From contig NZ_JACHMF010000001.1 in the NCBI RefSeq assembly GCF_014204895.1, forward strand, positions 310,001 to 374,000: DNA of 64,000 nucleotides, given 5' to 3'. Of this stretch, positions 1 through 64,000 are shown piece by piece. The position numbers and the translations under genes were made by a program. The stretch's first letter is position 1; every line of letters begins with the position of its first letter. Below the pieces are notes generated by a model. The model was not told the DNA's origin and did not search any database. It was given only the letters and a program-made list of their open reading frames with translations. The stretch comes from Paractinoplanes abujensis. GTDB taxonomy: Bacteria > Actinomycetota > Actinomycetes > Mycobacteriales > Micromonosporaceae.

Positions 1-858
1 GCCGCGAAGATCTGGTTCCGGGCGCTCGACGCGTACTTCGTCTCGAACACCGGCTACGTGAACACGACCACGCCGGCCAACACCGCCCGCGCCTACTCGC
101 TGGCCGCCGCCACCGACCTGTACGGCCTGTGCAGCGCCGAGTACAAGGCCGTGCAGACCGCGTGGACCTCGGTCAACGTGGCCGGCAACGACGAGGAATG
201 CTATGACGGCAACGCCTTCGCGCTGACCCTGTCCGCCGACAACGCCGCAGTCGGCCCCGGCGAGTCCACGACCGTCACGGCGACCACCGCAGTGGTCAAC
301 GGCGAGGCCGAGGAGATCACCTTCAGCGCCGGCGCCACCCCGGCCGGTGTGACCGTCTCGTTCGAGCCGGCCACCGTCACGGCGGGGGAGTCGACCACGA
401 TCACCGTGAGCGCCGCCCCGGACGCCACCCGGACCAGCGGCCCGGTCACCATCACCGCGACCGCGGCCTCGCTGACCCGCTCGAAGCCGCTGACCGTCAA
501 GGTCGGCAGCGTCGCGGCCTGCACCGTCACCAACGCCACGGCCGTGCCGATCCCCGACCTGACCACGGTCACCAGCGAGGTCGAGCTGGGCCAGTGCGCG
601 GCCACCCCGTCCACTGCCAGCTCGGTCGACGTGAAGATCCAGCACACGTACATCGGTGACCTGGTGGTCAGCCTGATCGCCCCCGACGGCACGGCCTACG
701 TGCTGCACAACCGGGCCGGCGGTGGCACCGACAACATCGACCAGAGCTACCCGGTCGACCTGTCGTCGGAGACCGCCAACGGCAAGTGGACCCTGCGCGT
801 GCAGGACGCGGCCCGCGCCGACACCGGCACCCTGACCAGCTGGACCCTCTCCGTCTAG
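1..858 (+). CDS. Secreted M4 (thermolysin-like) metalloprotease, C-terminal part
   Basis: The 5' end lies before the window; 285 codons are open from base 1 and end at TAG. The first ~65 residues (AKIWFRALDAYF, then AARAYS-like helices ending DLYG and AVQTAW) match the C-terminal helical domain of M4 peptidases. The catalytic HExxH part would lie upstream and is not visible. Residues ~75-165 are an Ig-like, Thr/Val-rich domain with two PGEST/AGEST turns. Residues ~170-285 are a proprotein-convertase P domain (IQHTYIGDLVVSLIAPDGT, later GKWTLRVQD and the final LTSWTLSV). M4 plus P domain is a common layout of actinomycete extracellular neutral proteases, where the P domain aids folding or substrate binding. 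A strong hairpin terminator follows 15 bp after the stop. Confidence 0.85.
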   Translation, partial: AAKIWFRALDAYFVSNTGYVNTTTPANTARAYSLAAATDLYGLCSAEYKAVQTAWTSVNVAGNDEECYDGNAFALTLSADNAAVGPGESTTVTATTAVVNGEAEEITFSAGATPAGVTVSFEPATVTAGESTTITVSAAPDATRTSGPVTITATAASLTRSKPLTVKVGSVAACTVTNATAVPIPDLTTVTSEVELGQCAATPSTASSVDVKIQHTYIGDLVVSLIAPDGTAYVLHNRAGGGTDNIDQSYPVDLSSETANGKWTLRVQDAARADTGTLTSWTLSV

Positions 859-873
859 CCTCCTCCTGATCGG

Positions 874-901
874 GCCCGCTCCTCAACGACGAGGGGCGGG
901 C
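874..901 (+). terminator. Intrinsic terminator of the metalloprotease gene
   Basis: GCCCGCTCCTC, a 6-base loop, then GAGGGGCGGGC: an 11-bp stem with one G-T pair, followed by TCTTC. It lies 15 bp after the protease stop and immediately before the GH30 remnant. Confidence 0.75.
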
Positions 902-930
902 TCTTCGCTGCCCACCCCGCCGGCGCCACT

Positions 931-2047
931 GCCGCCGACTACGGCGCCTGGCAGGGCTGGCGCAACCCCGACCCGGCGACGACCGCCTGGAACTGGAACG
1001 CCGACGCCAAGCAGCGCGCCGCCCCGGGTCAAGGCGGCCCAGCGCGGCGCGATCACCGAACTGTTCGCCAATTCCCCGATGTGGTGGATGTGCCTCAACC
1101 ACAACCCGTCCGGGGCAGCCGACGGCGGCCTGAACCTGCAGTCGTGGAACCACACCCAGCACGCCGCGCACCTCGCGATCGTGGCGCGCCGGGCCCGCGA
1201 CAACTGGGGCGTCACTTTCCGCAGCGTGGACCCGTTCAACGAGCCGTCCTCGACCTGGTGGCGCGCCGACGGCACCCAGGAGGGCTGCTTCATCGGCGCC
1301 ACCACTCAGCGCAGCGTCCTGGCCCAGCTCCGGTCGGAGCTGGACCGCCAGGGCCTGACCGGCGTCACGATCGCCGCCTCCGACGAGACCAACTACGACG
1401 TCGCCCGCAGCACCTTCGCCGGCTTCGACTCGGCCACCCGTGCCCTGATCGGCCAGGTCAACGTGCACGGCTATCAAGGTTCGGGCGGCCGCCGCGACCT
1501 GCTCCTCACCGACGTCCGCGCGGCCGGCAAGGTGCTCTGGAACTCCGAGACCGGCGACGGCGACGGCACCGGGCTGATCCTCGCCGCCAACCTGTGCCTG
1601 GACTGGCGCTGGCTGCACCCCACGGCCTGGGTCTACTGGCAGGTGATGGACTCGAGCGCCGGCTGGGGCCTGATCCGCTACGACGGCGGCACGCTGACCG
1701 CCGGGCCGATCGAGACCAAGCTGTACGTCCTGGCCCAGTTCACCCGCCACATCCGGCCCGGCATGCGCGTCATCGACACCGGCGTGGGCTACGCGGCCGC
1801 CGCCTACGACCGGTCGGCCCGCCGGTTGGTCGTCGTCGCCGTCAACACCGGCGCCGCGCAGACCATCGCCCTCGACCTGTCCCGCTTCGGCCGGACCGCC
1901 GGCCCGGTTACCCGCTGGACCACCGTCCCCGCCGCCACCGACCGCTACACCTCCCGCACCGACCTGCAGATCACCGACAAGACCGTCCGCGCTTCCTTCC
2001 CCGCCGCGTCCGTCCCGACCATCCAGATCGACGATGTGACCCTTTAG
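931..2047 (+). pseudogene. Decayed GH30-family glycosidase (endo-beta-1,6-galactanase-like)
   Basis: From 1079 the reading encodes a clear GH30 core: FANSPMWWM, NHNPSGAADGG, VDPFNEPSSTWW (acid/base Glu) and VLWNSETGDGDG (nucleophile Glu), then a C-terminal beta-sandwich ending TIQIDDVTL. Upstream the protein continues in another frame: 931-1023 encodes ADYGAWQGW joined directly to RNPDPATTAWNWNADAKQRAA. In intact family members a DYGTWEGW-type start is followed by ~70 residues (GTSLAWWA and onward) before the WNW...QRA segment, so these are missing. One extra base near 1024 then shifts the frame. No start codon or signal peptide lies between the terminator and 931. I read this as a gene with a lost 5' end, an internal deletion and a frameshift. 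A shortened product from the ATG at 1079 is possible but would lack the first strands of the barrel. Its stop overlaps the convergent WGR gene by 4 bp. Confidence 0.65.
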
Positions 2048-3465
2048 AGCAAACGACGAATCTCCCCGTACGTCCGGTAGAAGCCTCCGCGGGCGGCCTC
2101 CCGCACACCCGTCACGACGTAACGGCTGCCGCGCTCGCGGATTCCCTTGGGGAACTGCACCTGCCAGTCGCGGTGATAGCCGCCGCTGACCACCCGGATC
2201 CGCAGGCGGCCACCCTCCTCGACGCACTCGACGACCACCCCGCCGTCGACGTCGTGGATCACCTCGACAGCGGTCGACGGCGCGACGGCGGGCATGCGCG
2301 GCGGCGCCTTGACGTCGATCGGCTCGGGAATCGTGCCCGTCACCGCCGACTGAACGGCCGCCTCGCTCGCGTCGATGCATGCCAACGCGCCGTTAGTGGT
2401 GACGATGTAGAGCCGCTCGTCGCGATATTGCATCGAGTAGGCCGAGCCGCAGCCCGTGCCGAGCTTCCACAGCCGGGTGCCGCTGACGTCGAAACAGTAG
2501 ATCGACGAACTGCTGTCGCCGGCGAACACGTAACGCCCGTCCTTGGACGTGGCGCACGAGTAGACCGGGGCATCACAGCGATACGTCTGCCGGTGTGTGC
2601 CGTTCTTACCCAGCTCGACCACCTGCCGGGTCGCCGTGCCCGCGTAGAGCGTGTCGCGCTCCTGCCACCCGAACAGCACCGCGCCGGTCGGGGTGTTCCA
2701 CAATTCCTTCCCCGTACGCCAGTCGTAGCTCGTGACGCCGTTGGAGTGGCCGTGATGCACGGCGTCGGCGTCGCAGCGGACCATCCACGCCGAACTGCCC
2801 CGGCCCGGGCGACGCCAGAGGAACTCGTCCTCGTGGTCGATCGTCGCGATGCCGCCGCCGGAGTCGGAGACGCCGAGCACGCCGTCGTGGATGTCGAGCC
2901 AGTAGATGTCGATCGACGGGTCGATCCGGTAGGCCAGCCGCGGCACCTTGCCCGACAGGTCGTAGACGTTGCCGTCGTCGCAGCCTGCGTAGATCCAGCC
3001 CGCGTCGGCGACGATGCACTTCACGCCGTCGGGCAGCCGGAACTGCTGCAGCACCTCGGCGCCGTGGCTGAGCGTTGTGATCAGGCCACTCTCGTTGCCG
3101 ACCATGCACACGTCGTCGTCGACGAAGATGCCGAAGGCGGGGCTGCCCGAGTCGTAGCGCCACAGGATCGGGGCGCGCGTGGCCGTCGAGCGGGTGCTGA
3201 CGATCTGACGCCGGGACACCGCGCGTTTCTGCCGGCCGCCCGGCACCGCCGGGGCGTACCCCTTGCGGACCTTTTCCCCGATCTTCTTGGACGCCTCGGC
3301 CCGCGCCTTGTCGTTGGTGGTGAACGACGACTGCTTGACCTGCCCCCGATCGCCGATGCGCCCGTACCGGATCGTCAGGTCCACGCCGTCGACGGTCACC
3401 TCATAGAACTTGTGCGCGCTTCCGGAGTCTTCGGAGAGCTCGAGGTACGTCGTCTCGGCCGGCAT
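2044..3465 (-). CDS. WGR-domain protein with PQQ/WD-like beta-propeller
   Basis: 473 aa from the ATG at 3465, chosen because AAAGGTGG sits 7 nt upstream; an in-frame start at 3528 would add 21 residues without a good site. Residues ~5-75 form a WGR domain (TYLELSEDS, KFYEVTVDG, IRYGRIGDRGQVKQSSF), a nucleic-acid or protein-binding fold known from PARPs and from bacterial proteins such as MolR. A basic linker (~75-100) follows. The rest (~105-395) repeats short beta segments with CxxGDSSSSIYCFD and GLITTLSHGAEVLQQF patterns, resembling a PQQ or WD propeller. A C-terminal ~75-residue beta-rich tail has no assigned family. There is no signal peptide, so it is probably cytoplasmic. Its role is unknown. 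The gene is convergent with the GH30 remnant, with overlapping stops. Confidence 0.8.
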   Translation of the reverse strand: MPAETTYLELSEDSGSAHKFYEVTVDGVDLTIRYGRIGDRGQVKQSSFTTNDKARAEASKKIGEKVRKGYAPAVPGGRQKRAVSRRQIVSTRSTATRAPILWRYDSGSPAFGIFVDDDVCMVGNESGLITTLSHGAEVLQQFRLPDGVKCIVADAGWIYAGCDDGNVYDLSGKVPRLAYRIDPSIDIYWLDIHDGVLGVSDSGGGIATIDHEDEFLWRRPGRGSSAWMVRCDADAVHHGHSNGVTSYDWRTGKELWNTPTGAVLFGWQERDTLYAGTATRQVVELGKNGTHRQTYRCDAPVYSCATSKDGRYVFAGDSSSSIYCFDVSGTRLWKLGTGCGSAYSMQYRDERLYIVTTNGALACIDASEAAVQSAVTGTIPEPIDVKAPPRMPAVAPSTAVEVIHDVDGGVVVECVEEGGRLRIRVVSGGYHRDWQVQFPKGIRERGSRYVVTGVREAARGGFYRTYGEIRRLL

Positions 3466-3687
3466 TCGGGGGCCACCTTTCGCAGCACTGATTTCGATGG
3501 CCCCGAAGCTAGCGTCCGGGTACGACAAAATTCAGCCGGGTCCACACAGGACGTCGTCACGGGTCGGGCCGAGCGGCAGCGCGATGAGCGTGGCTGCCAG
3601 CAGTGCCGCCACTGCGACAGGTCGGACGGCCCGGCCCCACCTTGACATCGCGTGGGAGCGTGCCCACACTGCATGGACATCTATCTA

Positions 3688-3701
3688 TGTGAACGATAAC
3701 A
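3688..3701. promoter_or_regulatory. Possible LacI-type operator upstream of the beta-helix gene
   Basis: TGTGAACGATAACA is an imperfect palindrome (10 of 14 positions symmetric) centred on CG, 21 bp before the ATG at 3723. LacI-family sites with a central CG are typical of actinomycete carbohydrate genes. The rest of the 3466-3722 gap between the two divergent genes shows nothing else I can assign. Confidence 0.35.
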
Positions 3702-3722
3702 GCATGCGAAAAGGATTCTGAG

Positions 3723-5327
3723 ATGGACAAACCGCGTCGATGGCGGGCCGCCCTGATCGGTCTCGTCGTCACGATGCCGGCCGGCGCCGGGGTGCTCGTC
3801 GGCCTGCCCACGGCCCAGGCGGCCACGGTCAGTACCGCCGCCTGGTACGTGCTGGTCAACCGCAACAGCGGCAAGGCGATGGACGTCTACAACCGGGCCA
3901 CCCATGCCGGGGCCGGCATCGCCCAGTTCACCCGCAACGACGGCAACTGGCAGCAATGGCAGTTCGTCGACGCGGGCAGCGGCTACTACAAAATCAAGAG
4001 CCGGCACAGCGGGCTGGTGCTCGAACTGCCCAACGCCACCGACGGCACCCAGCTGATCCAGAACACCGACAACGGCACGACCCGGCAGCATTTCACGCTG
4101 AAGGATTCCGCCGGGGGATACGTGCGGCTGCTGAATCGGCACAGCGGCAAGGCCGTGGAGACGTGGGAATGGTCCACCGCGGACGGTGCGATCGTCGCGC
4201 AATACGGTGACCTCGACGGCGCCAATCAGCAATGGCAACTGGTGCAGGTAGGCAGCGGCGGTTCCGCCGGCGGCTGCGGCTCGGGCACGTTCCAGTCCGA
4301 GGTGACCGTCAGCGGCAGCACCTGGACGGCGCGCAACGCCTCCGGGGCGAGCGTTTACAGCGGCACCGACTTCCGCGCGGCGGTGCAGGCCGGAATCGGC
4401 AGCCTCACGGCCGGGCGCACGTCGATCCAGCGCGTTGTCGTACGCGGCAACGGCTCGATGACCGCGGGCAGCCGCATCTCCCTGGCCTCGTACACGTCGC
4501 TCTCGGTCTGCGGCACCATCAACGTGACCGGCTTCGGCAGCGGTGACTACGCGCCCATTTACGCCCGCGGCGTCAGCGCCATTGAGGTGCCTTATCTGAA
4601 CGTCACGGGCGCGCCGATCTACGGCATTTTCCTGCGCAACGTGACCAACGTGTGGCTCGGCCAGATCGACATGCGGCTCAGCGCCGGCCTCGGGGTGCGC
4701 ATCGACAATCGCGGCGACACCAGCCAGTGGACCCGCAACGTCAAAGTCGATTCCGTGTACGTCTCCGGGGCGTCCTCACACGCGATGGAGACGTACGGGG
4801 TCGACGGCATCACCATCGGCACCGTGACCGCGCGCAACGTCGGCGAATCGGGCCTGCTGCTCAACCAGACCATCAACGCCACGGTCGGCACCGTCGACGC
4901 GGAGAACGCCGGCGCCGGTACGGGTTATGCCGCCTTCCGGATGGCCAACCGCAACGGCCGGGTCGGCGACGCGTACCCGAACACCGTCAAGGTCGGCACC
5001 GTGAAGGCGCGCGGCGGCGGCCGGGGCATCTTCTGCGTCTCGGAAAGCGGCGGTGCGACCATCGACCGGGTCGACATCGCCAACACGGGCAACAATTCCG
5101 TGCTCGTCGAGAACTGCTACAACGTCGTGATCGCCGGGGTCTCCGGCACGATCAGCGGCGGCGGCGAGGTCCGGATCGCGGCCCGCGCGGAGTTCGCCCC
5201 GTCGTCGGGCATCAGCTTCCGCAACCTGACGGTCGCCAACACGAACATCACGTGGAGCCCGTGCGCGGGAAGCAACAACACGATCAGCAATGTGACGCGG
5301 TCGAATTCCACGCTCACCTGGTGTTGA
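3723..5327 (+). CDS. Secreted ricin-B lectin + right-handed beta-helix protein
   Basis: 534 aa, ATG preceded by AAAAGGATT. Residues 1-34 are a Sec signal (basic start, hydrophobic core, cleavage near AQA-ATVS). Residues ~38-175 are a ricin-type/CBM13-like trefoil with three QxW-type units (NWQQWQFVD, TRQHFTLKD, NQQWQLVQ) and repeated NRHSGKA/NRNSGKA turns, suggesting carbohydrate binding. After a Gly/Ser linker, residues ~185-534 form a parallel beta-helix made of short NVTNVWLGQIDMRL- and GVDGITIGTVTARNVG-type coils, as in pectate lyases and GH28-like enzymes. Several Cys (SVCGT, GIFCVSES, VENCYN, final TWC) may form disulfides in the secreted form. The enzymatic family and catalytic residues are not certain, so activity (lyase or hydrolase) is left open. 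A LacI-like site precedes it. Confidence 0.82.
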   Translation: MDKPRRWRAALIGLVVTMPAGAGVLVGLPTAQAATVSTAAWYVLVNRNSGKAMDVYNRATHAGAGIAQFTRNDGNWQQWQFVDAGSGYYKIKSRHSGLVLELPNATDGTQLIQNTDNGTTRQHFTLKDSAGGYVRLLNRHSGKAVETWEWSTADGAIVAQYGDLDGANQQWQLVQVGSGGSAGGCGSGTFQSEVTVSGSTWTARNASGASVYSGTDFRAAVQAGIGSLTAGRTSIQRVVVRGNGSMTAGSRISLASYTSLSVCGTINVTGFGSGDYAPIYARGVSAIEVPYLNVTGAPIYGIFLRNVTNVWLGQIDMRLSAGLGVRIDNRGDTSQWTRNVKVDSVYVSGASSHAMETYGVDGITIGTVTARNVGESGLLLNQTINATVGTVDAENAGAGTGYAAFRMANRNGRVGDAYPNTVKVGTVKARGGGRGIFCVSESGGATIDRVDIANTGNNSVLVENCYNVVIAGVSGTISGGGEVRIAARAEFAPSSGISFRNLTVANTNITWSPCAGSNNTISNVTRSNSTLTWC

Positions 5328-5355
5328 TCGGCGCCGCCGGGGGCAAGTCCGGAGC

Positions 5356-5787
5356 ATGAGCCGATTGACGCGAGCACTCGGGCAGGCGGCCCTCGGCGGT
5401 GTGTTGCTCACCGCCGGGGCCGGCCACCTGACCACGCAGCGCAGGGAATTCCAGGCCCAGGTCCCGTCCTGGTTCCCGGCCGACCCGGACAAGGTGGTGC
5501 TGGCCTCCGGCGTGGTCGAACTGGCGATCGGCACGGCCCTGCTGGCCACCTGGAAACAACCGGCCCGCGGCCTGCTCGGCAAGGCGGTGGCCGCCTTCTT
5601 CGTCGGTGTCTTCCCCGGCAACATCGCCCAATTCGTCGAACGCAAGGACGGTTTCGGCCTCGACACCGACACCAAGCGCGCGCTGCGTCTGCTGGGCCAG
5701 CCCGCACTGGTCGCCTGGGCCCTCGCCGCCACCCGCCCGGCCGGCCCCGCTCCGGCGTCTCGGCGCCAAGAGGCCGGCCTTACCTAG
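5356..5787 (+). CDS. DoxX-like small membrane protein
   Basis: 143 aa; ATG with GGAGC directly upstream, 28 bp after the beta-helix gene. Hydrophobic segments lie at ~8-26 (ALGGVLLTAGAGHL), ~46-65 (VVLASGVVELAIGTALLATW), ~72-90 (LLGKAVAAFFVGVFPGNIAQF) and ~108-125. The early GxxHL motif, the ELxxG in the second helix and the FPGNIAQF segment match DoxX-family proteins. DoxX family members are four-helix membrane proteins linked variously to quinol/redox or thiol stress systems; no specific role is visible here. Confidence 0.75.
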   Translation: MSRLTRALGQAALGGVLLTAGAGHLTTQRREFQAQVPSWFPADPDKVVLASGVVELAIGTALLATWKQPARGLLGKAVAAFFVGVFPGNIAQFVERKDGFGLDTDTKRALRLLGQPALVAWALAATRPAGPAPASRRQEAGLT

Positions 5788-5883
5788 AAAGCCCCCGCAA
5801 TTCCGGCCGATGTGCTCATCGGCCACCCCGATGGTCCCGGCTTCGTCCGGCGGCAGCTGAACCCCGAGCAGGCGGCGCTGGCC

Positions 5884-6747
5884 CTATTGCTGGTCGAAGG
5901 TCGGGTAGCCGAGACGTTTGACCAGGTCACCGGTGGCTTTGTTGAAGGCCTCGTAGATGTCGTCGTCGAAGTGGTTGGCCCAGTCGCCGGGCTGGCCTTT
6001 GCGGTAGTGGGAGACCGTGGCTGTGCCCTGGCGTTCGTTCATTTTGGTGAAGCTGTAGCGGTCGAGCACCGTGGCCAGGTCGTCGGTGGGCAAATTGATG
6101 CCGCAGTGGCGCAGCAGCGCTTCCATCTCGGTGGCCTGGTGTTCGCCGGTCAGGTCCTCGTATTTGACCAGGCGCACCTCGTCGGAGGCGGGCGCGTCGA
6201 TCCACGAGCGGATGGCGCCGAATCGGTTCTTCCGGGCCATGTCGCCGATCAGCCAGAGCAGGCCTTCCTTGCGCGGTTTTTCGAGCAGCACTTTGCGCAC
6301 TTCGAGCACGTCACCCATCGGGCCGTGCGAGTTGCGCGTGGAGAAGTAGCTCGACACCACCATGTCGCGCGGGTCGCGCATGACGAAGAATGCTCGATAC
6401 TTCTCCGGCTTCGGCATCTTGTCGAACCGGGGCCGGGGGAAGAACAGCGACAGCCCGATCCGCTGGGACGGCACCACACGCGGGTGTTTCCAGTTGTAGA
6501 AGCGCGGGTCGTACGTCAGCAGGCCGGAATGGCGGTAGACGAGCGGGTCGCTGAACACCGCCTTGATCCACTGGCTGGCGGTCTTGCGGACCGCGCAGTG
6601 GTAGACGTTCTCGAACTCGCTTCGGGTTTCCACCGGCACGGTGATCCGCAGTTTGGTGTTGTACGCCTCGAGTTGCGCACGGCGGGCCAGAACGCGCACC
6701 GGCTCCGGCGTGCGTTGCTTGGCGAGCATGACAGCGCTGTTCAACAT
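5884..6747 (-). CDS. PAPS-dependent sulfotransferase
   Basis: 287 aa. The 5'-phosphosulfate loop is at ~52-66 (CAVRKTASQWIKAVF), the 3'-phosphate-binding segment at ~123-137 (FVMRDPRDMVVSSYF, with the RDPRD core) and the C-terminal RKGxxGDW motif at ~254-262 (YRKGQPGDW). These are the standard signatures of cytosolic-type sulfotransferases that transfer sulfate from PAPS to a hydroxyl or amine. The substrate cannot be inferred. It stands alone, with divergent or convergent neighbours unrelated to sulfur assimilation. AAAGGA lies 14 nt before the ATG, rather far, so a start at the next Met (residue 7) is possible. Confidence 0.85.
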   Translation of the reverse strand: MLNSAVMLAKQRTPEPVRVLARRAQLEAYNTKLRITVPVETRSEFENVYHCAVRKTASQWIKAVFSDPLVYRHSGLLTYDPRFYNWKHPRVVPSQRIGLSLFFPRPRFDKMPKPEKYRAFFVMRDPRDMVVSSYFSTRNSHGPMGDVLEVRKVLLEKPRKEGLLWLIGDMARKNRFGAIRSWIDAPASDEVRLVKYEDLTGEHQATEMEALLRHCGINLPTDDLATVLDRYSFTKMNERQGTATVSHYRKGQPGDWANHFDDDIYEAFNKATGDLVKRLGYPTFDQQ

Positions 6748-7092
6748 CGTCCGAGCCCGTGTCCTTTGCGTACGAAATCGCGGGTTCGCTGGCTAAATGA
6801 TCTTGATCCGAGTGGCGTCCAAAGACCTTATAACAAAATCGATCGAAATAGAGAACATGACGCCTGGGAGGTTGCTGAAAGCGCAAGCCCCCGGGAGAGG
6901 TAACGAGGCAGGGGGTGGAGTCGCTCCGCATACCAGCCGATAGCACCGTGGAGAACTGGCAGTAGGAAGGCGGCGGCAGCCGAGCATGGCTGCCGGCGCC
7001 ACGAGCAGCGGACGGGCCAACCGGCGTGTGGACCAGTCGGTACACGGCGGGCGAGGGTCGTGCGGTTCAAAGCTGGGCGCGCGCCCGGCAGG
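6748..7092. other. Intergenic region upstream of the sulfotransferase
   Basis: 345 bp without a supported gene. Bases 6780-6860 are much more AT-rich than the surroundings (CTTATAACAAAATCGATCG), fitting the promoter region of the leftward sulfotransferase gene. Short open frames on both strands lack coding-type third-position bias. No riboswitch, tRNA or clear terminator was recognised. Confidence 0.5.
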
Positions 7093-9522
7093 TCACGGCT
7101 GAGCGCGGGTTGTGCGGCTCGGGCCGGGCGTGGGTTGGGCGGCTCCGCTTCGAGCGCGGATCATGCGGCGTAGTTCGTCGGCGTACTCCAGGACAGTCTG
7201 GCGGATCACCGGGGCGGCGTCGGTGACGGCCCGTTCGGCTTGGGCCGGGAAGTCCGCAGTGGTGCCGAATCGGGGGAGCAGCCGCGAGGAGTAGACCATC
7301 GACGGGACCATGCCGCCGCGGTCGAAGGTCGGTAGCAGGCGCAGGTACATGTCGCCGTAACCGGACAGGATCGCGTCCTGACCGGGGCGCCAGAACGCGG
7401 TCGTGACGTCCCTCATCGAGCTCACCGGCACGGACCGGTCAACAGTCAGGATCTGCCACACCGCGGCCTTCTCGTCGGCGTCCGGGCGGGCCGCGCGCAC
7501 GGCCAGGGCGCGGAACGTCGCGTCCGGGTCGGGGTCGCGGGCGAGCAGATCCCGTACGGGGGAGTCGGTCTCCTGCCCGAGCTCGGCCGCGCGGATCAGG
7601 CAGCGCCAGTGCAGGTCGATGTCGTCGCCGGCCCGGTCGCGCAGCCGGTCGATCGCGTCGAGATCCGGCGCCGAACGGATCATGCCGCGCAACGCCACCT
7701 GTTCGCGGCCGGGCTGCTCGGCCAGCCGCGCACACAACGCGTAGAAGTCGGTCATCAGCCGGTCGTCGCCCGCCCACAGTTCGGCGGCGTTGCCGGCCAG
7801 TCGCAGGTACGGCTCGATCACCGCGTCCGACGTCTCCCCGGTGAGGACCGAGGTCAGGCAGGTCAGCGCCTCGTCGGGGGTGGCCACGGCGACGCCACGC
7901 GAGACCGGGGTGGGCAGCGCGCCGGCCGCGGTGACGAGGGTTGCCCGATCGCGGGCCGACGGCCGGGTCGTCGCGAACGTCAGGTCCTCGTCGTTGACCA
8001 AGTAGAAGTCGGCATCTTCGGGCATCACCACGGATGTGGAGGCGCCCTGCACGTCGACGGTGGCCAGCGCGGTGCGCCGTAACCGTCCGTCGTCGAACAC
8101 GTAAGAACCGATGGCGAGGACTTGCGGCCGGGGCAGGCCCGCCGGTCCGCTGCCGGTCAGCGTGCCCGGCTCGAACGTGAAGGTGTCGACACCCGCCGTC
8201 TCGAGCCAGCCCGTCCGCCACGTGTTCAGGTCGCGGCCCGAGGTCTCGGCCAGGGCGTCGATCAGATCCTGCAGGGTCGTGCTGCCCCACGCGTGCCGGG
8301 CGAAGTACGACCGCATCCCGGCTACGAAGCGGTCCTCCCCCACGTACGTCATGAGCTGCCGCAACACCGCCGCGCCCTTGGGGTAGGTGATCGCGTCGAA
8401 GATGGACGCGGCCTGGGCGACGTCCCGTACGGGTTGACGGATCGGATGCGACACCGGGCCCTGGTCGGCCAGGTAGGCGACGAGTTTCTCGCTCGCCAGC
8501 AGCCCCACCCAGGCGTCGGTGTGCCGGGTCGCGCCGACGGCGGCCCAGTAGCAGGCGAACTCGGCGAACGCCTCGTTCAGCCACAGGTCGTCCCACCAGC
8601 GCATCGTCACCAAGTTGCCGAACCACATGTGCGACAACTCGTGCAGCAGCACGACGGCCAGCGATTCCTGCTCCGCGGGCGTCGGCTCGGAGCGCTGCAG
8701 GAACCTGTCCTCCCAGGTCACGCAGCCCCAGTTCTCCATCGCGCCGCCGAATTCGGGCATGAACATCTGGTTGTACTCGCGCTGCGGGAACGGCCGGCCG
8801 AAGACGTCGCCGAAGAACGCGAGGCCCTGCTCGGTGACGGTGAAGATCCGGTCGGCGTCGCGGTCGAGCATCGGCGCCAGCGAACGGCGGCAGAACAGGC
8901 CGAGGTCGTACCCGCCGGCCTCCCGGCGCACCTCGTGCAGCGGACCGGCGTTGACCACGCAGTTGTACGTGGAGAGCACCGGAGTGTCGGGGAAGGTCCA
9001 GCGCCGTGCGCCGTCCCGCTCCTCCACCGCCGGGGTGCCGCTGTTGCTGCCTACGAGCCACGACGTCGGCGCGGTGACGACGAAAGCGTGCGGCGCCTTA
9101 AGGTCGGGCTGGTCGAAACACGCAAAAACGTATCGGGCCTCGTCGGGGCAGAACGTCGTCCAGACATAGACCTCACCGTCGGCCGGGTCGACCGCCTTGT
9201 GCACGCCCGGCCCGTCGGTGGTGTCGGCCTGCACCGACTCGACGCGCAGCACGTTGTGCTCGGCCAGGCCGGTCAGCGGGATGCGCCCGCCCACGGCCGG
9301 CGGCAGCGGCTCGCCGTTGAGGGTGGCGGAGACGATCGGGGCCACACAGTCGGCGAAAGTGGAGGCCCCCGGTTCGCGACAGCCGAAGGTCACCGTCGAC
9401 ACGCAGGTCACGGCGGAGCCGGTCGGCAGGTCGGTGAGGTCGATCGTGATGTCGTAACGCTCGACGGCGATGAGTGCCGCGCGCTCCTCGGCTTCGACCT
9501 GGGTCAGGCTCCGTACGGTCAT
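7093..9522 (-). CDS. pepN: Aminopeptidase N (M1 family)
   Basis: 809 aa from the ATG at 9522 (MTVRSLTQVEAEERA), the usual start of actinobacterial PepN; the reading stays open further upstream but only as shadow sequence over the neighbouring gene. It contains the exopeptidase motif GAMEN at 260-264 and the zinc motif HELSH at 294-298, with the downstream Glu in WLNEAFAEF. The N-terminal beta-saddle, thermolysin-like domain and C-terminal ERAP1-like helical domain are all recognisable (last residues SRTTRAQP). The enzyme is a cytosolic zinc aminopeptidase trimming N-terminal residues from peptides. It is divergent from the coiled-coil protein gene with 54 bp between start codons. Confidence 0.93.
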   Translation of the reverse strand: MTVRSLTQVEAEERAALIAVERYDITIDLTDLPTGSAVTCVSTVTFGCREPGASTFADCVAPIVSATLNGEPLPPAVGGRIPLTGLAEHNVLRVESVQADTTDGPGVHKAVDPADGEVYVWTTFCPDEARYVFACFDQPDLKAPHAFVVTAPTSWLVGSNSGTPAVEERDGARRWTFPDTPVLSTYNCVVNAGPLHEVRREAGGYDLGLFCRRSLAPMLDRDADRIFTVTEQGLAFFGDVFGRPFPQREYNQMFMPEFGGAMENWGCVTWEDRFLQRSEPTPAEQESLAVVLLHELSHMWFGNLVTMRWWDDLWLNEAFAEFACYWAAVGATRHTDAWVGLLASEKLVAYLADQGPVSHPIRQPVRDVAQAASIFDAITYPKGAAVLRQLMTYVGEDRFVAGMRSYFARHAWGSTTLQDLIDALAETSGRDLNTWRTGWLETAGVDTFTFEPGTLTGSGPAGLPRPQVLAIGSYVFDDGRLRRTALATVDVQGASTSVVMPEDADFYLVNDEDLTFATTRPSARDRATLVTAAGALPTPVSRGVAVATPDEALTCLTSVLTGETSDAVIEPYLRLAGNAAELWAGDDRLMTDFYALCARLAEQPGREQVALRGMIRSAPDLDAIDRLRDRAGDDIDLHWRCLIRAAELGQETDSPVRDLLARDPDPDATFRALAVRAARPDADEKAAVWQILTVDRSVPVSSMRDVTTAFWRPGQDAILSGYGDMYLRLLPTFDRGGMVPSMVYSSRLLPRFGTTADFPAQAERAVTDAAPVIRQTVLEYADELRRMIRARSGAAQPTPGPSRTTRAQP

Positions 9523-9576
9523 GCGCACGATCGTAAGTGCGGGTTTGCTGGATCGCCTCGTGGTTAAACCGGACGC

Positions 9577-10170
9577 ATGCCACTGATCATCGTCAACGTG
9601 TTTCTGCTCGGTGCTGCGCTTTTGTTTCTGCTGGGTCTGCTGGCCCGGCGCCAGCACGCCCGGGCCGCCGAGCCGGGACCGGTGGTGACCGAGCCGCTCG
9701 AGGATCTTGCGGCCGAGGTGGAGGCCGTCGGCACGGCGGCGCAGCAGGCCCAGCGCGCGGCGGACGCGGCCCGCAACCGTGCCGACTCGGCGGAACGGGC
9801 GCGCGACGAGGCCGAATATCAGTATCGGGAGGCGCAGTACGGGCCGCGTCCCGACGGCGAGGAACCGTGGCGGCTGGTCGAGCGGGCGGCGCTGGAGGCC
9901 TACCGGCGGGGTGATCTTTCGGCCGCCCAGCTCGACGCCATCTGGCGGCACGTGCCCGGCACCGGCCTGGATGGGCGCGAGAACGCGGTGCAAAGTGCGC
10001 GCGAACTGTACGAAAGTGCGTCGGCCGAGGCGGTCCGGGTGCGCCAGCAGGCGTACGTGGCCGACGTGGCCGCCGAAGTGCTGGCCGAGGAGCAGCGGGT
10101 GGCAGTCGGCCAGCTCACGGTGGCGCGGCAGTCGGTCAGCGGGGGCCTGCCCGGGCTGTTCGCCGCCTGA
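9577..10170 (+). CDS. Membrane-anchored coiled-coil protein, unknown function
   Basis: 197 aa. Residues 2-22 (IIVNVFLLGAALLFLLGLL) are a single N-terminal membrane anchor followed by RRQHAR, so the remainder faces the cytoplasm by the positive-inside rule. Residues ~40-85 are Ala/Arg/Glu-rich (AQQAQRAADAARNRADSAERAR) and predicted coiled coil by heptad pattern. A middle segment (WRLVERAALEAYRRGDLSAAQLDAIWRHV) looks like a small helical domain, then a second helical stretch runs to ~185. No family is recognised with confidence. It diverges from pepN and is followed by a convergent lipoprotein gene. Confidence 0.7.
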   Translation: MPLIIVNVFLLGAALLFLLGLLARRQHARAAEPGPVVTEPLEDLAAEVEAVGTAAQQAQRAADAARNRADSAERARDEAEYQYREAQYGPRPDGEEPWRLVERAALEAYRRGDLSAAQLDAIWRHVPGTGLDGRENAVQSARELYESASAEAVRVRQQAYVADVAAEVLAEEQRVAVGQLTVARQSVSGGLPGLFAA

Positions 10171-10237
10171 GCCGCCCGGGCTGCTCCTGCGGTGAGTCGC
10201 CGGCCCTGCCGTCGGGAGGCGGGACCGGGGCGGGCCG

Positions 10238-10702
10238 TCAGGAGCAGTGGCGCTGGACGGGGGAGAGCCAATCGCTCATGGTGGGGCCCAGGGTCTTGTC
10301 GACGTCTTTGCTGGTCTTGATCGCGCTGAAGAACTTGGCGTCGGTGGACTTGGCGTGCATCTTGTCCGCGGCTTGTTTGCCGTCCGCCTTGATCTGGGCG
10401 TCTTTGCTGGTGGCGGTGGCTTCCTGGACGGCCGTGGCGAAGGCGGCCAGCGAGCTCTGCGCGGTGGCGATGGTCTTGCGGTCGGCCACGTACTTGGTGA
10501 GGGCTTCGGCGAAGGGCGCCATGTTCTTCCCGTATGCCTGACCCAGCGCCTCGCACGTGGACTTGGTCGCCGCCTGGGCGGTGGTGACCGGCGCGGCCGA
10601 GGCGGGGGCGGCCGTGGTGGTGGAGTTCGTCGCGGTGCCGCAGGCCGAGGCGATCACGAGAACGCCGGCCGCCAGAAGCGCGATCTTGGGGATGCGAACC
10701 AT
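10238..10702 (-). CDS. Small lipoprotein, probable CebR regulon member
   Basis: 154 aa from the ATG at 10702, preceded by GGAGGT at 9 nt. Residues 1-21 are a lipoprotein signal with lipobox ASAC, placing the mature protein at the outer face of the membrane. A Thr/Ala-rich linker (~22-48) leads to a ~100-residue Lys/Ala-rich helical domain (AYGKNMAPFAEALTKYV, DAQIKADGKQAADKMHA, FFSAIKTSKDVDKTLG) with a single pair of Cys (STCEALG and the final RHCS) that could form a disulfide. No family is recognised. A perfect CebR-type palindrome lies 31 bp upstream, and the divergent neighbour is a GH5 cellulase with its own copy, so a role in cellulose or cello-oligosaccharide use is inferred. Confidence 0.8.
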   Translation of the reverse strand: MVRIPKIALLAAGVLVIASACGTATNSTTTAAPASAAPVTTAQAATKSTCEALGQAYGKNMAPFAEALTKYVADRKTIATAQSSLAAFATAVQEATATSKDAQIKADGKQAADKMHAKSTDAKFFSAIKTSKDVDKTLGPTMSDWLSPVQRHCS

Positions 10703-10733
10703 GAGGAACTGACCTCCGGGGGAGAGGGATTGC

Positions 10734-10747
10734 TGGGAGCGCTCCCA
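10734..10747. promoter_or_regulatory. CebR box of the lipoprotein gene
   Basis: TGGGAGCGCTCCCA, a perfect 14-bp palindrome identical to the consensus for CebR, the LacI-family cellobiose-responsive repressor of cellulase genes in Streptomyces and relatives. It lies 31 bp before the lipoprotein ATG. Confidence 0.85.
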
Positions 10748-10834
10748 ACGATCCTGCACCATACGAGCTGTAGCGAGGTTTGTCGATGGGGTCGAAAGTC
10801 TTGTCCAGATGTCAGTCTCATTAAATACTGTCGC

Positions 10835-10848
10835 TGGGAGCGCTCCCA
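10835..10848. promoter_or_regulatory. CebR box of the GH5 cellulase gene
   Basis: A second perfect TGGGAGCGCTCCCA, 101 bp from the first and 61 bp before the GTG start of the cellulase. AT-rich sequence (CTCATTAAATACTG) just upstream fits a promoter. Two sites in one divergent region would let one repressor control both directions. Confidence 0.88.
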
Positions 10849-10909
10849 CTGATGTCTCGCTCCCGCAGCGCCGGAAAACCCGATCCCCGTCCTCGATCCG
10901 GGAGTTCAT

Positions 10910-12889
10910 GTGTTCCTCAAGAGAGCAAGCAAGTGCCTGGCCGTCGCGCTCGGCCTTACCCTGGCGTGGCCAGGTGTGGCCGGCGCGACGGAGAGCAGCA
11001 CCGTGCATCAACAAGCAGCCAGCACCGTGCAACAGCAAGCGGCGGCCGCCGCGGGCAGCGACTGGCTGCACGTGTCCGGCAACCAGATCGTCGACGCCGG
11101 GGGCAACCCGGTCTGGCTGACCGGCGTGAACTGGTTCGGCTTCAACGCGTCCGAACGCGTCTTCCACGGGCTCTGGTCGGCCAACATCACGCAGGTCACC
11201 AAGTCGATGGCGGACCGCGGCATCAACATCGTGCGGGTGCCGATCTCGACGCAGCTGCTGCTGGAGTGGAAGAACGGCCAAGCCACCGCGCCCAACGTCA
11301 ACACGTACGCGAACCCGGAGCTCGAGGGCAAGAACAGCCTGCAGATCTTCGAGTACTGGCTGAGCCTGTGCGAGACGTACGGGATCAAGGTCATGCTCGA
11401 CGTGCACTCGGCGGAAGCCGACAACTCCGGGCACATTCATCCGGTCTGGTACAAGGGCACGATCACGCCGGAGCTGTACTACCAGGCGTGGGAGTGGGCG
11501 GCCACGCGCTGGAAGACCAACGACACGCTCGTCGCCTTCGACCTGAAGAACGAGCCGCACGGTACGGCCAACGACACCACCCGCGCGAAGTGGGACAACA
11601 CGACCGACGTCGACAACTGGAAGAACACCGCGGAGACGGCCGCCCGGCGCATCCTGGCGATCAACCCCGAGGTGCTGATCCTGGTCGAGGGGCAGGAGAT
11701 CTACCCGCGCGAGGGCAAGACCTGGAGCTCGCCCAACACCAACCCCGACCTGTCGCCCAACTACTACAACAACTGGTGGGGCGGCAACCTGCGCGGCGTC
11801 AAGGACTATCCGATCAACCTGGGCGCGAACCAGGACCAACTCGTCTACAGTCCGCACGACTACGGACCGCTCGTCTTCAACCAGCCGTGGTTCGACAAGC
11901 CTTTCGACAAGACCACGCTGACCAACGACGTGTGGCGCCCCAACTGGTTCTACATCCACGAGAACGGCACCGCGCCGCTGCTGATCGGCGAATGGGGCGG
12001 CCGGCTCGGGCAGGACGCCCGCCAGGACAAGTGGATGACCGCGCTGCGCGACCTCATCGTCGAGCACAAGCTGCACCAGACGTTCTGGGTGCTCAACCCC
12101 AACTCGGGCGACACCGGCGGCCTGTTGCTGGACGACTGGAAGACCTGGGACGAGCAGAAGTACGCGCTGCTCAAGCCCGCCCTGTGGCAGTACAGCAACA
12201 AGTTCGTGAGCCTCGACCACGAGGTGCCGCTGGGTGGCGCGGGCAGCACGACCGGCATCAGCCTGGGCCAGCGTTACAGCAGCGGGGGTGGCCCCGGTGA
12301 CACGACGGCCCCGAGCGCGCCGGGTCAGCCCACGGCCACCGGCGTGACCGGCACCGGCGTGAGCCTGAGCTGGGCCGCGTCCACCGACAACGTGGGGGTG
12401 ACCTCGTACGACGTCCTGCGCGGGAGCACCGTGATCGCCACCGTGTCGGGCACCTCGTACGCCGTCACAGGCCTCACCCCGTCCACCGCCTACACGTTCA
12501 GCGTCCGCGCCCGCGACGCAGCCGGCAACGTCTCAGCCGCTTCGGCCGCACGCTCCGTGACGACGACCGCGGGCGGCGACACTCCGGGCGGCAACGGCGG
12601 CTGCGCGGCGACCTACAAGACCACGAGCTCCTGGTCCGGCGGTTTCCAAGCCGAGGTCACCGTACGTAACACGGGCACCTCAGCCGGCACCCGCTGGACC
12701 GTGAACTGGACGTACCCGTCGGGCACCGCAGTCACCTCCCTGTGGAACGGCGTCCTCACCACCCCGGCCGTCACGGTCACCAACGCCGCCCACAACGGCA
12801 GTCTGGCCGCCAACGCGAGCACCACGTTCGGCTTCATCGGCACCGGCCCCGCCACCACCCCCGACCCGATCACCTGCACGCTGAGTTGA
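10910..12889 (+). CDS. Secreted GH5 endoglucanase with FN3 and CBM2
   Basis: 659 aa from GTG (GGAG 5 nt upstream). Signal peptide ~1-26 (cleavage near AGA-TES). The GH5 catalytic barrel covers ~45-440: GVNWFGFN, the catalytic acid/base Glu215 in DLKNEPHG, YSPHDYGP, and nucleophile Glu361 in LIGEWGG. A fibronectin type III module follows (~468-552, APGQPTATGVTGTGVSLSW), then a Gly-rich linker and a family 2 cellulose-binding module (~563-659) with CAATYKTTSSW, WTVNWTYPSG and a closing Cys near the C terminus. The protein is exported and hydrolyses beta-1,4-glucan. Regulation by CebR is indicated by the upstream box. A long hairpin terminator lies 36 bp after the stop. Confidence 0.93.
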   Translation: MFLKRASKCLAVALGLTLAWPGVAGATESSTVHQQAASTVQQQAAAAAGSDWLHVSGNQIVDAGGNPVWLTGVNWFGFNASERVFHGLWSANITQVTKSMADRGINIVRVPISTQLLLEWKNGQATAPNVNTYANPELEGKNSLQIFEYWLSLCETYGIKVMLDVHSAEADNSGHIHPVWYKGTITPELYYQAWEWAATRWKTNDTLVAFDLKNEPHGTANDTTRAKWDNTTDVDNWKNTAETAARRILAINPEVLILVEGQEIYPREGKTWSSPNTNPDLSPNYYNNWWGGNLRGVKDYPINLGANQDQLVYSPHDYGPLVFNQPWFDKPFDKTTLTNDVWRPNWFYIHENGTAPLLIGEWGGRLGQDARQDKWMTALRDLIVEHKLHQTFWVLNPNSGDTGGLLLDDWKTWDEQKYALLKPALWQYSNKFVSLDHEVPLGGAGSTTGISLGQRYSSGGGPGDTTAPSAPGQPTATGVTGTGVSLSWAASTDNVGVTSYDVLRGSTVIATVSGTSYAVTGLTPSTAYTFSVRARDAAGNVSAASAARSVTTTAGGDTPGGNGGCAATYKTTSSWSGGFQAEVTVRNTGTSAGTRWTVNWTYPSGTAVTSLWNGVLTTPAVTVTNAAHNGSLAANASTTFGFIGTGPATTPDPITCTLS

Positions 12890-12924
12890 TCTTCGGGTCG
12901 GGGCGCAACCACTCACTCACGTCG

Positions 12925-12978
12925 CCCGGCCGGCTCGAGCGTTCAGGGCGCGCCAGCGCCCTGCTCGGGCCGGCCGGG
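12925..12978. terminator. Bidirectional terminator between cellulase and histidine kinase
   Basis: Outer stem CCCGGCCGGC / GCCGGCCGGG with an inner stem CAGGGCG / CGCCCTG: a long nested hairpin between two convergent genes. No U-tract on either side, as is common for high-GC actinomycete terminators. Confidence 0.6.
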
Positions 12979-13014
12979 TCCCCGCGGGAGCGACGGCCAG
13001 CACCCACCACCCCG

Positions 13015-14820
13015 CTAGGACATCTGTTCTTGACTGGTTCTTGAGGGCATCTCCGCGGGCACGGTGAACCAGAAAACGCTCCCACCCTCGGGATTGGCGT
13101 CGACGCCGACGCGGCCGTCGTGCCGTTCAATGATGCGGTGCACGATGGCCAGCCCCAATCCCGTGCCCGGAAAGTTCTCGCTGCCGCCGACCCGGGTGAA
13201 GGCGTCGAACACCGCCCCCCGATCCCGTTCCGGAATGCCGATGCCGTTGTCGCTGACCTCGCAGCGCCAGCGTCCCTCGCCCTCGGGCCGGCAGCCGATC
13301 CGGATGCGGGGCTCACGATCGGCGGGCGTGTATTTGATGGCGTTGCCGATGAGGTTGTCCAGTACTTGCCGCAGCAGCGTCGGGTCGCCGTGGATCGTCG
13401 GCAGTTCACCCACCACGACGTCGGCCGGCCGGTCACCGGAGCGTTCGCGGGTGATCTCCTCGGCGAGCCGGTGCAGGTCGACCGGCACGTTGGCCATGGT
13501 GCGGTTCTCGGCGGTGGCGTAGTCGAGCAGGTCGTCGATCAGCACGCGCATGTGGTCGGCGCCTTTGCGCAGCCGCGTGAGGAAGTCGCGTTGCATGTCG
13601 TCGAGCCGGTCGTACGCCTCCTCCTGCAGGAAGTCGGCGTAGCCCATGATCCGTGCGAGCGGGCTGCGCAGGTCGTGCGCGACGACCCCGGCGAACCCGA
13701 CGAGCTCGGTTTCGCGCTGGCGCAGCCGGTGTTCGACCTCTTCGCGGCGGGCGATGTCGGTGCGCAGCGCCGCGGTGGCCTCGTCGACGCGGCGCAACGC
13801 CCGGTTGCGGGACGTGGCGATGGTGCCCGTAAGCGCGACCAGCAGGGCCGTCAGCACGATCCCGACCAGCCACGCCAGCTCGTCGAAGCTCTGGACGGTA
13901 TCGGTGAGCAGCCGGGTGGTGCCCTCGACCCGCAGCGTCCAGGAACGCTGGGCCACCTCGACCGGCGCTTCGTGGGGTTCGACGCCCGAGTCGAGCGGGA
14001 TCTCCGGTTTCCAGACGGCCAGGGGCAGGGGGTCGCCGGAGCCGTCGTCGAGCAGGGTGACGGCCACCCTGACACCGGCCGAGTCGGCCACGATCTCGCT
14101 GAGGAAGTCACCGCCGCGCACGCCCAGCACCAGCCAGCCCCGGAACCGGCCGTTGTCGGCCGCGGCGGGGGAGGTCGCGAAGACCGGGGCGACGAAGACG
14201 AACGACAGCTGGCGCTCCTCGAACGGCCGGTCCGAGTCCTTGAGCAGGCGGTACGTGCGGCTGACGGTGACCCGGCGACCGGCTTCGGCGGCGTCCATGG
14301 CCTCGACCGCCTGCGGGGAGCGGGACAGGTCGAGCCCGGCCACGCTGCCGGTGTCGTCCAGCCCCTTGTCGAGTACCGCGAACCGGTGCGTGGCGGCGCC
14401 GTTCGGGCGCAGGGTCAGCCGGGTGGCTCCCAGTTGCCGCCAGCGGGCCTGCAGCGCGGCCACCCCGCTGGTCGGCGTGGGCACGACCATGGCCAGCCCG
14501 GTGCCGCCGGGGAACCGTTCCCGGTCGACCGCGGCGGTGATCGCGGTGAACTCGGCCGCCTCGAGTGACGACTGGGCCCCGACGGCCGCGGCCAGGTCGA
14601 GCAATGAGGCCGTGTAGCGGTCGACCTCGGCCGAGATGGCCTGCGCGATGATCGTTGTGCGCTGTCCGACGGCCCGGTTGTTCCGGTCGTCCTCGGCGTT
14701 GCGCAAGGCGAGGGCGGACAGCGCGGTCCCGCTCAGGCCGACCAGCGCGACCAGCACGACAGCCACCACCGACCGGCGTACCCCGGTCGGCCGGGGAGCG
14801 GGGGTGGCGCTGGGGGTCAC
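13015..14820 (-). CDS. CHASE-domain sensor histidine kinase
   Basis: 601 aa, GTG start with only a weak ribosome site. Transmembrane helix 1 ~16-40 (VVAVVLVALVGLSGTALSAL); an extracellular CHASE domain ~65-290 (FPGGTGLAMVVPT, SRSPQAVEAMDAAEAGRRVTVSRTY); helix 2 ~318-340 (WLVGIVLTALLVALTGTI); a short coiled coil; HisKA with phospho-acceptor His in VVAHDLRSPLARI; and HATPase_c with N box DNLIGNAIKYT, G1 DNGIGIPE and G2 GTGLGLAIVHRII. CHASE domains sense small extracellular molecules; the ligand is unknown. No response regulator gene is adjacent, so this is an orphan kinase in the window. It is divergent from ku. Confidence 0.9.
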   Translation of the reverse strand: MTPSATPAPRPTGVRRSVVAVVLVALVGLSGTALSALALRNAEDDRNNRAVGQRTTIIAQAISAEVDRYTASLLDLAAAVGAQSSLEAAEFTAITAAVDRERFPGGTGLAMVVPTPTSGVAALQARWRQLGATRLTLRPNGAATHRFAVLDKGLDDTGSVAGLDLSRSPQAVEAMDAAEAGRRVTVSRTYRLLKDSDRPFEERQLSFVFVAPVFATSPAAADNGRFRGWLVLGVRGGDFLSEIVADSAGVRVAVTLLDDGSGDPLPLAVWKPEIPLDSGVEPHEAPVEVAQRSWTLRVEGTTRLLTDTVQSFDELAWLVGIVLTALLVALTGTIATSRNRALRRVDEATAALRTDIARREEVEHRLRQRETELVGFAGVVAHDLRSPLARIMGYADFLQEEAYDRLDDMQRDFLTRLRKGADHMRVLIDDLLDYATAENRTMANVPVDLHRLAEEITRERSGDRPADVVVGELPTIHGDPTLLRQVLDNLIGNAIKYTPADREPRIRIGCRPEGEGRWRCEVSDNGIGIPERDRGAVFDAFTRVGGSENFPGTGLGLAIVHRIIERHDGRVGVDANPEGGSVFWFTVPAEMPSRTSQEQMS

Positions 14821-14929
14821 ATTTGCGAAAATACGCCCGTTCGCGGGGCATTGTGCCGGTTCCCGGCGTTGATCAGCGAGTTCTCAGACGTTTCGTTTCC
14901 GGCGCGGTCGCGAGGGTAACCCTCCGTGC

Positions 14930-15898
14930 ATGGCGCGACCCATCTGGACCGGGGCGATCACCTTCGGCCTCGTGTCGGTTCCCGTGGCGATGTATTCGGC
15001 CACCCACGACCACGAGGTGAGCTTCCACCAGTTCGAGAAGGGCACCTCGGACCGCATCCGGTACAAGCGGATCAACGAGCGCACCGGCAAAGAGGTCGAC
15101 TACGACGACATCGTCAAGGGCGCCGAGGTCGGCGACGGCGACTACGTCATGCTCGACCAGGAAGAACTCGACTCGGTGGCGCCGGGCCGCTCCAAGAGCC
15201 TCGACATCCACCGGTTCGTCGAGCTGGCCGACATCGATCCGCTGTACTACCAGAAGACGTACTGGCTGGGGCCGGGCAGCGACGAGACGGCCAAGGTGTA
15301 CGGCCTGCTGCGCGACGCCATGGCCGACAGCGGCCGGGCCGCGGTGGGCACACTGGTCATGCGGGGCAAGGAGTATCTCACGGCCATCCGCCCCGAGAAG
15401 AAGCTGCTCGTGCTGCAGACCATGTATTTCGCCGACGAGGTACGCGACCCCGACGAGCAGGTCGACTCGCTGCCCCAGCGCAACAAGGCCAAGCCGGCCG
15501 AGATGCACATGGCCCAGCAGCTGATCGACTCGATGTCCGGGCCGTGGAAGCCGGCCGACTTCCGCGACACCTACACCGACCGGGTCAAGGACCTGGTCAA
15601 GGCCAAGTCGAAGGGCAAGAAGGTCAAAACCGCCGACCCCGCCCCGGACCCGACCGCGGCCTCGGACCTGTTCGAGATCCTGCGCAAGAGCGTCGAGGCC
15701 GCCTCGAAACGCCGAGCGGCCGCCCCGGCGTCGGCCGCCTCCAAGAAGCCGGCCACCGCTCCCAAGAAAGGGAAGAAGCCCGACGTCGCCGGCCTGTCCA
15801 AGGCCGAGCTGCTCAAGCTGGCTCGCAAGCTCGACGTGCCCGGCCGCTCGTCGATGTCGCGCCCCGAACTGGAGAAGGCCGTCCGCAAGGCCGCCTGA
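14930..15898 (+). CDS. ku: Ku DNA end-binding protein (NHEJ)
   Basis: 322 aa beginning MARPIWTGAITFGLVSVPV, the typical start of bacterial Ku. The core domain (~1-250) contains FHQFEKGTSDRIRYKRI, KSLDIHRFVELADIDPLYY and SGPWKPADFRDTYTDRV. A Lys/Ala-rich linker (~255-288) and a C-terminal SAP/Rho-N-like segment (~289-322, LSKAELLKLARKLDVPG) form an extended tail, as in many actinobacterial Ku proteins, where the tail aids DNA retention. Ku forms a homodimer ring on broken ends and recruits ligase LigD; no ligD lies in the window. The stop abuts the convergent type VII cassette with no spare base. Confidence 0.95.
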   Translation: MARPIWTGAITFGLVSVPVAMYSATHDHEVSFHQFEKGTSDRIRYKRINERTGKEVDYDDIVKGAEVGDGDYVMLDQEELDSVAPGRSKSLDIHRFVELADIDPLYYQKTYWLGPGSDETAKVYGLLRDAMADSGRAAVGTLVMRGKEYLTAIRPEKKLLVLQTMYFADEVRDPDEQVDSLPQRNKAKPAEMHMAQQLIDSMSGPWKPADFRDTYTDRVKDLVKAKSKGKKVKTADPAPDPTAASDLFEILRKSVEAASKRRAAAPASAASKKPATAPKKGKKPDVAGLSKAELLKLARKLDVPGRSSMSRPELEKAVRKAA

Positions 15899-16279
15899 TC
15901 ACAGCCGGGGGTGCGCGTCCTCGATCGCCTCCACCCTGAGGTACGTGAGAAACTGCTCGCGGTCGCCCGGCGGAAGGTCGGCGAACGCTGCGTACGCCGT
16001 GTCGCGCGCATGCGGCGTCTCGGCGGCGAGCAGCCCGGTGATCGCCGCCCAGGCCAGCGACACGTAGCCGTGCAGCCGATCGTTCTGTAGAAGCTCCGAC
16101 CGGCTCAACGCCGCGAGCGCATTGGCCGCGCCGTCGTCCGCCGCGGCTCGCGCGGCGAGCTCGAACACGGCCTTGGCCCGATAGACGTCACGCCTCTCCA
16201 CGAGCGCCCGCAACTCGCCCACGGTCATATCCCGTACGGGCGGCTCAGGCGGCAGCGCCGGCGGCGGCGGGATCGTCAT
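15899..16279 (-). CDS. Small helical protein, candidate immunity protein
   Basis: 126 aa from the ATG at 16279, overlapping the upstream gene by an ATGA. It starts with a Pro-rich stretch (MTIPPPPALPPEPP) followed by an all-helical acidic/Ala domain (ELRALVERRDVYRAKAVFEL, AANALAALSRSEL, YAAFADLPPGDREQFLTYL). No signal peptide or membrane segment. The family is not recognised. Position directly behind, and translationally coupled to, a WXG-type protein with a C-terminal HExxH domain suggests it could be the cognate immunity protein; this rests only on context. Confidence 0.72.
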   Translation of the reverse strand: MTIPPPPALPPEPPVRDMTVGELRALVERRDVYRAKAVFELAARAAADDGAANALAALSRSELLQNDRLHGYVSLAWAAITGLLAAETPHARDTAYAAFADLPPGDREQFLTYLRVEAIEDAHPRL

Positions 16280-17517
16280 GGTGGTGCCTCTCCGAAGATG
16301 TATTCGTACTCCTGCCGCAGCAGCTCGTGCAGCCGGTCGACCGACTCCTGGTCCCCGATCGACCGGGCGTAGTCGATCTCTTGCTGGTAAGCGCGCGCCT
16401 CGTTCTGGTATCGGGCACGCGGGTCGCCCATTGCGCCGGCCATGCCCTCCCAGCCGGCGGCCCGGTCGTCGCGCAAGTGTGACATCTCGTGCAGCAGGGC
16501 GCCGTAGGAGGCGTCCGGGTCCAGAATCATCTGCCCCGGGCTTCCTGCCGACGGCGCGGGCCCATACGCCATCGCGCCGTCCCGCACGACGACCTCGACC
16601 CCGGCCTCCTCCGCCTCGCGCATGGCCGCCTCCCACTCGGCCGGATGGGTCTCGCGAGCGGGACCGTGCCGGCGCAGCGGGTCGGCCTCGGCGTGGAACA
16701 GGTGGGTGTCGCGGGCTGGCGTGGTGCCCGGTGTGTCGGCGCCCCGGCCCAGCCTGCGCAGCACCGCCTTGATGTCGTCGATGGTCTTCTCGAGCGTGCG
16801 CATCATCGGGGTGAGCCGTCGCAGGCTGCCGACCAGGCCGTCGAGCAGCTTCGCGATCCGTGCGACCCACTTCCCGACGAGCGTGCTGACCTGGGCGATC
16901 ACCCATGGCGTGCCGAGCCCCAGCGTCAGGCCCGCCTCGGCCAGCCATTCCCACAGGCGTACGGCCAGCACCGACACGAAATCGGCGATCAGGTCACGGA
17001 CCATCATCCGTACGGTCGCCACGAGCATCCCGGCCCCAGCGGTGATCTGCCCGAGCGCCGCGGCCGCCTTGGCCAGCGCCTGCATGGCGGCCTCGTGTTC
17101 GCCGGCGACGTGCCGATACGACCTGGCCGCGACACCCGTCCAGGTCGTGATCTGCCGTACGGCACCGTCGTGCAGCGTCGTCCCCGCTGCGGTCATCGCC
17201 CCGGAGACGTTGTTCCAGGTCTGAGCGTACGCGTTGATCTGATCGGGGTCCCCGGCCAGCGCGTCCAGCGCGTCGGACAGCGGCTTGACGTGCTCGATGA
17301 GCCAGCCGACGCCCCACGACACGAGCTGACCCAGCGGATCAGTGACGAAGGCCAGCGCGTCGAGCCCGGCCGCGATCCCGCCGATGGCCGGGTCGATCCA
17401 GCCACCCCCGTTGAAGGACGCCATAAGCGAGTCAACATCCTCGGCCAGGAAGATGCCGCTGAACCAGCGTGTGCTGTCCTCCCGCTCCGCGATCAGCGGG
17501 TTGGCCACATCGCTCAC
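16276..17517 (-). CDS. Type VII-associated large WXG-type protein with C-terminal HExxH domain
   Basis: 413 aa from GTG; the start overlaps the stop of the EspC-like gene (GTGA). Residues ~1-245 are a helical ESX-type N-terminal region (VGWLIEHVKPLSDALDALAGDP, AYAQTWNNVSGAM, MLVATVRMMVRDLIADFVSVL) resembling the CpnT/WXG N-terminal domain and clearly related to the protein encoded at 44596-45597 (shared VGWLxEHV and GDPxxIxAxAQTWxNx). A linker (~255-275) leads to a C-terminal domain with ALLHEMSHLRDD (His343, Glu344, His347) and downstream NEARAYQQE (Glu373/Glu380), an arrangement typical of zinc metallopeptidase-type toxin domains. The domain layout and the small coupled downstream gene suggest a polymorphic toxin exported by a type VII system. 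The toxin role is inferred. Confidence 0.78.
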   Translation of the reverse strand: MSDVANPLIAEREDSTRWFSGIFLAEDVDSLMASFNGGGWIDPAIGGIAAGLDALAFVTDPLGQLVSWGVGWLIEHVKPLSDALDALAGDPDQINAYAQTWNNVSGAMTAAGTTLHDGAVRQITTWTGVAARSYRHVAGEHEAAMQALAKAAAALGQITAGAGMLVATVRMMVRDLIADFVSVLAVRLWEWLAEAGLTLGLGTPWVIAQVSTLVGKWVARIAKLLDGLVGSLRRLTPMMRTLEKTIDDIKAVLRRLGRGADTPGTTPARDTHLFHAEADPLRRHGPARETHPAEWEAAMREAEEAGVEVVVRDGAMAYGPAPSAGSPGQMILDPDASYGALLHEMSHLRDDRAAGWEGMAGAMGDPRARYQNEARAYQQEIDYARSIGDQESVDRLHELLRQEYEYIFGEAPP

Positions 17518-17831
17518 GGGCCCGACCCGTTCCGGAACGCCCCAGCCGTACGTTCGTCGGACGCGTTGTACTCCCGGGCGGTGGCCCGCAGGTCATCGCT
17601 GGCCCGTTGCAGCGAGTCGGTCGCCTCCTGCAGCGCGTTCACGGTCGCGTCCTGTATAGGGTCGAGCAGGGACGGAATCAACTGGCAGAGGAATCCGTAC
17701 GCATCCCGCCCGATCACCACCGACGAGGCCGCCGACCGTCCCTGAGCCACCTGCTCGGCGACGTCGTCGACCGTGGACGCGTGCCGCATGATCGCGTCGC
17801 CCTGAACCTCGAAGCCCGACTCATCGCCCAT
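17514..17831 (-). CDS. EspC-like type VII secretion-associated protein
   Basis: 105 aa. A predicted helical hairpin: EVQGDAIMRHASTVDDVAEQVAQGRSA-type first helix and a second helix around LQEATDSLQRASDDLRATA, with a middle YGFLCQLIPSLLDPIQ segment. Size, helical pattern and position match ESX secretion-associated EspC-like/WXG100-type proteins. The paralogue at 45597-45902 has the same order and the same VYGILC-type / YGFLCQ middle motif. The start ATG overlaps the end of the YbaB-like gene and the stop overlaps the next start, so the four genes form one transcription and translation unit. Confidence 0.8.
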   Translation of the reverse strand: MGDESGFEVQGDAIMRHASTVDDVAEQVAQGRSAASSVVIGRDAYGFLCQLIPSLLDPIQDATVNALQEATDSLQRASDDLRATAREYNASDERTAGAFRNGSGP

Positions 17832-18201
17832 CGTCGTCCTCGTTCCGCACCGGGAACCGGCTCTCGAAGCCCGAGACGACGGCCCGCCCCGTCGGAGTGT
17901 CCACCCCGACCGTGCGCTCGGCGATCGCCGCGACCTGCTCGGTGAGCCGCGCCTGGGCCTGACGCATCGTCCGCAGGATCTCCTTGGCCAGCCGATCCAT
18001 GTCGTACCGCCGCGCCTCCGGCTCCAACTCCAGCCCGGTCACACAGCCCGACCCGTCAACCGTTACCCGGACGAGCCGTTCACGGTCGCTGGCCGTTGAC
18101 TCCAGCCGGCTGACTTGGTCCGCCATGGATTGCGTGGCGGCCGCCTGCTCCGAGACCGACGCCGACCACGACCGGACCCACCCCTCAGCGTCGTCCGACA
18201 T
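17821..18201 (-). CDS. YbaB/EbfC-family protein of the type VII cassette
   Basis: 126 aa from the ATG at 18201. The central part has the YbaB/EbfC core: LVRVTVDGSGCVTGLELEPEA followed by a helix (LAKEILRTMRQAQARLTEQV). Actinobacteria often carry such YbaB-like genes ahead of WXG/EspC genes; whether they bind DNA or act as secretion chaperones is unsettled. First gene of the four-gene leftward operon (18201 to 15899). It overlaps the next gene by 11 bp. Confidence 0.82.
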   Translation of the reverse strand: MSDDAEGWVRSWSASVSEQAAATQSMADQVSRLESTASDRERLVRVTVDGSGCVTGLELEPEARRYDMDRLAKEILRTMRQAQARLTEQVAAIAERTVGVDTPTGRAVVSGFESRFPVRNEDDDGR

Positions 18202-18270
18202 CTTGCCCCCGTTCCCATCGACGGCTCTCGACCATACCGAGGCCGGGCAAAGCGGCCCTACGATCGGGGG

Positions 18271-18474
18271 ATGGGCCGCCTCTCGCTCCGCCTGGACGCT
18301 CTCTACTGCGCGGTCGTCGTCGCCGCGCTCGGACTCTTCGCTCGGCCGCTCTCGGAGACGCTCGGCCTGCACCCCGCCGTGCTGCTCGTCCTGGCCCTGG
18401 GCGTCGCGCTCTGGGCCTTCACCCTCCATCGCGCAGCCGCCGGCCCTCACCTGCGCCGCTTTCCGGCGGCCTAA
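18271..18474 (+). CDS. Small two-helix membrane protein
   Basis: 67 aa; ATG with GGGGG just upstream. Two hydrophobic segments, ~11-25 (LYCAVVVAALGLFA) and ~34-52 (PAVLLVLALGVALWAFTL), and a basic C terminus (LRRFPAA). Divergent from the type VII operon by 69 bp and convergent with the next gene. No family recognised. Confidence 0.6.
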   Translation: MGRLSLRLDALYCAVVVAALGLFARPLSETLGLHPAVLLVLALGVALWAFTLHRAAAGPHLRRFPAA

Positions 18475-18481
18475 GTGGTGG

Positions 18482-19270
18482 TCACACCGAGGCCGTACGG
18501 CTGTCCCCTGCGGTATTGGGCGGAACAACCCGGGTGTTCGACCGCAGATCGGCCTGTACTTCGTAGGCGTTAGGCGGGCCCGAGCGCCCCCAGTGGACCT
18601 TGACCACCGTGGCCGAGCGCAGTCGTTTGCCAGGGGCGTGGCCCTGGTACGGCTCGACCAGCAGGGCGTCCAGGGTCTGCCGTGCGCCCGGCAGCGAGCC
18701 GCGCAGGCTTACCGTGCGTAGTTCCCGCGCGAGCGTGATCGCTACATTCCGTACGTGTCGGTCGGTGCCCGTCTCGCCCGCGGTGAGGGCCGCCTCGATA
18801 CGTGTCCACAGGTGCCAGGAATCTTCTTCGAGCAGCAGGCGGGCCGCCCGGTCGAGGGCCACGCACGTGATGTCGACGGCGGCTTCCTCGCCCAGCTCGG
18901 CCACCCACGACAGCTCCTCGGCGGCCGGCCGCAAATGCGGGGACTCGTGCAGCAGCGTCGCGTAGAGCATGGCCAGGATCGTCTGCCGGCCCGGCCCGTC
19001 GTAAAGGACGCCGGCGGGCGTGCGTAAACGGGGGAAACGCGCCGTGAGATGAGCGGCCCGGCCCAGCGGCAGATCCACCGCCTCGCGGGTGTCGCGGACC
19101 CGGGCGTGGAAGGTGCGTTGTTCGCGCTGCGCGAACAGCAATTGACGATGTTCGTTGGCCAGCAGCCGCGCCGCGACCGAGTAAGCCACCCCCAGCTGGG
19201 CGGCCAGCGCGCGAATGGCACGGCGGCGGGCTCGGTCGGGCACGGGATGGCGTCGCTTCGTTCCGGTCAT
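18482..19270 (-). CDS. Conserved hypothetical protein with HTH-like N terminus
   Basis: 262 aa, no signal peptide or membrane segment. The basic N terminus (residues ~1-40, RRRAIRALAAQLGVAYSVAARLLANE) resembles a short helix-turn-helix. The rest is helical and Arg/Leu-rich (LYATLLHESPHLRPAAEELSWVAELGEEAAVDITCVALDRAARL by pattern), ending with a polar segment and TASV. I do not recognise the family. Coding is supported by a good start, strong third-position GC and a frame free of stops only here. Confidence 0.7.
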   Translation of the reverse strand: MTGTKRRHPVPDRARRRAIRALAAQLGVAYSVAARLLANEHRQLLFAQREQRTFHARVRDTREAVDLPLGRAAHLTARFPRLRTPAGVLYDGPGRQTILAMLYATLLHESPHLRPAAEELSWVAELGEEAAVDITCVALDRAARLLLEEDSWHLWTRIEAALTAGETGTDRHVRNVAITLARELRTVSLRGSLPGARQTLDALLVEPYQGHAPGKRLRSATVVKVHWGRSGPPNAYEVQADLRSNTRVVPPNTAGDSRTASV

Positions 19271-19414
19271 CGCTGTCCTCCCTCCGGGCCATCGTAGGAC
19301 GACGGTTGTATGTTGAGGGGGCAGCGCGCCTGCACGAGCGGAGCGAGGCCCCCCACGCGGGCCGCGCGTTCACGCCAAGAGGCTAGGACTCAGCGCATTT
19401 CACCCTTTTCCGAT

Positions 19415-19426
19415 GACGCATGCGTC
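19415..19426. promoter_or_regulatory. Perfect 12-bp palindrome upstream of clpC-like gene
   Basis: GACGCATGCGTC, self-complementary, 48 bp before the chosen start at 19474, in the 203-bp gap between divergent genes. It could be an operator, but no known regulator motif (CtsR, HspR HAIR or ClgR) was matched. Confidence 0.3.
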
Positions 19427-19473
19427 TATTCCGGGTGAGGTGCGTGGGCCCTCGCCGCGAGGACGTGAGTGTC

Positions 19474-21786
<2,313 letters not shown>

Positions 21787-21796
21787 CATCGGGGAC

Positions 21797-22669
21797 ATGT
21801 CACAACGGGTTGCGCTCGCACTGGGGTCGGGAGGCGCCCGAGGCTACGCGCACATCGGCGTGATCGAGGTGCTGGAGAAACGCGGCTTCGAGATCGTCGC
21901 GGTCGCCGGCACCTCGATGGGCGCGCTGGTCGGCGGCATCTTCGCCGCGGGCCGGCTCAAAGCGTTCACCGAGTGGGCCGTCGCGCTCAAGCGCCCCGAC
22001 GTGCTCCGCCTGATCGACCCCAAATGGTCAGCCGCCGGCGCCATGGGGGCCGACCGGCTGATCAATCACCTCAACGACTTCCTGACCGACGTCGAGATCG
22101 AAAACCTGCCGATCCCGTACACGGCAGTCGCCACCGACCTCACCAACCGGCGCGAGGTCTGGTTCCAGAAAGGCCAGCTCCGCTCGGCCATCCGCGCCTC
22201 CATCGCCATCCCTGGCGTGATCACCCCGGTCGTGGTCAACGGCCGCCTGCTGGCCGACGGCGGCCTGCTCAACCCCGTCCCGATCGAGCCCACAGCGGCC
22301 TCCGGCGCCGACCTCACCGTCGCGGTGTCGCTGCAGGCGCCGCGGCCGGCGCAGGAGCCCGCCAGCCCCGTCCGCGCGGCCGCGGCCCCCTCCTGGGCTC
22401 GCCTGCGCCAGGTGTTCAGCAGCAGAAGTGCGCAGGCCACGCCGGCTTCACCTATCCCCGACGACCTGCGCATCTCCGACGTGCTCGGCCTGTCCCTCGA
22501 CGCGATGCAGGACCTGATCGCCCGCTACCGGATGGCCGGCCTGCCACCCGACATCCACATCACGGTCCCGGTCAGCACCAGCGGCATCATGGACTTCCAC
22601 CGCGCCGCCGACCTGATCACGATCGGCCGCGACCTGACGAACAAGGCCCTCGACGACGCCGGCTACTGA
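21797..22669 (+). CDS. Patatin-like phospholipase (RssA-type)
   Basis: 290 aa. Oxyanion loop GSGGARG at 10-16, nucleophile Ser40 in GTSMG, catalytic Asp154 in the DGG motif, the standard Ser-Asp dyad of patatin-like hydrolases. The fold is of the short RssA type, with an insertion (~185-225, PAQEPASPVRAAAAP) before a C-terminal helix pair. Cytoplasmic, likely lipid acyl hydrolase; substrate unknown. It follows clpC by 10 bp. Confidence 0.9.
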   Translation: MSQRVALALGSGGARGYAHIGVIEVLEKRGFEIVAVAGTSMGALVGGIFAAGRLKAFTEWAVALKRPDVLRLIDPKWSAAGAMGADRLINHLNDFLTDVEIENLPIPYTAVATDLTNRREVWFQKGQLRSAIRASIAIPGVITPVVVNGRLLADGGLLNPVPIEPTAASGADLTVAVSLQAPRPAQEPASPVRAAAAPSWARLRQVFSSRSAQATPASPIPDDLRISDVLGLSLDAMQDLIARYRMAGLPPDIHITVPVSTSGIMDFHRAADLITIGRDLTNKALDDAGY

Positions 22670-22701
22670 AGCAACGGCACCCGGGTCGACGGGCCAGTAA
22701 A

Positions 22702-23145
22702 ATGACAACCGTGAACCTTGAGCAGGCTGTCGTTCGACTGCCCTACACGGCAAACGGAGTCATCCGAGTGGGAACCGTTGTTTCCCAGGAGGGTGACCTC
22801 TACCAGGTCAAATGGGACAACGGCGGCGACGAGGAGGTCAAACTCGGCGACTACGAGTTCCTCTGCGCCCGGGGGTCCCTGCGATTCCAGTCGCTGGTCG
22901 ACCCAGAAGCTCTGCGGAAAGGTTTCGAGGCCGACCCGGGCGAGTTCGTCGTGCTGGCGCTCAAAGAAGCAGCGGCGCCCATGACGGGCAAGGACCTGAA
23001 GGCCGCTGTCACCGCGTTGGGCATCACCGACGAGGACTACCGCCGTGCCTGGCCGGCAATCCGAAAGCTGCTCATCGGCGACGAGCGCGTAACAGTGAGC
23101 GGCTCCGGCGCGGCAATGACTTTCCAGGCCGACGGCACTCACTGA
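22702..23145 (+). CDS. Hypothetical protein with small beta-barrel and winged-helix-like region
   Basis: 147 aa; ATG at 22702. Residues ~20-55 (VGTVVSQEGDLYQVKWDNGG then EEVKLGDYEFLC) read like a Tudor/SH3-type barrel. Residues ~80-147 (DPGEFVVLALKEAAAPMTGK, VTALGITDEDYRRAWPAIRKLL) look like a winged-helix domain in which the AAAPMTGKDL step precedes a recognition helix. No family is certain. It is on the same strand as the patatin gene, 32 bp away. The 3' side up to 23273 holds no other gene. Confidence 0.65.
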   Translation: MTTVNLEQAVVRLPYTANGVIRVGTVVSQEGDLYQVKWDNGGDEEVKLGDYEFLCARGSLRFQSLVDPEALRKGFEADPGEFVVLALKEAAAPMTGKDLKAAVTALGITDEDYRRAWPAIRKLLIGDERVTVSGSGAAMTFQADGTH

Positions 23146-23273
23146 GGCCGTCGTCGCGCCACAGGCCCTAAGCCTCGACCGTTCCACCGGCCGAGTCTTG
23201 TGTTGACCAAGCTCGCGCAGGGACTTGAGCGGTTCGCCTTCTAGGGTGTCCTCACGGTGGTGAGGGGAGACGG

Positions 23274-24938
23274 ATGCGCAGCTTGGCTTGGGTGCCGGGG
23301 ATCGAGGTGGCCACCACCTACCGGGCCGAGTGGTTCCCGAGGGACCTGGTCGCGGGGGTCGTGCTGACCACGCTCCTGGTGCCGCAGGGGATGGCCTATG
23401 CGGAGTTGGCCGGGCTGCCGCCCATTACCGGGCTCTACACGTCGATTCTGTGTTTGCTGGCCTACGCCGTTTTCGGGCCGTCCCGGGTGTTGGTGCTGGG
23501 GCCTGATTCGGCCCTGGGGCCGATGATTGCGGCTGTTGTGGTGCCGATGGTGGTGGCGGGTGGGGACCCGGGCCGGGCGGTGGCGCTGGCTTCTGTGCTG
23601 GCTCTGCTGGTCGGGCTCTTCATGACTGTGGCGGCGGTGGCCAAGCTGGGGTTCGTGGCGGATCTGCTCTCGCATCCGACGCAGTTGGGGTATGTGAACG
23701 GGCTGGCGGTCACGATTCTGGCCGGGCAGCTGCCCAAGCTGTTCGGGTTCTCCACCGAGGGGGACGGGCTGTGGGCGGACATCACGGGCTTCGTGACCGG
23801 GGTGGACGAAACCGTGCCGGCGGCCCTGGCGGTCGGTGGGGGTGGGCTGCTGATCATTCTGGTTCTGCAGAAGTTTCTGCCCAAGGTGCCGGCCATTCTG
23901 GTGGCTGTGGTGGGGGCGATCGGCGCGGTCTCGCTCCTGGACCTCGACGTGGATGTGGTGGGGGCGCTGCCGCAGGGGTTTCCGCCGTTCACGATTCCGA
24001 CCGTTTCGTTGGGCGAGTTGGGGGTGCTGGCGGCGGCGGCCGTCGGGATCACGCTCGTTTCGGTTACCGACACGATCTCGACCGCGTCGGCTTTCGCCGG
24101 GCGCACGCGGCAGGAAGTGCGCGGCAATCAGGAAATGGGCGGGATCGGGGCGGCCAACCTGGCGGCGGGGCTGTTTCAGGGGTTTCCGGTGAGCACGAGC
24201 GGGTCCCGTACGGCGGTGGCCTTCTCGGCCGGGGCCAGGAGTCAGGTGACGGGGCTGGTCGGGGCGGTCGCCATCACATTGCTGCTGGTTCTGGTGCCGG
24301 GGCTGCTCAAGGACATGCCGCAGCCGATGCTGGCGGCGGTGGTCATCGCGGCGAGTATCGGGTTGGCCGACGTCAAGGGCATGGTCCGGTTGTGGCAGCA
24401 GCGGCGCATCGAGTTCGCGCTGGCGGCGGCCGCGTTTGTCGGGGTGGCGGTGCTGGGTGTGTTGCCGGGTATCGCGTGGGCGGTAGCGCTGTCGGTGCTC
24501 AATGTGTTCCGGCGCGCGTGGTGGCCCTACCGTACGGAACTGGGCAAGCCGGCCGACGTGGACGGGTATCACGACCTGCAGCAATACCCGGACGCCGGCA
24601 AGACCCCGGGGCTGGTCATCTTCCGGTTCGACGCGCCGCTCATCTTCGCCAACGCGCGCACGTTCCGGGAGGAGATCCGGCACCTGGCGACCGACGGCAC
24701 GCGCTGGGTTCTGGTGGCGGCGGAGCCGATCACCGACGTCGACACCACTGCGGCGGACATGCTGGAGGAGCTCGACCAGGAGCTCAACGCCAGGGGGATC
24801 TCGCTCGTGTTCGCCGGGATGAAGATGCCGGTGAAGCAGAAAATCGACCGCTACGGGCTGACCGGCACCATCGACCCGGCGCATTTCTACCCGACGTTGG
24901 ATGATGCAGTGGCAGCCTTCCGAAGGAGCAACGCATGA
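23274..24938 (+). CDS. SulP-family anion transporter with STAS domain
   Basis: 554 aa; ATG with GGGGAGACGG upstream. Signature TTLLVPQGMAYAELAGLPPITGLYTS at ~34-60 by pattern and ten or more hydrophobic segments between ~25 and 405, including NQEMGGIGAANLAAGLFQGFPVS, which is the conserved SulP core in TM8. A cytoplasmic STAS domain (~430-554, LVIFRFDAPLIFANARTF) follows. SulP proteins move sulfate, bicarbonate or other anions. It shares 4 bp (ATGA) with the GH13 gene downstream. Confidence 0.92.
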   Translation: MRSLAWVPGIEVATTYRAEWFPRDLVAGVVLTTLLVPQGMAYAELAGLPPITGLYTSILCLLAYAVFGPSRVLVLGPDSALGPMIAAVVVPMVVAGGDPGRAVALASVLALLVGLFMTVAAVAKLGFVADLLSHPTQLGYVNGLAVTILAGQLPKLFGFSTEGDGLWADITGFVTGVDETVPAALAVGGGGLLIILVLQKFLPKVPAILVAVVGAIGAVSLLDLDVDVVGALPQGFPPFTIPTVSLGELGVLAAAAVGITLVSVTDTISTASAFAGRTRQEVRGNQEMGGIGAANLAAGLFQGFPVSTSGSRTAVAFSAGARSQVTGLVGAVAITLLLVLVPGLLKDMPQPMLAAVVIAASIGLADVKGMVRLWQQRRIEFALAAAAFVGVAVLGVLPGIAWAVALSVLNVFRRAWWPYRTELGKPADVDGYHDLQQYPDAGKTPGLVIFRFDAPLIFANARTFREEIRHLATDGTRWVLVAAEPITDVDTTAADMLEELDQELNARGISLVFAGMKMPVKQKIDRYGLTGTIDPAHFYPTLDDAVAAFRRSNA

Positions 24939-26329
24939 CGGCGGTCTACGAGATCGACACCTGGCCGTGGCTGGCCGGCCTGAGCCGCCGGTACGGGCGG
25001 ACGGTGACGCTCGGCGACGTGCCCGGCGAGGTCTGGGACGACGTGACGTCCAGGGGCGACGCGGTCTGGCTGATGGGCGTCTGGGAGCGCAGCCCGGCCG
25101 GCCTGGAGATCGCCCTGGCCGACGAGGGCCTGCAGCGCGACTTCCAGTCCGCTTTGTCCGACTTGGTGACCGAGGATGTCGTCGGATCGCCCTATTGCGT
25201 CCGCCGCTACGAAGTCGATCGCGCACTCGGCGGACAAAACGGCCTGGGAGCGGCCCGCGAGGAGCTGAAGAAGCGCGGCCAGAAACTGATCCTCGACTAC
25301 GTCCCCAACCACGTGGCCCCGGACCACCCGGCCATCACCGAATACCCCGACTGGTTCATCAACGGCACCCCCGAGGACCTCGTGAACAACCCCACCGACT
25401 GGTTCCGGGCCGGCGACCGCATCATCGCTCATGGCCGTGACCCGTATTTCCCGCCCTGGCCCGACGTGGCCCAGCTCAACGCCTTCAGCCCGGGCCTGCG
25501 CAAGGCCACCGCGGAAACCCTCAACACGATCGCCGAGCAGTGCGACGGCGTCCGCGTCGACATGGCCATGCTGATGTTCAACGACATCTTCGCCGGCACG
25601 TGGGGCGAGCACGCGGGCCCGAAACCGGCGCAGGAGTTCTGGCCCGCGGTCATCAAAGCCCTGCCCGACGATTTTCTGCTCATCGCCGAGGCCTATTGGG
25701 ACACCGAGTGGACGCTTCAGCAGCAGGGTTTCCACCTCTGCTACGACAAGCGGCTCTACGACCGGCTCGCCCATGAGGACGCGAATGCCGTACGGGAGCA
25801 TTTGAAGGCCGACCGCGCCTATCAGGACCGGCTGATCCGCTTCACCGAGAATCACGACGAACCCCGTGCCGCCGCCGCACTCGGCCCCCGGAACAGGGCC
25901 GCCGCCGTGGCCATCGCGACCCTGCCCGGCGCCACCCTCTGGCACGACGGCCAATTCGAGGGCCGCCGCGTCAAACTTCCGGTCTTCCTCGGCCGCTGTC
26001 CCGACGAGCCGGTCGACGAGGAACTGCTCGCCTTTTACCGCAAGCTGACCGGATTGAGAATCAACACCGGTGAGTGGCACCTGCTCGACCACCACGACGT
26101 GCTGGCCTGGACGTGGCAGAACGGCGACGACCGCCACCTCGTCGTCATCAATTTCGCCGACAGCACCGCGCGAACCCGCGTACGGGCACCGTGGTTCTCG
26201 GACGGGTCGGATCGGCGGCTGACCGATCTGCTGGACGACCGGGTCTTCGACCGCGACGGCAGAGAATTGGCCGCCGAGGGTCTCTATGTCGAGCTGCCGC
26301 CGTGGGGGTGCCATGTCCTGGCGATCTGA
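24935..26329 (+). CDS. GH13 alpha-amylase family glycoside hydrolase (cytoplasmic)
   Basis: 464 aa, coupled to the SulP gene by ATGA. The (beta/alpha)8 GH13 regions are present: LDYVPNHVAPDH (region I), GVRVDMAM with nucleophile Asp209 (region II), LIAEAYWD with acid/base Glu252 (region III) and FTENHDEPR with Asp308 (region IV). A C-terminal beta domain (~385-464) ends ELPPWGCHVLAI. There is no signal peptide, so it acts on intracellular alpha-glucans or maltodextrins. Substrate specificity is not evident. The coupling with an anion transporter and a peptidase is odd and probably reflects gene packing rather than a pathway. Confidence 0.88.
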   Translation: MTAVYEIDTWPWLAGLSRRYGRTVTLGDVPGEVWDDVTSRGDAVWLMGVWERSPAGLEIALADEGLQRDFQSALSDLVTEDVVGSPYCVRRYEVDRALGGQNGLGAAREELKKRGQKLILDYVPNHVAPDHPAITEYPDWFINGTPEDLVNNPTDWFRAGDRIIAHGRDPYFPPWPDVAQLNAFSPGLRKATAETLNTIAEQCDGVRVDMAMLMFNDIFAGTWGEHAGPKPAQEFWPAVIKALPDDFLLIAEAYWDTEWTLQQQGFHLCYDKRLYDRLAHEDANAVREHLKADRAYQDRLIRFTENHDEPRAAAALGPRNRAAAVAIATLPGATLWHDGQFEGRRVKLPVFLGRCPDEPVDEELLAFYRKLTGLRINTGEWHLLDHHDVLAWTWQNGDDRHLVVINFADSTARTRVRAPWFSDGSDRRLTDLLDDRVFDRDGRELAAEGLYVELPPWGCHVLAI

Positions 26330-27359
26330 TGAAGCGCTCGAGCAAGCCAGAGACTTCGACGGCTTGCTCATCACGCCAGGCCCCGATCTCACCTATTTCA
26401 CGGGCCTGAAACCACCGGTGACCGAGCGCCTCACGATGCTGATCCTGCGGCACGGCGAGACGCCGCACCTGATCGTGCCGCGGCTGGAGAAACCCGAGGG
26501 AATCGACGCGGAGACCTGGTCGGACGGTGACGACCCCTACGAGCTGGTCGCGCGACGACTCGGCCGAGGCCGCTACGCCATCTCGGATTCGGCGTGGGCC
26601 ATGCACCTGCTGGAACTGCAGAGGCCGGGGCTCACCTTCACGTCGATGACCAAAGCGCTGCCCATGCTGCGCGCGGTCAAGGACGCCGACGAAGTCGAAC
26701 GACTCGCGGCAGCCGGTGTGGCCGCCGACAAGACGTTCGACGCCGTCAAGGAACTACGTTTTGGCGGGCGTACCGAAAAAGACGTGGCCGCCGACCTGGC
26801 CCGCCTCCTGCAGGAAAACGGGCACGAACAGGTCGACTTCACGATCGTCGCCGCGGGGCCGAACGGGGCGAACCCGCATCACGAGGCCGGCGACCGCGTC
26901 ATCGCGCACGGCGACATGGTCGTGCTCGATTTCGGCGGCCTCAAGAACGGCTACGGTTCCGACACCACACGTACTGTGCATGTCGGACGGCCGACCGGCG
27001 AGGAACAAGAGGTCCACGACATTGTGCGCCTTGCGCAGCAGGCCGCTTCTGACGCCGTACGGCCGGGGGTGGAATGTCAGGAGATCGACCGCGTGGCTCG
27101 TCAGGTCATCGTGGACGCGGGATACGGCGAGTTCTTCATTCACCGCACCGGGCACGGCATCGGTCTCGAGACGCATGAGCCGCCCTATCTCGTACGCGGG
27201 GAAACTCAGCCTTTGGTGCCGGGCATGTGCTTCTCCATCGAGCCGGGAATCTATCTGCCCGGCCGCTTCGGGGTCCGCATCGAGGACATCGTCACCGTGA
27301 CCCCCGACGGCGGCCGGCGGCTGAACAACACCGAAAGAACGATCGTCACAGTCGTTTGA
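26313..27359 (+). CDS. pepQ: Xaa-Pro dipeptidase/aminopeptidase (M24B)
   Basis: 348 aa from the ATG at 26313, 17 bp inside the end of the GH13 gene, with GGGGGTGCC as its ribosome site. The N-terminal creatinase-like domain (~1-120) precedes the pita-bread catalytic domain with the metal ligands: VVLDFGGLKNGYGSDTTRT (two Asp), HRTGHGIGLETHEPP (His) and FSIEPGIYLP / GVRIEDIVTVT (two Glu). The enzyme is a dinuclear metal peptidase hydrolysing Xaa-Pro bonds. Gene symbol follows the family; PepP-like specificity is equally possible. Confidence 0.85.
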   Translation: MSWRSDEALEQARDFDGLLITPGPDLTYFTGLKPPVTERLTMLILRHGETPHLIVPRLEKPEGIDAETWSDGDDPYELVARRLGRGRYAISDSAWAMHLLELQRPGLTFTSMTKALPMLRAVKDADEVERLAAAGVAADKTFDAVKELRFGGRTEKDVAADLARLLQENGHEQVDFTIVAAGPNGANPHHEAGDRVIAHGDMVVLDFGGLKNGYGSDTTRTVHVGRPTGEEQEVHDIVRLAQQAASDAVRPGVECQEIDRVARQVIVDAGYGEFFIHRTGHGIGLETHEPPYLVRGETQPLVPGMCFSIEPGIYLPGRFGVRIEDIVTVTPDGGRRLNNTERTIVTVV

Positions 27360-27424
27360 TCTTTCCCCGCAGCGAACACCGGGGGCAGACTCGGGGGACC
27401 TGAACCGCGAGACTTGGGGGAGTC

Positions 27425-28129
27425 ATGAAACCGACGATCGTTCTTGTGCACGGCGCGTTCGCCGAGTCGGCCAGCTGGAACGGCGTTATCGAACTGCTCA
27501 AGGCGCAGGGCTACCCGGCGGTCGCCGCGGCCAACCCGCTGCGCGGCGTCAAGTACGACTCCGACTACCTGCGCGCCACCCTGGCCTCCATCGAGGGCGA
27601 CGTGGTGCTGGTCGGGCACTCGTACGGGGGGATGCTGATCACCAACGCGGCCACCGGCAACCCGGCCGTGAAGGCGCTGGTGTACGTCGGGGCCTTCGCG
27701 CCCGACCTGGGGGAGAGCGCGGGCGACCTGGCCGGCAAGTTCCCCGGCAGCTCGCTCGGCGAGACCCTGAGCCCGGTCAAGCTGCCCGACGGCAGCACCG
27801 ACCTCTACATCAAGCAGGAGCTCTACCACCACCAGTTCGCCGCCGACTCGTCCGCCGAAGCGGCCGCGGTGCTGGCCGTCACGCAGCGCCCGATCACCGA
27901 GGCCGCCCTGGGCGAGGCGTCCCCCGGCGAGCCGGCGTGGAAGTCGATCCCGTCCTTGTTCCTGTTCGGTAGCGACGACCTCAACATCCCCGTCGCCGCC
28001 CTGCGCTTCATGGCCGAGCGGGCCGGTTCGCGGCGCACGGTCGAGCTGGCCGGGGGATCGCACACGGTCGCGATCCCCGAGGCCGCTCAGCTGGTCGAAC
28101 TGATCGGGGAGGCGGCGTCAGGCGCCTGA
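27425..28129 (+). CDS. Alpha/beta-hydrolase (EstC/salicylate-esterase-like)
   Basis: 234 aa; ATG with GGGGGAG two bases upstream. LVHGAFAESASWNGVI at the oxyanion strand, nucleophile elbow GHSYGG (~68-73), acidic residue in LFLFGSDDLNIP and catalytic His in AGGSHTVAIPE. This small single-domain type matches the esterase branch annotated as EstC-like. Soluble, substrate unknown. Its end overlaps the convergent small acidic gene by 12 bp. Confidence 0.88.
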   Translation: MKPTIVLVHGAFAESASWNGVIELLKAQGYPAVAAANPLRGVKYDSDYLRATLASIEGDVVLVGHSYGGMLITNAATGNPAVKALVYVGAFAPDLGESAGDLAGKFPGSSLGETLSPVKLPDGSTDLYIKQELYHHQFAADSSAEAAAVLAVTQRPITEAALGEASPGEPAWKSIPSLFLFGSDDLNIPVAALRFMAERAGSRRTVELAGGSHTVAIPEAAQLVELIGEAASGA

Positions 28130-28372
28130 TTGCCGCTTGTCCTCCTCGACGTCATCCGCACCGACCGGCACGCCGTCGGAGTCGCGGGTGACGTCGGTGA
28201 GGCGGCGGTCGTCCGGCCCGGCGCCGGAGGCCACCGCGTCGGCGTCGGCGTCGGCGGCGCCCACGGTGGGGCCGTCCGCGGTGGCGCCGGTCTCCTCGCG
28301 CACCTTGTCGCCGAAGTCGTCGGAGAGCGCGGCGGCGACCGGGACAGCCTGCGGACCTGAGGGGTTCGTCAT
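28118..28372 (-). CDS. Small acidic, probably disordered protein
   Basis: 84 aa from the ATG at 28372, chosen because AGGAG lies 7 nt upstream (GGAGCTCGCC). The sequence is Asp/Ala/Gly-rich (GAADADADAVASGAGPDD, DVEEDKRQSGA) with one short helical part (LSDDFGDKVREE). No recognised family. The good ribosome site supports it, but low complexity leaves some doubt. Confidence 0.55.
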   Translation of the reverse strand: MTNPSGPQAVPVAAALSDDFGDKVREETGATADGPTVGAADADADAVASGAGPDDRRLTDVTRDSDGVPVGADDVEEDKRQSGA

Positions 28373-28441
28373 GGCGAGCTCCTGGGACGAAGGGGTGGAT
28401 GTCCTACGGATACCCGCTGCGGGGTGGGGTAGTCGCGATCC

Positions 28442-30232
28442 ATGACGAACGAGCGCACGGTCTCGGATCTGGTGGTGGAGCGGCTCGCCGCGTGGGGTGT
28501 CGAGCGGGTCTTCGGGTACGCCGGCGACGGCATCGACGGCGTGATGGGGGCGCTGCGCCGGGCCGGGAAGCCGTTGTTCGTGCAGGCCCGGCACGAGGAG
28601 AACGCGGCGTTCATGGCGGTCGGCCACGCCAAGTACACCGGTGGCGCGGGCGTCTGCCTGTCGACCCAGGGGCCGGGCGCGGTGCACCTGCTCAACGGGC
28701 TCTACGACGCCAAGCTGGACGGCAAGCCGGTCGTGGCTGTCGTCGGTCAGCAGGCGTCGACGGTGCTGGGCAGCTCGTATCAGCAGGAGATCGACCTGCA
28801 GCGGCTGTTCGGCGACGTGTGCGCGCAGTTCGTGCAGACCGCGCACACTCCCGAGCAGCTTCCGATGCTGCTCGACCGAGCTTTCCGTACGGCGTTCGCG
28901 ACGCGCAGCCCGACGTGCGTGATCCTGCCCCACGACGTGCAGACGGCCCCGGCGCCCGACGAGAGCACCCACGAGCACGGCGTGATGATGACCAGCCCGG
29001 GGCTGCGGCCGGCCCGGGTCGTGCCCTACGACGACGACCTGCGTGCGGCGGCCGACGTGCTCTCCAGTGGGCAACGGGTGGCCGTCATGGTGGGCCAGGG
29101 CGCCTACGGGGCGGCGACCGAGATCGTCGAGCTGGTCGAGCGGCTGGGCGCCGGCGTCACGGCGTCCCTGCTGGGCAAGCCGGTGCTCGACGAGACCCTG
29201 CCCTTCCACACCGGCGTGATGGGCCACCTCGGCACCACGGCCAGCCAGCAGTTGCTGTCCGAGTGCGACACGCTGCTGCTGATCGGCACCAACGACCCGT
29301 GGACCGAGTTCTATCCGGTGCCCGGGCAGGCGCGGGCGGTGCAGATCGACATCGACGGGCGGCAGCTGGGCGTACGGTATCCGATCGAGGTGCCGCTGAC
29401 CGGTGACGCGACCGAGACCGTACGGGCGCTGACCGCACTGGTCAAACCGTCCGGCGGCCGTGCCTGGCGCGATCAGGTCGAGGACTGGGTGCGGCGCTGG
29501 CACGAGATCGCGCAGGCCCGCGCGGACGCCCCGGCCGAACCCCTCAACCCGCAACACGTCGTACGGTCGCTCACCGCCCGGCTGCCGCAGAACGCGCAGG
29601 TCGCCGTGGATGTCGGCTCGGTCGTCTACTGGTACGCCCGCCACCTGCGGCTGCCGCGCGGGGTGCCGGCCCACCTGTCGAGCACGCTGGCCTCGATGGG
29701 CTGCGGGATCCCGTACGGGCTGGCGGCCAAACTGTCGGCTCCCGACCGGCCTGCCGTCGTGCTGAGCGGCGACGGGGCGATGCAGATGACCGGGCTGGCC
29801 GAGCTGGTCACGGTGGCCGCGCGCTGGAAGGACTGGGCCGACCCGCGGTTCGTGGTGTGCGTCCTGAACAACCGCGACCTGGCCGAGGTGAGCTGGGAGC
29901 AGCGCGAGATGGAGAGCGAACCCCGGTTCACCACCTCGCAGGAACTGCCCGACGTGCCGTACGACCGCTACGCCGACCTGCTCGGGCTGCGCGGCCTGCG
30001 GGTGGAGTCGCCGCAGGACATGGCTGCGGCCTGGGAGACGGCCCTGTCCGCCGACCGTCCGGTGGTGATCGACGCGCGCACCGACCCGGCCATCCCGCTG
30101 CTGCCTCCGGGGCGCACCGCCGAGCAGGTCGAGGGCATGTTCACCGGGCTCGCGGCCGAGGAGGGCCCGCTGGCCCGCCGGGCCGAGCAACACCTGCGCC
30201 GGGAACGCGCCGACGAGGGGTACACCGACTAA
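28442..30232 (+). CDS. Thiamine-pyrophosphate enzyme (pyruvate oxidase / acetolactate synthase-like)
   Basis: 596 aa with the three domains of the TPP-dependent decarboxylase family. N-terminal PYR domain (~1-170: VFGYAGDGIDGVM, the catalytic Glu in ARHEENAAFMAVGHAK, and STQGPGAVHLLNGLYDA), a central FAD/nucleotide-type domain (~190-345) and the C-terminal PP domain with the Mg/TPP motif GDGAMQMTG...CVLNN (~442-472). Close to PoxB-like and other thiamine-pyrophosphate-requiring proteins of actinomycetes. No small subunit gene is adjacent, which speaks against a biosynthetic acetolactate synthase. Product 2-oxo acid specificity is open. Confidence 0.87.
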   Translation: MTNERTVSDLVVERLAAWGVERVFGYAGDGIDGVMGALRRAGKPLFVQARHEENAAFMAVGHAKYTGGAGVCLSTQGPGAVHLLNGLYDAKLDGKPVVAVVGQQASTVLGSSYQQEIDLQRLFGDVCAQFVQTAHTPEQLPMLLDRAFRTAFATRSPTCVILPHDVQTAPAPDESTHEHGVMMTSPGLRPARVVPYDDDLRAAADVLSSGQRVAVMVGQGAYGAATEIVELVERLGAGVTASLLGKPVLDETLPFHTGVMGHLGTTASQQLLSECDTLLLIGTNDPWTEFYPVPGQARAVQIDIDGRQLGVRYPIEVPLTGDATETVRALTALVKPSGGRAWRDQVEDWVRRWHEIAQARADAPAEPLNPQHVVRSLTARLPQNAQVAVDVGSVVYWYARHLRLPRGVPAHLSSTLASMGCGIPYGLAAKLSAPDRPAVVLSGDGAMQMTGLAELVTVAARWKDWADPRFVVCVLNNRDLAEVSWEQREMESEPRFTTSQELPDVPYDRYADLLGLRGLRVESPQDMAAAWETALSADRPVVIDARTDPAIPLLPPGRTAEQVEGMFTGLAAEEGPLARRAEQHLRRERADEGYTD

Positions 30233-30241
30233 CCTGCCCGC

Positions 30242-31303
30242 ATGACGGTGCTCGACAACCGCGCGCTCAACCGGGCCCTGCTCGCCCGTCAGATGCTCGA
30301 CCGGCGGCACACCCGGACGGCGTCGGGCACCATCGAGCATCTGTGCGGGTTGCAGGCGCAGGAACCGCACGAGCCCTACTACGGCCTGTGGAGCCGGCTC
30401 GACGGGTTCGAGCCGGCCGAGCTCGTGGAGTTGCTCGAAACGCGCAAGGTCGTGCGCACTTTGCTCATGCGGCGCACGATCCACCTGGTCACGGCGGACG
30501 ACTGCGTGCAGTTGCGCGGTTTGCATCAGCCGATGCTCGAGGCGCGCATGCGGGCCGTGTATCGCCGCGAGCTCGAAGGCGTCGACCTGGGGGAACTGGC
30601 CGCGGCCGGGCTGCCGATCTTCGCCGCGCAGCCGAGCATCCTGGCCGAGGCGGGGCGGGCGGTGGGGAAGCGGTGGCCGGAGGTGGCGCCGCGCGCGCTG
30701 GGCGACATGCTCAGTTCGCTCGTTCCGCTCGTGCAGGTGACGCCGCGCGGGGTGTGGGGGCAGAAGGCGCCGGCCCGCAACACCACGATCGAGGCCTGGC
30801 TGGGCCGCCCGCACGAACCGGCCGGGAACGCCGACGAGCTGGTTCTGCGTTATCTGCGCGCATTCGGCCCGGCGGCGTCGGCCGACATTCGCGCGTGGTC
30901 GGGGTTGAGTGGTTTGCGCGAGTCGCTCAACCGGCTCCGTCCACAATTGCGCACCTTCCGCGACGTACGGGGAAGGGAGCTTTTCGACGTGCTGGACGGG
31001 GACCTCGGTGAGAGCGGGCCGGAGAATGCGCCGCCGCGGTTCTTGCCCGCCTTCGACAACGTGGTGCTGGGCTTCGACGACCGCAGCCGCATCATCGACG
31101 ACGCCCATCGCGGACTCAGTGTCGAGGGCACCCGTTTTGTCCTCGTTGGCGGGCGTGTCGCGGGCCGGTGGCGGCCCACCGAGAAGGATGTGCAGGTCAC
31201 GCTGTTCGGGCCGGACGGGGCCGAGGCCGTCGAGCACGAGGGCGATCGGCTCCGGGCGTGGCACGGCCTCGAAGGGCGTACGGTGGTGGAAATCCGCCGA
31301 TAA
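30242..31303 (+). CDS. AlkZ-like winged-helix protein (HTH_42, DNA glycosylase family)
   Basis: 353 aa, 9 bp behind the TPP enzyme. The QAQ motif in CGLQAQEPHEPYYGL at ~35-50 is the signature of the AlkZ/YcaQ family, whose best-known members unhook interstrand crosslinks or hydrolyse alkylated bases. The tandem winged-helix layout is visible (VRTLLMRRTIHLVTADDC, then ALGDMLSSLVPLVQVTPRG). Whether this copy is a glycosylase or a related DNA-binding protein cannot be told. Actinomycetes often have several paralogues. Confidence 0.82.
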   Translation: MTVLDNRALNRALLARQMLDRRHTRTASGTIEHLCGLQAQEPHEPYYGLWSRLDGFEPAELVELLETRKVVRTLLMRRTIHLVTADDCVQLRGLHQPMLEARMRAVYRRELEGVDLGELAAAGLPIFAAQPSILAEAGRAVGKRWPEVAPRALGDMLSSLVPLVQVTPRGVWGQKAPARNTTIEAWLGRPHEPAGNADELVLRYLRAFGPAASADIRAWSGLSGLRESLNRLRPQLRTFRDVRGRELFDVLDGDLGESGPENAPPRFLPAFDNVVLGFDDRSRIIDDAHRGLSVEGTRFVLVGGRVAGRWRPTEKDVQVTLFGPDGAEAVEHEGDRLRAWHGLEGRTVVEIRR

Positions 31304-31319
31304 CGCCGGAGGCGCATGG

Positions 31320-32489
31320 ATGCCGGACAACCTCGCCGATCCCACGTTTCATGCCAACCCCCACCCCTCGTACGCGTCCTGGCGGCGCGAGGGCCCGGTC
31401 CGGCAGGTGCGGCTGGCCAGCGGCGCGGTCGCCTGGCTGATCACGCGTTACGACGATGCCCGGCACGCCCTGGCCGACCCCCGGTTCTCCAAGACGGGCG
31501 GCGACGACCGGCATCCCTCCAGCGCCATCGACCGCGCCCTGTCCCGGCACATGCTCGCCGTCGACCCGCCCGACCACACCCGCCTGCGCCGCCTGGTCAC
31601 CGCCGCCTTCACGGCCCGCCGGATCGAGGCGTTGCGCCCGCGCATCTCGGCCATCACCGAGAGCTTGATCCGCCAGTTTCCCGATGATCCGTTCGACCTG
31701 ATCGACGCGTTCGCGTTCCCGCTGCCCATCCAGGTGATCTGCGAACTGCTCGGCATTCCGGCCGACGACCGCGACGCCTTCCGGGCCTGGTCCAACATCA
31801 TCGTCGGCGGCGTCGCCTACCAGGAGCAGTTCCCCTCGGCCGCGGCCGCGATGGTCGGCTACATCCAGGGGCTGCTGGCCGCCCGCCGCGCCGAGCCCGG
31901 TGACGACCTGCTCTCCGGCCTGATCGGGGCGCGCGACAGCGGTGACAGCCTGACCGAGGACGAGCTCATCTCCATGGTCTTCCTGCTGCTGATCGCCGGC
32001 CACGAGACCACTGTCAACCTGATCGGCAACGGCATGTATCTGCTGCTCGCCCAGCCCGAGCGCTGGCAGCGGCTGTGCGCCGACCCGGGGCTGATCCCCA
32101 CGGCGATCGAAGAATTCCTCCGGTACGAGTCCCCGGTCGAGACGGCCACGTTCCGCATCACCACCGAGGCCGTCGACATCGGCGGCCGTACGATCCCCGC
32201 CCAGGCGCCGGTGCTCATCGGGCTGCTGTCGGCCAACCGCGACGGCGACCGCTTCCCCGGCCCCGACGCGGTCGAGCTCGACCGGGCCCCCAACCCGCAC
32301 CTGGCCTTCGGGCACGGCATCCACTACTGCCTGGGCGCGCCCCTGGCCCGGCTGGAGGCGCAGATCGCCTTCACCGCGCTGACCGCCTCGTGCCCGGATC
32401 TGTGGCTGGCCGTCGACGAGTCCGAGCTGGCCTGGCGCCCCGGTCTGCTGCTGCGCGGGCTGTTCACCCTGCCCGTGACCCCCGGGTGA
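31320..32489 (+). CDS. Cytochrome P450
   Basis: 389 aa from the ATG at 31320, preceded by GGAGG at 7 nt. Oxygen-binding I-helix AGHETTVNL, K-helix EFLRYESPV (ExxR), and heme loop FGHGIHYCLGAPLARLE with Cys337 as the thiolate ligand. Typical class I soluble bacterial P450 of the CYP107-like range. No ferredoxin or reductase gene is next to it, so it relies on partners elsewhere. It follows the AlkZ-like gene by 16 bp. Substrate unknown. Confidence 0.93.
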   Translation: MPDNLADPTFHANPHPSYASWRREGPVRQVRLASGAVAWLITRYDDARHALADPRFSKTGGDDRHPSSAIDRALSRHMLAVDPPDHTRLRRLVTAAFTARRIEALRPRISAITESLIRQFPDDPFDLIDAFAFPLPIQVICELLGIPADDRDAFRAWSNIIVGGVAYQEQFPSAAAAMVGYIQGLLAARRAEPGDDLLSGLIGARDSGDSLTEDELISMVFLLLIAGHETTVNLIGNGMYLLLAQPERWQRLCADPGLIPTAIEEFLRYESPVETATFRITTEAVDIGGRTIPAQAPVLIGLLSANRDGDRFPGPDAVELDRAPNPHLAFGHGIHYCLGAPLARLEAQIAFTALTASCPDLWLAVDESELAWRPGLLLRGLFTLPVTPG

Positions 32490-32523
32490 GCCGGGTTTCG
32501 GCGGGTTTGGCAAGCTTTCCGGC

Positions 32524-32871
32524 GTGGAAGCACTCCGGCTGATCCTGCTCTTCGTCCACCTGATCGGGTTCGCGCTGCTGCTCGGCGGGGCGATCACCCA
32601 GTTCCTGTCCGGCAAGTTCCGGATCAACCCGGCAGTGCTGTGGGGCTCGATCATCCAGCTGGTGTCGGGCCTCGGGCTGGCCGCCCCACTGCGCGGCGGA
32701 GGCGACGCGGAACCGAGCCCGGTCAAGCTGGGCGTCAAGCTGCTGCTGGCCGTCCTGATCTTCATCATGGTCTTCTTCTCGCGCAAGCGCGCGGACGTCA
32801 ACAAGGGCCATTTCATCGGCATCATCACGCTCACCCTGGCCAACGCCGCGGTCGCCGTCTTCTGGCGCTGA
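32524..32871 (+). CDS. Small integral membrane protein
   Basis: 115 aa from GTG. Four hydrophobic segments: ~4-24 (LRLILLFVHLIGFALLLGGAI), ~37-55 (AVLWGSIIQLVSGLGLAA), ~71-88 (LGVKLLLAVLIFIMVFF) and ~98-113 (GIITLTLANAAVAVFW). A conserved-looking HLIGFALLLGG motif resembles small membrane proteins of actinomycetes annotated only as hypothetical. It follows the P450 gene by 34 bp. Confidence 0.7.
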   Translation: MEALRLILLFVHLIGFALLLGGAITQFLSGKFRINPAVLWGSIIQLVSGLGLAAPLRGGGDAEPSPVKLGVKLLLAVLIFIMVFFSRKRADVNKGHFIGIITLTLANAAVAVFWR

Positions 32872-33214
32872 GCCGTCACGCTTCGTGTCCGGCCGGACAT
32901 TGCGTGATGCCGACTCCGGACGGCGTTCCTGGATTCAGGCCGAGGGCTGATTCAATCCCGCCCGTGACTCGCGCGACAAAGCGCGCCGAACGGATGATCA
33001 GCCCTCAGCCGTTCGCCTCCGAATTCGTTGCGGCAAAAAGCTTTCGGGCGCCGTCCTGCCCATAATTGTCCGCTTCGTTTTCCGGCCAGAAACAATTGTT
33101 CTCGAACTCTAAATAGGCCCCGGCTGCTCTCTTATGCAATTCATAGATTCCCTGTGTAGGGTCCCGCAAGCCAGTTGATCAACTGGCTTTCACGCCCTCA
33201 TGGAGCGCCCTGTC
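32872..33214. other. Intergenic region upstream of the glycosyltransferase
   Basis: 343 bp with a marked AT rise at 33015-33150, including AATTGTTCTCGAAC, which fits a promoter for the rightward gene. A TAGGGT hexamer at 33157-33162, of the -10 kind, lies 5 bp before the 22-bp palindrome at 33168-33189. No coding sequence or RNA gene was recognised. Confidence 0.5.
33168..33189. promoter_or_regulatory. Perfect 22-bp palindrome at the glycosyltransferase promoter
   Basis: The half-site AAGCCAGTTGA is followed directly by its exact complement, so all 22 bases are symmetric, 25 bp before the start codon at 33215. With a -10-like TAGGGT 5 bp upstream, the palindrome would cover the transcription start, as an operator or a 5' hairpin would. 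It is not followed by a T-run, so a terminator role is less likely. Confidence 0.6.
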
Positions 33215-34162
33215 ATGACCGAGAGCATCGACGCCAGCGTCGTCATCCCCACGCACAGCGAACGCCGCTGGGCGTCGTTGCGCCGTACGGTCACCTCCGC
33301 GCAGCACCAGAAAACAGCCCCGGCCGAGATCATCGTCGTGGTCGACCACAACCCCGACCTGTTCGAGCGGGTCAAAGCCGAATTCCCCGGCGTCACGGTG
33401 CTCGAGAACACGTCGCTGCGCGGGGCTTCCGGCAACCGCAACACCGGCGCCTTCCACTCCCGGTCCGAGCTGATCGCCTTCCTCGACGACGACACCGTCG
33501 CCCACCCCACCTGGCTCGGCAACCTGGCCCGCCCGTTCGTCAACCCGGCAGTGGTCGGCGCGGGCGGCCTCATCGTCCCGGCGTGGGAACGCACCCGGCC
33601 CAGCTGGATGCCCGACGAGCTGCTCTGGACCGTCGGCGTCTCGTACGCGGGAATGCCCACCTCGGTCGCCGAGATCCGCAACGTCTGGTCGGCCAGCATG
33701 ATGGTCCGCCGCGAAGCCTTCGGAAAAGTCGGCGGATTCCGCGTCGGCTTCGGCAAGCTCGGCGACCAGAACCGTCCCGAGGACACCGAGCTCTGCCTGC
33801 GGATCAGCGCCGAGACCGGCGGCCACTGGATGTACGTGCCCGATTCGGTCATCGAGCACGACGTGCCCCTGGACCGTTCCACCTTCCGCTTTTTCCTGCG
33901 CCGCTGCTACGCCGAGGGACGCGGCAAAGTGCAGATGGCCGGCCTGCTGCCGCGGGACCAGAAGCTCGGCGCCGAGCAGGACTACATCCGGCGGACGCTG
34001 CCCCGCGCGGTCGCCCGCAACCTCAAGGCGGCCACGCTGGGCCGCGGCGGCTTCCACGCCCTGCGCGCCGCCACCGTGATCGCCGCCGTGGCCGCGGCCG
34101 GGTTCGGCGGTGGCGTCGAGACGATCTCCACCCTCGGCGAGTCCGAGGCCGCCACCCGCTGA
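33215..34162 (+). CDS. Family 2 glycosyltransferase
   Basis: 315 aa from the ATG at 33215 (MTESIDASVVIPTHSERR), preferred over 33200 because GGAG lies 9 nt upstream. GT-A fold: nucleotide-binding start VVIPTHSE, NRNTGAFHS, the metal-binding LIAFLDDDTVAHPTW (DxD), and the acceptor-side NRPEDTELCLR (ED motif). A C-terminal helical part (~240-315) ends in a weakly hydrophobic stretch (VIAAVAAAGFGGG). Transfers a sugar from an NDP-sugar to an unknown acceptor, perhaps in antibiotic, cell-wall or exopolysaccharide assembly. Stands alone behind a strong palindrome. Confidence 0.87.
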   Translation: MTESIDASVVIPTHSERRWASLRRTVTSAQHQKTAPAEIIVVVDHNPDLFERVKAEFPGVTVLENTSLRGASGNRNTGAFHSRSELIAFLDDDTVAHPTWLGNLARPFVNPAVVGAGGLIVPAWERTRPSWMPDELLWTVGVSYAGMPTSVAEIRNVWSASMMVRREAFGKVGGFRVGFGKLGDQNRPEDTELCLRISAETGGHWMYVPDSVIEHDVPLDRSTFRFFLRRCYAEGRGKVQMAGLLPRDQKLGAEQDYIRRTLPRAVARNLKAATLGRGGFHALRAATVIAAVAAAGFGGGVETISTLGESEAATR

Positions 34163-34223
34163 CCTGCATCCGGTCAGCCATTCGTCGCCGCCGATTAACC
34201 CGGGGTCCTTAACGTCCGGGCTC

Positions 34224-35396
34224 ATGCGAAAGATCGCCGTCATCGGCCTGCTCGCCCTCACCGCGACACTGGTGGGAACCCCCTCGTACGCGGGCGGCAG
34301 CCACGTCACCAAGCCCACCCTCACCGGCTGGGCCGCGCTGCCCGCCGGCACGTTCGTCGCGGGCAGCGAGCCCTCCGGCGCGCTCGTCACCGGCAACCTC
34401 AACGGCTTCACCGCGCCCTTCGCCGACCAGCCGATCCAAGGTTTCTCCGGCATCGTCGACAACGGCGACGGCACCTTCGACGTGCTCTCCGACAACGGCT
34501 ACGGCAACCAGGCCAACTCGGGCGACTTCCTGCTGCGCGTGCAGAAGCTGGCCCCCTCGTTCCGCACCGGGACCGTGGACGTGCTCGGCGGCATCACGCT
34601 GACCGACCCCGACACCAAGGTCCCGTGGAAGCTGACCCGAGCCGACCGGGTGCTGACCGGAGCCGACTTCGACCCCGAGTCGATCGTGCGGGCGGCCGAC
34701 GGCACGTACTGGATCGGCGACGAATTCGGCCCCTACCTGCTGCACTTCGACCGCGCGGGCCGGCTGCTGGACGCGCCGGTCGCGCTGCCGGGCGTGATCG
34801 CGCCCGAAACCGCCGCCCGGACGGGGGAAACCGCCACCGCCCGCAGCAGCAAAGGCTTCGAAGGCCTGGCCCTGGCCCCCGACGGCCGGCACCTGTACGC
34901 GCTGCTCGAAGGCACGGTGACCGGCGACCCGGCCGGCTCGCTGCGCCTCAACGAGTTCGACCTTCGTACGCGGTCCTACACCGGCCGGCGCTGGGCCTAC
35001 CAGCTCGACAACCCCGACTTCGCCATCGGCGACGCCATCACCATCGCTAACGGCCGCTTCCTGATCATCGAGCGTGACAACGGCCAGGGCGCCACCGCCG
35101 TCACCAAGAAAATCTACGAAGCGACCGCCCGCGGTTCCGTGCTGGACAAGCGCCTGGTTGTCGACCTGATGAACGTGTCCAACCCCCGCAAACTCGGCGG
35201 TTTCGGCACGACCTTCACGTTCCCCTTCCAGACGATCGAAGACGTCGTCATCCTCGACGACCGCACGATCGCCGTCCTCAACGACAACAACTTCCCGTTC
35301 TCCACCGGCCGCAGCGCCACCGCCGCCGACAACAACGAGTGGATCACGATCGGCCTGCCCCGGTCGCTCCGCCCTGACAAGCGCCTCCTGCCTTAG
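34224..35396 (+). CDS. Secreted esterase-like / phytase-like protein
   Basis: 390 aa from the ATG at 34224 with signal peptide ~1-23 (cleavage SYA-GG). It shows the esterase-like activity of phytase family pattern: GFSGIVDNGDGTFDVLSDNGYGNQ, DFDPESIVRAADGTYWIGDEFGPYLLHFD and GFEGLALAPDGRHLYALLEG. These repeats form a propeller with many Asp residues that probably bind Ca2+. The family members are thought to be secreted phosphomonoesterases. A perfect 12-bp-stem hairpin terminator follows at 30 bp. Confidence 0.82.
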   Translation: MRKIAVIGLLALTATLVGTPSYAGGSHVTKPTLTGWAALPAGTFVAGSEPSGALVTGNLNGFTAPFADQPIQGFSGIVDNGDGTFDVLSDNGYGNQANSGDFLLRVQKLAPSFRTGTVDVLGGITLTDPDTKVPWKLTRADRVLTGADFDPESIVRAADGTYWIGDEFGPYLLHFDRAGRLLDAPVALPGVIAPETAARTGETATARSSKGFEGLALAPDGRHLYALLEGTVTGDPAGSLRLNEFDLRTRSYTGRRWAYQLDNPDFAIGDAITIANGRFLIIERDNGQGATAVTKKIYEATARGSVLDKRLVVDLMNVSNPRKLGGFGTTFTFPFQTIEDVVILDDRTIAVLNDNNFPFSTGRSATAADNNEWITIGLPRSLRPDKRLLP

Positions 35397-35425
35397 GTTG
35401 CGCTCCCTTTTCCGTACGGGCTGAC

Positions 35426-35467
35426 ACGGGCCGCTGATCGCACTCCACCCGGCTTTCAGCGGCCCGT
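35426..35467 (+). terminator. Terminator-like hairpin after the phytase-like gene
   Basis: ACGGGCCGCTGA and TCAGCGGCCCGT, an exact 12-bp stem with an 18-base loop, 29 bp after the stop. No T-run follows. Confidence 0.6.
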
Positions 35468-35635
35468 GGCCGTCAAGCTCCCCAGAGCCCGACCTCCCGC
35501 GGGGCCGGCGTTCTCGTGCCGGCGTTCGCCCGCACCAGCGCGGCCCCGCTCGCCCGACCGTTCGCCCGCACCCGCGTCGCGCCGCCGCCGCTCCGCGCCG
35601 CTCGCCTGCGCTACGCCGTCCAAGCCGCTCACACC

Positions 35636-35950
35636 GCGTCGCTCGCCCGATCCGCGCGGCGCCCGCCGCGCCCGCCGCGCCCAGGCCGCTCGTCCGCCCC
35701 GTCACGCCGCTCGCCCGTGCCGCGTCGCTTGTCCGGTCCGCGCCGCGCCCGCCGCGGCCAGGCCGCTCACGCCGCGTCGCTCGTCCGGTCCGCGCCGCGC
35801 CCGCCGCGCCCGCCGCGCTCAAGCCGCTCATACCGCGTCGCTCGCCCGATCCGCGCCGCGCCCGCCGCGCCCAGGCCGTTCGTCCGCCCGTCACGCCGCT
35901 CGCCCGTGCCGCGTCGCTCGCCCAAGCCACGCGTTGGCTCATGCCGTGTG
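35636..35950. repeat. Degenerate GC-rich tandem repeat, non-coding
   Basis: Units start with a CGCGTCGCTCGCCCG-type phrase followed by CCGCGCCGCGCCCGCCGCG and a variable GGCCGCTC... spacer; four to five copies of about 52-87 bp. The phrase CACGCCGCTCGCCCGTGC recurs exactly. Long reading frames cross it on both strands, but their residues are only Arg/Ala/Pro/Ser. The sequence is a repeat, not a gene. Confidence 0.55.
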
Positions 35951-36558
35951 TCGTCCGCACCGCGTCTGTTCACCCCATGTCGTTCGCTCACATCCCGTGG
36001 CAGAAATCGACGGCCTAGCCTCCTAGGATGCCCTAGAGGCGGTGCGAAACTTGGTTGGGACCGTGGGCGAGCCCGGCGACGTCCGCAAGCCAAATACCGT
36101 TTCTCGCATCCGGAGGCCCCCGAGCCGCACCTCCGCCGGTATCCGGAGACGAATACCACTCGGCACGGCGCGACGCTTCCACGGAACCCCATCCACGGCA
36201 AGCGTCGCCCCAGTGTTCTCTCCCGGAGCGAACCGTTCGCGTCCGCCGTCGGCAGCACACACCCCGTACGGGCGTCGCGATCGTCGGATTTGCCGCCTGT
36301 GCAACAAATCCCCACCCCGATCAACCCGCGGCGCCGTGGCCACTTTGTCCGGAGTGGAGGACCCGTCAGGCGGTGTGATGAAGAAATTTCTCGAGGGTTT
36401 TACCGTCCCGGATTGTGATCGTTCCGCAGGTAGTGGAAACGGTGTCTCCGTTCGACCTGTCTTTGTCTAAAGTGGAGTGATAACTCCGTTACAAAGGGGA
36501 CGCTAGGCTGATGATCGGTCAGTCGGCTGTTAATGCGACATAAGGGACGGGGGCAGAT
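35951..36558. other. Gene-free stretch before the TetR gene
   Basis: About 600 bp, less GC-rich than the repeats, with no supported gene, tRNA or terminator. It holds the possible operator at 36474-36487. The 3' part (36420-36558) is the likely promoter region of the TetR gene. Confidence 0.45.
36474..36487. promoter_or_regulatory. Possible TetR operator
   Basis: GGAGT, four bases GATA, then ACTCC: an inverted repeat 71 bp upstream of the TetR ATG, next to AT-rich sequence. TetR regulators commonly bind such short inverted repeats in their own promoters. No comparison is available here. Confidence 0.35.
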
Positions 36559-37128
36559 ATGACCGCGCGGGCGCCGCGTGCTGATGCTGTGCGGAATCGG
36601 TCGAGAGTGCTGGCCGCGGCCGAGCAGGTTTTCGTGGCGCGGGGCACAACGGTGTCGACCGAGGAAGTGGCCCGCGCGGCCGGCGTCGGCATCGGCACGG
36701 TCTTCCGCCACTTCCCGACCAAGGCCGCCCTGATCGAGGCGGTCTTCCGCGAGCGCCTGCGCCGGTTCGCCGAGGAAGCCGAGCAGCTGGCCGAGTCCGA
36801 CGACCCGGGCACCGCGATCTGGACGTTCCTGACCCGCATCGCCGAGGTCGCCGCGGGCAAACAGGCGTGGGCCGACGCCTTCTCCGCGGCCGAGCTGCAC
36901 GACGCGTTCACCCCCGCCCGTGAGCAGCTCCCGCGCACCCTCGGCGCCCTGCTGGAGCGGGCGCAGGCGGTCGACGTCATCCGCCGCGACGTCACGGTCC
37001 CCGAGTTGACCGCCCTGATGCTTGCCGTCTCGCGCGTGCCCGACCAGTCCGCCGAGGGCGCCCCCCTGCGAGCCCGCGTCCTGACCATCGTCTTCGACGG
37101 CCTGCGCCCCCCACGCCCGGCGTCGTGA
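36559..37128 (+). CDS. TetR-family transcriptional regulator
   Basis: 189 aa. N-terminal TetR helix-turn-helix (~12-58): RSRVLAAAEQVFVARGTTVSTEEVARAAGVGIGTVFRHFPTKAALI by pattern. The variable C-terminal domain is helical (~70-180). Typical repressor size. The adjacent HAD gene overlaps by 4 bp (GTGA) and is probably cotranscribed. Confidence 0.9.
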   Translation: MTARAPRADAVRNRSRVLAAAEQVFVARGTTVSTEEVARAAGVGIGTVFRHFPTKAALIEAVFRERLRRFAEEAEQLAESDDPGTAIWTFLTRIAEVAAGKQAWADAFSAAELHDAFTPAREQLPRTLGALLERAQAVDVIRRDVTVPELTALMLAVSRVPDQSAEGAPLRARVLTIVFDGLRPPRPAS

Positions 37129-37802
37129 AGGCGGTTCTCTGGGACTTCGAGGGCACGCTGGCCCATCGCCCCGGCATGTGGAGCGCGTGCCTGCTCGACT
37201 GCCTGGCCGAGGCCTCGGGCGAGCCGTCGCCGCTGAGCGTGGCGGAGCTCCGTCCGCACCTGCGGTCCGGCTTCCCGTGGCACGAGCACGATCGGCCGCA
37301 TCACCACCTGGCCGACCCGGATGCGTGGTGGGCTTCCCTGCAGGGCGTTCTCGGCAACGCCCTGATCGCCGCGGGCGTACGGCCTGACCTCGCACAAGCC
37401 GCGGCGAAGCTGATGCGGCACCGTTTCACCGATCCCCGCCGATGGAGGGTTTTCTCCGACACGGTCGTCAGCCTCGACCGGCTCCACCGAGCGGGCTGGA
37501 CCAATGTGATCGTCAGCAACCACGTCCCGGAGCTCGACCGCCTGGTCGCTGACCTGGGTCTGTCCGACGTGATCGACGAGGTCTTCAGCTCGGCCCTGGT
37601 CGGGTGGGAGAAGCCGCACCCCCGGTTCTTCGACCACGTGCTCGACCGCTTGAAGCGACCCTCACCGGTGTGGATGGTGGGCGACAACCCGGTGGCGGAC
37701 ATCGCCGGAGCCCGTGCGGCCGGCATCCCTGCCCTCCTGGTCGACCCGGCCGCCCCCACCGGCCCTCACCTCCGTGACGTAGCCACCACGATCCTGCGCT
37801 GA
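37125..37802 (+). CDS. HAD-superfamily hydrolase
   Basis: 225 aa from GTG, coupled to the TetR gene. Motif I is DFEGTLAHR (Asp nucleophile with the second acidic residue replaced by Glu, an accepted variant), motif II VIVSNH (Ser), motif III Lys in GWEKPHPRFF and motif IV GDNPVADIAGARAAG. Cap-containing phosphatase of the phosphoglycolate-phosphatase-like branch. Substrate unknown. Confidence 0.87.
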   Translation: MKAVLWDFEGTLAHRPGMWSACLLDCLAEASGEPSPLSVAELRPHLRSGFPWHEHDRPHHHLADPDAWWASLQGVLGNALIAAGVRPDLAQAAAKLMRHRFTDPRRWRVFSDTVVSLDRLHRAGWTNVIVSNHVPELDRLVADLGLSDVIDEVFSSALVGWEKPHPRFFDHVLDRLKRPSPVWMVGDNPVADIAGARAAGIPALLVDPAAPTGPHLRDVATTILR

Positions 37803-37833
37803 CCGGTGGCCCCCGGGTGGCTAGGGTGGGGGC

Positions 37834-38412
37834 GTGGGTCCGTTGCGTGTTGCCTGGGTGGACGAGCAGTACGACCGGGAGAACGCGGGCCTGGGGCGCA
37901 GCCGCTTTGCCGAGCACGTGTGGGTGCACGCCAAGGAGTTCGACGACTGCTGGGGTGACATCTCGCCTGTCGGGTTCGCCTGTGTGGCCTGGCGGCTGGC
38001 GACCGCGCCGCATCTCGACCCGGGGTTCGTACGGCTGCATCGGCGGGTGCTCAGAGCCGAGCTGAGGCGCAACTCGTGGGACGGCTCCCTCACCGCCGCC
38101 GTCGACCTGGTCGCGCCGTGGCCGGGGGAGCTGAGCAGTCCGAGGAGCTGGACCCAGGATCGGGGCTGGCGCGGCTGGCCCGAGACGTTCGGCCAGTTCC
38201 TGGCGCCGTCGCAGGAGGAGCTGGCCCGCATCCCGCACGCCCGCTCGATGCTGGTGGTCGAGGCGCCGCTGACGTTCGCCGGCCTGCCGGCACTGCCCGA
38301 CAGTCCCGGTCCGGAGCTGCCCGAGCTGGCCGAACGCGCCGTCACCGTGCTGGTCCGCGAACTCAACGACTTGTTGTCGCCGATGGTCACACGGTTGGAG
38401 GCCGCCCGATGA
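37834..38412 (+). CDS. Conserved hypothetical protein
   Basis: 192 aa from GTG. Trp-rich, soluble, with WVDEQYDRENAGLGRSRFAEH at the start, PVGFACVAWRLATAP and SWTQDRGWRGWPETFGQFLAP in the middle. No known family. It overlaps the MatB-like gene by 4 bp (ATGA), suggesting cotranscription. Confidence 0.7.
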   Translation: MGPLRVAWVDEQYDRENAGLGRSRFAEHVWVHAKEFDDCWGDISPVGFACVAWRLATAPHLDPGFVRLHRRVLRAELRRNSWDGSLTAAVDLVAPWPGELSSPRSWTQDRGWRGWPETFGQFLAPSQEELARIPHARSMLVVEAPLTFAGLPALPDSPGPELPELAERAVTVLVRELNDLLSPMVTRLEAAR

Positions 38413-39740
38413 GCCGGTTGCTCGGTGCGCTGCACCATGCGGATGATCAAGCTGACGCCGTACGGGCGCAAGGGGTTGGACTGTCGCGGCAGGAGCTGCT
38501 GGGCCGGGCCGCGGCGGTGGCCGGCGGCATCGCGGGGCGGCGGATGGTGGCCGTGGAGGCGACGCCCACTCTCGACACCGTGGTGGCGATCACCGGGGCG
38601 TTGCTGGCCGGGGTGCCGGTGGTGCCGATCCCGCCCGACGCGGGGGAGCTGGAGCGGGCGCACATCCTGCGCGACTCGGGCGCCGAGCTGATCGACGCAG
38701 TGCCGCGGGCCGTGAGCACCGATGTTCCCGCCGAGCCGGATCCCGTACGGCCGGGGCTGGTGCTCTACACCAGTGGCACGACGGGCGCCCCGAAAGGGGT
38801 CGTGATCTCGCGGGCAGCGCTGGCGGCCGACCTGGACGCGCTGGCCGCGGTCTGGCAGTGGACACCGGACGACACGCTCGTGCACGGGTTGCCGCTGTTC
38901 CACGTGCACGGCCTGGTGCTGGGGGTGCTCGGGCCGCTGCGCGTCGGTTCCCGGCTGGTGCACACCGGAAAACCCACCCCGCAGGCGTACGCGGCGGCGG
39001 CCGGGACGCTGTATTTCGGCGTGCCCACCGTCTGGTCGCGGATCTGTGCCGCCCCCACCGAGGCCCGCGCGCTCGGCCGGGCCCGTCTGCTCGTCTCCGG
39101 CAGCGCACCCCTGCCGGTGCCGGTGTTCGAGCAGCTGCGCGAGTTGACCGGTCAGGCCCCGGTCGAGCGCTACGGCATGACGGAAACGCTGATCACGGTG
39201 AGCGCGCACGCCGACGGGGAACGCCGCGCCGGTCACGTCGGCCGGCCCGTGCCCGGGGTCGAGACGCGGCTGGTCGACGACACCGGCACACCCCTGGCGC
39301 CCGGCCCCGAGATCGGGCATCTGCAGGTGCGCGGGGCGACGCTGTTCGACGGCTACCTGCATCACGGCCGGCCCGAGCGCGACGGCTGGTTCGAGACCGG
39401 TGACGTGGCCACGATCGGCGCGGACGGGTGGCACCGGATCGTCGGGCGCGCCTCCACCGACCTGATCAAGACCGGGGGCTACCGGGTCGGCGCGGGTGAG
39501 GTCGAGGACGCGTTGCTGCTGCATCCCGCGGTCCGCGAGGCCGCCGTCGTCGGCTCCCCACACCCCGACCTGGGGGAGCAGATCACCGCGTACGTGGTCG
39601 CGGACGGGACGACGGAGCGCGAACTGATCGATTTCGTCGCCGCCGGCCTGTCCGTGCACAAACGTCCGCGCGTGGTGCACCTGGTCGACGGCCTGCCCCG
39701 CAACGCCATGGGCAAGGTGCAGAAGGCCGCACTACGGTAG
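38409..39740 (+). CDS. Acyl-CoA synthetase, malonyl-CoA synthetase (MatB)-like
   Basis: 443 aa, coupled by ATGA. ANL-superfamily motifs: A3 loop LYTSGTTGAPKG at ~119-130, LPLFHVHGL of the MatB type, VERYGMTET, the hinge region GWFETGD and A10 Lys436 in NAMGKVQKAA. The short length and HVHGL motif point to malonyl- or methylmalonyl-CoA synthetases, which make CoA esters by adenylation of the dicarboxylate. Other short acyl-CoA ligases are possible. It lies between two unrelated genes, so the context does not settle the substrate. Confidence 0.85.
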   Translation: MSRLLGALHHADDQADAVRAQGVGLSRQELLGRAAAVAGGIAGRRMVAVEATPTLDTVVAITGALLAGVPVVPIPPDAGELERAHILRDSGAELIDAVPRAVSTDVPAEPDPVRPGLVLYTSGTTGAPKGVVISRAALAADLDALAAVWQWTPDDTLVHGLPLFHVHGLVLGVLGPLRVGSRLVHTGKPTPQAYAAAAGTLYFGVPTVWSRICAAPTEARALGRARLLVSGSAPLPVPVFEQLRELTGQAPVERYGMTETLITVSAHADGERRAGHVGRPVPGVETRLVDDTGTPLAPGPEIGHLQVRGATLFDGYLHHGRPERDGWFETGDVATIGADGWHRIVGRASTDLIKTGGYRVGAGEVEDALLLHPAVREAAVVGSPHPDLGEQITAYVVADGTTERELIDFVAAGLSVHKRPRVVHLVDGLPRNAMGKVQKAALR

Positions 39741-39745
39741 GCGCG

Positions 39746-40453
39746 ATGAGAGTTTGGCTGACTCCGCAGTTCTGGCTGCGGCTGCTGATCGTCGGCTCGG
39801 GCCTGGCCGGCCTGCTGATCGGTGATCACCGCATCGTGTATTACACGTGCCAGAGCAACCTGATCACGCTGGGCTATTTCGGCGCGGTCCTGTATTGGAT
39901 GGTGCGTCGCGGCACGACCGGCCCCGCCGCACCCCGGCTGCGCGGCGCGGTCACCCTGTGGATCGTCATCACCGGCCTGATCTCGCACTTCATGCTGCAG
40001 AACGGCGCGAACCCGCTGCCCGGCCTGGCCGTGGCCGATCCCGCGAGCCGCGTCACCAACTGGTCGATGTTCCTGGTTCACTACGCCGTGCCGCTGCTGG
40101 TCCTCACCGACTGGGTGCTGTTCGGCCCCCGCCGTGTCTCCCCGTGGCGCGACCTGGGCCTGTGGATCCTGTTCCCCCTGGCGTACGGCGTGACGTCGGT
40201 GACCCGCGCCATCCTGTTCCCCACGGTCAGCGTCCGCTATCCGTATTTCTTCCTCGACCCCACGACCCACGGCTACGACTGGGTGGCCGGCCAGTTCGCC
40301 GAGCTCGCCGTGATCTTCGCCGTCCTCGGGGCCGCGCTGCTCGGCGTCGACCGCCTGGCGGCTCGCCTGGCACGCCCCGCTGAGGATTCCCCGGTTGTCC
40401 ACAATCCCGAGCCGTCCACAGGCACCCCCGCCAAGATCGGCCCCACCCGGTAA
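39746..40453 (+). CDS. Pr6Pr-family membrane protein (FAR-17a/AIG1-like)
   Basis: 235 aa, 5 bp after the synthetase gene. Six hydrophobic segments: ~9-28, ~38-52 (ITLGYFGAVLYWMV), ~67-84 (LWIVITGLISHFML), ~107-124 (MFLVHYAVPLLVLTDWVLF), ~136-157 and ~182-204. TCQSNL at ~34-39 and HYAVPLLVLTDW are signatures of the Pr6Pr/FAR-17a-like family; in eukaryotes the relatives are hydrolases of lipid fatty-acid esters of hydroxy fatty acids. The bacterial function is not known. C-terminal ~30 residues are polar and disordered. Confidence 0.82.
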   Translation: MRVWLTPQFWLRLLIVGSGLAGLLIGDHRIVYYTCQSNLITLGYFGAVLYWMVRRGTTGPAAPRLRGAVTLWIVITGLISHFMLQNGANPLPGLAVADPASRVTNWSMFLVHYAVPLLVLTDWVLFGPRRVSPWRDLGLWILFPLAYGVTSVTRAILFPTVSVRYPYFFLDPTTHGYDWVAGQFAELAVIFAVLGAALLGVDRLAARLARPAEDSPVVHNPEPSTGTPAKIGPTR

Positions 40454-40595
40454 AATCTGCGGTGGGTCGGGGGTCCCCCGGTGGGGTGGGTTGGCACACC
40501 GGAGTTGATCAAGAGGGCGCCGTTGACCTGGACGACTGCCGGCCCCAGGCCGGTCGACGACCAATCGTGATCGCTGACCGCGGCGGAGGCGGCCC

Positions 40596-40610
40596 GCCCG
40601 GAAACCGGGC
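40596..40610 (-). terminator. Hairpin downstream of the NlpC/P60 gene
   Basis: GCCCG-GAAAC-CGGGC, a small hairpin 54 bp after the NlpC/P60 stop on the minus strand, in a 210-bp gap between convergent genes. A second hairpin (GCCGGCCCCAGGCCGG) lies nearby at ~40541. Either could end transcription from both sides. Confidence 0.4.
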
Positions 40611-40663
40611 AGAGCCGACACCGTCAAGTGGTTGCTGTCCGGGAGGTCCGGGAGGTCACCGGA

Positions 40664-41152
40664 TCAGCCGGCGACCCGCCCGTAGCGAACCTGCTTCCAG
40701 TTCCAGATCTTGGCCAGCTTGACCCGGTCACCAGGCTTCGGGGCATGCCACACCTGACCCGCCCCCGCATAGACGGCCACGTGGTAGGCCCGGCTCCCCG
40801 AAACCCAGAAGACCAGGTCACCCGGCCGCACCGCGGCACCCGTGATCTTTTTGGCCGCGCGGTACTGAGCCTGCGCCGTGCGGGGCAGGGCGACGTGGGC
40901 CTTGGCGTAGGCGTACCCGGTCAGGCCCGAGCAGTCGAACGCGTTGGGACCGCGCGACCCGTACCTGTAGGGCTTGCCTCGCTGGGCCCGGGCGGCCGCG
41001 ACGACCGCGTTGCCACGCGCGGCCAGGGCGGCCGACGCGGCGGCAGCCGGAGAGACGTGAGCGGCCTGGGCCGGGGCGACGAGCAGGGTGGCCGACATCA
41101 GCGCGGCCGCGGCCGGCACGAGCAGGCGGCGCAGCTTCGTGGAGACAGACAA
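40664..41152 (-). CDS. Secreted NlpC/P60 peptidoglycan hydrolase
   Basis: 162 aa from a TTG at 41152, chosen because GAGG is 6 nt upstream and the next residues give a good Sec signal (LRRLLVPAAAALMSATLLVAPAQA-A). The NlpC/P60 domain fills the mature protein: catalytic Cys in NAFDCSGLTGYAYA, His in RAYHVAVYAGAG and the third residue in VWHAPKPGD. These enzymes cut D-Glu-meso-DAP type bonds in cell-wall peptides. A c-di-AMP riboswitch lies immediately upstream, as for rpfA and similar cell-wall hydrolase genes in actinobacteria. Confidence 0.9.
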   Translation of the reverse strand: MSVSTKLRRLLVPAAAALMSATLLVAPAQAAHVSPAAAASAALAARGNAVVAAARAQRGKPYRYGSRGPNAFDCSGLTGYAYAKAHVALPRTAQAQYRAAKKITGAAVRPGDLVFWVSGSRAYHVAVYAGAGQVWHAPKPGDRVKLAKIWNWKQVRYGRVAG

Positions 41153-41159
41153 GACGATC

Positions 41160-41305
41160 CTCGGTCCTTCAACCGCCTGCGAGGTTAGCTGTCGGATTAG
41201 GCCTGAAGGCGGCCCGTCGCGTGAGGCGACCTCACCCCTAGCCGGCGCTCGGGCCGGCGTTCTGGTTCCCCCGTTCCCGCCCACTGAAGTTCCGTCGATG
41301 ACAGG
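41160..41305 (-). ncRNA. c-di-AMP (ydaO-yuaA) riboswitch
   Basis: Reading the minus strand 5'-3', the region contains GAACGGGGGAACCAG, GGCTAGGGGTGAGGTCGCC, a CTTCAGG turn and the hallmark CCGACAGCTAACCTCGCAGG, the conserved core of ydaO-yuaA riboswitches. It ends 8 bp before the TTG start of the NlpC/P60 gene. In actinobacteria this class is most often found upstream of secreted peptidoglycan hydrolases and turns expression off when c-di-AMP is bound. The boundaries are approximate. Confidence 0.85.
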
Positions 41306-41917
41306 TCGGGCCGTCCCGTGGTGGGCGGGACTCGGCGTCCCGGGGCGGCCTGGCTTGTGCCCCGCTCGGGGCACGCAGGCAACGATCGGCCGGGTCGGGC
41401 CATCCGCCATGTTTCGCAGCCGCCCCAGAAAACTCGCTGGTCACACATCGGAATCCGCGTCCGATGTCGCTCCGGACACCCAGGACGAGCCGTGGTCAAC
41501 CGGCGTCATTTCGGGCCGCCGGTCCGGTGACCCTCATCACCCAACTTGTCGGCCGGACAGGCGGCGGCGGGGGATCCGGCACCTGAGCCGCACCCCGTCG
41601 CGACTACGCGCAGCAACCTAAGGCATCTCTTAGGTAGCTGTTGACTTTGGACGGCGCTCACGAAAGATTGCGTCGGAATCGAGGGAGGTGCGGCGTGCGG
41701 TGACACGTTCGTGGCGGCAGGGTCTCTACAAGGGATGATCGACCGGTGACGACCCGGAAGATCGTTCGTTGGATCCAGGCGAGCCGTTACGCCCAGCAAT
41801 GTCGGACTTGCCGGAATGTGCTGATGAGCCAAACCCGCTGATAGGGCCGTACCCTCCGCAAACGGCTTTTCGATGGTCAAGCCGGACACGTCGCCGATCA
41901 TCAAGCGAGGCCCCTGC
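41306..41917. other. Promoter region between NlpC/P60 and surface-protein genes
   Basis: 612 bp without a supported gene; small frames lack coding bias. It carries ACCTAAG-GCATCT-CTTAGGT at 41616-41635 (7-bp perfect stem), just before TTGACT at 41641-41646, a possible -35 element for the rightward gene 277 bp on. The match of any -10 is weak. The long leader before 41918 is unexplained. Confidence 0.4.
41616..41635. promoter_or_regulatory. Inverted repeat near a possible -35 element
   Basis: ACCTAAG, six bases, CTTAGGT, exact 7-bp stem; followed six bases later by TTGACT. Could be an operator, or a weak terminator-like hairpin. No known motif. Confidence 0.3.
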
Positions 41918-43951
41918 ATGCCGACCCCGTGCTCCCGCCGCCCACCCCGGACGTATCCTGCATTCTCCGGAGCGGCCGCCGCCCTGACCGCCCTCGCGGT
42001 CATCGCGGTCCCCACCGAAGCGCACGCCGCTATGCCCGCTACCTCGCACGGACCCTCCGGCGAAGCGGTCGTCGCGGTGCCCGCCGGCACGCACGGACGA
42101 GCTGACGAATGTGAAGGGGCCCGCTTCACAGCCACCGCCCGGGCTGCCCTCGCGAAGATCACCGTGCTCGATGCCGGTGTGCTGCGCCCCGACCTGCCCG
42201 CGCTGACCGACGTGCGGCTCGCCTCGGCCCGGGGCGACGTCGACAGCGAACGCAGCCCTCACCGTACGGTCGCCACCGGCCGCTACGCCGACGCCGAACT
42301 GCTCGGGCTGCGGGTCCCCGGCGCCCCACGGGCGGGCACGGGTGCCGAGAGCCGCGCGCCCTCCGGCCCCGGCCCGGCCGAGACCGACGCCCCAGCCCGA
42401 ACCGGAAGCGGCCCGTCCCCCACGCCCAACCAGCCCGCCGCCGATCCGGCGCCCGAGATCGGGAATCCCGAGCCCGGCCGGCAGACAGCCAACTCCGGAC
42501 CTCGCGCGGCCACCTCCGAGCACCGCGCGGCCACCTCCGAGCACCGCGCGGCCACTTCTGGGCGTCGCGCAGACACCGGGCAGCGCGTGGACAACTCTGG
42601 GCGGCGCGTGGACAACTTCGAGCATCGCGCGGCCACTTCTGGGCGTCGCGCAGACACCGGGCAGCGCGTGGACAACTCTGGGCGGCGCGTGGACAACTTC
42701 GAGCATCGCGCGGCCACTTCTGGGCGTCGCGCAGACACCGGGCAGCGCGTGGACAACTCTGGGCGGCGCGTGGACAACTTCGAGCATCGCGCGGCCACTT
42801 CTGGGCGTCGCGCAGACACCGGGCAGCGCGTGGACAGCTCCGAGCAGCGCGCGGCCACCTCTGGACAGCGCGCGGACAGCTCCGAGCACCGCGCGGCCAC
42901 CTCCGGGCAGCGCGTGGACACCTTTGAGCAGCGCGCGGCCACCTCTGGGCAACGCGTGGACGCCTTCGGGCAACGCGCGGACAAGAACGGGCACCGCGTA
43001 GGCGACAAAGGGCTGGTCGGTGTCAACGCCGGCGGTCTGGCCACCATCCGGCTGGGTAAGTCGACCGCTGACGCGCGCTGGGAAGAGGCGTACCGCTGCG
43101 GTGGGACGGGACCGCTCACCCGCAGCGCCACGATGCTCGCCGGTGCGCAGTTGTTGGGCGGGGGCGGCACCATCCCGGCGATCCGCGCGATGCGTCCGGC
43201 CGGAGCCGGCGAGCCCACCAGCTTGCTGAAGCTGGGCCCCACCGGCTCCGCCCGGAGCGGCACCGACCTCGTACGCAAAAAGGGTCGTCTCGCCGTGACC
43301 GCGGGCGCCGGGGTGGCCCTGTCCGATGTGACGCTGTTCGCCGGCACCCCGCAGCAGGTGTCGATCAAGGTCGTCACGCAGCCCGCGCTGACCGTCACCG
43401 CGACCGGCTTTCCCGCCCACGACGAGGTCGATTATCGCCCGGCTGTGCTCGAGGTGACCGCGGCGGGCCGGCCGGCCGCCACCCTCGACGCGCGGGACGC
43501 CGGCGTCGGGGTCGAGCTGCTGGGTGGTCTCACGTCGTCGTCGCTGCTGACGGCCAAGATCTCGCTGGGCTCAGTCCGTCAGGACAAGACCGGAGACGCC
43601 GTACGGGCGGAGGCCGCGGCAGTGCGCGTCGAGGTCATGACGGGCGGCGCGCACCTGCTCGACGTCGCGCTCGGCCACCTGTACGCCGAGGCGTCCGCCC
43701 CGCCGCTGCTGACCGTCCCGATCCGGCCGAGGCTCAGAACGTTCGAGAAGCCCGCCGCCCCGGCCGAAGCCACTGCCGCGGCGACGGCTCCGCCGGTGGC
43801 CCCTGCCGTCGCACGGCCGTCACCCCGTACGGGGGCAAGCTTTTTGGCTTTGACCGGCGCGAACATCGCCGCCGCGGCCGGTGGGGGACTGCTGCTGATC
43901 CTGCTCGGTGTGGCCGCCGTGGCCTTGACCCGCCGCAGCCGGCGCCGCTGA
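41918..43951 (+). CDS. Sortase-anchored (LALTG) surface protein with Arg-rich tandem repeats
   Basis: 677 aa from the ATG at 41918 (GAGG 7 nt upstream); signal peptide ~1-38 (cleavage AHA-AMP). Residues ~110-200 are Pro/Ala/Gly-rich. Residues ~195-365 are a repeat region of short, mostly seven-residue steps of the form R-(A/V)-(A/D)-T/N-S-G-R/Q, including three perfect copies of a 27-residue block. Next a globular C-terminal part (~370-605) with ITLF-like beta segments (TLFAGTPQQVSIKVVTQPALTV by pattern). The end is a cell-wall sorting signal: LALTG at 643-647, a hydrophobic helix and RRSRRR. LAxTG is the motif of class E sortases. Function unknown; probably a surface structure or adhesin. 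Confidence 0.85.
   Translation: MPTPCSRRPPRTYPAFSGAAAALTALAVIAVPTEAHAAMPATSHGPSGEAVVAVPAGTHGRADECEGARFTATARAALAKITVLDAGVLRPDLPALTDVRLASARGDVDSERSPHRTVATGRYADAELLGLRVPGAPRAGTGAESRAPSGPGPAETDAPARTGSGPSPTPNQPAADPAPEIGNPEPGRQTANSGPRAATSEHRAATSEHRAATSGRRADTGQRVDNSGRRVDNFEHRAATSGRRADTGQRVDNSGRRVDNFEHRAATSGRRADTGQRVDNSGRRVDNFEHRAATSGRRADTGQRVDSSEQRAATSGQRADSSEHRAATSGQRVDTFEQRAATSGQRVDAFGQRADKNGHRVGDKGLVGVNAGGLATIRLGKSTADARWEEAYRCGGTGPLTRSATMLAGAQLLGGGGTIPAIRAMRPAGAGEPTSLLKLGPTGSARSGTDLVRKKGRLAVTAGAGVALSDVTLFAGTPQQVSIKVVTQPALTVTATGFPAHDEVDYRPAVLEVTAAGRPAATLDARDAGVGVELLGGLTSSSLLTAKISLGSVRQDKTGDAVRAEAAAVRVEVMTGGAHLLDVALGHLYAEASAPPLLTVPIRPRLRTFEKPAAPAEATAAATAPPVAPAVARPSPRTGASFLALTGANIAAAAGGGLLLILLGVAAVALTRRSRRR
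42545..42835 (+). repeat. Three perfect 81-bp tandem repeats plus a partial fourth in the surface-protein gene
   Basis: Copies start at 42545, 42626, 42707 and 42788, each beginning CGCGCGGCCACTTCTGGGCG. The first three are identical over essentially 81 bp, the last shortened. 81 bp is 27 codons, so the frame is kept. Near-perfect DNA identity implies recent duplication by slippage or recombination, and copy number may vary between strains. Confidence 0.95.
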
Positions 43952-43969
43952 ACCGGACCCGGGGAGGAC

Positions 43970-43999
43970 GCGGCGGCGCTGTCCCGGCAGCGCCGCCGC
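43970..43999. terminator. Bidirectional terminator between surface protein and DUF6346 genes
   Basis: GCGGCGGCGCTG and CAGCGCCGCCGC, an exact 12-bp stem with a six-base loop. It lies 18 bp after the surface-protein stop and 2 bp from the stop of the convergent gene. Confidence 0.75.
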
Positions 44000-44001
44000 T
44001 T

Positions 44002-44577
44002 CTAACGTTTGCGGCGGAACGACGCCCGGACGATCATCACGATGAGGAACACGGGGACCAGCGCGAGGAAACCCAGCCCGTAGCCGATCCAGCGCAGCCA
44101 CGGCCGGTAGTCGTCGTCGGCCCGGGCCAGTTGCTGGCTCTGCCGGTACCGCCCGGCGTCGCCGACCTCGATCACCTTGCCGATGTCGTCCGAAGTGAAC
44201 ACGGCGGACACCGTCATCCGCGTCTGCTGACCGTCGTTCCAGTCGAACGACGCCGTGCACGCGTCCCAGTAGCCGAAGCCCTTGGTGCTGATCGGCCCGT
44301 GCTGCACACACGAGAGGACGGTGGCTTTTCCCGTACGGGTGGTGTCGTCCATGCTCCGCCCGGCCAGCCGGGACAGCGTCACCGCCGACCCGGTCAGCGC
44401 CAGTGCGATCACGACGGTCACGATCATGAACAGGGCGGACCGGAGCGTGCTGCCCTCACGACGCTCGACGACCGGCGGCGGGGCGGCGGCCGCCCGGGCC
44501 TCCTCCGCGTCGAGTTCGGCCTCGCGGGCCCGGATCTGGGCGAGGCGGTCGGTGATCCGGTCGTTCTGCGGGTCCAC
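44002..44577 (-). CDS. DUF6346-type membrane protein of the second type VII cassette
   Basis: 191 aa. A helical, acidic N terminus (LAQIRAREAELDAEEARAAA), then transmembrane helix 1 at ~47-68 (LFMIVTVVIALALTGSAVTL), an extracytoplasmic part with two Cys (VLSCVQHGP, WDACTASFDW) and helix 2 at ~165-185 (YGLGFLALVPVFLIVMI). The overall pattern matches DUF6346 proteins often found next to actinobacterial ESX-type genes. It lies 18 bp behind the large WXG-type gene. Role unknown; could be a membrane partner of the cassette. Confidence 0.75.
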   Translation of the reverse strand: MDPQNDRITDRLAQIRAREAELDAEEARAAAAPPPVVERREGSTLRSALFMIVTVVIALALTGSAVTLSRLAGRSMDDTTRTGKATVLSCVQHGPISTKGFGYWDACTASFDWNDGQQTRMTVSAVFTSDDIGKVIEVGDAGRYRQSQQLARADDDYRPWLRWIGYGLGFLALVPVFLIVMIVRASFRRKR

Positions 44578-44595
44578 GGGACGGCTCCTCGGGGC

Positions 44596-45597
44596 TCAGA
44601 GCGGAAGATCGATGGGCGTCGGTGTGGGGTTGTCGCCGTTGAGGGTATCGCCCGTCGACCCGGAGTTCTGGGCCCCGTTCGTCTTCGGGGCGGCCTTGGC
44701 GGTCTCCTGGATCACCTTGTCGACTGTGCCGTAGACGTTCTTGTGCCCCTCGCTGATCAGGTCGTAGGCGGTCTTGAAGCCGCTGCGGCCCGTGCCCCCC
44801 GCGGTGCCGATCGCCTCGATCCGGAACGCCTCCAGCCGCAGGACGTTACGGCTGGACTGGCCGATCTGCTGCAGGATGCCGTCCATCTGCTTGGTGAACA
44901 CGCCCAGCTTCTTGATCGCCGCGAACAGCTGCTTGAGCAGGTTGAGCACCTTCGTGCTGCATTCGGCGACCAGGATCGCGACTTCGGCGGCGACCTTGGG
45001 GATGAGCACGACGGTCAAGGCCTGGATGGCCTTGGAGATGCAGGCGCCGATCACTTCGGACACGATGTCGCGGATCGTGTTGCGCACGACACCGACCATC
45101 GCCCCGACGATCGTGCTCGTCCGGCCCATGAAATCGGCGACCTGGCCCATCGCCTGGATCGACTCCGCGTGGGTGCGGGCCATCGCGCGATAGGCCTCGG
45201 CCGACTTCGCGGCCCATGCGGCGGTGCTGTTCTTGACCTCGGCCACGAAGAAGTCGGTGGCCTCGTAGATCCGCTGCTCGATGTTGCGCCACGTCTGCGC
45301 GTGCGCCTCGATCGCCTTGGGGTCGCCGCACAGCTTGTCGAGCGGCTCCCGCAAGCAGCTCACGTGCTCCATCAGCCAGCCCACGCCGGCCGCGAACACC
45401 GCCTGCAGCGGATCCATGACCGCGCCCAGCAGCCCCAGGGCGCCCGCGACGGCGTTGCCGCCCACGGTCATCCAGTCGCCGTCCTTGATCCCGTCGACGA
45501 TGCCGCCCGCCGACTCGAACAGGCCCGCACCCTCGTACGACTTGGTCTCGCCCTCGGCGGCGATGAGGCTCCCGCGGGTCAGCGCCGTGTCGCTCAT
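44596..45597 (-). CDS. Large WXG-type protein, paralogue of the 16276-17517 product
   Basis: 333 aa from the ATG at 45597. Shares with the 413-aa protein VGWLMEHVSCLREPLDKLCGDP, AHAQTWRNIEQRI and the following helices (~1-245). It has no recognised enzymatic C-terminal domain; its last ~50 residues are a Lys/Gly/Pro/Thr-rich tail ending PTPIDLPL. Likely a secreted or structural type VII-associated protein. Overlaps the upstream EspC-like stop by one base (TGATG), so the genes are translationally coupled. Confidence 0.8.
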   Translation of the reverse strand: MSDTALTRGSLIAAEGETKSYEGAGLFESAGGIVDGIKDGDWMTVGGNAVAGALGLLGAVMDPLQAVFAAGVGWLMEHVSCLREPLDKLCGDPKAIEAHAQTWRNIEQRIYEATDFFVAEVKNSTAAWAAKSAEAYRAMARTHAESIQAMGQVADFMGRTSTIVGAMVGVVRNTIRDIVSEVIGACISKAIQALTVVLIPKVAAEVAILVAECSTKVLNLLKQLFAAIKKLGVFTKQMDGILQQIGQSSRNVLRLEAFRIEAIGTAGGTGRSGFKTAYDLISEGHKNVYGTVDKVIQETAKAAPKTNGAQNSGSTGDTLNGDNPTPTPIDLPL

Positions 45598-45902
45598 CAG
45601 TTGCCCGCCTTGAAACGCCCGGCCACGTTGCTGTCGGTCATGTCGGCGTCGTCGGACACCGCGCGCAGCAGCTCGGCCACGTGGGCGGTCGCGTCGGCCC
45701 CGGTCTTGAGCTCCTGCAACGCGAAGTCCTGCAGCGGCTGGATGAACGGCAGCGCGAGCGGGCTGCACAGGATGCCGTACACCTCGTCGTGCATGTCGAT
45801 GTACTCGGCGCCGGAGCTGGCCTCGTCACACATCCGGGCGGCCTCGTCGACCATCTTGGCGTGCGCGCGCAGTGCCGCGGAATCGATGTAGACGTCGCTC
45901 AT
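45597..45902 (-). CDS. EspC-like type VII secretion-associated protein (second cassette)
   Basis: 101 aa. Helical hairpin with DSAALRAHAKMVDEAARMCDE in the first helix and the YGILCSPLALPFIQPLQDF middle segment, matching the position of YGFLCQLIPSLLDPIQ in the first cassette. The start overlaps the YbaB-like stop (ATGA). Family assignment rests on size, pattern and context. Confidence 0.8.
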   Translation of the reverse strand: MSDVYIDSAALRAHAKMVDEAARMCDEASSGAEYIDMHDEVYGILCSPLALPFIQPLQDFALQELKTGADATAHVAELLRAVSDDADMTDSNVAGRFKAGN

Positions 45903-46291
45903 CGGCGGCGCTCCTCGGTCTCGTCGTCCTCGGGTGGCGGGGGGAACTGCTCGGCGTACGCCCCGCCGATGAAGTTCGCGGTGTCCGAGCCCGGGCCGTA
46001 GATGCCGGTCACGAGCTCGGTCATCCGCTCAGCCAGGCGGGCCTGGGCGCGGCGGCTGGTTTCGAGGATAAGCTCGGCAAGCTCGCCGGGTGAGAGACGC
46101 AGGGCCCGATCGGTCAGGGTGAGGGCGGCCAGCCCGCCCGACTGGTCGACGGTGACCACGACCTCGCCGCCGCGCGACTCGGCGGCGGCCCGGGTGTCCT
46201 GCATGCGCCGGCTCAGCTCGGTCGTCATGGCGGTCTGCTGTTCGACCTTGCGTTCCCAGTCGACCAGGAAGTCCTCGGGATCGAGCGGCAC
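45899..46291 (-). CDS. YbaB/EbfC-family protein (second cassette)
   Basis: 130 aa. Core VVVTVDQSGGLAALTLTDRALRL and helix ELAELILETSRRAQARLAERM of YbaB; C terminus Pro/Glu-rich. First gene of the leftward cassette 46291 to 44002, in the same order as the first cassette. Confidence 0.82.
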   Translation of the reverse strand: MPLDPEDFLVDWERKVEQQTAMTTELSRRMQDTRAAAESRGGEVVVTVDQSGGLAALTLTDRALRLSPGELAELILETSRRAQARLAERMTELVTGIYGPGSDTANFIGGAYAEQFPPPPEDDETEERRR

Positions 46292-46433
46292 GGGCTACCC
46301 TTCGTCGTCAACGTCTGGTGATCGAGTCCCGCATCGTAACGAACGATTACCGACGGCGATGTCCCCTGATGCGAGGACCGACCGTATCCAGCCGCAACAA
46401 GCCACCGCGAACAGCCCGCCGGCAGTCTGACCG

Positions 46434-47216
46434 CTCACATGTCAGCACGGAGCCGTTGCGGCGAGGCGGTGTCAGCTCCGCCTGCATCTAACATTCCAGC
46501 CGATCGGCACCGCCCCGCCGTGGCGGCCGCACCAGGCAGCGTCTGGCATCTGACATTCCAGCTCGGGGCCGGGGTGCTTCCGTGCCTGACGCTGCCCCGG
46601 TTGGCTTGGTCTTGTCGGGTTGGTTACTTACGTACGGTGGCATCTGACATTCCAGTTGGCGGGCGTGGTGCCTCTGTGCCTGACGCTGGTCGGTTGGCTT
46701 GGTCGTCTCGGGTTGTTGCTTATGTGCGGTGGCATCTGACATTCCAGTTGGCGGCCGTGGTGCTTCCGTGCCTGACGCTGGTCGGTTGGCTTGGTCGTCT
46801 CGGGTTGTCGCTTATGTGCGGTGGCATCTGACATTCCAGCTGGCGGCCGTACTGCTTCTGTGCCTGACGCTGGTCGGTTGGCCGGGTCGTCTCGGGTTGG
46901 CTGCTCACGTGCGGTGGCATCTGACATATCAGCGTGCGGCGGGACGACTGGCGACTCAAGCGATGTAAGGCATCTGACATGTCAGCGAGCCTGGTGGCGC
47001 TGATGCTGCAGCGGGTGTCGTAGCGCTTGGCGGTTCGGCTGACACCTGGGATCTGACATTCCAGCGCTCAGGGCGACGGCGTCGCACTCGTGGGGACGAT
47101 CTATCGGCTTGATCAGCCTGCCGTTGACATCTCGGTGGGCGGCGAGAGCGAGCCGGCGGCCGTGACGTTGCGGGGGTGCAGGCCGGAGGGTTAGCATCTG
47201 GCATCTAACATTTCAG
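46434..47216. repeat. Array of ten 12-bp near-palindromes upstream of GntR-acdS
   Basis: Motif CTGACATNNCAG or near it at 46434, 46488, 46550, 46644, 46736, 46828, 46921, 46974, 47053 and 47205 (twelve bases each). Copies at 46921 (CTGACATATCAG) and 46974 (CTGACATGTCAG) are, respectively, near-perfect and perfect palindromes; the others mostly carry CTGACATTCCAG. All but the first are preceded by ATCT-type bases. Four copies lie in tandem units of 92-94 bp (46547-46917). The motif resembles operators of FCD-type GntR regulators, and a GntR gene starts 71 bp after the last copy. The 46292-47286 gap holds no supported gene, and the frames that cross it are repeat artefacts. Confidence 0.85.
46547..46917. 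repeat. Four tandem 92-94-bp repeat units
   Basis: Units 46547-46640 (94 bp), 46641-46732 (92), 46733-46824 (92) and 46825-46917 (93), each beginning CATCTGACATTCCAG and running through CCTGACGCTG and TCGGGTTG to GGTGG. Unit length is not a multiple of three, arguing against coding. Conserved core plus nearly constant spacing suggests the array grew by duplication. Confidence 0.9.
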
Positions 47217-47286
47217 TGATCGGATCGAACGCCGTCGGGTGGTCTGTGCGGTCTTGAGTGGGGCGCGGGCGGAAGGTGGGCGCGGC

Positions 47287-47919
47287 GTGGAGCGGGTGCA
47301 ACGCAGGCTGTTGCGGGAGACGGCGTACGAGTCGATCCGGGACGCCGTCGTCCGGGGCGAACTGGCGCCGGGAACCGTGGTGAGCACTGCCGAACTGGCC
47401 GATCTGCTCGGACTGTCCCGCGCGCCCGTGCGGGACGCCCTGGCCCGGCTGGCCGGTGAGGGCCTGGTCGAGACCAAACCGCAGAGCTACACCCGGGTGA
47501 CCGAAGTCCTGCCCGACGAGGTGCGGGACGCCGCCGCCGTCGTGCGGTCGATGCATGAGCTGGCCGCGAGCCTCACGGTCGGCCACCTCGAACCCGCCGA
47601 CGTGACAGCGATGCGCGACGCCAACTTCCGGTTCAAGAAGGCCGGCCGATTCGGCGACATCGACGCCGCCATGGCCGCCGACGACGATCTGCACGGTGTG
47701 CTCGTGCGGGCCAGCGGCAACCGCGCCCTGGCGGCCACTATCGAGCGTTACACGCCGCTGATCCGCCGGCTCGAACGCCTGCAGTTCGCCCAGGACCAGG
47801 CCCGCCGCTCGGTGGAACGGCATGACGACCTGATCGCCGCCTGCGTCGCCGGCGATGTGTCCGAAGCTACCCGTCTCACGTCGCTGATCTGGCGTTCGCT
47901 GGAGGAGAGAACCACATGA
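47287..47919 (+). CDS. GntR-family (FCD) regulator
   Basis: 210 aa from the GTG at 47287 ([17 protein letters not shown]) with AGGTGG 7 nt upstream. Winged helix ~1-70: [37 protein letters not shown] by pattern; then an all-helical FCD ligand domain. It shares 4 bp (ATGA) with acdS, so it probably senses ACC or a related amine and controls acdS. The ten-copy motif array upstream is the likely binding region, implying autoregulation. Confidence 0.9.
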
Positions 47920-48929
47920 TCGAGTTCGACCGTTACCCGCTGCTGTTCGGCCCTTCCCCGGTGCACAAGCTCGACCGGCTCACCGCCCACCTCGGCGGCG
48001 CCGCCGTCTGGGCCAAGCGGGAGGACTGCAACAGCGGCATCGCGTACGGGGGGAACAAGACGCGCAAGCTGGAATATCTCGTGGCTGACGCGCTGGCCCA
48101 GGGATGCGACACACTGGTCTCGATCGGCGGTGTGCAGTCCAACCACACCCGGCAGGTCGCCGCGGTCGCCGCGCGGGCCGGGCTCAAGTGTGTGCTCGTC
48201 CAGGAGAGCTGGGTCGACTGGCCGGATCCGGTGTACGACAAGGTCGGCAACATCCTGATCAGCCGGCTCGCCGGGGCCGAGGTGCGGCTGGTCCGTTCCG
48301 AGTTCGGCATCGGCTTCAAGGAGAGCTGGGAGCAGGCGCTGCGCGACATCGAGGCCTCCGGCGGCAAGCCGTACGCGATCCCGGCCGGCGCGTCCGACCA
48401 CAAGCTCGGCGGTCTGGGCTTCGCCAATTGGGCGTACGAGGTGGCGCAGCAGGAGGAGCAACTCGGCGTCTTCTTCGACACCGTGATCGTCTGCTCGGTC
48501 ACCGGCAGCACCCAGGCCGGCATGATCGCCGGGTTTGCCGCCTTACGGGACGCGGGTGGCCGCCCCCGGCGGGTGCTCGGCATCGACGGTTCGGCCAAGC
48601 CCGCCGAGACCCGCGCGCAGGTGGCCCGGATCGCCCGCAGCACGGCGTCGCTGATCGGGTTGCAGCGTGATCTGACCGAGGACGAGATTCTGCTCGACGA
48701 GCGTTACCACGCGGGCACGTACGGCATCCCCGACGAGACCACGCTGGAGGCGATGCGGGTGGCCGCCCGTACGGAGGGAATGGTCACCGACCCCGTCTAT
48801 GAGGGCAAGTCGATGGCGGCCCTGATCGACCTGGTGGCCCGCAGGGAGATCCCGGCCGACGCGACGGTGCTCTACGCCCACCTCGGTGGCCAGCCCGCCC
48901 TCAACGGTTACAGCGCGCTGTTCTCCTGA
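47916..48929 (+). CDS. acdS: 1-aminocyclopropane-1-carboxylate (ACC) deaminase
   Basis: 337 aa. PLP-binding Lys48 in [29 protein letters not shown], and the residues that separate ACC deaminase from D-cysteine desulfhydrase in known structures: Glu in DPVYEGKS (about 296) and Leu in [13 protein letters not shown] (about 323). It opens the cyclopropane ring of ACC, the plant ethylene precursor, giving ammonia and 2-oxobutanoate. GntR-acdS linkage is known from other Actinobacteria. The 3' end overlaps the convergent GH1 gene by 22 bp. Confidence 0.88.
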
Positions 48930-50212
48930 ATCACCGAGCGCAGCCAGTGATACGAGGCTCGAGGCGTCCGGGCCAGGGTGTCGAAGTCGACGTGGACGAG
49001 CCCGAACCGTTGTGAATAGCCCTCGGCCCACTCGAAGTTGTCGAGCAACGACCACACGAAGTAACCACGCACGTCGACACCGGCGGTAATGGCGTCGTGC
49101 AGGGCCCGCAGGTGGGTGTCGAGGTAGTCGCGGCGGAACGGGTCGTCGGTGCCCTCGGTCGTGGAGCAGCCGTTCTCGGTGATGTAGATCGGAGGCAGGG
49201 CGTCGCCGTAGGTGTCCCGCAGCCCGGTGAGCAGTTCGGTCAGCCCGGACGGGACCACGGGCCAGCCGAACGCCGTGGTCGGGACGTCCTCGATCGGCCG
49301 CAGGTCGAACGGCAGCGGCGACTCACCGGCGGGCGCGCCGACCAGCGTCGGGTTGTAGTAGTTGATGCCGAGCGCGTCGATCGGCGTACGGATGATCTCC
49401 AGGTCGCCCTCGTGCACGACGCCGTCGAGGGCGGCTCCGAGAAACTCGGGATACGTGCCCAGCAGCACGGGGTCGTTGAAGAGCCGGTTGTGGAAGGCGT
49501 CGTAGACGGAGGCGGCGGGTGTGTCGTCGGCCGCCCGTACGGGGGTGCAGTTGTTCGTCAGCATCACCTCGGTCGCGCCGGCGGCCCGCAACGCGCGCAC
49601 GGCCAGGCCATGACCGAGCAGCTGGTGGTGCGCCACCGGCAGAGCTTCGAGCAGCAGGGTGCGTCCCGGGGCGTGCGTCCCGTACGCGTAACCCTGCGCC
49701 ATGTGCACGACCGGCTCGTTGAGGGTGATCCACCGCCGTACGCGATCACCCAGCCGCGCGGCGACGTGCGCGGTGTAGTCGGCGAACCGCGACGACGTGT
49801 CCCGCGCCAGCCAGCCGCCCTGATCCTCCAGCGCCTGCGGCAGGTCCCAGTGGAACAGCGTCGGCAGCGGCGTGATGCCCCGCTCGAGCAGCGCGTCGAC
49901 GAGCCGGTCGTAGAAGTCGAGACCCGCCTTGTTCGGCTCGCCCGCACCGGTCGGCTGCACCCGCGGCCAGGCGATCGAGAACCGGTACGCCCCCACACCC
50001 AGCTCGGCGAGCAGCGCGACATCCTCGCCGTACCGGTGGTAGTGATCGCACGCCACGTCCCCGGTGTCACCGTCGAGCGTCTTGCCCGGCGTGTGCGCGA
50101 ACGTGTCCCAGATGGACGGCCCGCGCCCGTCCTCGTTCACCGCCCCCTCGATCTGGTAGGAGGCCGTGGAGCAGCCGAACAGGAACCCGTCAGGAAAGCG
50201 CGGCAGCGACAT
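48908..50212 (-). CDS. GH1 beta-glucosidase
   Basis: 434 aa, cytoplasmic (no signal). Acid/base Glu166 in TLNEP and nucleophile Glu346 in [20 protein letters not shown] at the start and the aglycone-site DNFEWAEGY near the end. It hydrolyses cellobiose and other beta-glucosides taken up by transporters; the GH5 enzyme elsewhere in the window could supply such sugars. It lies 9 bp after the MerR gene, on the same strand, so they form an operon. No CebR box was seen in this promoter. Confidence 0.95.
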
Positions 50213-50221
50213 GCTCCGACC

Positions 50222-50638
50222 CTAGTGATGGTCGAGCGCGACGGCTAGATCGACGCCGTCCCGCCGGGACAGCACCATGTCGCGGAACCGCGGGCATTCC
50301 TGATAGTTCTCGTGCTCGCAGCGCAGTCCGTGCTCCAGCAGCGTCTGCGACAGGGTGAGCCGGGCAATCCGCTGCCGCACCTGGGCGAGCTGTTCGCGCA
50401 ACACCGCGCGTCGACGTTCCCGATCGGGCGCGGCGAACAGCTCGCGCAGGTCTTCCAGGCTGAACCCCGCGTCCTTGCCCATCAGGATCTCGGCCACCCG
50501 GGTCTCGTCGCCGGCCCCGTAGACACGGCGGCCGCCGACCGTACGCGAGGGCGTCAGCAGACCCTCGTCCTCCCAGTGCCGCAGCACGTGCGGGGCCAGG
50601 CCGAACCTCTCCGCCAGCGCGCCGATCGTCAGCTCCAT
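50222..50638 (-). CDS. MerR-family transcriptional regulator
   Basis: 138 aa. Winged helix with LTIGALAERFGLAPHVLRHWEDEGLLTPSRT at ~3-33 by pattern, followed by a dimerisation coiled coil (~75-115) and a short effector part with Cys (RCEHENYQECPRF). Divergent from the methyltransferase gene (47 bp apart) across a 22-bp palindrome, and in an operon with GH1. The two Cys/His clusters (CEHE and CPRF) may bind a metal or sense redox, which is a guess. Confidence 0.88.
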   Translation of the reverse strand: MELTIGALAERFGLAPHVLRHWEDEGLLTPSRTVGGRRVYGAGDETRVAEILMGKDAGFSLEDLRELFAAPDRERRRAVLREQLAQVRQRIARLTLSQTLLEHGLRCEHENYQECPRFRDMVLSRRDGVDLAVALDHH

Positions 50639-50649
50639 CGGTCCTCCTT

Positions 50650-50671
50650 GACTTCAGGTCGACCTTAAGTC
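50650..50671. promoter_or_regulatory. MerR-type palindromic operator
   Basis: GACTTCAGGTC followed by GACCTTAAGTC, 21 of 22 positions symmetric except one pair, between the MerR and methyltransferase starts. TTGACT at 50648-50653 could be a -35 element overlapping it. A site of this kind between the spaced -35 and -10 is usual for MerR regulators. Confidence 0.65.
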
Positions 50672-50685
50672 GCACACTCGCCGCC

Positions 50686-51423
50686 ATGGGCTACCTGGAC
50701 TCCGCATCCTTGATCAAATCGCTCGACGCCGCCGAGTCGACCCCTCACGCTGTCAGCCTGCGGCGGCACACGTACGAGGCCCTGCGGCACTCGCCCGGCC
50801 AGGCGATCGTCGACGTCGGCTGCGGGACGGGCCGGGCGGTGTTCGAGATGGGCGCCGGCGCCGTCGGGGTCGACACCAACCCGGCGATGCTTACCTCCGC
50901 CCGGACCAGGTTTCCCGGCATCGACGTGCGGCAGGCCGACGCGACCGCGCTGCCGCTGGACGACGCCTCCGTCCAGGGTTACCGCGCCGACAAGGTCTAT
51001 CACGTGCTCGCCGATCCGGGCGTCGCGCTGACCGAGGCCCGCCGCGTGCTGGCCCCCGGCGGCCGGATCGTGCTGGTCGGGCAGGACTGGGACACGATCG
51101 TCATCGACTCCGGGCTGCCCGAGGTGACCCGCCGCATCGTGCACGCCCGCGCCGACACGATCGAGCACCCCCGGATCGCCCGCGCCTACCGCAACCTGCT
51201 GCTCGACCACGGCTTCGGCGACGTCTCAATGGTCGTGCACACGGCCGTCTTCACCGACCCGGGCGCGCGGCAGCTGCTGACCAGCCACGCCGACGCCGCC
51301 CGGGAGGCCGGCGTGATCACGCCGGACGAGGCCGGAGCGTGGCTGGCCGACCAGGACCGGCGCGCCGAGACCGGCCGGCTGCTGCTGGCGATGCCGATGT
51401 TCCTGGCCGCCGCTACCCGCTGA
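50686..51423 (+). CDS. SAM-dependent methyltransferase
   Basis: 245 aa; divergent from MerR. Class I motif I IVDVGCGTGRAVFEMG, motif II DADATALPLDD-type, motif III EARRVLAPGGRIVLVGQDW. The size and the DWD following motif III are like small-molecule methyltransferases of the ubiquinone/menaquinone type. Substrate unknown. Shared promoter with MerR suggests regulation by it. Confidence 0.87.
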   Translation: MGYLDSASLIKSLDAAESTPHAVSLRRHTYEALRHSPGQAIVDVGCGTGRAVFEMGAGAVGVDTNPAMLTSARTRFPGIDVRQADATALPLDDASVQGYRADKVYHVLADPGVALTEARRVLAPGGRIVLVGQDWDTIVIDSGLPEVTRRIVHARADTIEHPRIARAYRNLLLDHGFGDVSMVVHTAVFTDPGARQLLTSHADAAREAGVITPDEAGAWLADQDRRAETGRLLLAMPMFLAAATR

Positions 51424-51703
51424 CCCGCCGTGCTGTCCGGCCGCCGTACAGAAAGGTGCCGTTCTCGAGGAACGTGAAGGTGGAGGGGATCCCGTCGTCG
51501 GGCACGGTGATGCCGATCAGCTCGCTGACGACCCCGTCGAGCACGTCGTCGGTCAGCCCGCGCGCGTTGCCGCCGTTCGCGTTGATCGCGATCACCAGTC
51601 GGTGCGCCGGCACGACCCGCCACACCGAGCCCGTGCCTGAGAACGCCGCACCCGGTGGTCCCCCCCAGGACCACCGGGCACGCCCCCGATAGGAATTGCC
51701 GGC
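51413..51703 (-). pseudogene. C-terminal fragment of a serine hydrolase (beta-lactamase-like)
   Basis: A ~96-residue reading with no start: it begins right after an in-frame stop at 51704-51706 and runs RARWSWGGPPGAAFSGTGS, then VWRVVPAHRLVIAINANGG and LDGVVSELIG. The pattern of a Gly-rich segment followed by hydrophobic strand and NANGG resembles the C terminus of beta-lactamase-class C/esterase proteins. The fragment lies at the 3' end of the lipoprotein gene and overlaps the methyltransferase stop by 11 bp. It looks like a gene remnant. Family assignment is tentative. Confidence 0.45.
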
Positions 51704-51707
51704 TCAG

Positions 51708-52472
51708 TTATTTGGTGCCGCTGGAGGAGAGCGGACCGGGCGCCGCGGCGGTCTTGCCGCCGTCGGGCTTGATGGCGAACCACTTGCCGTTGAGGCCCTG
51801 GCCGTTGATGTCGCCCGGCTTGGCGTCGGCGACGAAGTAGTAGACGGGCCAGCCGTTGATGGTGACCTGGCAGGTGCCGTCGGCCCGCTCGACGTAACCC
51901 AGGATCTTGGGGTCGAGGCCGTCCGGGAAGATCTTGCCGGGGCTCTTGATAAGCAGCGGGGGCCAGGCCGTCGCGCAGTCGCCGTTGCAGACCGACTTGG
52001 GTGGCTTGTTGGAGTCGTTGTCGAACCGGTAGAGCGTGCGCCCGGCGCCGTCGGCCACGTACGTGCCGATCTGCTCGTTCTCGGTGGCGTTGAGCTCGAC
52101 CGTCTTGCTGCCCGCGGTGCGCGACTTGGGCGGGGTGATGTCCTGCTGGGAAGGCCCGCTGAAGATCTTGACCCACTTCTGCCTCTTGGCGACCGTGGGG
52201 GAGGCGGCCGGCTCGGGGGCCTCGGCCGCTTCTTCCTCCGCGGCGGCCGGCTCAGTGGTGGCCGGAAGCACCTCCGCCGAGGGCGGGATCTCCTCGACGC
52301 CGGCCAGGTCGGGCAGCTCGCCGGGGCCCAGGGGGTTCGGCGGGGCCTGGCTGGCCTGCACCGCCACCGGCACCCGGGCCGGGCCGGCCTCGCCGTTCGG
52401 GGTCTGGTTCCCGCAGGCCGACAAGGCGGCCAGACCGGTGGCCAGAACTGCCGTGACGTAGATCTTCCGCAT
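51708..52472 (-). CDS. Lipoprotein of the COG4315 (Yx(F/W/Y)xxD) family
   Basis: 254 aa from the ATG at 52472; AGGGAG six nt upstream. Signal and lipobox LSAC at 17-20. A Pro/Ala/Glu-rich linker (~22-92) precedes two secreted-repeat units with TLYRFDND (~148-155) and PVYYFVAD (~208-215), which match the Yx(F/W/Y)xxD motif. Cys residues in SVCNGDCATAW and GTCQVTI may form disulfides. The function of this family is unsettled (redox or metal binding have been suggested). Divergent from a sigma factor gene, 211 bp between starts, suggesting regulation by it. Confidence 0.85.
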   Translation of the reverse strand: MRKIYVTAVLATGLAALSACGNQTPNGEAGPARVPVAVQASQAPPNPLGPGELPDLAGVEEIPPSAEVLPATTEPAAAEEEAAEAPEPAASPTVAKRQKWVKIFSGPSQQDITPPKSRTAGSKTVELNATENEQIGTYVADGAGRTLYRFDNDSNKPPKSVCNGDCATAWPPLLIKSPGKIFPDGLDPKILGYVERADGTCQVTINGWPVYYFVADAKPGDINGQGLNGKWFAIKPDGGKTAAAPGPLSSSGTK

Positions 52473-52683
52473 GGCCGGCTCCCTGTCTCGGATCGTTGGG
52501 CCTGCCCTCCACACGACGGCTCCCGCGCGGCGGTTCACTCGGATGTGCCACTTTCGAAAAATCTTGATCCGGGCGGGCGACCCGCGACGTACTTCCAGTA
52601 GCCGCAGCACAGTACTTTCATCGATGTCGTTCTCGTTGAAGACGCGAGGCGTGCACGTGAGAGTGCCGCGGGGAGAGAAAAGG

Positions 52684-53217
52684 ATGCCGTCGAGCAGACA
52701 GAGACCGCACCGGGAGGTGGCCGATGAAGCGCTGGTCAGATCGTTGTTTCAGGAACATGGACGGGCCATGCTCGCGTATGCCACGCAACTGACCCGCGAT
52801 CGCGCCGCCGCCGAGGACGTGGTGCAGGAGGCGCTGGTGCGCGCCTGGCGGCATCCCGAGAGCCTGAACAACGGCAAAGGCTCCGTACGGGGATGGCTGC
52901 TCACGGTCTGCCGCAACATCGTGCTGGATCAGATCCGCGCGCGGAACAGGCGCCCGCCCGAGGTCGCCGAGAGCCCGCCCGACGCCGCTGTCGAACAGGA
53001 CCATTCCGACCGCGTGGTCACGTCGATGGTCGTGGTCGACGCGCTCAGCAGACTTTCCGCCGAGCATCGTGAAGTGCTCGAACAGGTCTATCTCAAAGGC
53101 AACACCGTCGCCGAGGCCGCGGAGGCGCTCGGCATCCCGCCCGGGACGGTCAAATCCCGATCCTTCTATGCGTTGCGGGCCTTGCGCGAGGCCGGCACGG
53201 AACGGTTGGCATCATGA
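52684..53217 (+). CDS. ECF sigma factor, SigL-like
   Basis: 177 aa from the ATG at 52684 with GGGGAGAG upstream. Region 2 (RSLFQEHGRAMLAYATQLTRD to AWRHPESL, ~17-70), a linker, and region 4 (SRLSAEHREVLEQVYLKGNTVAEAAEALGIPPGTVKSRSF by pattern, ~118-160). Overlaps the anti-sigma gene by 4 bp (ATGA). Layout is like SigL-RslA, which control secreted and membrane proteins in mycobacteria. The assignment to that subgroup is by pattern only. Confidence 0.85.
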   Translation: MPSSRQRPHREVADEALVRSLFQEHGRAMLAYATQLTRDRAAAEDVVQEALVRAWRHPESLNNGKGSVRGWLLTVCRNIVLDQIRARNRRPPEVAESPPDAAVEQDHSDRVVTSMVVVDALSRLSAEHREVLEQVYLKGNTVAEAAEALGIPPGTVKSRSFYALRALREAGTERLAS

Positions 53218-53936
53218 GCACGCCGGAGAGCGCGAACAACACGGCGAACGAGCACGTCGACATGGCCGGCTACCTGCTGGAGATGCTCTCCGAGGACGAG
53301 AAGGCCCAGGCCGACACCCACCTGGCGGGCTGCGCCGAATGCCGGGCCGAGCGCGACTCGCTGCGCCAGTGGTCCGACCAGCTCGGCGAGGTGCCCGACG
53401 CGATGCTGCTCGACGGCCCGCCCGACGACGCCGACCTGCTGCTGCAGCGCGCGCTGCGCCAGGTTCGCCGCGAGTCGTCCGGCCGGCGTTACAAGCGGGT
53501 CGCCACGGTGACCTCGATCGCCGCCGCGGTGGCGGCCCTGGCCGTGGTGGGTGGGGTGCTGGTCGGGCGGGGCACGGCCCCGTCACCCGAGCCACTGGCC
53601 CAGCCTACGGCCACCCTGTCGGTGCCGGCCGGGGCGCGGGTCGGCTCGGGAACTGATGCGTCGACCGGCGCGCGGATGGAAGTGGCGGTGACACCGGCCG
53701 CGGGCTGGGTCCGGGTGTCGGCCACGGTCGGAGGGATTCCCGCCGGTCAGAAGTGTGTGATCGAGGTGGTCGGGCGCGACGGTTCCACGGCGGTGGCCGG
53801 CAGCTGGCTGGTGTCACCGGCGGGGGAGTCGGGTGGCACGACGCTGAACGGCAGCGCGCTGATCGACCCCGAGCAGGTCCGGTCCGTGCGCATCGTGAAC
53901 ACCACGGGCACGCAGTTCGTCTCCGTCGACGTCTGA
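53214..53936 (+). CDS. Zinc-finger anti-sigma factor
   Basis: 240 aa. N-terminal zinc-binding HHCC-type motif: HVDMAGYLLEML with THLAGCAECRAE (His, Cys, Cys) at ~18-45. A transmembrane helix at ~95-118 (VTSIAAAVAALAVVGGVLVG) puts the remaining ~120 residues outside. The external part is Ig-like (VAVTPAAGWVRVSATVGGIP and VRIVNTTGTQFVSVDV). Membrane-tethered inhibitor of the upstream sigma factor, released by stress. The stop is followed by a short TGACGTC repeat (53930-53950). Confidence 0.87.
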   Translation: MSTPESANNTANEHVDMAGYLLEMLSEDEKAQADTHLAGCAECRAERDSLRQWSDQLGEVPDAMLLDGPPDDADLLLQRALRQVRRESSGRRYKRVATVTSIAAAVAALAVVGGVLVGRGTAPSPEPLAQPTATLSVPAGARVGSGTDASTGARMEVAVTPAAGWVRVSATVGGIPAGQKCVIEVVGRDGSTAVAGSWLVSPAGESGGTTLNGSALIDPEQVRSVRIVNTTGTQFVSVDV

Positions 53937-53946
53937 CGTCTGACGT

Positions 53947-54558
53947 CTACCGCAGGATGGTCAGGGCCTCGGCCAGGGCGTCCTGCGCGTGGAAGACGTC
54001 CACCTCGTTCTGCTGCAGCGGCCCGCCCGGCTCGGTGAGCCGGGCGGTTTCCGCGCCACCGGCGTAGAACGGCGCGAAGCCCATGTCACGGATCAACGTC
54101 GACGCGGCCACCCGGGCGTCCCGATGATCGCTGCAGACGAACTCGGCCAGCAGCGGGTCATGACCACGACGCCGGTTCAGCGTGGCCGTCGGCAGCGTGT
54201 TGAACGCCTTGGCCCAGTGCGCTTTCGGCGCCATCTGCACAAGCTGCTCGAACCCGCTGGTCTCGCCCATGTGCCCGGTCGGGTTGGTGGCGTCGATGAT
54301 GATTTTGCCGTCGAGCGTCGTGCCCGCCAGTTCGATCGCCTCGTACGCCGACTCCCAGTTGGGCGAGAACAGCACCACGTCGGCGAACTCGGCCGTCTGC
54401 GCGATCGGCAGCGCCTGACCGTGCCCCAGAAGATGGTCCACCACGCCCGCGAGCCGCTCCGGATGCCGCGAGGTCACCGCCACGTCGTGCCCGCTCTCCG
54501 CGCACCACTCGGCCAGCGTCGCGCCGAGCTGACCTGCCCCGATCACGCCGATGTGCAT
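53947..54558 (-). CDS. NADPH-dependent F420 reductase-like protein
   Basis: 203 aa. Rossmann motif IGVIGAGQLGATLAEWC at 3-19, followed by VTSRHPERL for the ribose side. ATNPTGHMG and KAFNTLP match the F420_oxidored domain, whose members reduce NADP+ with F420H2. Some relatives are STEAP-like or other oxidoreductases, so the cofactor is inferred. It ends convergently 10 bp from the anti-sigma gene. Confidence 0.83.
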   Translation of the reverse strand: MHIGVIGAGQLGATLAEWCAESGHDVAVTSRHPERLAGVVDHLLGHGQALPIAQTAEFADVVLFSPNWESAYEAIELAGTTLDGKIIIDATNPTGHMGETSGFEQLVQMAPKAHWAKAFNTLPTATLNRRRGHDPLLAEFVCSDHRDARVAASTLIRDMGFAPFYAGGAETARLTEPGGPLQQNEVDVFHAQDALAEALTILR

Positions 54559-54815
54559 GCACCTAGGGTGCCCGCTTTGCCCGTCTTTTGAGGCCGGCTC
54601 AGGAAAATGCGTCGAATCAATTTCCGGTACGTCCCGGCGACTCGGACAAACGTCTCGAGCCGCCGGCCGTGGTGCGCGACCCGTTCGGCTTGCCCCCTGC
54701 GGCCCGCTGACCGCATGCCGCTTGGAGAACTCGGCGCTCCGCGCGGCGGCGTCGGCCTGCGATGGTCAGCACCGGCCACCTCGCGGTCGGGTGGATGGCC
54801 GGTGCGCGTACGGGG

Positions 54816-56294
54816 TCAGAGGATGCGACGGATGCCGGCTCCGGCGTTGACCAGTGCGGGCACCGCCGCGGTGGGGTCGAGGCGGGTGCGCAGGTCCGGG
54901 GTCCAGCCGGCGTCGGGGATCAGATCGGGGTCGTACGCGGCGTTGTAGGCGGCCACCAGGTCGACCGGCTGGGCGGGCCGGTGCGAGCTCTGCACCAGCG
55001 TGCCCAGCGCCGTGATGCGGGTGCCCTTCCAATAGGCGATCACTTCGGACGGCGGCACGTCGGCGCTGAGCCGGAAGTAGTTGTTCTCGGCGTAGATGCT
55101 CGACTCGACGCCCACCCCCAGCGAGTAGCCGTATTCCTCGTCCGTCGCCGTGTAAAGGTTGTTGAACACGTCGACCTGCCCGAACCGTACGCGGGGAGCC
55201 CGCTGGATCACGTTGCCGAACCGGTTGTGGTGCACGGTGACGCGCAGCTTGCCCACGTCCACGCCGGGCGTGTCGGTCGAGCCGATCAGCATCGTCTTGT
55301 CGTGGTCGTAGTAGTCGTTCCACGACAGCGTGACCAGGTCGGACCCGCGGATGATGTCGGTCGCGCCGTCGTGCACCTGGTAGGGCCGGCCCAAGTACAC
55401 CGGCTGATCCCGGTCGTGGTTGTTGCCGTCGCTGAACGTGTTGTGGTCAAGCCACACGTTGGTCGCGCCGCTGAGCGACACCAGGTCGTAGAGCGAGTTC
55501 CAGTTGCCCGCCGAGCCGTCGGTCGGATCCCAGGCCGGGAAGCAGTCCGCGGCGTCGGTGACCTCCAGATTGCGGACGATCACATTGCTGACGTTGGTGA
55601 GCACCAGGCTGCCGTGCTCGAGCCGGCCCCCGTTGATGCCGACGATCGTCGTGTTGCTGCCGACATTGATCCGGATGTGGTCCGACTGCCGCTTGGCCGA
55701 GCGCACCCGGGCCTCCTCGAGTGGCCCGGTCGGCTTGGTCGCGCGCCCCCAGACGGCCGGGTCGTAGGCGGCCAGGAAGGCGTCGAGCGAGTAGTCCGGA
55801 TCGGCGAAGTCGTCACAGCCGAGGGTGGTGCCCGCGTCGTCGCGGCGCAGGTCGATCCGGCCGCTGATCAGGACGATCTTCGGGGTGGCGTTCTGGCCGT
55901 TGGTCAGCGCGTTCCCGCCCAGGGCGTCGATGAGCTCGGCCCGGTTGCGCACCACCGACACGTCCGCGGCGGCCGCTCCGCCGGTGGTGCCCGCGCCCGA
56001 GGCCGCCCACCCGTCGCCGGCGGCGATGCCCTCCCGCGCGACCCGCAGGGCCGCCTCGGAGACTCGGGGTGCCGCTCCGGCCGGCGCGGGTGCTGCTCCG
56101 GCCGGCGCGGGTGCTGCTCCGGCCGGCGCGGGTGCTGCTCCGGCCGGCGCGGGTGCTGCTCCGGCCGGCGCGGGAGCTGCTCCGGCCGGCGCGGGAGCTG
56201 CTCCGGTCAAAGTCGGGGCCGCTCCGGCCGGCGTGGGGGCCGCCAGGGTGAGAAGCAACGCGGCCATGATCCCGGCCGCGGGAGCTGTGCGCAT
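54816..56294 (-). CDS. Secreted pectate lyase (PL1)
   Basis: 492 aa from the ATG at 56294 (GAGAGGAC upstream). Signal peptide ~1-25, then a (PAPAGAA)-type linker from the 21-bp repeats, then a PL1 parallel beta-helix (~90-492): NVWLDHNTFSDGNNHDRDQ-type motif with Ca2+-binding Asp and QRAPRVRFG with the catalytic Arg. It cleaves polygalacturonate by beta-elimination. It follows the pectinesterase gene on the same strand; esterase first, lyase second is the usual order of action. A LacI-like operator lies 45 bp upstream. Confidence 0.9.
   Translation of the reverse strand: MRTAPAAGIMAALLLTLAAPTPAGAAPTLTGAAPAPAGAAPAPAGAAPAPAGAAPAPAGAAPAPAGAAPAPAGAAPRVSEAALRVAREGIAAGDGWAASGAGTTGGAAAADVSVVRNRAELIDALGGNALTNGQNATPKIVLISGRIDLRRDDAGTTLGCDDFADPDYSLDAFLAAYDPAVWGRATKPTGPLEEARVRSAKRQSDHIRINVGSNTTIVGINGGRLEHGSLVLTNVSNVIVRNLEVTDAADCFPAWDPTDGSAGNWNSLYDLVSLSGATNVWLDHNTFSDGNNHDRDQPVYLGRPYQVHDGATDIIRGSDLVTLSWNDYYDHDKTMLIGSTDTPGVDVGKLRVTVHHNRFGNVIQRAPRVRFGQVDVFNNLYTATDEEYGYSLGVGVESSIYAENNYFRLSADVPPSEVIAYWKGTRITALGTLVQSSHRPAQPVDLVAAYNAAYDPDLIPDAGWTPDLRTRLDPTAAVPALVNAGAGIRRIL
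56074..56241 (-). repeat. 21-bp coding repeats in the pectate lyase linker
   Basis: Eight units of GCTCCGGCCGGCGCGGGTGCT type (plus strand view): six near-perfect at 56074-56199 and two degenerate ones to 56241. Each adds a GAAPAPA-like heptapeptide to the linker between signal peptide and catalytic domain. Copy number may vary. Confidence 0.92.
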
Positions 56295-56338
56295 GACGGG
56301 TCCTCTCCAGCGGCCGGTGACAACCGCAGTGACATGCA

Positions 56339-56352
56339 GGAAAGCGCTTGCC
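56339..56352. promoter_or_regulatory. LacI-type operator upstream of pectate lyase
   Basis: GGAAAGCGCTTGCC, a 14-bp palindrome symmetric at 12 of 14 positions with a central CG, 45 bp before the ATG. It resembles operators of LacI-family sugar repressors. A pectin- or galacturonate-responsive regulator is a reasonable guess. Confidence 0.45.
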
Positions 56353-56435
56353 GCCACGGTCACACGACGGTCGACCCTCGTCAATGGATCCGGCAACGCA
56401 GGAAATTTGCAGTCGCGGGCTCACAGCCGGTCGGG

Positions 56436-56575
56436 TGCTGCGGCAGGTTCGGTTCCCGGATGGCGGTCGGTGCTGCGGCAGGTTCGGTTCCCGGATGGCG
56501 GTCGGTGCTGCGGCAGGTTCGGTTCCCGGATGGCGGTCGGTGCTGCGGCAGGTTCGGTTCACCGGTGCCGGTCGG
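56436..56575. repeat. Four 35-bp tandem repeats between pectate lyase and pectinesterase genes
   Basis: TGCTGCGGCAGGTTCGGTTC repeats every 35 bp at 56436, 56471, 56506 and 56541; the first three units also share CCGGATGGCGGTCGG and the fourth diverges after 21 bp. The last unit overlaps the pectinesterase 3' end (56559). The reading through them in the 264-bp gap is not coding. Confidence 0.9.
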
Positions 56576-57647
56576 GAGCCCAGCCGTCGGCGCCGCGCAG
56601 GAAGGCGGGAACCGTCTGCGTCGCGGCCTCGGCCGGGGTCAGCTGGGGGCGGTCGGCAGTCGGCGTCGCGCCGGGCCCATAGTTGCGGAACTCGGCGAAC
56701 CGGGCGTCCTCCCACGGCCACGTGCCGAAATCGCTCCACGGTGTCGCTCCGATGTGGGCCTCGATGCGGGAGTCGCGGATGACGGTCTGGCCGATCGCGT
56801 CCGGGTCCTGGCTCGGGTGCCACGGGCGGCCCAGGAAGACCGTGCCGGGCGGGGCGTCGGAGGTGAACGCGCACCGGGCGAACAGGAACCCGTGCGGGTT
56901 GCCGATGTCGGTGCTCGGCGCGGTCACGTACCCGTTCGGCACCGATCCCCGGTCGAGCGAGTGCACCCGGCACCGGTCGAAGACGGCTGTGGCGCGCCCG
57001 AAGATGAAGTCGACGTCCCCCTCGACGTAGCACTCCCGGAAGTACGCCCGGGCGATCGTCGCGGCGGCCGGGCTGTTCGCGTACAGGGTGTCCTGATTGC
57101 CGAGGAACCGTACGCGCGTGAACGCCACCCGATCGGCCCGCGTCAGCACGGCGACCGCCTGCCGGTTGGTGATCTCAGGGTGCGCGGCCTCGTCGAAGAG
57201 GTTCGCGAACGTCAGATTGTGCGCGCGGAAGTCCGTACCGTCCACGGTGACCGAGGCGCTGCCTGTCGTCCCCCATGTGCCGCCGGCCGGATGGGGCGTC
57301 CCGTTGGCCCGATCATCGGCGATCACGACGTCGGCCGCGCGCCGTCCCAGCCCGACGATCGTGATCAGTGGCCGGTCCGCGGGAACGACAACCCTTCCCC
57401 TGTACGTCCCCGGCCGCACGGCGATCACGAACGGCGAGTTGTTGCCGGCCGGCACGGCGTCAACGGCTTCCTGAACGCCGGCGAAGTCTCCGCTGCCGTC
57501 TGCGGCCACCAGCACCCGCCGATCGCCCCCGGCCTGCTCGACCCCGTCGGCCACTGCGCCGGGTGACGCGGAAGCCGCCCGCCCGCCGAACAGCGAAGCC
57601 ATCGAGACGGCCCCTACCGAGGCCCCGAGAAACGTCCGCCGCCGCAT
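56559..57647 (-). CDS. Secreted pectinesterase (CE8)
   Basis: 362 aa. RRRTFLG at the start and a hydrophobic stretch to ~28 suggest a Tat signal. CE8 beta-helix with GSGDFAGVQEAVDA (start of the helix), GNQDTLYA (Gln and Asp), GDVDFIFG (Asp) and LGRPWHP (Arg). It removes methyl esters from pectin and precedes pectate lyase. Its last 17 bp lie in the 35-bp repeat, which encodes the final residues. Confidence 0.92.
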   Translation of the reverse strand: MRRRTFLGASVGAVSMASLFGGRAASASPGAVADGVEQAGGDRRVLVAADGSGDFAGVQEAVDAVPAGNNSPFVIAVRPGTYRGRVVVPADRPLITIVGLGRRAADVVIADDRANGTPHPAGGTWGTTGSASVTVDGTDFRAHNLTFANLFDEAAHPEITNRQAVAVLTRADRVAFTRVRFLGNQDTLYANSPAAATIARAYFRECYVEGDVDFIFGRATAVFDRCRVHSLDRGSVPNGYVTAPSTDIGNPHGFLFARCAFTSDAPPGTVFLGRPWHPSQDPDAIGQTVIRDSRIEAHIGATPWSDFGTWPWEDARFAEFRNYGPGATPTADRPQLTPAEAATQTVPAFLRGADGWAPDRHR

Positions 57648-57890
57648 GTCGAATCTCCCACCGATCGGAAAAACCTATGAGGTAAGGCCTTTCCCGACGA
57701 ACCGTAGGCCGCCTTGGAGAAGCAAATCAAGAGAACCGGGCATTCCTGCAAACACTTCGCCCGCAAGCCCAGCTAGACCGTCAAGATCTGCAAACAGCGG
57801 AGACGAACGGTCAGGAGGCGGCGTCGGTCGAAGGCCGGGTGGGTTGGCGGCGGTCGCGGCAATCGGCGCAGCCGAACGGGGCGTGGACCG

Positions 57891-58403
57891 TCAGGAGGCT
57901 GAGTCGGCCAGCTTGCCGAGTTCGCGGTCGAGAGCGTGGCGCACTTCACCGGGTGAGGCGGTGGCGACGTTGCCGGCTCCGGCGTCCGCTCCGACGCTCA
58001 GGAACCGGACCTGCGGGAAGGCCGCGGCGGACTCGGCGACGGCGTCGGTCTGCACCCGGCCGACGGCGACGATGACACCGCACTGGCTTCCGGCCAGGGA
58101 GGTCAGGTGGACGCGAGCGTTCTTCGTGGTCCGGGGGCCGAGAACTGACAGGTACTGCACACGGGTTCGGTGGGTCAGTGAGCTCTCCTGCATCGCCTTC
58201 CACACCGGCTGGGCCTCGGCGCCGGTCACGCCGGCCTCGTCGGTGAGCAGACAGGCGGTGGCGTCGACGAACTCGAACTGCCGGGGCGGCTCCGGCCACA
58301 GCAGCCACGTCGTCAGCCCGGCGACGGCCGCGACGGTCGCCGCCGCGGCCACCCACCACAGGCGCCTGCGGGTGGGCGGAGCCGGAATTGCTCGTTGAGG
58401 CAC
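57891..58403 (-). CDS. Membrane-anchored periplasmic-binding-like protein (BMP-type fragment)
   Basis: 170 aa. Single helix ~15-35 (LWWVAAAATVAAVAGLTTWLL) then an external part with DATACLLTDEAGVTGAEAQPVW, ARVHLTSLAGSQCGVIVAVG and FPQVRFLSVG, resembling the N-terminal half of BMP-type substrate-binding proteins. Too short for a full two-domain binding protein. It may be a sensor or an inactive receptor; no ABC transporter genes lie next to it. Confidence 0.7.
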   Translation of the reverse strand: MPQRAIPAPPTRRRLWWVAAAATVAAVAGLTTWLLWPEPPRQFEFVDATACLLTDEAGVTGAEAQPVWKAMQESSLTHRTRVQYLSVLGPRTTKNARVHLTSLAGSQCGVIVAVGRVQTDAVAESAAAFPQVRFLSVGADAGAGNVATASPGEVRHALDRELGKLADSAS

Positions 58404-58528
58404 CGGCGGATGCTACGTGGGGAAAGCTGTCGAGACAACGCCTTGTGTAGATGCGTCGATGCCTTCATGATCTCTTCGCTGTTGCGTGGCCGCCGCTCAT
58501 CGGTCACGGCAATTCATGGGGGAACTTC

Positions 58529-61500
58529 ATGCGCCGCTGGGTCGGTGTGGTCATTGCTGTGTGCTTGGTCCTGACGGTCGGGCTGCCTCCGGGGGCTGTG
58601 CCCGCCGACGGCGGTTTCCCGCTGAGCGGTTTGCTGAAGTGGCTGGAACAGCCGGTGGCCCTGGCTGACGTGCTGGGCATGCCGGTGCAGCAGACGCCTG
58701 CCGGCCCGGGCGACCGGGGCCATTACGTCTCCGGGGACAAGACCCGCGCCAACGGCGGGTCGGGTCAACCGGCCGGGCGCGGCATCGGAGCGGTCCCCGC
58801 GTCGCTGCCCGAGCCGAAGCAGCCCGGGCCGTGGCAGGCCCCGCCCGCGGCCGGCGCGGACAGTTTCGACGAGAAAACCAGCAAGCGCGTGCCGGAACGA
58901 TCCGGCGAACGGTTCACCGAGTTCAAGAACGCCGACGGGTCGGTCACCCGCCGGCTCTACGGCAGCCGCGTCAACTACCGGGACGCCGAGGGGCGTTATC
59001 AGCCCATCGACACCGACCTGACCCGCCGGGCCGGCCGCATCGAGACGACCGCGAACTCGATCACCGCGAGCCTGGCCCCCGAGGGCACCGACGCGTCGCT
59101 GGCCACGTTGACGACGGCCGCCGGCGACTCCATGGCCTACGGCGTGGGCGGCGCCGTTCCCGCGCCAGTCGTGATCGACGGGTCCGTGGCCACGTACGGG
59201 GAAATCTTGTCCTCGACGGACATCGAAGCGGAATCCCTGGCCGACGGGCTGCGCACCACGATCGTGCTGAAGACGCCGGCCGCGGGTAACGAGTGGGTGC
59301 TCCCGCTGGACCTTGACGGGCTGGCCGTGAGCCGCGGGGCGGACGGCTCGATCACCCTGGCCGACGCCGACGGTGACGTGGCGCTGCGGATGGCGCCGGG
59401 TCACCTGGAGGACGCCCGCATCGATCCGAAGTCCGGTGCGGGCGCCCAGTCGTCCGCGGTGACCTACGACCTGACGACCGTCGACGGCGCTCCGGCGCTG
59501 AAAGTGACGGCCGACCCGGCCTGGCTGACCGACCCGGCCCGCGAATACCCGGTCCGTCTCGGGGCCACGGTGCTGACCGCGAACGCCCGCACCGACACCT
59601 TCGCCGACAGCGACGCCACCACCACCAACCGGGACACCGACGACCTGCCCGTCGGCACCTGGAAGGACAAGGCCACGGTCTCGCGGTCGTTCGTCGGCTT
59701 CGACGCCAAAGCGGCCGACGGTTTCGGGGCGAAGCGGGTCCGCGCCGCGACGCTGCACCTCTACCACTCCTGGTCGGCCGACTGCGGGAACCGGCAGCCC
59801 ATTTCCGTGCGCCGGGTGACCGAGACCTTCAAGGGCGCCGCACCGGCCGACGCCGGTGGCCTGGCCGCCGCCCCCTCGTACTCCGCGCCGATCGGTACCC
59901 TGCGCATCACCGACAGCGAACTGGCGTGCGCCAACGCCGACGCCGACCGCGCTGTCGGCAAATGGTGGAGCGTGCCGCTGGCCCCCGGCGCGGTGGCGAA
60001 CTGGTCGGCCGGGCAGGCCGCCGACGCCGGACTGGCCCTGACCACCTCGGAGAGCGACACCGCGGCGTTCAAGCGGTTCACGTCGGGCAACGTCGAGGCC
60101 GGGGAGTTCCAGCCGTTCGTCGAGGTGACCGCGGCCGCCAACGAGCCGCCGCAGGTCAACGAGCAGTACCCCAGTTACGGCCAGGCGGTGAACACGCTGA
60201 CGCCGGAGCTCCTGGCCGACGCGTCCGACCCGGACGTAGGGCCCAAATCCCTGACGTACACCTTCATCGTCTACGCCAACGACGCCAAGACCGAGCTCTT
60301 CCGGTCGCCGGTGCAGAAGCGCAAGTCATGGGTGATCCCGAGCCGCACAGAGATCAAGTGGGGCGAGTCCTACTACTGGAGCGTGCTGGTCGACGACGGT
60401 GAGGGCACCAACAAGGACGCGCTGTTCAAGAACCTGTTCCTCACTGTCGTGCCGCAGCCGGCCATCACGTCCGGGCTGTCCCAGAACTCGGGTCGCTCGT
60501 TCGACCCGGCGATCGGCAACTACACCACCACGGCCCGGGACGCGGCTGTCACCACGATCGGCCCGCCTCTCGAGATCACGCGGTACTACAACAGCAGCGA
60601 CCCCCGCACCGGTCAGGCCTTCGGCGCCGGTTGGTCCAGCATCCTCGACGCGAAGGTCGTCAACCGCGGCAAGACGGCCGTCGTGACCTATCCGGACGGG
60701 CGTGAGCTGGCGTTCGGTCGTGACTGGGAGCTCGCCATCGGCAGCACCACGTGGACCTCACCGGCCGGACGCGGGACCGTGCTGAGGTCGATCACCGGCG
60801 GCTACCAGCTGTGGGAGAAGGACGGCACGCAGTACGAGTTCCTGCAGAACACCTCGACCGGTGTCCGATCGCTGAGCGGGGTCAAGGACGTCTTCGGCCG
60901 CGAGCTGAAGCTCAAATGGACCGGCAACCAGGTCACCGAGCTGGAGTCCGCGTCCGGGCGGAAGCTGTATGTCGAGTGGAAGACCGAACTGAGCCCGCCC
61001 CGTGTGAAAGCGGTCCGTACCGACGTGGTGAACAACGCCGCGAACACGTGGGCCTACAACTACACCGATGCCGGCGGCCTGATCTCGGTCTGCCCGCCGG
61101 CCGCCGACAGCAAATGCCACACCTACCAGCACACCGACGGCTCGCTCTACCCGACGGCGGTGAGCAACTCCCAGCCCAGCTCGTACTGGCGGCTGAACGA
61201 GGCCGGCGGCGCGGTCGCCGCCAGTTCGGTGCTTGAGAACGCCGGCACCGATCGGGGCAGCTACGTCGACGTCAACTACAGCGTCGACGGCCCGCTCGCC
61301 GGCACGGCCTCCCGGGCGACCGGCTTCAACGGGGCGTCGTCGAAGGTCGTGGTGCCGGCCAAGCTGGCCGGGGACGCCTCGAACCAGGCGATCAGCATGT
61401 GGTTCAAGGCCGACGCGAGCACCCGGGCCCGGGTGCTGTACGGGCAATCGTGGCAGAGCAACGCCAACGATCGCACCAGCTCCGGCTACAACCCGACGCT

Positions 61501-64000
61501 CTACATCGACAAGGACGGCAAGCTCAAGGGCGGCTTCCCGACCGCACCCAGAACGGCTACCGGACTGGGGAGCCTGCTGCACCCGGAGACCGGCAAATGC
61601 GTCGGGGTGTCCGGAAACTCCTCGGTGAACGGCGCGCTGCTGACCCTGCAGTCGTGCACGGGCGCGGCTGCTCCGAACCAGCAGTTCAACTGGTCGGCGA
61701 AGCGTCAGCTGTACGTCACCACCGGCGGGACGACGAAGTGCCTCGCTCCCGAGGGCGACGCCACCGGCAAGGTATATGTCGTCACGGAAACGTGCAGCGA
61801 CAGCGTCGCCAAGCAGAAGTGGGACGTGCAGGCCAACGGGCAGATCGTCAACGACTGGTCCTACCAGTGTTTCAGCCGGATCGACGCGACCTCCAGCTCC
61901 CCCGAGGCGATCGGCCAGCGCGCGTGCGACAAGAAGGTGCGCGCCCTCTGGCAGACCTACTTCCCGCGCTCGCACGAAGTGGTCGAGTCCTCGGTGAACG
62001 TGGCCAACAAACAGTGGCATCACGTGGTGCTGTCGGCGGCCGGCAACGAGCAGACGATGTTCATCGACGGTGAACGGGTCGGCTCACTCTCCGGCGATGT
62101 GCAGGACCTCAACCCGGTCTACTCCTATCTTGGCGCCGGCTTCCTGGGCGGCGGCTGGCCCGGAAACGACACCGTCGACTCGTTGAGCAACATGGGCTAC
62201 CTCAAACACTTCGCCGGCTCGATGGCCGAGGTGGCCCTCTACGACGGGCCGGTCAGCGAGCAGACTGTCAAGGACCTCTACGCCGCGCGGGCGCCGGTCC
62301 GTCAGGTGAGCAAGGTGCTCCGCCCCTCCGGGGGCGTGGCCGCCGACGTCACCTACGACCGGGTCAGCGGCCGGGTGAGCCAGGTGACCGACAGCAACGG
62401 CGCAACGTGGCAGCCGCAAGGACCGAAGCTGGGCGGCACGACCAAGCTGCACGAGAGCGCCGTGCTGGCCGGGGTGCCCAGCAACTATTGGCGGCTCAAC
62501 GACACGAGCGGAACCATTCCGTTCAACGAGGTGAACGGCACCGCGGCCCGGTACAGCTCGGTCTCGCTGAACACCGCCAGCGGCCCGTTCGAGCCGCACG
62601 GCAAAGCCGCGGCCTTCAACGGCACGAGCTCCCAGCTCATCGTGCGAAGGCCAGGCAACATCGGCGTCTGTGCGCCGAACTGCCCGCCGGACCCGATCGA
62701 CATGGACACCTACGCCATCTCGATGTGGTTCAAGACTTCGGTGAACGGCTATCCGTTGTTCAGCTACGGCATCGATCCGATCGCGCCGGGTACGGTCGAC
62801 TACCAGGTCATCACCCCCCTCTATGTCGACTCCGACGGCCGGCTCCGCGGCCGCTTCCCCGGTGGTACCGACGGCGGGCAGCCGATCCGCAGCGAGGCCC
62901 GGGTCAACGACAGCAAGTGGCATCACGTCGCGCTGGTCACCTGGGATGACAACCAGACGCTCTACCTGGACGGCAAGGCTCAGGGAAGCCTCGCCCGGGG
63001 CCCCTGGCGTGAGGGCGTCGCCACGCACATGACGGTGGGGGCGGGGTACCTCGGTGGTGGCTACACGCCCGGGACGCACGACAGTGTCAGACCGACCGGG
63101 CGCTTCTTCCTGGGCCAGATCGCCGAGGTCGCGCTCTACGACAAGCCCCTCGACGGCAAGATGGTCGAGGCCCAGTTCAAGGCTCGCTCAGCCGCCACCT
63201 CCACTGCCGTGCCGTCGGTCGCCTATTCCGTGCAGCACCCGGACACCGACAAGGTCGTGGTGAGCACGGACGTCCACGAACTGCAGGGCGGCCGCAAGCT
63301 CGCCGAGATCGACGCGCTGGGCAACACGACCCGCTACGGCTACAACAGCAAGGGCAACCTGCGCACGGTCACCGACCCCATGGGGAACATGACCATCAAC
63401 GAGCACGACGTCCGCGGCAACGTCGTCTCGACCGCGACCTGTCAGGACCGGTCCGAGAACAAGTGCTCGACGAGCTACTTCACCTACTGGCCGAACTCGA
63501 CCGACGAGAAGTTGTCGCCGCGGGTGATGAACGATCGGCTGCTCACCCGGCGGGGTCCGGGGTCCAAGTCGGCCACGGACAACACCTACCGCACGATCTA
63601 CGAGTACAACGAGAACACGGCCGCCCGGATCGCGGAGATCGACCCGCTGGGCCGCCGGACCACGGTCACCTACAGCTCGTCGCCACCCGGCCTGCCCACG
63701 CGGATCGTCAAGCCCGGCGGCGGTGTCGTCACCATCGCCTACGAGGCCGACGGTGACGTCCGCGAGATGACCGACCCGGCGGGCCTCAAGACCCGCTACA
63801 CGTACGACGTCCTCGGGCGGGCCATCGAGGAGTCCGAGTACGTCGGTGACACGAAACGGTCGACGACCACGTACGTCCACGACGGGCAGGACCGGGTCGT
63901 CGTGGAGACCGGCGCGGAAGTGGTCAATCGAGTCAGCGGTCTGTCCCACACGCCCGTCACCACCAAGGTCTACAACCCCGACGGCCTGGTGTCGTCGGAG
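58529..64000 (+). CDS. Giant secreted RHS/YD-repeat protein with LamG and ricin domains (partial)
   Basis: Starts at the ATG at 58529 (GGGGGA upstream) and stays open to the window end, at least 1824 codons. Signal ~1-26. A DNRLRE-type beta domain at ~343-520 (TFADSDATTTNRDTDD, SRSFVGFDAK), then a bacterial Ig-like part, then the RHS start FDPAIGNYTTTARDA. LamG-like domain 1 (~883-1250) contains a ricin-B lectin of ~115 residues (~1011-1124) inserted between GGFPTA and PRSHEVVESS. LamG domain 2 (~1319-1544) is uninterrupted. YD repeats begin at ~1590 (DALGNTTRYGYNSKGNLRTV, DPLGRRTTVTYSS). RHS proteins form a shell enclosing a C-terminal toxin; that end and any immunity gene lie outside the window. 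Confidence 0.88.
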   Translation, partial: MRRWVGVVIAVCLVLTVGLPPGAVPADGGFPLSGLLKWLEQPVALADVLGMPVQQTPAGPGDRGHYVSGDKTRANGGSGQPAGRGIGAVPASLPEPKQPGPWQAPPAAGADSFDEKTSKRVPERSGERFTEFKNADGSVTRRLYGSRVNYRDAEGRYQPIDTDLTRRAGRIETTANSITASLAPEGTDASLATLTTAAGDSMAYGVGGAVPAPVVIDGSVATYGEILSSTDIEAESLADGLRTTIVLKTPAAGNEWVLPLDLDGLAVSRGADGSITLADADGDVALRMAPGHLEDARIDPKSGAGAQSSAVTYDLTTVDGAPALKVTADPAWLTDPAREYPVRLGATVLTANARTDTFADSDATTTNRDTDDLPVGTWKDKATVSRSFVGFDAKAADGFGAKRVRAATLHLYHSWSADCGNRQPISVRRVTETFKGAAPADAGGLAAAPSYSAPIGTLRITDSELACANADADRAVGKWWSVPLAPGAVANWSAGQAADAGLALTTSESDTAAFKRFTSGNVEAGEFQPFVEVTAAANEPPQVNEQYPSYGQAVNTLTPELLADASDPDVGPKSLTYTFIVYANDAKTELFRSPVQKRKSWVIPSRTEIKWGESYYWSVLVDDGEGTNKDALFKNLFLTVVPQPAITSGLSQNSGRSFDPAIGNYTTTARDAAVTTIGPPLEITRYYNSSDPRTGQAFGAGWSSILDAKVVNRGKTAVVTYPDGRELAFGRDWELAIGSTTWTSPAGRGTVLRSITGGYQLWEKDGTQYEFLQNTSTGVRSLSGVKDVFGRELKLKWTGNQVTELESASGRKLYVEWKTELSPPRVKAVRTDVVNNAANTWAYNYTDAGGLISVCPPAADSKCHTYQHTDGSLYPTAVSNSQPSSYWRLNEAGGAVAASSVLENAGTDRGSYVDVNYSVDGPLAGTASRATGFNGASSKVVVPAKLAGDASNQAISMWFKADASTRARVLYGQSWQSNANDRTSSGYNPTLYIDKDGKLKGGFPTAPRTATGLGSLLHPETGKCVGVSGNSSVNGALLTLQSCTGAAAPNQQFNWSAKRQLYVTTGGTTKCLAPEGDATGKVYVVTETCSDSVAKQKWDVQANGQIVNDWSYQCFSRIDATSSSPEAIGQRACDKKVRALWQTYFPRSHEVVESSVNVANKQWHHVVLSAAGNEQTMFIDGERVGSLSGDVQDLNPVYSYLGAGFLGGGWPGNDTVDSLSNMGYLKHFAGSMAEVALYDGPVSEQTVKDLYAARAPVRQVSKVLRPSGGVAADVTYDRVSGRVSQVTDSNGATWQPQGPKLGGTTKLHESAVLAGVPSNYWRLNDTSGTIPFNEVNGTAARYSSVSLNTASGPFEPHGKAAAFNGTSSQLIVRRPGNIGVCAPNCPPDPIDMDTYAISMWFKTSVNGYPLFSYGIDPIAPGTVDYQVITPLYVDSDGRLRGRFPGGTDGGQPIRSEARVNDSKWHHVALVTWDDNQTLYLDGKAQGSLARGPWREGVATHMTVGAGYLGGGYTPGTHDSVRPTGRFFLGQIAEVALYDKPLDGKMVEAQFKARSAATSTAVPSVAYSVQHPDTDKVVVSTDVHELQGGRKLAEIDALGNTTRYGYNSKGNLRTVTDPMGNMTINEHDVRGNVVSTATCQDRSENKCSTSYFTYWPNSTDEKLSPRVMNDRLLTRRGPGSKSATDNTYRTIYEYNENTAARIAEIDPLGRRTTVTYSSSPPGLPTRIVKPGGGVVTIAYEADGDVREMTDPAGLKTRYTYDVLGRAIEESEYVGDTKRSTTTYVHDGQDRVVVETGAEVVNRVSGLSHTPVTTKVYNPDGLVSSE

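Follow-up and report, generated by a model that had tools for sequence, protein, structure and literature searches.

Within a 64,000-nucleotide stretch (hereafter the window) of the genome of Paractinoplanes abujensis, a soil actinobacterium, we have found an array of ten sites at 46434-47216, directly before a gntR-acdS gene pair, all ten matching a site that is conserved before gntR at every gntR-acdS locus examined in relatives, where it nearly always occurs once. We surmise, with a probability of about 60%, that this region is an expanded gntR-acdS control region in which the operator copies serve as a local reservoir of the GntR regulator. The conserved operator, though predicted, is our firm result, while the role of the array is less so.

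Genes and repeats at 46434-47216

The array lies between a divergent gene and the gntR-acdS pair, as listed here with window coordinates, strand and evidence:

45899..46291, minus strand: YbaB/EbfC-like gene, first of a type VII-type cassette, divergent (Pfam PF02575, 39 bits; neighbour kept at 4/29 loci)
46544..46927, no strand: tandem array of 92-bp units (TRF, 4.1 copies, 89% matches)
47287..47919, plus strand: gntR, FCD type, 210 aa from GTG 47287 (Pfam GntR and FCD; start aligns with relatives)
47916..48929, plus strand: acdS, ACC deaminase (TIGR01274; after gntR at 29/29 loci)

The identities given to both genes in an earlier note on this DNA were borne out, with acdS scoring 546 bits against NCBIfam TIGR01274 (cut-off 392) and below the cut-offs of the D-cysteine desulfhydrase models, and with the GntR and FCD domains of the regulator both recognized by Pfam (57.2 and 60.6 bits, each above its cut-off); no NCBIfam equivalog scored above its cut-off for gntR. 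The note had also placed the start of the divergent cassette 142 bp before the first 12-mer, in agreement with the start of the YbaB-like gene at 46291, i.e. 135 bp left of the first 19-mer described below. A search for RNA families in 46200-47300 returned only two matches, both far below the gathering score. Elsewhere in the window, a 692-aa ORF that matches no Pfam family contains, at 42503-42983, a tandem repeat in its coding sequence with periods of 21 and 81 bp.

The ten 12-mers near CTGACATGTCAG that had been described, including the perfect palindrome at 46974, were recovered; they start at 46434, 46488, 46550, 46644, 46736, 46828, 46921, 46974, 47053 and 47205, and all have the same orientation, toward gntR. 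Across the entire window, 24 matches occur when ≤3 mismatches are allowed, vs. a mean of 20.33 in 100 shuffles, 24 of which reach 24, an ordinary count; the clustering is real, with 11 of the 24 starting inside 783 bp (46434-47205) vs. 0.25 expected (Poisson P 4.5e-15). The eleventh of these (47124, 3 mismatches) was ruled out as a further site, as its 19-mer at 47117 scores -8.0 with the cross-species matrix introduced below.

Growth of the array by tandem duplication, as the note had proposed, holds for part of it. Head-to-tail units were found by TRF at 46544-46927 (4.1 units of period 92), and the spacings of 94, 92, 92 and 93 bp in this series mark five copies as near-regularly spaced, but the remaining five, 53 to 152 bp apart, are without detectable tandem units, their repeat similarity being limited to the short motif. 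As to helical phasing of the copies, a first test covered 10.5 bp only and a later one 13 periods; the strongest period, 10.3 bp, had a P of 0.036 when taken alone and of 0.25 over the 13 periods tried, and fixed cooperative assembly via such phasing has no clear support.

The conserved site and its number among relatives

Relatives of GntR were sought in named genomes, yielding 32 loci, of which 29 were examined (14 from Paractinoplanes/Actinoplanes, 14 from Streptomyces and 1 from Microtetraspora), with three distant partial matches (L242-L244) left out of the site and neighbour counts. At all 29 loci, acdS follows gntR and a counterpart of the proximal site lies shortly before gntR, i.e. 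an inverted repeat is conserved before the regulator gene, as one would expect of an FCD-type autoregulatory operator; this agrees with the operator-like nature that had been attributed to the sites. Judged by how bases pair across these sites, the dyad conserved among them is CTGACAT-CTAAC-ATGTCAG, an inverted repeat of 19 bp with a 7-5-7 layout, and the 12-mer first noticed corresponds to its spacer plus right arm, the 19-mer beginning 7 bp left of the 12-mer in each copy. The symmetry reaches 33 bp with paired changes in Streptomyces-type sites, whose commonest form in ten distinct contexts is TCCATGGA-CTGACAT-CTAAC-ATGTCAG-TCCATGGA or close: 1) counting from the centre of the 19-mer, opposite bases are complementary as far as position 16 in 7-10 of the 10 contexts; 2) the exceptions are positions 2 and 3, which pair in 0 and 5 of 10; 3) at positions 10 and 11, A-T and G-C are exchanged together. 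Taking the 12-mer as the dyad of the orthologous sites fails at its pair 4, which mirrors in 0/10 Streptomyces-type contexts (and in 5/32 others, which carry no weight, some of these best matches not being at gntR). Since the 12-mer centre fails and the 19-mer centre pairs outward, we read the operator as 7-5-7, and the claim that the dyad is the CTGACATGTCAG palindrome had to be abandoned; the 12-mer is nonetheless possible as a minimal dimer site, because two other arrays, described below, retain it.

The TAACAT inside the site is likely a -10 box. At 27/29 loci, the site is followed within 2-3 nt by an ATG or GTG in frame with gntR, an arrangement consistent with TAACAT serving as the -10 box for a leaderless transcript. 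Transcription would accordingly be predicted to begin near 47218 here and at the start codon in most relatives; the gntR start codon lies 70 nt after the proximal site in the window and ~30 nt after it in P. ovalisporus and P. lichenicola. Within the array, CTAAC has become CTGAC in 7/10 copies, a change by which these seven would have lost the -10 box and gained a more palindromic 12-mer, and TAACAT is absent from 8/10. Other FCD-type GntR paralogues (L046-L049) have TGCAATATATTGCA-like palindromes near their start codons, which suggests the same layout with another operator.

To score the copies, a matrix was built on 28 foreign sites (9 distinct 19-mers), with this genome and P. lichenicola left out. 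The ten window copies score 16.3-37.2, vs. 13.1 for the best of 1,598,560 background positions in this genome, and a scan of the 64-kb window found no place besides these ten above 13.1. The copies are as follows:

46427..46445, plus strand: 19-mer copy 1, CTGACCG-CTCAC-ATGTCAG (matrix score 17.7)
46481..46499, plus strand: 19-mer copy 2, CCTGCAT-CTAAC-ATTCCAG, retains TAACAT (matrix score 20.5)
46543..46561, plus strand: 19-mer copy 3, CTGGCAT-CTGAC-ATTCCAG, opens the 92-94-bp series (matrix score 23.3; repeats)
46637..46655, plus strand: 19-mer copy 4, in tandem unit (matrix score 17.7; repeats)
46729..46747, plus strand: 19-mer copy 5, in tandem unit (matrix score 17.7; repeats)
46821..46839, plus strand: 19-mer copy 6, in tandem unit (matrix score 17.7; repeats)
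46914..46932, plus strand: 19-mer copy 7, GTGGCAT-CTGAC-ATATCAG (matrix score 18.6)
46967..46985, plus strand: 19-mer copy 8, contains the perfect 12-mer palindrome (matrix score 16.3)
47046..47064, plus strand: 19-mer copy 9, CTGGGAT-CTGAC-ATTCCAG (matrix score 17.7)
47198..47216, plus strand: proximal conserved candidate operator CTGGCAT-CTAAC-ATTTCAG (matrix score 37.2; counterpart at 29/29 loci)
47206-47211, plus strand: likely -10 box TAACAT in the proximal 19-mer (sequence)

The proximal copy has by far the top score, with the other nine well below it, and these nine upstream copies may bind less well than the proximal one. Many predicted sites without a promoter, as in an operator sponge, are present, as evidenced by ten copies by matrix and the lack of TAACAT in eight of them.

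A single site was found at 28/29 loci and two in P. lichenicola (searched within 1500 bp; 1165 bp in L232), so that the remark that ten sites are unusual stands. Whether both motif and copy number are kept at acdS loci of relatives had been posed as a check on the array; the motif is conserved (29/29), but the copy number is not. At the level of the genus, the 15-mer CATCTRACATTTCAG (≤1 mismatch) was present in 33 of 67 genomes, once in 29 and twice in 2, vs. 8 copies here and 9 in P. lichenicola (reversed control, 3 overall); only part of the single matches were checked for position at gntR. Because nearly all relatives examined have one site, the extra copies look like a recent, lineage-specific expansion. 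In the four relatives that keep the YbaB-like divergent neighbour, the gap to gntR measures 102, 109, 286 and 847 bp vs. 995 bp here; the 847-bp gap, in P. bogorensis, contains one site, indicating that a long gap alone brings no array.

Arrays at other loci and alternative readings

Two more arrays of the 12-mer core occur in this genome, one downstream of a baeRF-family gene, with a convergent ORF beyond it (15 sites, ~37 bp spacing, G000:C1:3421976-3422514), the other in frame inside a 914-aa ORF (19 sites, 36 bp spacing, G000:C1:8826888-8827572). A promoter role is unlikely for either, given that the former lies between convergent ORFs and the latter in frame in an ORF. The baeRF array (L061 2976-3514) comprises units of CTGACATNTCAG, many followed by TTGGCC, and some acdS-array copies are followed by TTGGCGG. 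Units of CTGAYATKTCAG, with a 12-aa repeat, e.g. TDISVGSGRGLP, make up the array in the 914-aa ORF (L062 4888-5572), where ATT, TCA and ACT are over-used (Ile is ATT in 14/14 vs. 2/7 in the rest of the ORF examined); no Pfam family was found for this ORF. Genome-wide, the 12-mer within 1 mismatch occurs at 30 places, with 3, 11 and 10 in the three arrays and 6 elsewhere, vs. 1 per strand for the reversed control. Extrapolating from 13 comparable arrays in 800 kb to ~150 in the genome, the number expected to hold the 12-mer within one mismatch by chance is ~0.005, a rough figure obtained after the fact. In the two other arrays, the left arm of the 19-mer is mostly missing, and a single unit, in the 914-aa ORF array, scores as a full 19-mer (16.5, above the weakest window copy). 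Spread of the motif at unrelated genes, which the earlier note took as evidence against its reading, is in this sense partly found, with two more arrays (~15 and ~19 units) elsewhere, but a single unit scoring as a full 19-mer. The core (≤1 mismatch) was found in none of 29 other baeRF-gene stretches, nor in any of 29 further stretches that hold relatives of the 914-aa ORF; many of these relatives have minisatellites of other sequence.

P. lichenicola has arrays of its own, comprising five 19-mer copies flanked by a GH127 and a LacI-type gene (C33:145059-145379) and three just before a sugar-kinase-like gene (C11:655155-655245). The last copy of the former (G033, L109 3060-3380) reads CTGACATCTAACATTTCAG, and the gene at the latter (G033, L276 2656-2746) has SBD_N and NBD_C domains. 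At GH127 orthologues, no site with ≤4 mismatches was found in 12 stretches (12 of 27 matches, this genome's copy not among them), and the sugar-kinase-like gene had no match in 36 genomes in a search run without a positive control, a negative that carries no weight. The operator-like sequence has, then, multiplied in each of the two genomes, the arrays of P. abujensis and P. lichenicola lying at differing loci. On another P. lichenicola contig, C22 (G033, L275 2660-2685), an operator-like AT-rich stretch coincides with the opening codons of a gene for an aldehyde dehydrogenase, and the P. abujensis orthologue, at equal length, has no such stretch; insertion of a site into this gene is not supported, the orthologues having no gap there. 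Upstream of it, GTGGAATCTAACATTTCAC (L275 509) has a counterpart at G000:C1:8477775.

These findings bear on how the array arose. Drift of a repeat is live and is the main rival to the operator-array reading: the proximal site would be a real operator and the upstream copies a neutral minisatellite, spread by slippage or recombination and invisible to selection. The abundance of tandem arrays in this genome (an 800-kb sample has 13 of ≥3 copies and ≥150 bp, and the window has others), the same 12-mer core in two arrays where a promoter role is unlikely, a copy number that is not conserved among gntR-acdS loci, and array copies that match the matrix less well than the proximal one would all be consistent with this account. 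It has more difficulty with the five copies that, despite unlike flanks, still score above all background. In addition, the two other arrays preserve the 12-mer more closely than the remainder of their units (0.92-0.94 vs. 0.69-0.77), which is unexpected of plain drift, bearing in mind that copies within a tandem array are not independent of one another. On balance, we regard neutral drift as possible but rather unlikely.

That conservation in the two other arrays is highest over the 12-mer, with the left arm mostly absent, and that close pairs of the core occur in 1/354 family genomes, namely this one, could instead point to a different DNA-binding protein that recognizes CTGACATGTCAG at all three arrays, with the likeness to the gntR operator partly coincidental. 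We find this very unlikely, as the ten window copies hold the full 19-mer and symmetry about the 12-mer breaks down at pair 4 in the conserved proximal site. Control mainly of the divergent type VII-type cassette seems more improbable still, to the point of being barely credible: its first gene is close to the first 19-mer and has been kept as a neighbour at four loci, but the orientation of all ten copies is toward gntR, it is at gntR that those four relatives have the site, and 25/29 loci have no cassette neighbour in the 4 kb searched upstream (less in L232).

Proposed mechanism and comparison with known systems

Returning to the expanded control region, the mechanism that we infer, from GntR binding and the transcription start to repression, its effector and the reservoir effect, would begin with one ancestral autoregulatory 19-bp operator at 47198-47216, overlapping the likely -10 box. 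GntR bound there would block transcription of gntR and acdS, to be released by an effector, perhaps ACC; that covering of the -10 box is the mode of repression is proposed by analogy with HypR. Operator copies would then have multiplied upstream in this lineage, partly as 92-94-bp tandem units, giving nine lineage-specific copies, most of them without a -10 box yet with the operator sequence, i.e. predicted binding sites without a promoter. Such copies would most probably serve as auxiliary or titrating sites and so as a local reservoir: with little GntR present they would draw it away from the proximal site, and with ample GntR they would hold it concentrated near the promoter. If the other arrays also bind the regulator, they would constitute a natural chromosomal sponge. 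In a bolder version, which we consider unlikely, the operator of the acdS repressor (or its 12-bp core) is an amplifying sequence in P. abujensis and P. lichenicola, with arrays arising at loci that differ between the two genomes, among them the in-frame coding repeat and the stretch between convergent ORFs, and the arrays jointly form a natural, fast-changing sponge that resets the acdS response; if true, a sponge would tune an enzyme that degrades a plant-hormone precursor.

Among characterized regulators, HypR of Streptomyces coelicolor, likewise an FCD-type GntR protein, is a repressor that controls hydroxyproline use; as judged by EMSA, footprint and reporters, it binds CTNTGC(A/C)ATGTCAC, and the 21 bp that it protects in its own promoter lie over the -10 region (PMC6608401), the position predicted for the site here. 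The HypR half-site ATGTCAC is close to the right arm ATGTCAG of our dyad. In contrast to the ten copies here, no array is reported for HypR in the sections of that paper drawn upon.

FadR-subfamily regulators are described as recognizing TKGT/ACMA boxes, with GT and AC usually 3 nt apart (PMC4494728). Compared by eye with that consensus, the 19-mer has no GT-N3-AC at its centre and lacks the common GT-N-AC pattern, and the HypR site likewise departs from TKGT/ACMA (PMC6608401). Some members have an extra half-site, a single weaker box whose distance from the centre of the site is 7-12 nt (PMC4494728), and CTGAC-AT-CTAAC-AT-GTCAG is similarly readable as three half-sites; unlike those cases, whole sites are repeated over ~790 bp here.

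A GntR gene beside acdS has been described in many Actinobacteria as acd-AR (PMC4048297), and the gntR-acdS pair in the window fits that description. The portion of the account used here names the regulator, gives no operator and makes no mention of a ten-copy array; our literature search, which covered open-licence papers mostly by listing, found no description of an acdS operator array. Our data would supply the GntR-type regulator of acdS in Actinobacteria with a candidate operator, seen at loci ranging from Paractinoplanes to Streptomyces, and the varying number of this operator among relatives (one, two, ten) offers a natural case for the effect of extra cis operators on autoregulation.

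The nearest parallel to the array itself is the DNA sponge, i.e. synthetic decoy repeats of tetO and other operators carried on plasmids (PMC7686491). Like these, operator repeats that lack promoter elements could titrate a regulator; unlike them, the predicted sites here are natural, in cis, and beside the regulator's own gene.
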